In this document: positions 1 to 37,006 of the stretch, in pieces | How positions within the stretch are numbered: the first letter of the stretch is position 1 | Layout: the number at the start of each line of letters is the position of its first letter | From: Bacteroidales bacterium | GTDB lineage: Bacteria > Bacteroidota > Bacteroidia > Bacteroidales > UBA7960 | Assembly (NCBI GenBank): GCA_007134525.1 | Contig: SLKR01000003.1 | Coordinates: 1-37,006 of the forward strand | Length of the DNA: 37,006 nt | Direction: 5' to 3' | The notes under the pieces: generated by a model | What the model saw: only the letters and a program-made list of their open reading frames with translations | The model's database searches: none | Told to the model about the DNA's origin: nothing | Position numbers and translations under genes: made by a program

Positions 1-102
1 CTTTACGAAAAGATCACAGGAGAAAAGTTCATAAAATCTCCCGCCGCTGACACTGAAAAGAGGATTGAGGAAAACTGCATGCAGTACCTTAAAAGTCTTT
101 AG
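1..102 (+). CDS. purC: C-terminal fragment of phosphoribosylaminoimidazole-succinocarboxamide synthase (PurC-like), truncated by the left edge
   Basis: Frame 1 reads LYEKITGEKFIKSPAADTEKRIEENCMQYLKSL* and stops at 102. The L-Y-E-K-I-T-G-E-K-F motif followed by a R-I-E-x-N tail is typical of PurC C-termini. Only 33 residues are visible. Confidence 0.65.
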   Translation, partial: LYEKITGEKFIKSPAADTEKRIEENCMQYLKSL

Positions 103-127
103 AACAGATTCAATTAACAAAGCTCAC

Positions 128-157
128 AAAGGCCACCCCCGCGGGTGGCCTTTTTTT
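128..157 (+). terminator. Rho-independent terminator downstream of the purC-like gene
   Basis: AAAGGCCACCCCCGCGGGTGGCCTTTTTTT: an 8-bp perfect stem (GGCCACCC/GGGTGGCC, 131-150) followed by a run of seven T. Confidence 0.9.
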
Positions 158-248
158 ATCCACCCATTTAAGTGTCTTTGCAAAAGACAAAAAAAATCAT
201 TTACATTTGCCCAGTTACCATTTTGTGTTAAAGTAAACTTTTTTTCAT

Positions 249-1553
249 ATGGCAGTTATAGGGATCAGGCATGAAGATAAGTATGAGATGGAGAGGCGTA
301 CTCCCATCACCCCAAAACACGCAAACAAGCTTATAAATGAATACGGTCTGGATATAGCGGTACAGTCATCACCCAAAAGGGTGTTCTCCGACCAGGAGTA
401 CATTAAGGCCGGTGCCCGGGTTGAAAAAAACCTGGATGGATGCGACCTGATATTTGGAGTTAAGGAAATTCCGGAAGCTGCTTTTGAAGAGGGTAAAACA
501 TATGTGTTTTTCAGCCATGTAATAAAGGGGCAGCCGTATAATATGCCGATGCTCCGCAAGATGATGGACAAAAAATGTAATCTCATTGACTACGAGTGCA
601 TAAAGGATGATCAGGACAAACGGCTGATCTTCTTCGGCAGGTACGCGGGGCTTGCCGGCATGATAAACTCACTGTGGAGCCTTGGCCAGAGGCTGAAGGA
701 ATACGGCTTTTCAGACAATCCCTTCCTTGGTATCAGGCAGGCGCAACACTACTCCTCCCTAAAAGAGGCAAAAGAGGCGGTTTCGGCAGTGGGCCGGCAG
801 ATAGCAGAAAAAGGGCTGCCGCCAGAGCTAAGGCCCCTTACAATAGGTTTTACAGGTTACGGCAATGTATCGGCAGGTGCCCAGGAGATCGCAAACCTTC
901 TGCCCTCAAAGGTGATCACCCCCAGGCAGCTTTTAAGTCTTAGCAAAAGAAAGTACCTGCCGTCGAATATAATATACAAGGTAATATTCAAGGAAGAGCA
1001 CCTGTCTGCCAGAAAAGACGGCAAAAAGTTCGAGCTGGAGGATTACTACAAGAACCCCGGAAACTACAGGAATATATTTGAACAATACATTCCGCATCTT
1101 ACGGTTTTGATGAACTGCATGTACTGGGACAGCCGCTATCCGCGCATAGTCACCAAGGATTACCTTGCCAGGCTTTTCGAAGGTGACAGGCCCAGGCTTA
1201 CCGTTATCGGGGATGTGACCTGCGATCCCGACGGCTCGGTAGAATGCACTCACAAGGGCACGGCAATAGAAGATCCTGTATTCGTTTACGATCCTGATAA
1301 AAGAGAGCCCTCAATGGGTTTTAAAGGCCAGGGGATCCTGGTAATGGCAGTCGACATACTACCCAGTGAACTCCCAAGAGATGCATCCGGGGCATTTGCC
1401 GATGCGCTATTCCCCTTTATAGCTCCTGTAGCGAATACAGACTTTTCAAAGCAGACCAAAGATCTGGGGCTTCCGGGCCCCGTAGAAAAGGCGCTTATAC
1501 TGCACAGGGGGCGGCTTACACCAGATTATGACTATATAAATAAATATCTGTAA
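249..1553 (+). CDS. Lysine-ketoglutarate reductase (saccharopine-forming) domain protein, homologous to the N-terminal half of eukaryotic AASS
   Basis: 434 aa; IGIRHEDKYEMERRTPITPKHANKLINEYG...YVFFSHVIKGQPYNMPMLRKMMDKKCNLIDYE...GRYAGLAGMINSLWSLG aligns by eye with the LKR domain of bifunctional LKR/SDH (ERRAPLAPKH, FFSHTIKAQ, LIDYE, FGQWAGVAGMIN). Followed immediately by an SDH gene. Confidence 0.85.
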   Translation: MAVIGIRHEDKYEMERRTPITPKHANKLINEYGLDIAVQSSPKRVFSDQEYIKAGARVEKNLDGCDLIFGVKEIPEAAFEEGKTYVFFSHVIKGQPYNMPMLRKMMDKKCNLIDYECIKDDQDKRLIFFGRYAGLAGMINSLWSLGQRLKEYGFSDNPFLGIRQAQHYSSLKEAKEAVSAVGRQIAEKGLPPELRPLTIGFTGYGNVSAGAQEIANLLPSKVITPRQLLSLSKRKYLPSNIIYKVIFKEEHLSARKDGKKFELEDYYKNPGNYRNIFEQYIPHLTVLMNCMYWDSRYPRIVTKDYLARLFEGDRPRLTVIGDVTCDPDGSVECTHKGTAIEDPVFVYDPDKREPSMGFKGQGILVMAVDILPSELPRDASGAFADALFPFIAPVANTDFSKQTKDLGLPGPVEKALILHRGRLTPDYDYINKYL

Positions 1554-1566
1554 AACTTATAGCTAT

Positions 1567-2907
1567 ATGAAAAAAGTATTGATTCTTGGAGCAGGAATGG
1601 TTGTAAAACCCATTGTAAAGTATCTGCTTGAAAAAAACATCGCAGTTACCGTTGCAAGCCGTACCAGGTCAAAAGCCGATGCAATGATTGACGGCCACCC
1701 CAACGGGACTGCCGTTGAGTGGACAGTCGATGACGGCAAGACTCTTGACAGATTGGTATCAGGCCACGACCTTACCGTAAGTCTCTTGCCCTGGATACAC
1801 CATATAATGGTTGCAAGGCACTGCATAAAGCATAAAAAGAATTTGGTAACCACCTCCTATGTAAAGCCTGAGATGAGGGCATTCGACCAGGAGGCAAGGG
1901 ATGCAGGCATTATCATTCTCAATGAGCTTGGCCTTGATCCTGGTATTGACCATATGTCTGCAATGAGGATCATTGACCATGTACACGGGAAAAACGGCAA
2001 GATTGAAGAGTTCTACAGTATATGCGGAGCGCTTCCGGCTCCCGAATCGGCAGGCGACAACCCTTTCAGGTATAAGTTCTCCTGGAGCCCCAAGGGGGTT
2101 ATCCTGGCAGGCAACAACGACGGACGCTTTCTGAGGCATGGAGAGGAGGTTTATGTTCCTACAGAGGATCTTTTCAAAAACCCCCTCAAGGTTGATTTTG
2201 CCGGAGTAGGCGAGCTGGACATTTACCCGAACCGCGACAGCATGCCTTATATTGAACTTTACGGCATTCCGGAAACCAAAACCATGTTGAGGGGAACATT
2301 CAGGTATCCGGGCTGGTGTGAGAGCCTCGACGCAATAAAGGCACTGAAACTGCTTGCAAATGACACATATGACTTTACTGGCAAGACCTATGCCGGCATG
2401 GTAGCCATGCTGGCCGGGTTTGACAATACAAAAGAAATACAAGGCAAGGTAGCATCTTATCTGGATACAGATACCGGTGCCCACGCCATAAAGGCTATGG
2501 AGTGGCTGGGCCTGTTCAGCAACAAAAGGATGAACCGCCGCCAGGATACACCATTTGAGATTGTTTCAGACCTTATGATTGAGAAAATGATGATCGGCAG
2601 TGGCGAAAGGGATATGGTTGCAATGCAGCACGTATTCCTGGCCTCTTACCCGGACGGCAAAAGGGAGGTAATAAAGTCATCGATGCTCGACTTCGGAAGT
2701 CCTTCAACTGATACCGCAATTGCACGTACTGTTGCACTGCCGGCCGCTGTGGGTGTGGAGATGATACTACAGGGAAAGATAATCGAAAAAGGGGTACACA
2801 TACCCGTGATCCCCTCCATATACAATCCGGTACTCGATGCCCTTGAATCTATGGAAATCCGTATGGAAGAGAAGTTCGGCCTTCCGGAAACCGATATAAT
2901 CAGGTAA
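1567..2907 (+). CDS. Saccharopine dehydrogenase (glutamate-forming type), homologous to the C-terminal half of eukaryotic AASS
   Basis: 446 aa; N-terminal Rossmann KKVLILGAGMVVKPIVKYLLEK, SLLPWIHHIMVARHCIKHKKNLVTTSYV, ELGLDPGIDHMSAMRIID, CGALPAPESAGDNPFRYKFSWSPKGVI match LKR/SDH SDH domains. Confidence 0.88.
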   Translation: MKKVLILGAGMVVKPIVKYLLEKNIAVTVASRTRSKADAMIDGHPNGTAVEWTVDDGKTLDRLVSGHDLTVSLLPWIHHIMVARHCIKHKKNLVTTSYVKPEMRAFDQEARDAGIIILNELGLDPGIDHMSAMRIIDHVHGKNGKIEEFYSICGALPAPESAGDNPFRYKFSWSPKGVILAGNNDGRFLRHGEEVYVPTEDLFKNPLKVDFAGVGELDIYPNRDSMPYIELYGIPETKTMLRGTFRYPGWCESLDAIKALKLLANDTYDFTGKTYAGMVAMLAGFDNTKEIQGKVASYLDTDTGAHAIKAMEWLGLFSNKRMNRRQDTPFEIVSDLMIEKMMIGSGERDMVAMQHVFLASYPDGKREVIKSSMLDFGSPSTDTAIARTVALPAAVGVEMILQGKIIEKGVHIPVIPSIYNPVLDALESMEIRMEEKFGLPETDIIR

Positions 2908-4408
2908 GCAGGGTCATTTTCTCATTTTCTATAAACCAGCCGGCTATTTTTCTGTCATTAGACAGGTGAGGCACCTTGTTCTGCCCGCCGAGCTTTCCTA
3001 TAGACTCCATATACCTGTTGAATGCACCTTTATCTAACCTGTACACCTCAGCCGGCTTTAGTATTTGGCCACTGACAAGATCACTGTAATAAGGATTCTT
3101 TTCCTGGAGTGTCTTATCAATAGTACGGGCAAACAGCGCTTTATCCTCAGGCTCCCTGTTGAACTCAATGAACCACTGGTGACAGGGAAGGCCCGAAGGA
3201 TTATCAACAAGTGGCGCGAGAGTAAACTCAGTAACGACCGATGAGGTTTTGGCTGCAGCGAAGGTAACGGCGTGTTCCGCCTCTTCCGCAATAATATGCT
3301 CGCCAAATGCCGATGTAAAATGGCTGAGTCTGCCAGTTGAAACAAAACGGTATGGATCCTTTGAAACAAAACGCACTGTGTCGCCGATATTGTAACCCCA
3401 GAGGCCGGCATTTGTGTTCAGTATCATTACGTAGTTAACCCCTGTCTCAATACCTGAAAGCGCAACCCTTTGAGGGTTTTCATCAAAGAACTCATCTGCG
3501 GGTATGAACTCATAGAAAACACCTGCCTCGGGTATCAGGAGAAGGCCCTCGGAAGGCCACTCATCCTGAAAACCGATAAAGCCCTCGGAGGCCGGAAAGG
3601 TCTCCAGCGACGGGGTATCCCTGCCTATCAGCTGAAAGAACTTCTTCTGGTAAGGTTCAAAGTTCACACCTCCGTATACAAATAATGAAAATGCAGGGAA
3701 CAATTCCGATATGGATGATTTGCCGGTAAAATCAAGCAGCCTTTCGAAGTACATCTCAACCCAGGGTGGTATACCACTGATAAGACTCATATTCTTGTCG
3801 GCAGTTTCCCTCACAATAGCATCCAGCTTTTTATCCCATTCAGGGATGCAGTTTGCCTCGTATGAGGGCAGCCTCCGACTGCGCAGGTAAGCAGGAATAT
3901 GCCTGTGCGATATTCCTGACAGCCGGCCTGTGGGTATCTCTCCTGCCATGTCAAGCTCAGGGCTTCCAGAAACGAATATCATCCTGCCTTTAAGAAAATC
4001 TGTGCACCCTGTCTTCAATATGTACATTAACAATGCATTCCTGGCAGAACTAACATGGTATGGCATTGACTCCCGGCTTATCGGGATATACTTGACACCT
4101 GATGTGGTACCAGATGTCTTTGAAAGATAAAGGGGCTTACCGGGCCATAGCACATCCTCCTCCCCTGCCCTGATCATATCTATATACCGGCTTAACCCCT
4201 CATAATCCCTTACCGGGACCTTCTCCCTGAAGGAATCATAATCCTTTATGCCATCAAAGCCATGCTCCTTCCCAAAACGGGTTTTCCTGCCGTTTTCAAG
4301 CAGGTGCTTGAATAGATTCTCCTGGATGTCAGTTGCTTTGCTGTACCAGCGATCAAAGCGCTTTCGTGAAAACCCTGCAACTATTCTGGCGGCTGCGTTA
4401 ATTATCAT
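2900..4408 (-). CDS. GH3 auxin-responsive-promoter family protein (acyl-adenylating amido synthetase superfamily)
   Basis: About 502 aa; LYLSKTSGTTSGVKYIPISRE (adenylate-forming motif), MILNTNAGLWGYNIGDTVRFVSKDPYRFVSTGRLSHFTSAFGEHI (GH3 C-terminal motifs). The track start at 4414 is TTG; the first ATG (4406-4408) is preferred. Confidence 0.85.
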   Translation of the reverse strand: MIINAAARIVAGFSRKRFDRWYSKATDIQENLFKHLLENGRKTRFGKEHGFDGIKDYDSFREKVPVRDYEGLSRYIDMIRAGEEDVLWPGKPLYLSKTSGTTSGVKYIPISRESMPYHVSSARNALLMYILKTGCTDFLKGRMIFVSGSPELDMAGEIPTGRLSGISHRHIPAYLRSRRLPSYEANCIPEWDKKLDAIVRETADKNMSLISGIPPWVEMYFERLLDFTGKSSISELFPAFSLFVYGGVNFEPYQKKFFQLIGRDTPSLETFPASEGFIGFQDEWPSEGLLLIPEAGVFYEFIPADEFFDENPQRVALSGIETGVNYVMILNTNAGLWGYNIGDTVRFVSKDPYRFVSTGRLSHFTSAFGEHIIAEEAEHAVTFAAAKTSSVVTEFTLAPLVDNPSGLPCHQWFIEFNREPEDKALFARTIDKTLQEKNPYYSDLVSGQILKPAEVYRLDKGAFNRYMESIGKLGGQNKVPHLSNDRKIAGWFIENEKMTLLT

Positions 4409-4414
4409 AGGCAA

Positions 4415-5929
4415 TTAAAATTCATTTGTTTGATTCAAAATGTTGTATATTAGGTTAACATAAACCTCAATACCCTTGTTCAGCCCACCTACCGGAAAAC
4501 GTTCGTCAAAGTAGTGAATAGACTCCATAAGCTCTTCGGGCATAATAGCCGGCAGCAGGCCGTAAGACGGAATGCCACGGCGGCGGAAGAAACGGTTGTC
4601 ATTGATCGCCACAAACAAAAATGGAACCACCTCAACCTCTCCGAATACAGAATAAAGGCTCTCTTTTAGCGCACGAAAATACATACCCTGTTCAGAAACA
4701 GGTGCAGGCGGACTGGAGGCCAATACATTTACGCTCACCTCCCACGGGGACACGATGCGCTTTACCTCTTCCAAAAACTCCTCCTCATCTGTATCGGGGA
4801 GAAGCCTGCAGTCAAACACCGCACGTGTATGGGTCGGGATCTGATTGTAAGCACCCTCAGCACTGCTTATACTGGTAAGCACCATTGTATTGGTCAGCAT
4901 CGAGGAACTTATCGGATCCCTGCGAATAAAACGGCCAAAGAGAGGGGCAAAAAAATCAACATTCTTCATCATCCGGCGGACCAACCCACTTTCATAATCG
5001 CTCAGATGAATAAATGTCTCGCTGACGGTAGGCGATACTGATATATTTGGTATCGCTTCAATAAGTGCATTACAGGCAGCGGTAACCTCCCTGGTTGAAT
5101 AGACCTCCCGGGGTATTGACCCATGACCCGAAGTGGTAGCATCAGATATTACTTCCAAAAACATTCTTCTTTTCTGAACGACCTCTATTCCGAATACTGT
5201 CAGATCAGGCCTTGAGGGCAAGAGCCCGTTCACCCCTGCCCCGCCTTCACCATAAACAACAACAGGGTTAAGCTCCTCGAGATATTCCGAGGCAATTATT
5301 CTGGCTCCCTTGTTACCACCTGTCTCTTCTCCTGATACAGCCAGCAGGCTTACATTATAGGGCAGGTCGGTTTCATGTGCAAGATCTTTATACCGCAGTA
5401 TTGCCATTAACTGCATTACCCCCAGGGCCTTATTATCAATTGCCCCCCTGCCCCATACCATTCCATCGGCGATCTTGCCTGAGAAAGGCGGATATGTCCA
5501 CCCCTGCTCATCACCGGCAGGAACAACGTCTATATGAGTCAAAAAAACAATGTTAGGCTTTTGCTGATCCAGTGGGTAAAGTGAAGCCGCAAAGTTAAAG
5601 CTGTCCTCCTGGTCGGTAAAGATCCTTGTATAGAGTCCATTTTCCCGGCAGAAGGATTCAAGGAACACCCCGGCCTCTTTTTCCTGGCCCGAAACAGAAG
5701 GGATCTGCACATAGGCGCTGAGGAGCTCGGCAGCTTCTGTGTCCGGTCTGTTACCTGTATCTGAGGCCACATTAAGTTCAGTGAATAATAAGGCCTGAAG
5801 CAAAAGTATCACCAGGCCGGGGAAATAATTACCCTTGAAGCTCATTATCATAATATCCGTTAACTTAAACGTTTTAATAAAACCGGTCAGGTATAAAAAT
5901 AGTAAAGCCACAACTAACCACAAAACCAA
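4415..5929 (-). CDS. M20-family metallopeptidase, carboxypeptidase-S / PM20D1-like, with N-terminal hydrophobic segment
   Basis: 504 aa; IVFLTHIDVVPAGDEQGWTYPPFSGKIADGMVWGRGAIDNKALGVMQLMAIL, AVSGEETGGNKGA, TTSGHGSIPRE are M20 metal-binding and core motifs. Start uncertain: 5929 is TTG; ATGs ending at 5851 and 5845 are alternatives. Confidence 0.85.
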   Translation of the reverse strand: MVLWLVVALLFLYLTGFIKTFKLTDIMIMSFKGNYFPGLVILLLQALLFTELNVASDTGNRPDTEAAELLSAYVQIPSVSGQEKEAGVFLESFCRENGLYTRIFTDQEDSFNFAASLYPLDQQKPNIVFLTHIDVVPAGDEQGWTYPPFSGKIADGMVWGRGAIDNKALGVMQLMAILRYKDLAHETDLPYNVSLLAVSGEETGGNKGARIIASEYLEELNPVVVYGEGGAGVNGLLPSRPDLTVFGIEVVQKRRMFLEVISDATTSGHGSIPREVYSTREVTAACNALIEAIPNISVSPTVSETFIHLSDYESGLVRRMMKNVDFFAPLFGRFIRRDPISSSMLTNTMVLTSISSAEGAYNQIPTHTRAVFDCRLLPDTDEEEFLEEVKRIVSPWEVSVNVLASSPPAPVSEQGMYFRALKESLYSVFGEVEVVPFLFVAINDNRFFRRRGIPSYGLLPAIMPEELMESIHYFDERFPVGGLNKGIEVYVNLIYNILNQTNEF

Positions 5930-5942
5930 TCGCCGGATATCC

Positions 5943-7748
5943 TTAATGTTTTATTGTACCGCCAAGGTCAGTTGCAGAAAGGTTATAATAGATTACACCG
6001 CCTGCAATAAGAGCTATTGAAAAATAGACACCCATGTGGAGGAATTCACCAAATATCAGTTTACCCGTGCCAAAAAGGCTGAACATTACCATCAGGCAGC
6101 CACATATGTAGTTAACAAAAAGGCGTGAGTATCCGGTATCCCCCTTTATATCGGGCATGGATTCTGAAACCGGCCTCCAGCCTGCACCTCCGGGATGCAC
6201 CTTTTTGTAAAAGGACTCCAGTGTATCCCTGTCAGAGGGCTTTGTAAGATATGTTACCACCAGCCATACCAGGGTGGACCAGGCAACTATTATAATCAGG
6301 ATACTCTCATAGTTAAGGTTATATCTGAAAACCAATATCGGATAAACAGCATAAGGGGCCAGCATGGCTGATATCTCCGACCACGCATTTATCCTCCACC
6401 AGAACCACCTCAAAAGCAATACCAGCCCTATACCACCACTGCAGGCGAGTATAAAGCGCCATGCATCGCTTATCATGCTGAACTGGGTTGTAACCACCAG
6501 CGAGAAAAGCATAAGAACAACCGTGGTCACCCTGGAAACCCCGACGTAATATCTTTCTTTTGCTCCCCTTTTAATGAAAGGCCGGAACAGGTCGTTGACA
6601 ATATAGGAAGCACCCCAGACGGTCTGTGAAGACATCGTCGACATATATGCGGCAAAAAAGGCTGCAAGCAAAAGGCCAAGCAGACCGGTAGGCATCAGGT
6701 CACGGATCGCCATCACATAAGTTGCTCCCTTGTCAGCCTCCCCGGGATACATGACGAGTGCAGCGAGGGCAACAATGATCCAGGGCCAGGGCCTTATTGC
6801 ATAATGGGCAACCTGAAACCAGAGTGTTGCAAAAAGTGAATGCCTCTCATCCTTTGCCGACATCATCCTCTGTGCAACATAACCTCCCCCGCCAGGTTCT
6901 GAACCGGGATACCAGCTTGCCCACCATTGTACACCCAGGTAAGCAATAAGGGCAACAACAGTCATCCTGAGCATTCCTGTTGCAGCCACGGCTTGTTCCC
7001 CGCCTTCTACAACCGGAAAGAAGTCAAATACCCATGCGGATTCCGATAACTGCTCCTGGAGCCCGCTTATTCCGCCGACATGCCCCAGTGCTGCAACTGC
7101 AAGGATGATGCTGCCTCCCATGGCAATAAAGAACTGAAAAGTATCGGTTACAGTTACCCCCCACAGTCCGGATATAGCCGAATAGGCAGCTACAAACACA
7201 AGCATGCCCCCGACTGCAATCAAATGAGACGAAAACTCCATCCCAATAAAACTAACTCCTTCCAGTCCTAAAATCCTGAGATCAGGAAACATAACCTCCA
7301 GCACCTTCACCATTGCAAGGTTTACCCATGCCATTACAATGGAATTCATGAATATTCCGATGTACACTGCCCTGAACCCCCTCAGGAATCTCGCGGGCCT
7401 GCCGGAGTATCTTATTGACACAAACTCTGCATCGGTAAGAATCTCCGACCGCCTCCAAAGGCGCGCATAGAAAAATACTGTAAGCATTCCGCCGAAAAGC
7501 ATATTCCACCAGAGCCAGTTTCCGCTGATACCGCTTTGTGCCACCAGCTCTGTAACGGCAAGGGGCGTATCAGCGGCAAATGTTGTGGCCACCATGCTGG
7601 TCCCTGCAATATACCACGGGAGCCTGCGTCCTGACAGAAAGAAATCGGTAGTGCTGCCGCCTGCGCGTCTTGAAAGGTATATACTGATAACAATGCTGGC
7701 AAGCAGGAAAAAGACAATAATGATCCAGTCGGCAAGATGAACATTCAT
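5943..7748 (-). CDS. Sodium:solute symporter (SSS family)
   Basis: Multi-TM protein; MNVHLADWIIIVFFLLASIVISIYLSRRAGGSTTDFFLSGRRLPWYIAGTSMVATTFAADTPLAVTELV is an SSS N-terminus. The ORF opens at 7853, but ATG at 7748 fits the conserved N-terminus better. Confidence 0.87.
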   Translation of the reverse strand: MNVHLADWIIIVFFLLASIVISIYLSRRAGGSTTDFFLSGRRLPWYIAGTSMVATTFAADTPLAVTELVAQSGISGNWLWWNMLFGGMLTVFFYARLWRRSEILTDAEFVSIRYSGRPARFLRGFRAVYIGIFMNSIVMAWVNLAMVKVLEVMFPDLRILGLEGVSFIGMEFSSHLIAVGGMLVFVAAYSAISGLWGVTVTDTFQFFIAMGGSIILAVAALGHVGGISGLQEQLSESAWVFDFFPVVEGGEQAVAATGMLRMTVVALIAYLGVQWWASWYPGSEPGGGGYVAQRMMSAKDERHSLFATLWFQVAHYAIRPWPWIIVALAALVMYPGEADKGATYVMAIRDLMPTGLLGLLLAAFFAAYMSTMSSQTVWGASYIVNDLFRPFIKRGAKERYYVGVSRVTTVVLMLFSLVVTTQFSMISDAWRFILACSGGIGLVLLLRWFWWRINAWSEISAMLAPYAVYPILVFRYNLNYESILIIIVAWSTLVWLVVTYLTKPSDRDTLESFYKKVHPGGAGWRPVSESMPDIKGDTGYSRLFVNYICGCLMVMFSLFGTGKLIFGEFLHMGVYFSIALIAGGVIYYNLSATDLGGTIKH

Positions 7749-7838
7749 CCGGAATATTTTTTCTGATAAAGCGGCTGCCAAATATAACCAATGTATATTA
7801 GTTCCGGTATAAATTATTAAGCTGAATAAAATTTCGTG

Positions 7839-7846
7839 TATATTTG
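7839..7846 (+). promoter_or_regulatory. Possible Bacteroidetes-type -7 element (TAnnTTTG) upstream of the mscS-like gene
   Basis: TATATTTG lies 39 nt upstream of the MscS start, within the divergent intergenic region. A clear -33 TTG partner was not found at ideal spacing. Confidence 0.25.
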
Positions 7847-7884
7847 TTTGCACTCGCCAATGAAAAAACTAAAAAATCTGTAAG

Positions 7885-8724
7885 ATGAAACTACTGCTTG
7901 ATTCAAAGTTTAACGTTGAAAGCCTGCTTGAGAGCGCAGGCAGTCTGATCGTTTCATACGGACTGAAGTTTATTACCGCAGTCGTGCTTCTGATAATAGG
8001 TTTATGGCTTGCCGGAAGGATCGGCAGGCTATTATATTTATCAATGGAAAAACGAAAAATAGACCATTCACTGAGTAATTTTCTCAAAACTGTTGTAAGC
8101 TCACTTCTGAAGATACTGGTTATTATAAGCATAATGACCTATGCGGGTCTGCCAATGACCTCCTTTATAGCAATACTTGCAGCAGCCGGCCTCGCAATCG
8201 GGCTGGCATTATCCGGGACGCTGCAAAATTTCGCCGGTGGAGTGCTCATACTGATAATAAAACCCTTTAAAGTTGGAGACTTCATTGAAGCTCAGGGCTA
8301 TATGGGTACAGTCATGGATATTCAAATATTCAATACAATACTGCAGACTCCTGACAATATAGTGATTATCATACCCAACGGCGGGCTTTCAACGGGAGCG
8401 GTAACGAACTATTCCGCAAGAGATACCAGGCGTGCGCAGTGGGTTTTCGGTATTGCATACGGAGACAGTTTCCAGAAGGCACAAAAGATACTAAAGCGGA
8501 TACTGGTAGAGGACCCCAGGGTACTAAAGGATCCGGAACCCATGATCTTTTTGTCAGAGCTCAACGACAGCTCGGTGGATATCACCGTGAGGGCATGGGC
8601 GAAATCCGGCGACTTCTGGCCAATGAGTTTTGACATCCACGAAAAGGTATATGACGCATTCAATAAAGAGGGAATAAATATACCCTTTCCCCAGATGGAT
8701 GTTCACCTGCAGAAACAGCAGTAA
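7885..8724 (+). CDS. mscS: MscS-family small-conductance mechanosensitive channel
   Basis: 279 aa; three hydrophobic segments, AAAGLAIGLALSGTLQNFAGGVLILIIKPFKVGDFIEAQGYMGTVMDIQIFNTILQTPDNIVIIIPNG is the MscS TM3/beta-domain signature. Confidence 0.93.
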   Translation: MKLLLDSKFNVESLLESAGSLIVSYGLKFITAVVLLIIGLWLAGRIGRLLYLSMEKRKIDHSLSNFLKTVVSSLLKILVIISIMTYAGLPMTSFIAILAAAGLAIGLALSGTLQNFAGGVLILIIKPFKVGDFIEAQGYMGTVMDIQIFNTILQTPDNIVIIIPNGGLSTGAVTNYSARDTRRAQWVFGIAYGDSFQKAQKILKRILVEDPRVLKDPEPMIFLSELNDSSVDITVRAWAKSGDFWPMSFDIHEKVYDAFNKEGINIPFPQMDVHLQKQQ

Positions 8725-8742
8725 GCATTTCACTAAACAGGC

Positions 8743-10167
8743 ATGATCTCTTTTATTCTTAATGACAAAGAGGTAAGCACGGAAACAGGGCCGGGGAGCA
8801 GCCTGCTTGACTTCATACGCAGGGAGGCCAGCCTTCCCGGCACAAAGACAGGTTGCCGCGAGGGTGACTGCGGGGCATGCACCGTACTGGAGGGCAAACT
8901 CAAAGGTGGCCGTGTTGAATACCGTAGCATAGTATCGTGCCTGAGCCCCCTTGGTAATGCGCACGGCAAGCATATTGTCACAATAGAGGGGATCAACTGC
9001 AAAACCCTCAGCCCGGCACAGGAAGCTATTGTCAAAAACGGCGGCACCCAGTGTGGATTCTGCACGCCGGGTTTCATTTTGTCACTTACCGCATTCAGCC
9101 TCGACAGCCAGTCTCCTGAACCGGAAAGGGCCATTGAGGCCATGAGTGGCAATATATGCAGATGTACAGGTTATAAATCAATTGAAAGGGCAGCGGTATC
9201 TATTTCGCGGATACTCAAAAACAGGAACCCCGATAACCCGGCAGGCTGGCTGGTAAGCCAGGGTTTTCTTCCGCCTTATTTCACCTCGATCCCCGAAAGG
9301 CTTGCAGCCATAGAGGCGCCGACCAGAACTACAGGCAGGAGAAGGACAATTATCGGTGGCGGCACCGACATCCTGGTTCAGAAACCTGATGAAACAAGTG
9401 AGTCGGATACCCTTCTGCTGTTTGATGACAACGACCTGAAAGAAATTGAGATAAAGGATGGGATTATACATATCGGGGCATCTGTTACAACCAGTGAAAT
9501 TATGCACTCCTCTCTAATGAGAGCCAGGATACCGCGCCTTTATGAATACTTCAGGCTCATCTCCTCAGAGGCTGTAAGAAACATGGGCACCATAGGTGGC
9601 AATATATGCAACGCCTCCCCGATAGCCGACCTGGTAATCTTTTTCATGGCGCTCAACACCTCTGTTAGCATTAAGAACCTTGTAAGCAAACAGCAGCGCT
9701 CCCTGCCACTGAAAGCACTTTATAAAGGCTACAAGAAACTTGATATGCTTGAAGACGAAATAGTTACACACCTTACTTTCCCTGCCGCGCAGGGAAAGCT
9801 GCTGTTTAACTTTGAGAAAGTAAGCAAACGGAAGATGCTGGATATAGCCAGTGTAAATTCAGCGATGTCGGCAGGTATTAGGAATGGCCTGCTGGAAGAT
9901 GTCATACTGAGTATGGGTGGTGTGGCACCCGTGCCCCTGTATCTGGAAAAAACGGCCGGGTTCCTTACAGGCCGCAGTCCTGGTGTTGAAACGATCCTGG
10001 AGTGTAATTCCGTCCTTCAGAAGGAGATCTCACCCATCAGTGACATAAGGGGCAGCAAAGAGTATAAGCGCCTGCTGGCGCGTCAGCTTCTTGCAGCCCA
10101 TTTCATTTTACTCTTTCCTGAACATACCGATAAGGATCAACTAATAAAACGCCTGTCAGAGGCATAG
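8743..10167 (+). CDS. xdhA: Xanthine dehydrogenase small subunit (fused 2Fe-2S + FAD-binding domains)
   Basis: 474 aa; GCREGDCGACTVLEG, CGFCTPGFILSL, GNICRCTGYKSIERA (2Fe-2S domains), then IIGGGTDILVQ and RNMGTIGGNICNASPIADL (FAD domain). Confidence 0.9.
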   Translation: MISFILNDKEVSTETGPGSSLLDFIRREASLPGTKTGCREGDCGACTVLEGKLKGGRVEYRSIVSCLSPLGNAHGKHIVTIEGINCKTLSPAQEAIVKNGGTQCGFCTPGFILSLTAFSLDSQSPEPERAIEAMSGNICRCTGYKSIERAAVSISRILKNRNPDNPAGWLVSQGFLPPYFTSIPERLAAIEAPTRTTGRRRTIIGGGTDILVQKPDETSESDTLLLFDDNDLKEIEIKDGIIHIGASVTTSEIMHSSLMRARIPRLYEYFRLISSEAVRNMGTIGGNICNASPIADLVIFFMALNTSVSIKNLVSKQQRSLPLKALYKGYKKLDMLEDEIVTHLTFPAAQGKLLFNFEKVSKRKMLDIASVNSAMSAGIRNGLLEDVILSMGGVAPVPLYLEKTAGFLTGRSPGVETILECNSVLQKEISPISDIRGSKEYKRLLARQLLAAHFILLFPEHTDKDQLIKRLSEA

Positions 10168-10168
10168 A

Positions 10169-12442
10169 ATGAAAAACATCGACTCCATATCACATGTAAA
10201 GGGCAGATCGGTATATGTTGATGATATACCTGAAAGGGCCGGCACCCTCCATGCAGTTGTTTTCCACTCCCCTTGCGCGCATGGTATAATAAAGGGGCTT
10301 GACGTATCTGAGGCCTTGAATAACAACGGAGTACATGCAATACTAACAGCTTCTGACATCCCCGGAGAGAACCAGATAGGCGGGGTAATCCCGGATGAGC
10401 CACTTTTTGCAGACGGCAAGGTTGAATTCGCCGGCCAACCAGTGGCACTGGTAGTTGCTTCTGATGAAGCAACAGCAAGAAAGGCCAGAAGACTAATCAA
10501 AATTGAGGTTGAGGAACTTGAAGCTGTTACCGGTGCCAGGGAGGCATACAAAAAGTCAATGTTTTTGTCGCCTCCCGGTATATTCATTAGCGGTGACATT
10601 GAGAAAGCATGGAGAGAGTGCGAATATATATTTGAAGGGCAGTGTGAGTCAGGAGGTCAGGAACACCTCTACATAGAAGGGCAGGCCTCTTATGCGTATT
10701 TAAATGAGGACGGTGCGATCAGGATAATATCCTCGACCCAGGGACCTACCCACGTGCAGAAGACAGCTGCAGCAGTACTCGGGTTGCCAATGCACCGAAT
10801 TGAGGTTGATGTTACCCGTCTTGGAGGCGGTTTCGGCGGAAAGGAGGACCAGGCAACACCTTACGCATGCATGGCAGCCTTGGCTGCCATGCGTTTGAAA
10901 AAGGCCGTAAAGATTGTTTTGCACCGCCTTGACGATATGATTATGACAGGCAAGCGCCACCCATACAGCGCTGACTACAAGATCGGACTATCCGCCGGGC
11001 TAAAGATCATTGCATACCAGGCAAGGCTCTACCAGAACGGTGGTGCAGCAGCTGACCTGTCGCCGGCCATACTTGACCGCAGCCTGTTTCATTCGACAAA
11101 TGCATACTATATTCCGAATACGGAGGTAACTGCATACAGCTGCAAGACCAATCTGCCGCCCAACACTGCCTTCAGGGGCTTTGGAGGGCCACAGGCGATG
11201 TTCGTGATTGAGTCGGCAATAGCCAGGGCAGCACACGAACTTAAAACTGAAGCCAGAACAATACAGGAAAGGAACTTCCTCAGCAGCAAGGATCACTTCC
11301 AGTATGGACAGAAGGCAGCAGGCGCCAGCATTAGAAAATGCTACAAGCTGGCCGCAAAGGAGTTTCAGATAGAGAGGCTTTCAAAAGAGGTAAGGGAGTT
11401 CAACAGCAAAAACGGATTACGAAAAAAAGGCATAGCAATGATGCCCGTCTGCTTTGGAATTTCATTTACCAGCAAGCATATGAACCAGGCACGCGCACTG
11501 GTGCATATATATCAGGACGGGAGTGTAGGTGTAAGCACAGGGGCGGTAGAAATGGGCCAGGGTGTCAATACCAAGATAGTTCAGGTAGTGGCAAAGACTC
11601 TTGCCGTTGATCCCGGACTTGTAAGGATCGAGACCACAAATACCACAAGGGTCAGCAACACCTCCCCCACAGCTGCCAGCTCAGGTGCAGACCTTAACGG
11701 CAAGGCAGCACAGATTGCTTGTTCAAGGCTGGCATCACGACTCAAAAGGGCAGCAGCAAACAAACTGGGCAAGGAAATCAGGGATATTGAACTAAGTGGC
11801 AAAGGGATAAGGATTAATGGGAAATCTGCCGGCATCTCCTGGAAGGAGGCGGTAAAGTATGCCTACATGCAAAGGATATGCCTGTCGGAACAGGGGCACT
11901 ATTCAACCCCTGGCATTGATTTCAACAGAAGTATATCAAAAGGGCAGCCCTTTGCCTACCACGTATATGGCGCTGCTATTGTCACAGTCAATGTTGACTG
12001 CATCAGGGGCACATATGAAGTGGAAAGGGTAAATATTGTTCATGATTTCGGCAACTGCATGAACACTTTAATTGACATGGGTCAGGTGGAAGGAGCCCTG
12101 ATGCAGGGAATTGGCTGGATGACCATGGAGGAGTTTTCCTGGGATAAAAATGGACATATTCTCTCCAAGAGTCTTTCAACCTACAAGGTCCCGGATATCT
12201 ACTCAGCACCGGGTGAGGTGAATTGCATACCCCTGCCATCAAAGGGGCCGGCCAAGGCAATCCTTAAGTCAAAGGCAGTGGGCGAACCCCCGCTCATGTA
12301 TGGTATAGGCGTATACTTTGCACTGCAGAATGCCATTATTTCTTTCAATCCTTCATACCGTCCCGACTTTAATGCACCACTCACCCCTGAGAAGGTCCTG
12401 ATGCGCCTTTACTCTTCCCGGCCCGGGAAAAAGCGATCATAA
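10169..12442 (+). CDS. xdhB: Xanthine dehydrogenase molybdopterin-binding subunit
   Basis: 757 aa; RLGGGFGGKEDQ, NTAFRGFGGPQAM, EMGQGVNTK, KAVGEPPLMYGIG. Glu, Arg and Glu are present at the positions equivalent to the xanthine oxidoreductase catalytic residues. Starts 1 nt after the xdhA stop. Confidence 0.9.
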   Translation: MKNIDSISHVKGRSVYVDDIPERAGTLHAVVFHSPCAHGIIKGLDVSEALNNNGVHAILTASDIPGENQIGGVIPDEPLFADGKVEFAGQPVALVVASDEATARKARRLIKIEVEELEAVTGAREAYKKSMFLSPPGIFISGDIEKAWRECEYIFEGQCESGGQEHLYIEGQASYAYLNEDGAIRIISSTQGPTHVQKTAAAVLGLPMHRIEVDVTRLGGGFGGKEDQATPYACMAALAAMRLKKAVKIVLHRLDDMIMTGKRHPYSADYKIGLSAGLKIIAYQARLYQNGGAAADLSPAILDRSLFHSTNAYYIPNTEVTAYSCKTNLPPNTAFRGFGGPQAMFVIESAIARAAHELKTEARTIQERNFLSSKDHFQYGQKAAGASIRKCYKLAAKEFQIERLSKEVREFNSKNGLRKKGIAMMPVCFGISFTSKHMNQARALVHIYQDGSVGVSTGAVEMGQGVNTKIVQVVAKTLAVDPGLVRIETTNTTRVSNTSPTAASSGADLNGKAAQIACSRLASRLKRAAANKLGKEIRDIELSGKGIRINGKSAGISWKEAVKYAYMQRICLSEQGHYSTPGIDFNRSISKGQPFAYHVYGAAIVTVNVDCIRGTYEVERVNIVHDFGNCMNTLIDMGQVEGALMQGIGWMTMEEFSWDKNGHILSKSLSTYKVPDIYSAPGEVNCIPLPSKGPAKAILKSKAVGEPPLMYGIGVYFALQNAIISFNPSYRPDFNAPLTPEKVLMRLYSSRPGKKRS

Positions 12443-13011
12443 TCCCCCGGTGTATTGATGTTTGACAATACCTGAGTTCTGTGAGTTTCAGCAAGGCAGG
12501 TACCGGTACTTTCCAGATGTTCCCTTAATGTAAGATGGTATTTCCTGGCTCTTTTCAATCTCTTTGCAGCATTAGGTGATAAAAGTATCGGGCTGCCGTA
12601 TTTCCCCCCACATACAGGTCTTATGCATCCGTGCTCCCCTGGATAGGATGCGAGCCATTCAAGGATATCAGTGGTAATAAAGGGGTTGTCAACATTATGG
12701 ACAAATACGCTGTTTGCCAATTTACCAAGCGCCCTGAGGCCACACTGAAGGGAGAATAACCTGCCCTTTTCCGGGTAACGGTTAAGCACAATATCCACTT
12801 CCGGTGGCATTTCTGCAACATGGGCCTCAAGCCAGCTAACACCTTGATGGTTGACCACCATTGCGATCCTCCTGCAACCGAAACCGGAATAGACGCTGGC
12901 GCAACGTCCTGCAAAGCTAATTCCGTGTGCATATTCAAGCGAAAGCTTTGGTGTTTTCATCCTTATAGAACTTCCGGCAGCCAGTATAACTGCATCGAAA
13001 TCAATTTTCAT
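12409..13011 (-). CDS. mocA: MobA/MocA-like molybdenum-cofactor nucleotidyltransferase
   Basis: 200 aa; DAVILAAGSSIRMKTPKLSLEYA (NTP-transferase loop), VHNVDNPFITTDIL, GGKYGSPILLSPNA. Sits between molybdoenzyme genes; the mocA assignment versus other MobA-like proteins rests on context. Confidence 0.75.
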   Translation of the reverse strand: MKIDFDAVILAAGSSIRMKTPKLSLEYAHGISFAGRCASVYSGFGCRRIAMVVNHQGVSWLEAHVAEMPPEVDIVLNRYPEKGRLFSLQCGLRALGKLANSVFVHNVDNPFITTDILEWLASYPGEHGCIRPVCGGKYGSPILLSPNAAKRLKRARKYHLTLREHLESTGTCLAETHRTQVLSNINTPGDYDRFFPGREE

Positions 13012-13067
13012 CTTATTGAAAACATTTCATATTTTTGACAACAGGCAGCCTCCAAATCAAAAAGCAA

Positions 13068-16000
13068 ATGTCCGACAAACTCTTTCCCCTTCCTGTCGAA
13101 AAACTCCTCGGAATCACTCTGAATGAACTTGACAATAAAGGTAGTTATTTTGGTATACCAGGGGATATCTTCTATACGCCACCTGCAGGAAGGAAAAACC
13201 GCCTTGAAAGCAGAATATTCGACCACATAATTCAGACACCAATAGGCATAGCAGCCGGCCCGCACAGCCAGATGGCACAGAACATTGTTGCAGCATGGCT
13301 GATGGGAGCCCGTTATATTGAACTAAAGACTGTACAAACACTCGACAACATCGACGTTCCCAAGCCCTGTATCGACATGCAGGATGAGGGGTACAACTGT
13401 GAGTGGTCGCAGGAGCTGAGTTTGCGTCAGAGTTTTGATGAATACCTCAAGGCCTGGGTTATAATACATGTACTGAATCACCGCATGGGTCGCAGTGAAG
13501 GCCCCGGTGTAGTATTTAACATGAGTGCCGGATACGACCTTGAGGGTATACGCAGCGAGAACATGCGGTGGTTCTTTGGCAAGATGACCGTTTGCCCGGG
13601 CGAGATAGAAGAAAAAAGGGAAGCGTTAAAGGAAGTTTACCCTCCCATTTCTGATGTCAGCATTCCAGGAACCATTTCAGACAACATTACCCTGTCAACA
13701 ATGCATGGTTGCCCGGCCGGTGAGATTGAATCGATCGCCGGCTGGCTGATGGAGGAAAAAGGCCTGCACACTTACGTCAAGCTTAACCCAACCCTCCTCG
13801 GACCCGGAATACTCAGGGAAATTCTAAACGGGCAGCTGGGCTTCAAAACAGTTGTGCCCGACCAGGCATTCGAACACGATCTCAGGTATGATGATGCTGT
13901 AAGGATAATTAAGAACCTGAGGCAAAAGGCAGGGGAATGCGATCTTGAGTTCGGCCTTAAACTAACAAACACACTAGAAACACTTAACAAAAGGGAGGTT
14001 TTTAACAAGGGTGTAGATAAAGTATATATGAGCGGAAGGGCATTGCATCCACTGGCTGTTAAGCTTGCTTCCATTTTACAGGAGGAGTTTGAAGGTAGTT
14101 TGTCGCTCTCCTTCTCAGGTGGGGCAGATGCATTCAATACCGCTGAATTGCTGGCCTGTGGGTTCAAAACCGTAACATCATGTTCTGATCTGCTGAAGCC
14201 TGGCGGCATGATGAGGATACCACAGTACCTGGAACAAATTCACAAGAAAATGGCATATTGCGGGGCTGAAAGCACTGAGCAACTGGTAACAAAGTCATCT
14301 GATGGCAGATGCAGGGAAGAGGCCTTACGGAAAAACCTGCGGGAGTATTTCTCGAAAACCCTGTCTGGCAGTTACTATAAAATGGAGTTTATAAACCCGC
14401 CAAACATAAAGACAAATCGCAGGCTTGAATTATTTGACTGTATTTCTGCACCTTGTCGCGATACCTGTGCCACATTGCAGGATATACCCGAATATCTGCT
14501 TTCTGCATCAAATGGGGAGTTTCAGAAGTCGCATGAAACCATATTGCGTACAAACCCCTTTCCCTCGGTAACAGGGATGATATGCGATCACCTGTGCCAG
14601 GACAAATGCACAAGACTGCATTACGATGAGCCCCTGCTTATAAGGGAGGTTAAACGCTTTTGCTCCGGACAAAGTGAACCGGATATCTGGCCGGCACCCG
14701 ACAATGGCCTTAAGACAAGTATAATAGGTGCCGGCCCTGCCGGGCTCTCCTGTGCGTATTTCCTTGCACTGGCTGGTTTTTCGGTAGAGGTATTTGAAAA
14801 ACTGCCTCAGGCAGGCGGTATGGTACGGTTTGCAATTCCGGGGTTCAGGCTGAGCGATGAGGCTCTTGACAGGGATATTGAACGGATAAGGTCGCTTGGG
14901 GTAAAAATTCACTATAACCGTTTTGTTGACAGGGAATTCTTCAAAAAGATAAAGGAGGGATCTGATTTTGTATTTGCCGGCCCCGGGGCACCAAAATCAA
15001 TGCCCCTGGATATTGAAGGAATTGAAGCCCGGGGTGTGCTTGACCCGCTCTCTTTTCTTTTCGCGGTAAGGGAAGGCAAAAGACCTGAACCTGGCAGAAA
15101 GGTCGTGATAATCGGCGGGGGCAACACGGCAATGGACGCAGCCCGGACCGCCTCCAGGCTTACAGACGGAGAAGTAATAATAGTTTACCGGCGCACAATA
15201 AACCAGATGCCCGCCGACCAGGGTGAAATCAGGGCAGCAATGCAGGAGGGAGTAAGATTCATTGAGCTCTGCGGCCCTGTGGGCATCATAAAGAAAAAGG
15301 GCAGGGTTAAGGCATTAAGGGTGGTAAGAATGGAATTAAGCGGCAGGGATCTTTCCGGCAGGCCAAAGCCCGTCAGAATTAAGGGAAGTGAATTCGAAAT
15401 TGAATGTGATACTGTAATCCCTGCAATAGGTCAAAAGGTAGAAACGGGTTTTATAGCAGAGAACGATTTAAAGACAAAAGAAGGGAGCTACCTGAGCCGG
15501 CAGGCAAGGGTATTTACCGGAGGAGATGCAATGCGGGGCGCATCTACGGCTATAAATGCCATCGGGGATGGCAGGAAGGCAGCCGGGGAGATTTTTAGAG
15601 CAGCCGGCCTGAAAGCTGGGCCCGGCCAGCCTGTAAAGGAGAATAAACCGGATAACAGGGAGATTATGATCCGCAGATCCAGAAGAGAGTTTGCACCTGT
15701 TGTCCGGGAGATCACATCAGATAAAAGGAAGAGTTTCAACCTAGTGCAACTGCCACTTTTCAGGGAGGAAATAGTAAGGGAGGCAGGCAGATGCCTTCAA
15801 TGCGACGAGTTGTGCAATACCTGCGTTACCGTATGCCCCAACCTGGCAAATTATCCCTGGTCGGCAAGTGCTGCAGAATATCCGGTACATACTGTCATAC
15901 AGGATAAATACGGCAAGACACTAATTACTGAAAACGGCACTTTTTCAATAAAACAGAGCACCCAGATCCTGAATATAGCCGACTTTTGCAATGAGTGCGG

Positions 16001-16340
16001 AAATTGCGAAACCTTTTGTCCGACCGCCGATGCTCCATACAGGGTAAAGCCAAAAATACACCTTGGCATGGATTCTTTTAATGCTTCAGACGAGGGTTAT
16101 TACCTTAGTAAGCTTCAAAACAGAAATATCCTCTTATTTAAGGACAAAAACGGATTGACGACATTCTCTGACCATGGCAGCCACTATACATTTGAATCCA
16201 ACCAGGTTTTCATTGAACTTGACGCCAACACTTTCGGGATAAGAGAGGCAAAGGTCAAATTAAAGGGCAAATACAGTGCAGGTACGGAAAAGGCTGCCGC
16301 TATGCACATTTTACTTGAAGGGACAAAAAATTTATTTTAA
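13068..16340 (+). CDS. ygfK: YgfK-like putative selenate reductase / purine-catabolism oxidoreductase (DHOD-like N-terminus, GltD-like FAD/NAD(P) domain, C-terminal Fe-S motif)
   Basis: About 1090 aa; TPIGIAAGPHSQMAQNIVAAWLMGARYIELKTVQT, SIIGAGPAGLSCAYFLALAGFSVEVFEKLPQAGGMVRFAIPGFRL, VVIIGGGNTAMDAARTA, CNECGNCETFCPTADAPYRVKPK. Track start 13035 is TTG; ATG at 13068 preferred. Confidence 0.87.
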   Translation: MSDKLFPLPVEKLLGITLNELDNKGSYFGIPGDIFYTPPAGRKNRLESRIFDHIIQTPIGIAAGPHSQMAQNIVAAWLMGARYIELKTVQTLDNIDVPKPCIDMQDEGYNCEWSQELSLRQSFDEYLKAWVIIHVLNHRMGRSEGPGVVFNMSAGYDLEGIRSENMRWFFGKMTVCPGEIEEKREALKEVYPPISDVSIPGTISDNITLSTMHGCPAGEIESIAGWLMEEKGLHTYVKLNPTLLGPGILREILNGQLGFKTVVPDQAFEHDLRYDDAVRIIKNLRQKAGECDLEFGLKLTNTLETLNKREVFNKGVDKVYMSGRALHPLAVKLASILQEEFEGSLSLSFSGGADAFNTAELLACGFKTVTSCSDLLKPGGMMRIPQYLEQIHKKMAYCGAESTEQLVTKSSDGRCREEALRKNLREYFSKTLSGSYYKMEFINPPNIKTNRRLELFDCISAPCRDTCATLQDIPEYLLSASNGEFQKSHETILRTNPFPSVTGMICDHLCQDKCTRLHYDEPLLIREVKRFCSGQSEPDIWPAPDNGLKTSIIGAGPAGLSCAYFLALAGFSVEVFEKLPQAGGMVRFAIPGFRLSDEALDRDIERIRSLGVKIHYNRFVDREFFKKIKEGSDFVFAGPGAPKSMPLDIEGIEARGVLDPLSFLFAVREGKRPEPGRKVVIIGGGNTAMDAARTASRLTDGEVIIVYRRTINQMPADQGEIRAAMQEGVRFIELCGPVGIIKKKGRVKALRVVRMELSGRDLSGRPKPVRIKGSEFEIECDTVIPAIGQKVETGFIAENDLKTKEGSYLSRQARVFTGGDAMRGASTAINAIGDGRKAAGEIFRAAGLKAGPGQPVKENKPDNREIMIRRSRREFAPVVREITSDKRKSFNLVQLPLFREEIVREAGRCLQCDELCNTCVTVCPNLANYPWSASAAEYPVHTVIQDKYGKTLITENGTFSIKQSTQILNIADFCNECGNCETFCPTADAPYRVKPKIHLGMDSFNASDEGYYLSKLQNRNILLFKDKNGLTTFSDHGSHYTFESNQVFIELDANTFGIREAKVKLKGKYSAGTEKAAAMHILLEGTKNLF

Positions 16341-16346
16341 AAGGAC

Positions 16347-17828
16347 ATGATAGAATTCACAGACAGAATCACGAACGAAAAAGCCCGTGAAAATGCCATC
16401 AGGCGCTTCAGAGAAAAGGAGATAATACTTCCTCTGTTCAGCCAACAAAAGGATCCGGATCTTATACCCGACAAGGTTAAAGACAGGCTTAAAAACATAG
16501 GGCTTTGGGAGATACACCCTTTGAACCTATTCCGGATAAACTGGAAAAATGAGGCCAGAGAAAGCGGCGGGCTTTTTGGCAAGGTAAATTACTTTGAGAT
16601 ACCGCGCTCAATCAGCGGAGTGAAAGCCCGCATCCTTATGCTGGCCGGGAAGTGGTTCCCCACTGGCGCCCACAAGGTTGGTGCAGCTTATGGATGCCTT
16701 GCCCCCAGAATAATAACAGGAGAGTTCGACCCGACCTACCACAAGGCAGTCTGGCCATCAACCGGTAACTATTGCCGAGGCGGGGCCTTTGACTGCAAGT
16801 TAATGGGAAGCAATGCCGTTGCAATACTGCCTGAAAATATGAGCCGGGAAAGGTTTGACTGGCTCAGGAATGAAATCGGGTGTGAAGTAATTGCAACACC
16901 GGGTTGTGAATCCAACGTAAAGGAGATATATGACAAATGCTGGGAGATCAGGCGCACCCGTCCGGATTGCATAATACTAAATCAGTTTGAAGAGTTCGGC
17001 AATGCAGTGTGGCATTACCATATAACCGGAAATGCGCTCGAGGAGGTTTTCAGAATGGAGGGTTCCGGCAGGAGCCGTCTTGCGGCTTATGTATCGGCAA
17101 CAGGATCAGCCGGTACCATTGCCGCAGGAGACTACCTGAGGACAATTGCACCGGATGTCAGGGTAGTGGCCTCCGAGGCACTGCAATGCCCCACCCTTCT
17201 GCAAAATGGCTATGGAGGGCACCGTATAGAGGGCATTGGCGACAAGCATGTACCCTGGATCCACAATGTCAGGAATACCGATATGGTAACGGCCATTGAC
17301 GATGAGGACTGTATGCGTTTATTAAGGCTATTCAATGAAAAAGAGGGAGTTAACTTTTTGATGTCTGAAGGACTAAACCGCGAGGAGGCCGGCACCCTAC
17401 CCCTGCTCGGTATATCTGGGATAGCCAATATGATCTCGGCAATAAAGACTGCAAAATATTTAGAACTTGACAGTGACGATATAATCCTTTCTCTGGCAAC
17501 TGATTCTGCGGAGCTTTACAGTTCAAGGCTAATCGAATTAAGGGAAAACAAGGGTGTATATACTGAAAAACAAGCACTCAGGGACTTTGAGAAAGCTATA
17601 ATGGGAACTGCGACCGACAATTTGAAAGAGCTGAGCTACCGGGATAAAAAGGCGATCCACAACCTGAAGTACTTTACCTGGGTAGAACAGCAGCAAAAAG
17701 ATGTTGATGACCTGGACAGCCTTTGGTACGACAGAGGGCTCTGGCCAAAGATATTTGCCCAGATAGGTCGCTGGGACGAACTAATTGAGGATTTCAATGA
17801 GCGTACCGGAGTTTTGTCAGGGCTTTAG
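16347..17828 (+). CDS. PLP-dependent fold-type II enzyme (TrpB/cysteine-synthase-like superfamily) of unknown specificity
   Basis: 493 aa; KWFPTGAHKVGAAYGCLAPRI (Schiff-base Lys context similar to TrpB TGAHK), WPSTGNYCRGGAFDCKLMGSNAVAILPENMS (SxGN phosphate/carboxylate loop), YVSATGSAGTIAAGDYL (Gly-rich PLP-phosphate loop). Does not read like canonical YgeX/DAPAL by eye. Confidence 0.8.
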   Translation: MIEFTDRITNEKARENAIRRFREKEIILPLFSQQKDPDLIPDKVKDRLKNIGLWEIHPLNLFRINWKNEARESGGLFGKVNYFEIPRSISGVKARILMLAGKWFPTGAHKVGAAYGCLAPRIITGEFDPTYHKAVWPSTGNYCRGGAFDCKLMGSNAVAILPENMSRERFDWLRNEIGCEVIATPGCESNVKEIYDKCWEIRRTRPDCIILNQFEEFGNAVWHYHITGNALEEVFRMEGSGRSRLAAYVSATGSAGTIAAGDYLRTIAPDVRVVASEALQCPTLLQNGYGGHRIEGIGDKHVPWIHNVRNTDMVTAIDDEDCMRLLRLFNEKEGVNFLMSEGLNREEAGTLPLLGISGIANMISAIKTAKYLELDSDDIILSLATDSAELYSSRLIELRENKGVYTEKQALRDFEKAIMGTATDNLKELSYRDKKAIHNLKYFTWVEQQQKDVDDLDSLWYDRGLWPKIFAQIGRWDELIEDFNERTGVLSGL

Positions 17829-18743
17829 CCGGAATTTCTCCAGGAATGGCAACCAAACTGCCATAAACTCCCTGAAGTGAGTTTCCATAGGATTATGGCC
17901 CACCCCTTCTAAAAGCTTTAGCTCAGTGTCTTTCATTCTATCAAGCGCAGGCTTTTTGCCGGTATAGGGTACCCAGGAGTCAGCATCACCCCACACAGCC
18001 AAGGAAGGAACCTCAAGGTTTGATGCATCAAGGCTTTTCAGCTCCCTGTGGTAAGCAGGTGCAGACAATATGGCACGCATGGTTCCGGGCACAGAAAGGG
18101 GTTCGGTATATGCCCTGACCTGCCCGGGATTTGGTTTCTGCCCGTATGCCGATCTCAGAATCCTCTCAATACGCTTCTCATTTATAAGCCACTTTTGAGC
18201 AAATTCACCGATAATGAACCTAAGTGGCGATAACCTCAACAACAGGTTAACTGAATGGTCATTAAAAGGCAGTTCCGGAAAGAGAACGGCAGATACAAAA
18301 GTAGCACTATCAAGGTCTTCCGGAAACATAAGCGCATATGCCTGTACAATGCCTCCCCCCATGGAGTGCCCTGCCATATGCCAGCACCTTCCGGGAAAAT
18401 ATCTATGCAAAAACTCATGCAAACGCATTGCATGTGCAGTAAAAGACTGGTTAATCCTATGCGAGTTGCCACTGTAGCCAAAGGGCGGCAAATCCACTGC
18501 AATAACCTCAAAACCGGATCTCGCCAGTGAATCTGCAACCTGTTGCCAGGAGTATGTTGATGCACCAAAACCATGCACAAGAAAAACGCTCCCTGCATGG
18601 GATTCAACGGCTGGCTCCCAGTAGCGGTAATGAATTTCTGTCCCTTTTATCTCTGCAAAACAGCTGTTGGGAAAGGGATGTCCTGCACAACTGACTGCAG
18701 GAACACCAAAAAGCAGAAAAAAATAAATTGTCCGCAAATTCAT
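17817..18743 (-). CDS. Secreted or lipoprotein-like alpha/beta hydrolase
   Basis: About 308 aa; signal-like N-terminus MNLRTIYFFLLFGVPAVSCAG, oxyanion motif VFLVHGFGAS, nucleophile elbow AGHSMGGG, WGDADSWVP Asp, EGVGHNPM His. ATG at 18743 preferred over TTG at 18749. Confidence 0.82.
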   Translation of the reverse strand: MNLRTIYFFLLFGVPAVSCAGHPFPNSCFAEIKGTEIHYRYWEPAVESHAGSVFLVHGFGASTYSWQQVADSLARSGFEVIAVDLPPFGYSGNSHRINQSFTAHAMRLHEFLHRYFPGRCWHMAGHSMGGGIVQAYALMFPEDLDSATFVSAVLFPELPFNDHSVNLLLRLSPLRFIIGEFAQKWLINEKRIERILRSAYGQKPNPGQVRAYTEPLSVPGTMRAILSAPAYHRELKSLDASNLEVPSLAVWGDADSWVPYTGKKPALDRMKDTELKLLEGVGHNPMETHFREFMAVWLPFLEKFRLKP

Positions 18744-18837
18744 TGTCAAAATAAAAACCTGCCAATCCCAACAAAATTAGTAAAAACAGCCCCGGTTTGA
18801 TCAAAATTTAATAAATTGGCATTATAACTTGCTTTCT

Positions 18838-20109
18838 ATGGGATACCCCTCAAAAAAGAAGGAGTTCTGCTATTTATGCACAAGCTGTGGCAACAGCTAT
18901 AATGCTGCCGTAAGCGGAATAATTTATCTCTGCCCCGTGTGCAGCAAGGAAAATAAAGCCATGCAACCCCCGAAAGGAGTCCTGAAAACAGTATACGACT
19001 ACTCTGATCTGCGCAGAAAGATAGAATCTTTTGATGATTTCAAAGAAAACGGCTATCTGGACCTGTTACCAATAAAAAGCTTAAGCAGTCTTCCGCAGCT
19101 AAGGGTTGGCAATACCCCGCTATATTACATAAGCCAGCTTGATGGCCGAAAGCTCCCCTTTCACCTTTATATCAAGGACGACAGCCAGAACCCCACTTTT
19201 TCCTATAAAGACAGGGCCTCAGCAATAGTCTCGGCATTTGCGAAGGAACAAGGGATTAAGACAATTGTTACAGCTTCCACAGGTAATGCAGGCTCATCAA
19301 TAGCCGGGATCTGTGCCTCGCAGCGCCAGAATGCAATAGTCCTGGTTCCTGAAAGGTCGCCAAGGGCTAAACTATGCCAGATTATAATGTACGGAGCCCG
19401 GCTTTTGCCAGTAAAGGGCACATATGACCAGGCATTCGAGCTCAGTATCAAAATCAGCGAAACACACAAATGGTATAACCGCAATACTGCCTATAACCCA
19501 CTTACGATAGAAGGCAAGAAGACAGCCTCATTTGAGATATATGACAAAATGCGGCCGGCAAAGAGCTACAGAATATTCGTGCCCGTAGGGGACGGGGTTA
19601 TCATATCCGGCATCTATAAGGGTTTCGAGGATCTGCTCAATATTGGTATTATCGATGAAATGCCATTGCTGGTTGCAGTACAGTCAGAAGGCAGCGACAA
19701 CCTGATCAGGAATATCGGGTCCCATTCATTCAGCATACGCAAAAGCCTGACAATAGCCGACTCGATCTCTGTTGATATTCCCAGAAATTTCTACTACACA
19801 AGGCAAATGATAGAAAAGTACAATGGTGAGTGTATAAGCGTAAGTGATATGGAGATAATGTCAGCTTCATCGGTTCTGGCGAGGAACACAGGGGTTTTCT
19901 CTGAACCGGCCGCAGCAGCGGGTTTTGCAGGGCTGCTCAGGTATCACCGCGATGACAGGCTGAAACACGCCTCACATAATATTGTCCTGTCAACTGGAAG
20001 CGGCCTTAAGGACACCGGGCCGGTAGAGAAGCAGCTTGAAATCCCTTCAGGCCTTGAGCCTGATACTGACCCTGTCAATGATTTAATGAAGGCAGGCCTG
20101 AGGTACTGA
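18838..20109 (+). CDS. Threonine-synthase-like PLP-dependent enzyme with N-terminal Cys-rich (zinc-ribbon-like) segment
   Basis: About 423 aa; CYLCTSCGNSYNAAVSGIIYLCPVCS, RVGNTPLYY, NPTFSYKDRASAIVSAFAKEQGIKTIVTASTGNAGSSIAGICASQ (PLP Lys and SxGNAG loop). Track start 18829 is TTG; ATG at 18838 preferred. Confidence 0.82.
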   Translation: MGYPSKKKEFCYLCTSCGNSYNAAVSGIIYLCPVCSKENKAMQPPKGVLKTVYDYSDLRRKIESFDDFKENGYLDLLPIKSLSSLPQLRVGNTPLYYISQLDGRKLPFHLYIKDDSQNPTFSYKDRASAIVSAFAKEQGIKTIVTASTGNAGSSIAGICASQRQNAIVLVPERSPRAKLCQIIMYGARLLPVKGTYDQAFELSIKISETHKWYNRNTAYNPLTIEGKKTASFEIYDKMRPAKSYRIFVPVGDGVIISGIYKGFEDLLNIGIIDEMPLLVAVQSEGSDNLIRNIGSHSFSIRKSLTIADSISVDIPRNFYYTRQMIEKYNGECISVSDMEIMSASSVLARNTGVFSEPAAAAGFAGLLRYHRDDRLKHASHNIVLSTGSGLKDTGPVEKQLEIPSGLEPDTDPVNDLMKAGLRY

Positions 20110-20131
20110 ATTCAAAATTGCGCGATACGAT

Positions 20132-22702
20132 ATGATCAAACTATCGGTTAATGGAGAAAACAGGAGTTACAATGGAAGTGGCGAAATCAGCCTGCTCCGT
20201 TATCTGCGTGAATTACTCCATATAACTTCTGCAAAGGAAGGCTGTTCAGGCGAAGGAGTTTGCGGAGCCTGCACCGTAGAGGTAAACGGGAAACCCAGTC
20301 TCGCCTGCCGTGTCTGGATGAAGGATTTGAACGGGTCGTCTGTGATCACCACCGATGGTCTGCCCGAACCTTTCAGGACCATGATTGGCAGAATGTTTGC
20401 CGAAAATGGTGCGGTTCAGTGCGGATTTTGTACACCAGGCTTTATCTTGAGATCCCGGAAGCTTTTTGAAAAAGATCCTCCTCCCACGCGCCTTGAAATA
20501 ATCCGCAATATAAACCCAAACCTCTGCCGGTGTACCGGTTATGTCAAGATCGTCAATGCAATTGAACAGGCACTGAACAATAAAAAAGAGATCACATTGG
20601 GCAATTTGCAGGGAGGTATCGGTATTTCGCTCACAAAATATGGATCAATTGAAACAGCGCTGGGTTCAAGGCAGTTTGTAAATGACCTTTACCCTGAGGG
20701 TATTCTGCATGCAGCCTTGAAATTCAGCGATCATCCCAGGGCACGGGTTACCGGTTCTGATATCTCTGAAGCTTTGTCCATTGAAGGGGTTATCGGGGTC
20801 TTTACAGCTGATGACATTCCCGGAGACAGGTATAACGGTTTAATTTTCAATGACTGGCCCCTTATGGTTGCAAAAGGGGAGGTAACCCGCTATATTGGTG
20901 ATGTTCTGGCGGGAGTGGTTGCTAAAGACAGGGAAACTGCCAGAAAAGCTGCCGAAAGTATAAAAATCAGATATGATGTGCTAGAGGGTGTTTTCTCCCC
21001 GGAAGATGCGCTGAAAAATACCAGCCCCCGGGTACACCCCGGAAGGTCAAACTTACTTGAAACATCCAGCATTCATTCCGGCAATCCTGAAAGGGAGTTC
21101 GCCAATGCTCGATGGATATCATCAGCAGTTTACCAAACCTCACTTATCGAACATGCATTCCTCGAATGCGAGGCAGCAGTTGCCATTCCTGAAGGCAAAG
21201 GCATCAGGGTCTACAGCCAGGGCCAGGGTGTATATGAAGACCGCAGGCAAATTGCGCGGATACTTAATACTGGGGAGGAGGATGTCAGGGTAAGCCTTGT
21301 CCCCAACGGAGGTGGATTTGGAGGCAAGGAAGACCTCAGCGTGCAGGGCCATGCGGCTTTATTTGCCTGGCTGCTCAAAAAACCTGTCAAGCTCAGCCTG
21401 GACAGGGAAGAATCAATAAGGATGCACCCTAAACGACACCCGGTTAAGATGGAGATAAAGCTTGCATGCGACAGCAACGGAAAGTTCACAGCCCTGCAGC
21501 TGGAAGCAACAGGTGATACGGGTGCATACGCATCCGTAGGCACAAAGGTAATGGAGCGTGTTGTGGGCCACGCCACAGGGGCCTATTGGATACCTTCAGT
21601 TGACATCAGGGCAAAAACCGTATACACGAATAATATACCTTCAGGTGCCATGAGGGGTTTCGGTGTACCTCAGATTGTATTTGCACTTGAAAGCTGTATA
21701 GACGAACTTTGTTACGCCGGAGGATTTGACCGCTGGCAGATCAGGTATGACAACGCCCTGGAAGAAGGTTCAAGGACTGCTGCCGGGCAAAGACTTGAAG
21801 GTGTGGGACTCAAAAAAACACTTCTGGCGGTAAGGGAGGACTTCCGGAGAGCCCGGTATGCCGGAGTTGCTTGTGCAATAAAGAATTCAGGAGTGGGAAA
21901 CGGCATGACAGACGAAAGCTCTGTAAAGATAAAGATAGTGTCAGAAGGAAGGGTGGAGATACACCATGGCTGGACCGAAATGGGGCAGGGAATAAATACG
22001 GTAGCCATTCAATTCCTTTGTCAGGAAACCGGAATACCTCCCGCAAACATAAAAGTAATAGTGGACACTACAGCGGGTATACCCACAGGTATGACAACTT
22101 CCTCCAGGGGAACGGCACTGCTGGGTAATGCAATTATAGATGCAGCCTCCGGACTCAAAAATGATCTGGTGGCCGCGGGTAGCGATGTTGAAGGAGCACT
22201 TAAAAACCTTACAGGAAGTGTTTACAGGGGCAAATACATATGCGACTGGACCTGCAGACCGGGAGAGAATGGCGGTGATCCCAAAATCCACTTTTCTTAT
22301 GGGTATGCCACCCAGGTTGCCATATTGGACAAAACGGGCAGACTAAGAAAGGTGGTGGCGGCACATGATGCGGGCAGGGTAGTCAACCCCCTGCTATTTC
22401 AGGGACAAATAGAAGGAAGTGTTCATATGGGAGTGGGTTATGCTCTTAAAGAAAACCTCCCCCTTGAAAAAGGCTGGCCGGATAGTTTTAAAATGAAGGA
22501 TCTGGGAATAATAAGGGCTAAGGAAATGCCCGAGGTTAAGGTTATAGCAGTAGAGGAGAAAGATCCCCACGGCCCTTATGGTGCCAAGGGCATAGGTGAA
22601 ATAGGAGTAGTACCTACCGCTGCTGCGGTTGCAAATGCATACTATGCATTCGACGGGGTGAAACGAACAAGCCTTCCCATTGAACCCATAAAAAAGAAAT
22701 AA
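20132..22702 (+). CDS. xdhD: XdhD-like (selenium-dependent xanthine dehydrogenase-type) molybdenum hydroxylase: fused 2Fe-2S and Mo-cofactor domains, no FAD domain
   Basis: 856 aa; GCSGEGVCGACTVEVNG, CGFCTPGFILRS, LCRCTGYVKIVNAIEQAL, then PNGGGFGGKEDLSVQG, GAMRGFGVPQIV, EMGQGINTVAIQFL, GAKGIGEIGVVPTAAAVANA. Domain order and length fit the XdhD family. Confidence 0.85.
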   Translation: MIKLSVNGENRSYNGSGEISLLRYLRELLHITSAKEGCSGEGVCGACTVEVNGKPSLACRVWMKDLNGSSVITTDGLPEPFRTMIGRMFAENGAVQCGFCTPGFILRSRKLFEKDPPPTRLEIIRNINPNLCRCTGYVKIVNAIEQALNNKKEITLGNLQGGIGISLTKYGSIETALGSRQFVNDLYPEGILHAALKFSDHPRARVTGSDISEALSIEGVIGVFTADDIPGDRYNGLIFNDWPLMVAKGEVTRYIGDVLAGVVAKDRETARKAAESIKIRYDVLEGVFSPEDALKNTSPRVHPGRSNLLETSSIHSGNPEREFANARWISSAVYQTSLIEHAFLECEAAVAIPEGKGIRVYSQGQGVYEDRRQIARILNTGEEDVRVSLVPNGGGFGGKEDLSVQGHAALFAWLLKKPVKLSLDREESIRMHPKRHPVKMEIKLACDSNGKFTALQLEATGDTGAYASVGTKVMERVVGHATGAYWIPSVDIRAKTVYTNNIPSGAMRGFGVPQIVFALESCIDELCYAGGFDRWQIRYDNALEEGSRTAAGQRLEGVGLKKTLLAVREDFRRARYAGVACAIKNSGVGNGMTDESSVKIKIVSEGRVEIHHGWTEMGQGINTVAIQFLCQETGIPPANIKVIVDTTAGIPTGMTTSSRGTALLGNAIIDAASGLKNDLVAAGSDVEGALKNLTGSVYRGKYICDWTCRPGENGGDPKIHFSYGYATQVAILDKTGRLRKVVAAHDAGRVVNPLLFQGQIEGSVHMGVGYALKENLPLEKGWPDSFKMKDLGIIRAKEMPEVKVIAVEEKDPHGPYGAKGIGEIGVVPTAAAVANAYYAFDGVKRTSLPIEPIKKK

Positions 22703-22714
22703 AAAGACCATCCT

Positions 22715-24010
22715 ATGGCCACAATACTCAGAAACGCAACATATATTGACTGGGAAAGTCTCAGTATGAAACAATGCAATATTATTGCCGGGGAAGGTAA
22801 GAATGCGGGTATAAGGTTTGTAGATAAAGTTAGTGATGAGATGACCGGGGTTAAAGAAACTTCCGTTATAGATTGCACCGGAAAATTTGTTACAAAATCT
22901 TTTGCAATAGGTCATCATCATGTATATTCCGCACTTGCCAGGGGAATGCCGAAGCCTTTGGGAGTACCATCTGACTTCAGGGCGATACTCAAGTATATCT
23001 GGTGGACCCTTGACCAGAACCTCGACCGGGAAAGCATCAGGCTCAGTGCACTGGCAACAGCCATTGAGGCTTTAAAGGCAGGATCCACATTTATTGTAGA
23101 CCATCATGCATCACCCGGGCACATAGGCGGATCACTTGAAACAATTGCCGGGGCATTTGAACAGGCCGGTATAAGTCATCTTCTCTGCTATGAAGTAACT
23201 GACCGTTACGGAACGGACAAGGCAGCTGAAGGGCTTGAGGAGTGCGATAACTGGCTTGAAAAAAACCAGGGCCTTGTAGGCCTGCATGCCTCTTTCACCG
23301 TAGGTAATGAGAGCCTTGAAAGAGCAGTAAGGCTGATGCAGAAGCATGGCAGCGGGATACATATTCATCTTGCAGAAGACAAGTACGACCAGAAACACTG
23401 CCTGCAGAACTATTACCAGCAGGCAGGCCACCGGCTGAATGAAGCCGGGGTACTGGACTCACCAAAAACCATTCTGGTACACGGTCTTCATCTTAACGAT
23501 GGGGAGAGGGATATGATTCGTAAAAAACCCTGCTGGATAGCACAGAATATGGAAAGCAACCTGAAGAACAAGGTTGGCTGCTTTAGTTCCAGAGGCCTGG
23601 GCGATAAAATTTTCCTGGGTACTGACGGCATGCACGGCGATATGCTGAGAAGCATGAAAGCCGCCTTCTTCGCAGGCCAGTTATACGATGATATTAATTT
23701 CACTTCGGCATACCAAAGGCTGAGGAACATACACAGATACATCAGGCAGAATAATTTTTCCGGAGACGGGGATAACAATCTTATAGTTGTCGATTACAAC
23801 AGCGCTACTGAAGTAAATCCGGATAACTTTGCAGCACATCTGATTTTCGGGATCTCCTCATCCCATATAAGGTATGTGATTGCAGAAGGCAGAGTTGTTG
23901 TAAAAGATGGCAGGCTGCAGACCCTGGATGAGGAAGCAGTACTCAAGGAGGCAAGAAAATACGCCGGCATGCTATGGAAAAGGATGTCAGCATCACATAA
24001 AACCATATAA
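22715..24010 (+). CDS. ssnA: SsnA-like amidohydrolase
   Basis: 431 aa; [91 protein letters not shown]. Closely parallels E. coli SsnA motifs (VIDHHASPAYIGGSL, LHIHAAEDLYD, LALGTDGIGSDM). Confidence 0.87.
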
Positions 24011-24023
24011 ACTTTTTGACAAG

Positions 24024-25631
24024 ATGTATACCATACCCACCCACGTAGAAAGGGAAAGCAGGGAGTTCAGGGAAAACAGCAGGCATTACGGCGAAATTCT
24101 CAGCAAGCACCGTGAGATCATGCACAAGGTAATGAAGGGCGGCCCTGACCAGGCAGTTGAGAAGCACCGCTCACGCGGCAAACTGCTTGCTCGAGAAAGG
24201 ATTGACCTGCTGCTTGACCCGGGCACACCATTCCTTGAGCTTTCCACACTGGCAGCATATGAGCAGTATGGAAACAGCTTTCCGGGGGCAGGAATGGTGA
24301 GTGGCATCGGAATTATACACGGACATGAGGCAGTTGTTATCGCCAATGATGCAACGGTAAAAGGCGGCACTTACGTAAAGCAGACCATCCGGAAACACTT
24401 ACGGGCTCAGGAAATTGCAATGCAGAACAAGCTTCCCTGCGTTTACATGGTTGACTCCGGTGGCATCTTCCTCCCCGAGCAGGCTGAAGTGTTCCCCGAC
24501 AGGGATGATTTCGGTAGGATATTCTTCAATCAGGCAAGGCTCTCTGCGCAGGGCTGCCCGCAGATATCAATCGTAATGGGATCCTGCACTGCCGGAGGAG
24601 CCTATATACCGGCCATGAGTGACGAAACCATTATTGTTAAGAACCAGGGTACCATTTTCATTGGCGGGCCACCCCTGGTAAAGGCTGCCACAGGTGAGGT
24701 AGTAAGCCCCGAAGAGCTCGGTGGGGCGGAAGTACACACAACCAGGTCGGGAGTGGCTGACCATTTTGCAGAAAATGACCAGCATGCCATATCAATTTGC
24801 AGAAGCATCTTCGAGACAATACAACCAGACAAAAGACAGCCTCTGGATATAAAGGATAGTGAGGAACCCCTGTATGACCCGGAGGAGTTAACCGGGATCA
24901 TACAGGCAGATCACAAGAAACAGACAGACCCTTATGAAGTTATAGCAAGAATAGTTGACGGCAGCCGGTTCCATGAGTTCAAGGCGAGGTATGCCACAAC
25001 ACTTGTTACCGGTTTTGCACGGATAATGGGCTATCCGGTAGGTGTTATAGCAAACAACGGTGTTCTTTTCGCAGAATCATCCCTGAAGGGCACGCATTTC
25101 ATTGAATTGTGCAATTTCAGAAAGATACCGATCCTCTTTTTGCAGAATATTACTGGGTTTATGGTAGGCAAGGTATATGAGAATGCAGGGCTGGCAAGGG
25201 ACGGGGCTAAACTGGTACATGCCGTTGCAAACGCCAATGTACCAAAAATAACTGTCATTACAGGAGGTTCATATGGCGCCGGCAATTACGCCATGGCGGG
25301 AAGGGCATTCGACCCCCACTTTATTTTCATGTGGCCCGGAGCAAGGATATCCGTTATGGGCGGTCAGCAGGCAGCAATGGTCCTTGCACAGGTTAAAACC
25401 GACCAGCTGGAGGCAATGGGAAAGAAAGCTGATCCCGGAGAGATTGAAAAAATGAAATCCGAAATACTTAATAAATATGAGACCGAGGGTTCGGCATATT
25501 ACAGTTCCTCGCGCCTGTGGGACGACGGTATTATAGAGCCCATGCAAACCAGACAGGTAGTTGCCCTGGCAATTTCCACCTCGCTTAACAGGGAGTTTAA
25601 CAACCCTTCCAGCGGAATTTACAGAATGTAG
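24024..25631 (+). CDS. liuB: Methylcrotonyl-CoA carboxylase carboxyltransferase subunit (LiuB/MccB-like)
   Basis: About 535 aa; [120 protein letters not shown] matches the MCC-beta signature. Track start 23907 lies inside ssnA; ATG at 24024 preferred. Confidence 0.88.
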
Positions 25632-25664
25632 TTCAATATATTATAACAGGTAAATCGTCAGTAA

Positions 25665-26444
25665 ATGGAGCAGTTCAATACAATTAAGCTTGATATTTCA
25701 GGCCAGACTGCATACATAGTCCTTAACAGGCCGGAAAAACGTAATGCAATCAACGGTGATATGGCCCTGGAGATAATTAGCGCCCTGCAATATGCCGACA
25801 GTGAGGACAATATACGGGTAGTTATCCTCTCGGGAGCCGGAAAGATTTTCTGTGCCGGGGCTGACCTTGAGTGGATGGGAACTGAAGCTAAAGATAAAGA
25901 AGATTACACAGACCTGCTTGCCACCCTGTTCGATTCTGTTTACCGATTCCCAAAACCCCTGATCGCAATTGTGCATGGTAAACTTATAGGCGGAGCCATA
26001 GGTCTGGCTGCCGGGGCCGATTTTGTTCTTGCAGAGAAGAACTCCGGCTTCTGTTTCAGCGAGGTCAGGCTGGGTCTTATACCGGCTACCATCTCACCAT
26101 ATATCATAAGACGAATCGGTGAGTTCAGGGCCAGACAACTTATGTCAACAGCTTTGCTTTTTGATGCGTCAGTTGCATTTTCTGCCGGTCTGGTCGACAA
26201 AATGGGGGAAATGGAGGAATTGGAAGCCTACAAAGATTATCTTTGCAAAGAGATAAGCATGAACGCCCCCGGGGCAACCAGAAGTTGTAAAAATCTTCTG
26301 CTGAAGGTATCGGGCAGGCAGCCGGGCGAAGAAGTGACCAGGATAACATCAGCCCTGCTTAAGGAAACAAGACAGGGCAGCGAAGCTGCAGAGGGCATTC
26401 GTGCATTCATGGAAAAACGCAGACCTGTTTGGAATAAACAATGA
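25665..26444 (+). CDS. liuC: Enoyl-CoA hydratase/isomerase family, probably methylglutaconyl-CoA hydratase (LiuC-like)
   Basis: 259 aa; FCAGADLEWM, GGAIGLAAGADFVLAEKNSGFCFSEVRLGLIPATISPYIIRRIGEFRARQLM resembles LiuC/AUH. Located between the two MCC subunit genes. Confidence 0.82.
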   Translation: MEQFNTIKLDISGQTAYIVLNRPEKRNAINGDMALEIISALQYADSEDNIRVVILSGAGKIFCAGADLEWMGTEAKDKEDYTDLLATLFDSVYRFPKPLIAIVHGKLIGGAIGLAAGADFVLAEKNSGFCFSEVRLGLIPATISPYIIRRIGEFRARQLMSTALLFDASVAFSAGLVDKMGEMEELEAYKDYLCKEISMNAPGATRSCKNLLLKVSGRQPGEEVTRITSALLKETRQGSEAAEGIRAFMEKRRPVWNKQ

Positions 26445-28429
26445 GCAGAATAAGGCAAATAGACAAGGTATTGGTCGCCAACCGGGGTGAGATAGCGGTA
26501 AGGATCTTCCGGACCCTGCACCAGATGGGCATATCATCAGTAGCAGTATATACTGTAGCAGATGCCTTGTCGCTTCATGTTTCTGAGGCTGATGAACGAT
26601 ACAGGCTCAAGGGAGACAGCCTTGCCGACACTTACCTGAACAGTAAGCAACTAATTGATATAGCTCTTGAAAGTGGAGCCACAGCCATACATCCAGGATA
26701 CGGCTTCTTGTCGGAAAACCCTGAATTTGCCAGGGCGGTTTCGGATGCCGGTCTTATATTTATTGGGCCAAAGGATGATGCGATAAAGGCAATGGGTAAT
26801 AAGATCGTCGCCCGACAGCTTGCAGCAGACCTTGGCATACCGGTAATAGCAGGTGCAAGTGGCAGTGCCGGCTCCATTACCCGGGCAGCAGAACAGATCG
26901 GATACCCTTTGATGGTTAAGGCCGCAGCAGGTGGCGGTGGAAAGGGAATGCTTATTGCCAGGTCGGCAAAAGAGCTGAAAGAGGTGCTTGAATCTGCGAG
27001 CCGTGAGGCAAGGAATTACTTTGGCAACGGTGATGTTTATATTGAAAAATATCTCGACCAGATAAGGCATATAGAGATACAGGTACTTGCAGACAATCAT
27101 GGTAACGTAATAAGTCTTTTCGAGCGCGAATGTTCATTGCAGAGGCGTAACCAAAAAATAGTGGAAGAAGCACCAGCACCGGGGCTTTCAGAAAAGACAC
27201 GAGAGCAGATGACTGAGTCAGCCTGCAGGCTTGCACGGCATATTTCATATTCCGGTGCGGGAACTGTTGAGTTCCTGGTAAGCGGCAGAATGTTCTACTT
27301 CCTTGAGATGAACACCCGCATCCAGGTAGAACATCCTGTAACAGAAATGATAACAGGTGTGGACATAGTAAGGGAGCAAATAAACATTGCAATGAACAGG
27401 CAGATCTCTTTTTCCCAGGAAGATATAAAGGTCAGCGGACATGCCATAGAGGCGAGGATATATGCCGAAGATCCAGAAAAGGATTTTCTGCCATCACCCG
27501 GCAGGGTGCTGCTCCACAAAAAACCTGAGGGGAAGGGCCTGAGGGTAGAAACAGCCATGGATGTAAAAGGTGAAATAAACAGCCTTTACGACCCCATGGT
27601 AAGCAAGGTGATATATCACGCCAATAATCGTGAAACAGCAAGGAAGAAACTGGTGATACACCTTAAGGACTATGTTCTCCTGGGAGTCAGGTCCAATATA
27701 GCATTTCTGATCAATGCGCTTAACTCAAGGCAGTTTACAAACGGTAAACTGACAACAAAACTGGCAGAAGAGCTCCAGTCGGGCAGCAGTTCGCCCAGGA
27801 TAAGCACTTCCGAAAAAAACCTTTTGTCAATGGCATTTCTTTTCTCCAAGCCCTCAGATGATGCCGGGAACGGAAGTACATGGCAGAGAATTGGATACTG
27901 GCGATTGCAGCCAGAAGCAAGCCTTCTGATAAACGGTGAAGCTGTAGGCAAAAAGTTCATATACCATAACCAGAGGCATATGAGCATTATAGAAAGAAAT
28001 ACCCGGACTACATACCAGCTTCTTTACCGTGATGTAAATACAATGCGTATTGACGCAGAGGGACACATACATACGCTATACTATATGCCTGTAAACGGTA
28101 AGGTCTATTTCCAGCATGAAGGACTCACTTCAACAGTCAGCCCCGCAAGACATCTCGGCCGGGAGACGCTCAGGGAGATAAACAAGAACCCAGAGCTGGA
28201 GGGCGAAAGCATTATAAGGGCACCGATGCACGGTACTGTTATAGAAATTAACATCGGGCAGGGTGACAGGGTAAACAAGGGAGATGTTCTGATGATACTT
28301 GAATCAATGAAGATGGAAAACAAAATATGTGCAACGGCCAAGGCATTTGTAAAGGATGTAGTTGTAAAACAAGGAGATATGGTTGAAGATAACAGTGTCC
28401 TTTTAAGCCTGTCTGACAAGCCGGTATAG
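26441..28429 (+). CDS. liuD: Methylcrotonyl-CoA carboxylase biotin-carboxylase / BCCP subunit (LiuD/MccA-like)
   Basis: 662 aa; KVLVANRGEIAVRIFRTLHQMGI, HPGYGFLSENPEFA, KAAAGGGGKGML, EMNTRIQVEHPVTEMITGVDIV, C-terminal biotinyl motif LESMKMEN. ATGA overlap with liuC. Confidence 0.87.
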   Translation: MSRIRQIDKVLVANRGEIAVRIFRTLHQMGISSVAVYTVADALSLHVSEADERYRLKGDSLADTYLNSKQLIDIALESGATAIHPGYGFLSENPEFARAVSDAGLIFIGPKDDAIKAMGNKIVARQLAADLGIPVIAGASGSAGSITRAAEQIGYPLMVKAAAGGGGKGMLIARSAKELKEVLESASREARNYFGNGDVYIEKYLDQIRHIEIQVLADNHGNVISLFERECSLQRRNQKIVEEAPAPGLSEKTREQMTESACRLARHISYSGAGTVEFLVSGRMFYFLEMNTRIQVEHPVTEMITGVDIVREQINIAMNRQISFSQEDIKVSGHAIEARIYAEDPEKDFLPSPGRVLLHKKPEGKGLRVETAMDVKGEINSLYDPMVSKVIYHANNRETARKKLVIHLKDYVLLGVRSNIAFLINALNSRQFTNGKLTTKLAEELQSGSSSPRISTSEKNLLSMAFLFSKPSDDAGNGSTWQRIGYWRLQPEASLLINGEAVGKKFIYHNQRHMSIIERNTRTTYQLLYRDVNTMRIDAEGHIHTLYYMPVNGKVYFQHEGLTSTVSPARHLGRETLREINKNPELEGESIIRAPMHGTVIEINIGQGDRVNKGDVLMILESMKMENKICATAKAFVKDVVVKQGDMVEDNSVLLSLSDKPV

Positions 28430-28540
28430 ATCAGTTATCCCCGGTAATAAAAAATTTATACTTTTACTCAACCACTGGACCTATTTTTTGTTATATGTTT
28501 TTGCATCTAGGTTAAACATTACTAATATAATACTGATTTA

Positions 28541-29692
28541 ATGCATACCAATCCATTTTTAACACAAGCTCACGAAGAACTCAGAAAGAGGGTACGTAAA
28601 TTTGCGGAACAGGAAATCATGCCCTATGCTGCAGAGCTGGATGAGAAAGAGCAATTCTCAGAAGATCTGACAGAAAAAATGGGGAAGATGGGCTTTTTTG
28701 GCATACAGGCACCGAAGAATCTCGGCGGACTGGAAATGGACACCCTGTCTTACATTATCATAGTGGAGGAGCTTGCAAGGATAGACAGTTCACAGGCTGC
28801 AACAGTGGCAGCAGTTAACTCCCTTGGAATTGCGCCAATAATTAAGTATGGCACTGAAGAACAAAAGAAAAAGCTGATCCCGGGGCTCTGCACAGGCAAG
28901 AGAACATGGGCTTTCGGCCTGACCGAAGAAAATGCAGGATCAGACGCTATGGGTTCTGAAACCACTGCGGTGAGAGAAGGAAATTACTGGCTGATCAACG
29001 GCACAAAGACACATATAACCAATTCCGCATCAGAAATATCAGGCGGGGTAACATTGCAGGCAGTTACCGGCGAAAAAAATGGGAGGAAAAAGCTTTCTGC
29101 CATCATTGTTGAAAAAGGTACTCCCGGTTTCCGCAGCGAAAAAAGCAAGGGAAAGATGATGTGGAGGGCAAGCGACACTGGTAATATGTACTTTGATAAC
29201 TGCCGGGTCCCCTACGAAAACCTCCTGGGAGAAGAAGGCCAGGGAGGGCGGATAATGCTTAACACCCTGGATTCAGGAAGGCTTTCTATTGCCGCTATAG
29301 GGCTTGGTCTGGCAAGGGGCGCAATGGATGCTTCTGTCGAGTATTCAAAGAAAAGGGTTCAGTTCGGAAGCCCGATATCCAGGTTCCAGGCAATTGGCTT
29401 TAAACTTGCCGATATGGACATGAAAATCGAACTTGCGCGCAACACCCTTTACAACGCATGCTGGAGAAAAGACAACAACTTCCAGTTCGCGCGCGAGGCA
29501 GCAATATCAAAACTTTACACTTCAGAGATCGCCAGAGAGGTAGCCGATGAGGCCCTTCAGATACACGGAGCGAAGGGCCTTTTCAAGCCAAGCATAATTG
29601 AGAGGTTTTACCGTGATCAAAGGCTGCTTCAGATCGGCGAGGGCACATCTGAAATACTGCGTCTTGTAATATCGCGCTACCTCGGAGTATAA
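28541..29692 (+). CDS. Acyl-CoA dehydrogenase, short-chain (SCAD-type catalytic Glu)
   Basis: 383 aa; WAFGLTEENAGSDAMGSETTAV, KRVQFGSPISRFQAIGFKLADMD, QIHGAKGLFKPSIIERFYRDQRLLQIGEGTSEILRLVISRYLG. Glu in EGTSEI is at the SCAD/MCAD catalytic position. Confidence 0.88.
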   Translation: MHTNPFLTQAHEELRKRVRKFAEQEIMPYAAELDEKEQFSEDLTEKMGKMGFFGIQAPKNLGGLEMDTLSYIIIVEELARIDSSQAATVAAVNSLGIAPIIKYGTEEQKKKLIPGLCTGKRTWAFGLTEENAGSDAMGSETTAVREGNYWLINGTKTHITNSASEISGGVTLQAVTGEKNGRKKLSAIIVEKGTPGFRSEKSKGKMMWRASDTGNMYFDNCRVPYENLLGEEGQGGRIMLNTLDSGRLSIAAIGLGLARGAMDASVEYSKKRVQFGSPISRFQAIGFKLADMDMKIELARNTLYNACWRKDNNFQFAREAAISKLYTSEIAREVADEALQIHGAKGLFKPSIIERFYRDQRLLQIGEGTSEILRLVISRYLGV

Positions 29693-29718
29693 GACACGTA
29701 TCCAAGCATTAATTCCAC

Positions 29719-30714
29719 ATGAAAGACAGGAAGAAGGATCATATTGACCTGGCATTCGATTCCCGGACCCCTGTATCCGAAATGGATACCCGTTTTATTT
29801 ATGAACCGATGCTCAGTCCGCACCCCGGTGATACAATACCGGAGTTCAGGTTCGGGGGCAAGATGCAGAAACTTCCCATATGGGTTTCAAGCATGACGGG
29901 CGGGACAAAGCTGGCTGGCAAGATAAACAGGAACCTTGCCAGGGCCTGCAGGGAATTCGGAATGGGGATGGGGCTCGGGTCATGCCGCGCCCTGCTAAAG
30001 GATGACAGCCACCTGCCCGACTTCGACATGCGGGATATAATCGGTGATGAGATGCCCCTGTTCGCAAATCTGGGAATAAACCAGGCGGAAGAGCTGATTG
30101 AACTAAAAGAGGCTGCCAGGGCAGAAGAACTTGTGCAAAAACTCAGGGCAGATGGATTATTTATACACATTAATCCATTCCAGGAGTGGTTTCAGCCCGA
30201 AGGCGACCGCCTTTTGCGTGCTCCCATAGAGACTATAAAGACATTGCTCGATCTTATTGATGTTCCTCTCGCAGTGAAGGAAGTTGGCCAGGGTATAGGT
30301 ACAGAGAGTCTGAGGGAACTTATGAAGTTGCCTCTCGCTGCAATAGAGTTTGGTGCATTTGGCGGAACAAATTTCGCAAAGGTTGAACTTTCAAGGAATC
30401 CGGGTCATGCGCGTGAACTATTCGAACCCCTTTCATATGTGGGGCATGACGCAGCTCAAATGGTGGAAATGGTAAACCAGATAACAAATGAAGAAGGCAA
30501 AAATATCAGATGCCGGCAGCTAATAATTTCAGGGGGAATTAAGTCGTTCCTCGACGGTTACTACCTGATCAACAAATCCCTTATACCCTCAGTTTATGGT
30601 CAGGCTTCGGCATTTTTGAAATATGCCCGTGAAGATTACCAGCAACTGCATAATTTTGTAAGCCACCAGGTAAGTGGCCTGAAGATGGCTTATGCATTTC
30701 TCCGTGTAAGATAA
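29719..30714 (+). CDS. fni: Type 2 isopentenyl-diphosphate delta-isomerase (FMN-dependent)
   Basis: 331 aa; RKKDHIDLAF, LPIWVSSMTGGT, ANLGINQ, LFIHINPFQEWFQPEGDR, PLAVKEVGQGIG, EFGAFGGTNFAKVE match IDI-2. Followed by mevalonate genes. Confidence 0.9.
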   Translation: MKDRKKDHIDLAFDSRTPVSEMDTRFIYEPMLSPHPGDTIPEFRFGGKMQKLPIWVSSMTGGTKLAGKINRNLARACREFGMGMGLGSCRALLKDDSHLPDFDMRDIIGDEMPLFANLGINQAEELIELKEAARAEELVQKLRADGLFIHINPFQEWFQPEGDRLLRAPIETIKTLLDLIDVPLAVKEVGQGIGTESLRELMKLPLAAIEFGAFGGTNFAKVELSRNPGHARELFEPLSYVGHDAAQMVEMVNQITNEEGKNIRCRQLIISGGIKSFLDGYYLINKSLIPSVYGQASAFLKYAREDYQQLHNFVSHQVSGLKMAYAFLRVR

Positions 30715-30715
30715 T

Positions 30716-32038
30716 ATGTCTGAAAAAAAGATAATCAAAGGATTTTCCAGGCTTACACCCCAACAAAAAATTGAGGTTGTAAAGGATTATTTCAGTGAAA
30801 GCGAAAAGGCACTCAAGACACTCTCATCTTTCAGACATCCCGACAGCAACATTCAGGAACTTCTTTCGGGAATAAGTGAGAATACTGTCTCAAACTTTCA
30901 TCTTCCCTATAATGTTGCACCAAATTTCCTTATAAATGGAAGGATGTATATGGTGCCTATGGTGATTGAAGAGAGCTCGGTTGTGGCTGCTGCATCCTCG
31001 GCAGCCAGGTTCTGGGCAGGCAATGGCGGTTTTTCAGCAAGAGTGGTAAACCAGCTGAAAAACGGCCAGCTCCATTTTCTGTTTTCCGGAAATACTTCAG
31101 CCCTTAAAACGGCAATGCAGGAAATAGAAAAGTTCTTAAGGAAGCATGCCAGCCCCCATACCGCAAAAATGGAAGAAAGGGGTGGTGGCATAAGGTCAAT
31201 TGAGCTTAAAGACTGCAGAAATATCATAGAAAACTATTATCAGCTGAACGTAAGCTTCGATACCACCCAGGCAATGGGTGCCAACTTTATCAATACCTGC
31301 CTGGAAGACTTTTCCGAAGCCCTTGGATTATACTTTGCATCAAACAAGGAATTTAAAGAGGTCAAATATGAGCCCCTTATGGCCATACTCTCGAATTACA
31401 ACGACCAATGCCTTGTTGAGGCCAGCGTCAGCTGCCCTGCAGAAATGCTTGAATCTGAAAGTAAAGGTTTGCCACCGGATGAATTTGCCCGCAGGATGAT
31501 AATGGCCGTAACAATAGCCGAAAACGATATTTACAGAGCGACCACCCACAATAAAGGGATTATGAACGGGGTTGATGCGGTTATTCTGGCAACCGGCAAC
31601 GACTATCGTGCTGTTGAGGCAGGAGCCCATGCATGGGCAGCCAGATCCGGCAGATACAGGTCATTGAGTTCGGCCTCCATGGAAAACGGGCATTTTGTTT
31701 TCAGCCTCAGATTGCCTATGGCAATAGGTACTGTCGGCGGACTTACCCGCCTTCACCCCCTGGCTTCCCTGTCTCTTGAAATGCTTGGAGAGCCGGACTC
31801 AGGGGAGCTTATGATGATTGCCGCCTGCGCAGGACTGGCAAACAATTATGCAGCTGTCCGTTCGCTTGTAACCACCGGTATACAAAGCGGCCATATGAAA
31901 ATGCACCTGTCAAACATTTTGATGCAGCTCAAGGCAGGGCCCGTAGAGTCTTCAATGATCATAAAATATTTCAGCAAGAGGAAGGTGTCTTACAGGGAAG
32001 TATCAGCATATCTTGATAAAATAAGGCAAAATAAATAA
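30716..32038 (+). CDS. mvaA: Hydroxymethylglutaryl-CoA reductase (class II-like)
   Basis: 440 aa; FHLPYNVAPNFLINGRMYMVPMVIEESSVVAAASSAARFW, NVSFDTTQAMGANFINTCLE, TTHNKGIMNGVDAVILATGNDYRAVEAGAHAWAA, AIGTVGGLTRLHPLASLSLEMLG, and a C-terminal catalytic His region (SGHMKMHLSN). Confidence 0.92.
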   Translation: MSEKKIIKGFSRLTPQQKIEVVKDYFSESEKALKTLSSFRHPDSNIQELLSGISENTVSNFHLPYNVAPNFLINGRMYMVPMVIEESSVVAAASSAARFWAGNGGFSARVVNQLKNGQLHFLFSGNTSALKTAMQEIEKFLRKHASPHTAKMEERGGGIRSIELKDCRNIIENYYQLNVSFDTTQAMGANFINTCLEDFSEALGLYFASNKEFKEVKYEPLMAILSNYNDQCLVEASVSCPAEMLESESKGLPPDEFARRMIMAVTIAENDIYRATTHNKGIMNGVDAVILATGNDYRAVEAGAHAWAARSGRYRSLSSASMENGHFVFSLRLPMAIGTVGGLTRLHPLASLSLEMLGEPDSGELMMIAACAGLANNYAAVRSLVTTGIQSGHMKMHLSNILMQLKAGPVESSMIIKYFSKRKVSYREVSAYLDKIRQNK

Positions 32039-32058
32039 CAGGCTGCAATTTTGTAAGC

Positions 32059-33015
32059 ATGTACTTCAGATCCAACGGTAAATTGATGATTTCGGGAGAA
32101 TACCTGGTACTTGCTGGCGCAACTGCCCTGGCAATTCCTGTAAGGTATGGCCAGGGCCTGAGGGTGAAAAGCCGGAAGGCCGGCTCAGGGCCTAAGGTCA
32201 GTTGGACAAGCAGGGTTTGTGGTAAAAAATTCCTGCAGATTGCTTTTTTAGGGCAGGAATTGGAAATTTCCCGGTTACAGTTCTACGGACAGTATAAACA
32301 AGCAGAACCTGAAAAGCCTGCACGGTTTATCCGCAGGGTCCTGATGGCTGCCAGGGAAGTGAACCCCTTGTTCCTTAGCGAAGAGAAGTCGTGGGAGGTC
32401 GAAGCAGAGGTGGAGTTTGATCTGGAATGGGGGCTGGGGAGTTCCTCATCTTTAATATCCAATATTGCCTATTGGTCGGATGTAAACCCTTTTATCCTGG
32501 CATTCATGGTATCTAAAGGTTCCGGGTACGATATTGCCTGCGCCAGGAGCCGCAATGCAATTCTTTACACCTTTATTGGGCAGGGCAAGCAACCTCTGGT
32601 CAAAGAGACAGCTTTCTCGCCACCATTCAGCGACAGGCTGTATTTTGTATATTCAGGCAGAAAACAAAATACTGATGAAGAAATTAAGCATTTCAGACCC
32701 GGCACAATACCCGGTAAGTCTATAAGCGAAATATCGGAAATTTCGCGAAAGATGGCAAAAGCAACCAACCTTGAATCATTCATGGACCTTATGAAACGGC
32801 ATGAATACATAACCGCTGAAATTACAGGGGGCATTCCGGCAATGGATAGTGACTTCAGGGGTTTTAAAGGGGCGGTCAAACAACTTGGGGCGTGGGGCGG
32901 TGACTTTTTACTTGCAGCTTCAGTTGCCTCCAGGGAGGAAGTTCTTGATTATTTCAGGCAATGCGGAAAAGGACCGGTTTTTGGATTTAACGAAATGATG
33001 ATTAAAAATGAATAA
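32059..33015 (+). CDS. GYDIA-family GHMP kinase (candidate phosphomevalonate kinase)
   Basis: 318 aa; SNGKLMISGEYLVLAGATALAIPV, EWGLGSSSSLISNIAYW, GSGYDIACARSRNAILY. Context is between HMGR and MvaD; the PMK role is inferred. Confidence 0.82.
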   Translation: MYFRSNGKLMISGEYLVLAGATALAIPVRYGQGLRVKSRKAGSGPKVSWTSRVCGKKFLQIAFLGQELEISRLQFYGQYKQAEPEKPARFIRRVLMAAREVNPLFLSEEKSWEVEAEVEFDLEWGLGSSSSLISNIAYWSDVNPFILAFMVSKGSGYDIACARSRNAILYTFIGQGKQPLVKETAFSPPFSDRLYFVYSGRKQNTDEEIKHFRPGTIPGKSISEISEISRKMAKATNLESFMDLMKRHEYITAEITGGIPAMDSDFRGFKGAVKQLGAWGGDFLLAASVASREEVLDYFRQCGKGPVFGFNEMMIKNE

Positions 33016-34072
33016 CAGAAAAACCGGCAGGGTTTGCTGGTCGAGCCCTGCAAACATCGCACTTGTAAAATACTGGGGTAAAAGGGGCGTTCAGCTGCCT
33101 ATGAATCCATCCGTCAGTTTCGCTCTGAGTAAAAGTAAAATCAAAATCTCTGTGGAATACTCTTTGGAAAGTGGCCAAACCCCGGGAATTGATTCTTTTA
33201 CACTTAACGGAAATACACATGATGAGTTTCTCCAGAGGATTGAAAAGTACCTGCTTGCTCTAAGTGATTATTTTCCCTTCCTGCAAATGGCCAGACTGAA
33301 AATTGACAGTATCTCATCCTTCCCCCATTCAGCCGGAATAGCTTCCTCGGCAGCAGCTTTCAGTGCCCTGGCCCTGTGCATCTGTAATATCAGGGCAGAG
33401 CTCAATGACCGGCCGGCCACAGGTGAGGATTTTTTCAGGGAGGCATCCTTTGTTGCAAGGCTGGGAAGCGGCAGTGCCTGCAGATCGGTGTACGGAGGTT
33501 TGTCGGTATGGGGAAAGACAGGACTGGTTGCCGGCTCGTCAGATGAATACGCTGTCAGGCTTGGAGAAGATATTTCATCACCCGGAATAACGGAGCTGAA
33601 TGACTCTATACTGATTGTTGACAGCTCCACAAAAAAGGTGTCCAGCTCAGGCGGACATGCCCTTATGAAGGAGCACCCATACAAAGATGCAAGGATAGAA
33701 CAGGCAGGTTCAAACCTTGAAACCATTATAAGGTCAATCAGGGAGGGGGATATTGAAACGTTCGGGCAGGTAGTTGAGAACGAGGCATTGAGCCTGCATG
33801 CACTTATGATGTCATCCTCCCCCGGATACTTATTGCTTCATCCCAATACCATCAAAGTAATTGAGAAGATATTGGATTTCAGAAAGGACACAGGGGTTCC
33901 GGCATACTTCACTCTGGATGCCGGTCCGAATATCCATCTTGTTTACAGGAAAACCGATCATGCAAGGGTAATACCCTTTATAAGGGATGAACTTCTCGCT
34001 TATTGCGAAAACCGCAGATGGCTGGACGACAGTGTGGGAAGCGGACCGGAAAACCTCAACGAAGAAATTTAA
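33008..34072 (+). CDS. mvaD: Diphosphomevalonate decarboxylase
   Basis: 354 aa; SPANIALVKYWGKRG, LPMNPSVSFAL, FPHSAGIASSAAAFSALALC, LGSGSACRSVYGGLSVWGK, YFTLDAGPNIHLVY. 8-nt overlap with the previous gene. Confidence 0.92.
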   Translation: MNNRKTGRVCWSSPANIALVKYWGKRGVQLPMNPSVSFALSKSKIKISVEYSLESGQTPGIDSFTLNGNTHDEFLQRIEKYLLALSDYFPFLQMARLKIDSISSFPHSAGIASSAAAFSALALCICNIRAELNDRPATGEDFFREASFVARLGSGSACRSVYGGLSVWGKTGLVAGSSDEYAVRLGEDISSPGITELNDSILIVDSSTKKVSSSGGHALMKEHPYKDARIEQAGSNLETIIRSIREGDIETFGQVVENEALSLHALMMSSSPGYLLLHPNTIKVIEKILDFRKDTGVPAYFTLDAGPNIHLVYRKTDHARVIPFIRDELLAYCENRRWLDDSVGSGPENLNEEI

Positions 34073-34090
34073 ACAGGTTAAGAAAAAAGT

Positions 34091-35041
34091 ATGAATACAG
34101 AAAACAGGTCCTTCCCGGCTAAGATTATGCTATTTGGCGAATACAGCCTTATGCAGGGTTCGGCAGCCATTACGGTACCTTTTGATAGGTTTGGTGCAAG
34201 GCTCAGCTTTAGCGGCAATCCGGACAAACAGTTTTCCGGCAGGCATCTCAGGGAGTTTTACAGTTTCCTGGAAGAGGGCCTTCCCGGTGTACGTGAATTC
34301 AAAAAGATAATTGACCTAAAAAGGTTTAATGATGATCTCCAAAAAGGCATTTACCTGGATTCTGACATCCCCGCAGGCCAGGGGCTTGGGAGCTCAGGGG
34401 CTTTGGTTGCAGCGGTTTGGTCTGAATATGCATTTGAACCCGGAGATATCCGGCCGGGCACATTCACTGAAAGGATTACTATGCTCAGAGAAGTATTGTC
34501 AGATATGGAGGCATTTTTCCATGGCAGCAGTTCGGGTATAGACCCCCTGACATCATATGCAGGATATCCTGTGGTGTACTCAGCCGAAAAGCCCTTGCAG
34601 GAAGGATTAGCTAACGGGTTTTCAACTTACGGCCAGAATGGCTGCATCTTTTTAATGCAAAGCGGACTTAAACGCAAAACATCACATCTGATACAGTTGT
34701 ATAAGGGCAAATTAGAGAATGAGACATTCAGGCAGGAACTGCAGGGGAGATACATACCACTCTGCAATGATTGTATCAAAGCCCTTCAGCTGAGTAGCAG
34801 TAACCTGGAAGAACTCTTCAGGAGTTTATCTGAGCTGCAGTTTGAGCTCTTCCCGGAAATGATACCGGATGTTATGAAGCCTTCATGGCAATCCGGACTT
34901 GATAAGGGCACCTATTCACTGAAACTCTGCGGGGCCGGAGGGGGAGGCTTTTTCCTTGGATACAGTTCAGACCCGGAGATAATTTCAGGAAATGCTGCCA
35001 TTAATGGTATGCAGATCCAATTAATCAAAAAGAGTTTCTGA
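34091..35041 (+). CDS. mvk: Mevalonate kinase (GHMP family)
   Basis: 316 aa; PAKIMLFGEYSLMQGSAAITVPF, DSDIPAGQGLGSSGALVAAVW, FFHGSSSGIDPLTSYAGYPVVY, LCGAGGGGFFLGY. Confidence 0.87.
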   Translation: MNTENRSFPAKIMLFGEYSLMQGSAAITVPFDRFGARLSFSGNPDKQFSGRHLREFYSFLEEGLPGVREFKKIIDLKRFNDDLQKGIYLDSDIPAGQGLGSSGALVAAVWSEYAFEPGDIRPGTFTERITMLREVLSDMEAFFHGSSSGIDPLTSYAGYPVVYSAEKPLQEGLANGFSTYGQNGCIFLMQSGLKRKTSHLIQLYKGKLENETFRQELQGRYIPLCNDCIKALQLSSSNLEELFRSLSELQFELFPEMIPDVMKPSWQSGLDKGTYSLKLCGAGGGGFFLGYSSDPEIISGNAAINGMQIQLIKKSF

Positions 35042-35047
35042 AAAAAT

Positions 35048-35686
35048 ATGGAAACAAATATATACGAATGGATTGGATACATAGCTTCAGCAATAATCGC
35101 TGTTAGCATGGCAATGAACTCCATTGTCAAATTCAGGGTAATAAACCTTGCAGGGGCAAGCCTCCTTACAGTATACGGCATTCTGATAGGTGCCCTGCCG
35201 GTTGCATTGCTGAATGCTTTTATTGTCGCTGTCGATATATATTACCTTATAAAGATTTTCTCAAAGAAGGAGGTATTCGAGGTAATGCAGGTCAGGAACG
35301 ACAACAAATATCTCAGACGTTTTCTAAACTTTCACTCCGGTGATATTCAGCATTTTTTTCCCGGGTTTATCCATAATCCTGAACTAAATACCCACAGCTT
35401 TTTTATACTGAGGGATATGGCCATAGCCGGGGTATTCCTTGCAAGAAGAACAGGTGAGGAAACCCTCCATGTAGGGCTTGATTACGTAACCGCTGAATAT
35501 CGTGATTTCAAGAACGGTAAGTTCATCTTTCACCGGCTGAGAGACAAAATGATAGCAGATGGAATCACAAGGGTTGTGACGAAGGGGCATGCCAGGCTGC
35601 ACCAGAAATACCTAAGGAAGCTGGGATTTAAAAAATTACCTGACGAACAATACGAACTCAGGCTTCTGAATAAAGCCGGGAAATAA
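35048..35686 (+). CDS. YgjV-like membrane protein with a C-terminal soluble domain
   Basis: 212 aa; N-terminal hydrophobic EWIGYIASAIIAVSMAMNSIVKFRVINLAGASLLTVYGILIGALPVALLNAFIVAVDIYYL, then a soluble region ending TRVVTKGHARLHQKYLRKLGFKKLPDEQYELRL, reminiscent of a GNAT-like tail. Confidence 0.7.
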   Translation: METNIYEWIGYIASAIIAVSMAMNSIVKFRVINLAGASLLTVYGILIGALPVALLNAFIVAVDIYYLIKIFSKKEVFEVMQVRNDNKYLRRFLNFHSGDIQHFFPGFIHNPELNTHSFFILRDMAIAGVFLARRTGEETLHVGLDYVTAEYRDFKNGKFIFHRLRDKMIADGITRVVTKGHARLHQKYLRKLGFKKLPDEQYELRLLNKAGK

Positions 35687-35692
35687 GCGATT

Positions 35693-37006
35693 TCACATAC
35701 CGAACTTCCTTCTTTTCTTCCAGAGTGCAACCCTGCTGATACCAAGTGTAATGGCCGCCTGGGTCTGGTTCCACCCGTGATGTTCCAAAACCCTTTTCAG
35801 TTCATCCCTTGATATATTGAGTCTTCCGCCCCTTTTCCTGGTAAAGCCATTATCAGGCTTTCGGCCGGGCTCTGAAGCCAAAGTCCCTTGATACCCGGCA
35901 ATACTTTCAGGAAGGTCTGAGACATCTATCATGTTTTTGGTAACCAGTACAAAAGCGTGTTCAATTGCATTCCTCAGCTCCCTTACATTACCGGGCCAAG
36001 GATACCTTATCATTAATCTCATTGCCCCGCCGCTGATCCCCGGAATATTTTTCCCTGTATCCTTGTTGTAAATATCTATAAAGTGGTCACAAAGCCTCGG
36101 TATATCAAGCGGACGTTCCCTAAGGGGAGGAACGTTTATGGAAAATACATTTATGCGATAATAAAGATCCTCCCTGAAACTTCCATCATTTACCATTTCT
36201 GCCAGATCCCTGTTCGTTGCGGCTATTATTCTCATATCAACGGGTGTGGCTCCGTCCCCCCCTACCCTTTCGATCTCCTTCTCCTGAATCACCCTCAGTA
36301 GCTTTACCTGTAAAGCCTGGCTTATTTCAGATATCTCGTCGAGGAAGATGGTGCCTCCCTGAGCCAGTTCAAACTTACCCGGCTTATCCCTGAGTGCTCC
36401 TGTAAATGCACCCTTCACATGGCCAAACAATTCACTTTCAAGGAGGGACTCCGATAAAGAGGCACAATTTACCTTTACAATAGGTTTGTCTCTTCGGTCC
36501 GATAAAGCGTGTATCGCATCTGCCACAACCTCTTTACCGGTACCGCTCTCACCTGTAACAACTACATTTACCATGGATTCTGCCGCAAGGCTTATCTTTC
36601 TGTATATTTCCCTGATCTTCGGATCATTGCCTATAAGCCGCTGCCCCAGAATGAAATCATCCATCCCGAAGTTACCCGGGGCATAACTGATGCAATCCAT
36701 TTCAGATGAAAGATCGACTGCAACAAAAATATAATGCTCCGGGCCAGCTTCACGGGCGGTAATATAGAGCAGAGATTCCCCATACTTATGTTTGAGAATT
36801 AGTGTTTTCCGGAATGACTTCTCTTTGCCTGCAATTATACTTACTATACAACCGCCGATATCAAATGACCTTTTATCTGTAGTATAGAACTTCTGATCAA
36901 GGAGAATATCAGTATATTGGCCTTTATCACGACTTAGCCTGAATATATTCTCCAGGGCATAACGGTTTATATATTTTATAATCAGATCCTTTCCGGTAAT
37001 AAAAAC
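35693..37006 (-). CDS. Sigma-54-dependent response/enhancer-binding activator (AAA+ domain, Fis-type HTH), N-terminus truncated by the right edge
   Basis: MVNVVVTGESGTGKEVVADAIHALSDR, ESELFGHVKGAFTGA (GAFTGA loop), GGTIFLDEIS, RYPWPGNVRELRNAIEHA, C-terminal HTH LKRVLEHHGWNQTQAAITLGISRVALWKKRRKFGM. Reading the minus strand upstream of the track Met (36700), the frame stays open to the edge (VFITGKDLIIKYINRYALENIFRLSRDKGQ...AREAGPEHYIFVAVDLSSEMDC). Confidence 0.9.
   Translation of the reverse strand, partial: VFITGKDLIIKYINRYALENIFRLSRDKGQYTDILLDQKFYTTDKRSFDIGGCIVSIIAGKEKSFRKTLILKHKYGESLLYITAREAGPEHYIFVAVDLSSEMDCISYAPGNFGMDDFILGQRLIGNDPKIREIYRKISLAAESMVNVVVTGESGTGKEVVADAIHALSDRRDKPIVKVNCASLSESLLESELFGHVKGAFTGALRDKPGKFELAQGGTIFLDEISEISQALQVKLLRVIQEKEIERVGGDGATPVDMRIIAATNRDLAEMVNDGSFREDLYYRINVFSINVPPLRERPLDIPRLCDHFIDIYNKDTGKNIPGISGGAMRLMIRYPWPGNVRELRNAIEHAFVLVTKNMIDVSDLPESIAGYQGTLASEPGRKPDNGFTRKRGGRLNISRDELKRVLEHHGWNQTQAAITLGISRVALWKKRRKFGM

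Follow-up and report, generated by a model that had tools for sequence, protein, structure and literature searches.

A long-branched subfamily of CysK-lineage PLP enzymes is linked to the reductive uric acid pathway and, with a ThrC-like partner, may replace YgeX

Introduction

Which enzyme is encoded by the gene directly after ygfK in the Bacteroidales contig SLKR01000003.1, and what part might it play in the reductive degradation of uric acid? The question was raised by a first-pass annotation of the window (the whole stretch of 37,006 nucleotides analysed here), in which the product, here called PLP493, had been described as an uncharacterised fold-II PLP enzyme and predicted to act in the pathway of ygfK because of the close adjacency of the two genes. 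YgeX converts 2,3-diaminopropionate (DAP) to pyruvate and ammonia. In reductive uric acid degradation, yanthine is produced by XdhD, reduction and ring opening are due to YgfK and SsnA, and the route continues through HyuA, YgeW and YgeY to DAP, from which YgeX forms pyruvate (PMC12507026; commentary PMC12990295). This pathway, whose biochemistry was not resolved until 2025, is relevant to gout and to the purine balance of the gut. No paper describing PLP493 was found in a literature search of partial coverage.

Gene neighbourhood

The PLP493 reading frame starts with ATG, encodes 493 amino acids and follows the end of ygfK (position 16340) after a gap of six nucleotides. It is surrounded by the following genes:

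8743..12442, + strand: xanthine dehydrogenase (XDH), small and large subunits (TIGR02963, 342 bits; TIGR02965, 805 bits; both below cut-off)
12409..13011, - strand: MobA/MocA-like nucleotidyltransferase, probably for molybdenum cofactor maturation (PF12804, above gathering score)
13035..16340, + strand: ygfK, homologue of the flavin-dependent yanthine reductase, directly upstream of PLP493 (TIGR03315, 832 bits; cut-off 835.3)
16347..17828, + strand: PLP493, CysK-lineage fold-II PLP enzyme (reading frame, profiles, alignment, model, Foldseek, tree)
17817-18749, - strand: alpha/beta hydrolase between PLP493 and the ThrC-like gene
18829..20109, + strand: ThrC-like PLP enzyme, partner of PLP493 and predicted second lyase (pairing in relatives, changed NPxR motif)
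20132..22702, + strand: selenium-dependent-type XDH, candidate uric acid reductase (TIGR03311, 878.9 bits, above the cut-off of 830.45)
22715..24010, + strand: ssnA aminohydrolase homologue (PRK07203, 357 bits; TIGR03314, 315 bits, cut-off 455.5; both below the curated cut-offs)

Since the scores of ygfK and ssnA lie below the curated cut-offs, the naming of both genes rests partly on context. In the window's group, the gene order is ygfK - PLP493 - ThrC-like gene - XDH - ssnA. Genes for YgeY and YgeW were located on contig C8 of the same genome and a gene for HyuA on C87, while YgeX was not detected in this genome at E 1e-20; as the assembly is 96% complete, its absence is likely, not certain. 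PLP493 also shares loci with HyuA, YgeW, YgeY and YqeA. Clustering is not constant, however: for 22 of the 80 best loci, out of at least 592, the fragment examined was devoid of recognisable genes of the pathway. The alpha/beta hydrolase gene was present only in the closest of these 80 loci (L067). By eye, the segment 23907-35041 contains a carboxylase, enoyl-CoA hydratase and acyl-CoA dehydrogenase block like that of leucine breakdown, followed by apparent mevalonate pathway genes (HMG-CoA reductase, GHMP kinases), and two adjoining genes at 249-2907 resemble lysine/alanine dehydrogenase and saccharopine dehydrogenase.

Conserved motifs and terminal extensions

Of 58 relatives, 19 have a PLP493 homologue with 54-86% identity over most of the length, and conservation at 53-86% identity extends across many phyla, which shows that PLP493 is not a chance reading frame. 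A scan of genome contigs yielded at least 592 confirmed relatives. The best 80 of these, which were analysed, are labelled Bacteroidetes, Aminicenantes, Elusimicrobia, Planctomycetota, Chloroflexi, Clostridia and others, although single labels may be wrong because nearly all are metagenome-assembled genomes. Within the protein, four segments are relevant:

16347..16571, + strand: N-terminal extension, residues 1-75, ahead of the CysK-like core (alignments, model)
16674..16676, + strand: codon of K110, the lysine of PTGAHKVG predicted to form the Schiff base with PLP (role by fold family)
16758..16784, + strand: substrate loop S138-T139-G140-N141-Y142-C143-R144-G145-G146 (loop motif PSTGN[YF]CRG in homologues)
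17538..17825, + strand: C-terminal extension, approximately residues 398-493, helical (past the CysK profile matches, conserved, ordered in the model)

The lysine context reads FPTGAHKVG (K110) and the substrate loop PSTGNYCRGGAFDCKLMG. H109 and K110 as well as C143 and R144 are invariant in the alignment of 39 homologues. The loop motif was present in all 80 best homologues of at least 592 (PSTGNYCRG in 72, PSTGNFCRG in eight), a uniformity that is partly built in, as WPSTGN[YF]C had served as a seed of the scan along with another peptide. The long form alone has Cys143-Arg144, which sets it apart from a short form found in Clostridia. The loop had been called atypical at first reading, with a Cys directly after the Asn; the loop itself stands, and the position has to be corrected, as Cys143 lies two residues after N141. 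The long extensions reported at both ends were borne out. Alignments to PDB and NCBIfam entries begin at residue 75 or later, curated CysK-type models cover only residues 94-397 approximately, and the AlphaFold2 model has ordered helices both before and after the CysK-like core. Both extensions are real.

Family placement

In NCBIfam, CysK, CysM, CBS and SbnA were recognised as distant relatives of PLP493, and no model reached its own cut-off. The scores were 106 bits for TIGR01139 (cut-off 351) and 97 bits for TIGR01136 (cut-off 344), too low for membership in CysK/CysM. Pfam PF00291 matches the protein. Sequence and profile searches of the PDB led to cysteine synthases and CBS, none of them a close relative. 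The AlphaFold2 model, computed with 39 homologues, has a mean pLDDT of 92.1 and a pTM of 0.92; Foldseek retrieved CysK, beta-cyanoalanine synthase, Fn1055 and CBS (best E 5e-15), with target TM values mostly around 0.8 and 18-28% identity. In a tree of 34 sequences, PLP493 and its Clostridial sister form (455-459 aa) make up a clade with 100/99 support on a long branch. The side of the tree holding this clade together with CysK and CysM has 99/97 support, which places PLP493 by descent on the CysK/CysM side, while YgeX and the ThrC-like proteins lie on the opposite side with IlvA and TdcB.

Profile, fold and tree results thus agree that PLP493 represents a new subfamily within the CysK/CysM lineage, set on a long branch and having terminal extensions of its own; it is neither TrpB nor YgeX. 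Its description as an uncharacterised fold-II PLP enzyme holds; no confident match to a characterised family of unrelated function appeared. The initial impression that it does not resemble cysteine synthase has to be qualified: cysteine synthase and CBS are its closest families, although its scores lie far under their cut-offs. Similarly, the TrpB-like lysine motif TGAHK is present, but a wider likeness to TrpB was not found, and membership in TrpB or TrpB2 is rejected: no TrpB model matched any of the 39 members, and in the tree E. coli TrpB, though long-branched, is placed opposite the CysK/CysM side. A divergent YgeX is also rejected because of the separate clade in the tree and a profile match of only 47 columns; in NCBIfam, PLP493 itself had no YgeX family match at 1e-3, and two of the 39 members had one at approximately 1e-3. 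As a further candidate, 2-amino-4-ketopentanoate thiolase (OrtB) was considered; no model for it was among the matches listed, and a literature search of partial coverage yielded nothing of use on it.

Co-occurrence across genomes

Among the relatives of the window's organism, in which PLP493 and YgfK were assigned from match lists by score and position, PLP493 was present in 20 of 59 genomes and YgfK in all 20 of them (Fisher 4e-12), and the ThrC-like gene occurred in these 20 and in one further relative (Fisher 8e-15; n = 59). YgeX was found in five of the 59, never together with PLP493; this exclusion is not significant alone (p 0.16) and reaches p 0.02 within the YgfK carriers. All these p-values overstate independence because the genomes share ancestry. 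A ygfK gene (locus L169) followed by 1.4 kb of contig had neither PLP493 nor ygeX downstream, and neither was found elsewhere in that genome, which is 91% complete.

Beyond the relatives, 50 PLP493 carriers from many phyla were searched. SsnA was detected in 46 of them (E <= 1e-40), in 44 at 270 bits or more, with weak matches in G073 and G085 (153 and 201 bits); in the control panel for this search, four of 14 known genomes gave a signal and only E. coli passed the cut-off. The ThrC-like gene was detected in 43 of the 50 carriers (E <= 1e-30), a few weak matches of which could be ordinary threonine synthases. Eight carriers possess YgeX, and six of the seven without a ThrC-like gene belong to these. 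In a sample of the class Clostridia (341 genomes), 26 genomes contained SsnA at approximately 290 bits or more, a threshold set after seeing the list: six of these had PLP493, 15 YgeX, none both and five neither (Fisher 0.002 for exclusion). All six PLP493 carriers of the sample had SsnA. As to the five genomes with neither gene, G196 has a ThrC-like gene paired with the short form, G171 and G219 contain similar clusters (in G219 with the ThrC-like gene at the contig end), and those of G314 and G331 look like clusters of the PLP493 type truncated at contig ends.

PLP493 hence co-occurs genome-wide with markers of the reductive uric acid pathway, and its membership of this gene set is strongly supported. 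The pathway link predicted from the adjacency to ygfK is upheld by the co-occurrence with YgfK and SsnA, and a lack of conserved linkage to ygfK, which would have spoken against it, was not observed among the relatives.

The ThrC-like partner

The ThrC-like protein matches PF00291 and scores just above the threshold of TIGR00260 (168.7 versus 167.1). In threonine synthases, the Arg of the motif NSVNPxR binds the substrate phosphate. The protein of the window reads NRNTAYNPLT and departs from the motif of solved threonine synthases, and in all 34 readable sequences of 42 homologues NPxR is changed to NPx(T/L/M) with loss of the Arg, which makes the automatic name "threonine synthase" doubtful. 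A CxxC pattern is located near the N-terminus. A housekeeping threonine synthase is unlikely in view of this change and of the absence of the gene from 38 of the 59 relatives.

The strict pairing in the relatives could mean that the two proteins assemble into one hetero-oligomer with a single catalytic subunit, and in several loci (e.g. L072 and L078) the two genes touch or overlap. We regard such a complex as quite improbable, as the lysine and Asn-loop motifs are kept by both proteins in nearly all members, which suggests that both are catalytic, and as PLP493 also occurs without its partner. The pairing would also suit a sequential route, in which PLP493 swaps the beta-amino group of DAP (for example by water to serine or by sulfide to cysteine) and the ThrC-like enzyme eliminates the product to pyruvate. 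The CysK lineage is built for beta-replacement; on the other hand, such a route would be longer than the one-step YgeX reaction and would not be needed by carriers that have YgeX and no ThrC-like gene, so that we consider it rather unlikely.

Exchange with ygeX

Two members of the window organism's family (G033 and G024) have the gene order ygfK - ygeX - selenium-type XDH, in G033 followed by ssnA and hyuA, and genome-wide no match to PLP493 or the ThrC-like protein at the thresholds used. In these genomes, ygeX thus occupies the very position of the PLP493/ThrC-like pair in the window's group. A corresponding exchange was observed in Clostridia, where one locus (L198) reads ygeX-ygeY-ygeW-yqeA and another (L186) ThrC-like gene - short PLP form - ygeY-ygeW-yqeA. 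According to these gene orders, one gene was exchanged for two in two settings. A replacement of YgeX by two genes is thus well supported in two groups, though it is not universal, given the eight carriers with YgeX and a locus (L064) with YqeA-YgeW-YgeY-YgeX-PLP493, i.e. the complete E. coli-type set plus PLP493. A further exception is YgfK-PLP493-YgeX (L051). As PLP493 can accompany the complete set, it has its own task. Another short relative of 459 aa with the loop STGNFGIG (L187:8823-10202) lies beside apparent heat-shock regulator and clp genes; it may have another role there, since this Clostridia genome also has YgeX.

The same gene orders bear on the idea that PLP493 uses cysteine or selenocysteine as the source of sulfide or selenide with which the cluster's molybdenum hydroxylases are matured. 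That the first Foldseek match was the hydrogen-sulfide-producing Fn1055 and that the clusters often include XDH, MocA and YqeB genes would fit; however, G033 and G024 retain the selenium-type XDH although no PLP493 was detected anywhere in either genome, and the gene exchanged is that of a DAP lyase, which leaves this function very improbable. An earlier step, with PLP493 acting beside YgeY on albizziin (2-amino-3-ureidopropionate) or an isomer by beta-elimination or racemisation, would explain its presence next to the complete YgeW-YgeY-YgeX set, and there is disagreement about when the ureido group is cleaved (PMC12507026; PMC12990295). Against this, many PLP493 loci also contain YgeY, as does the window's genome, and it is ygeX, not ygeY, that is exchanged. 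We judge this step improbable as well, even though albizziin has the free alpha-amino group.

Discussion

A PLP enzyme needs a substrate with a free alpha-amino group. Albizziin and DAP are the pathway compounds of this kind (PMC12507026; PMC12990295), and DAP is the likeliest substrate because the PLP493/ThrC-like module stands at the place of YgeX. We give an even chance to the explanation that PLP493 serves anaerobic, reductive uric acid degradation as a dedicated enzyme and, together with the ThrC-like enzyme, replaces YgeX and acts on DAP. Judging by family analogy, the STGN loop, Gln213 and Lys110 match the carboxylate- and PLP-binding positions of CysK, so K110 would hold PLP, and the S138-T139-N141 loop and Q213 would bind the substrate carboxylate. 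PLP493 would take the alpha proton from DAP, after which the beta-amino group would be expelled or the alpha carbon inverted. The CysK-type core would fit this chemistry, and the C-N elimination or replacement suggested by the first-pass annotation is plausible given that the pair occupies YgeX's place. What counts against this main explanation is the Clostridial short form, which lies at the same operon place without Cys143-Arg144, together with the carriers that also have YgeX, such as the one with locus L064.

E. coli YgeX takes both DAP isomers (PMC12507026), and the ureido intermediates have been suggested to be R-configured (PMC12990295). It is conceivable that two stereospecific enzymes, or a racemase and a lyase, could split this work. 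In the preferred version, PLP493 would handle the D-isomer as racemase or D-DAP lyase and the ThrC-like enzyme would be the L-DAP lyase, the two dividing what YgeX does alone. That YgeX is replaced in just this way, by two fold-II enzymes of which one (the D-DAP racemase or lyase) descends from CysK and the other (the L-DAP lyase) from threonine synthase, is a tentative proposal. It is not favoured by the YgeX proteins coexisting with PLP493: a loss of the loop Asp was looked for in them and not found, and the Asp of TDGNHG, which we take to serve D-DAP, is kept. The missing Cys143 of the Clostridial short form also speaks against it.

On the basis of the sequences, a second, widespread ending of the reductive uric acid pathway appears to be present. 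If so, the last step of uric acid degradation would be solved in a second way in Bacteroidota, Clostridia and further phyla, PLP493 would be a marker gene where the operon is scattered, and there would be a concrete test for, and an indication of, the configuration of the intermediates. A published survey scored YgeX by the general domain PF00291, and Bacteroidota are absent from its main text (PMC12507026); since both window proteins match this domain, the survey could have counted genes of this kind as YgeX.

Comparison with known systems

Like the reductive uric acid cluster known from E. coli and C. difficile (PMC12507026), the window contains homologues of ygfK, ssnA and XDH. The hyuA, ygeW and ygeY genes of that cluster are located elsewhere in the window's genome, which has PLP493 and the ThrC-like gene instead of ygeX. 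With YgeX, PLP493 has the pathway, the operon place and a short GNxxRG loop similarity in common; what separates them is the tree lineage, the lack of the Asp in the PLP493 loop and the presence of two genes where YgeX is one. TrpB has only the TGAHK lysine context in common with PLP493, and this by eye. CysK, CysM and CBS are nearest by profile, PDB searches, Foldseek and tree, and have the same fold-II core, STGN-type loop, Q-F motif, phosphate loop and D-S-x-x-Y motif. PLP493 differs from them in its identity of approximately 18-28% to solved members, its scores far under the cut-offs, TGAHK in place of their usual K-D/C-R lysine context, CRG in the loop, the long extensions at both ends and the tie to uric acid genes.
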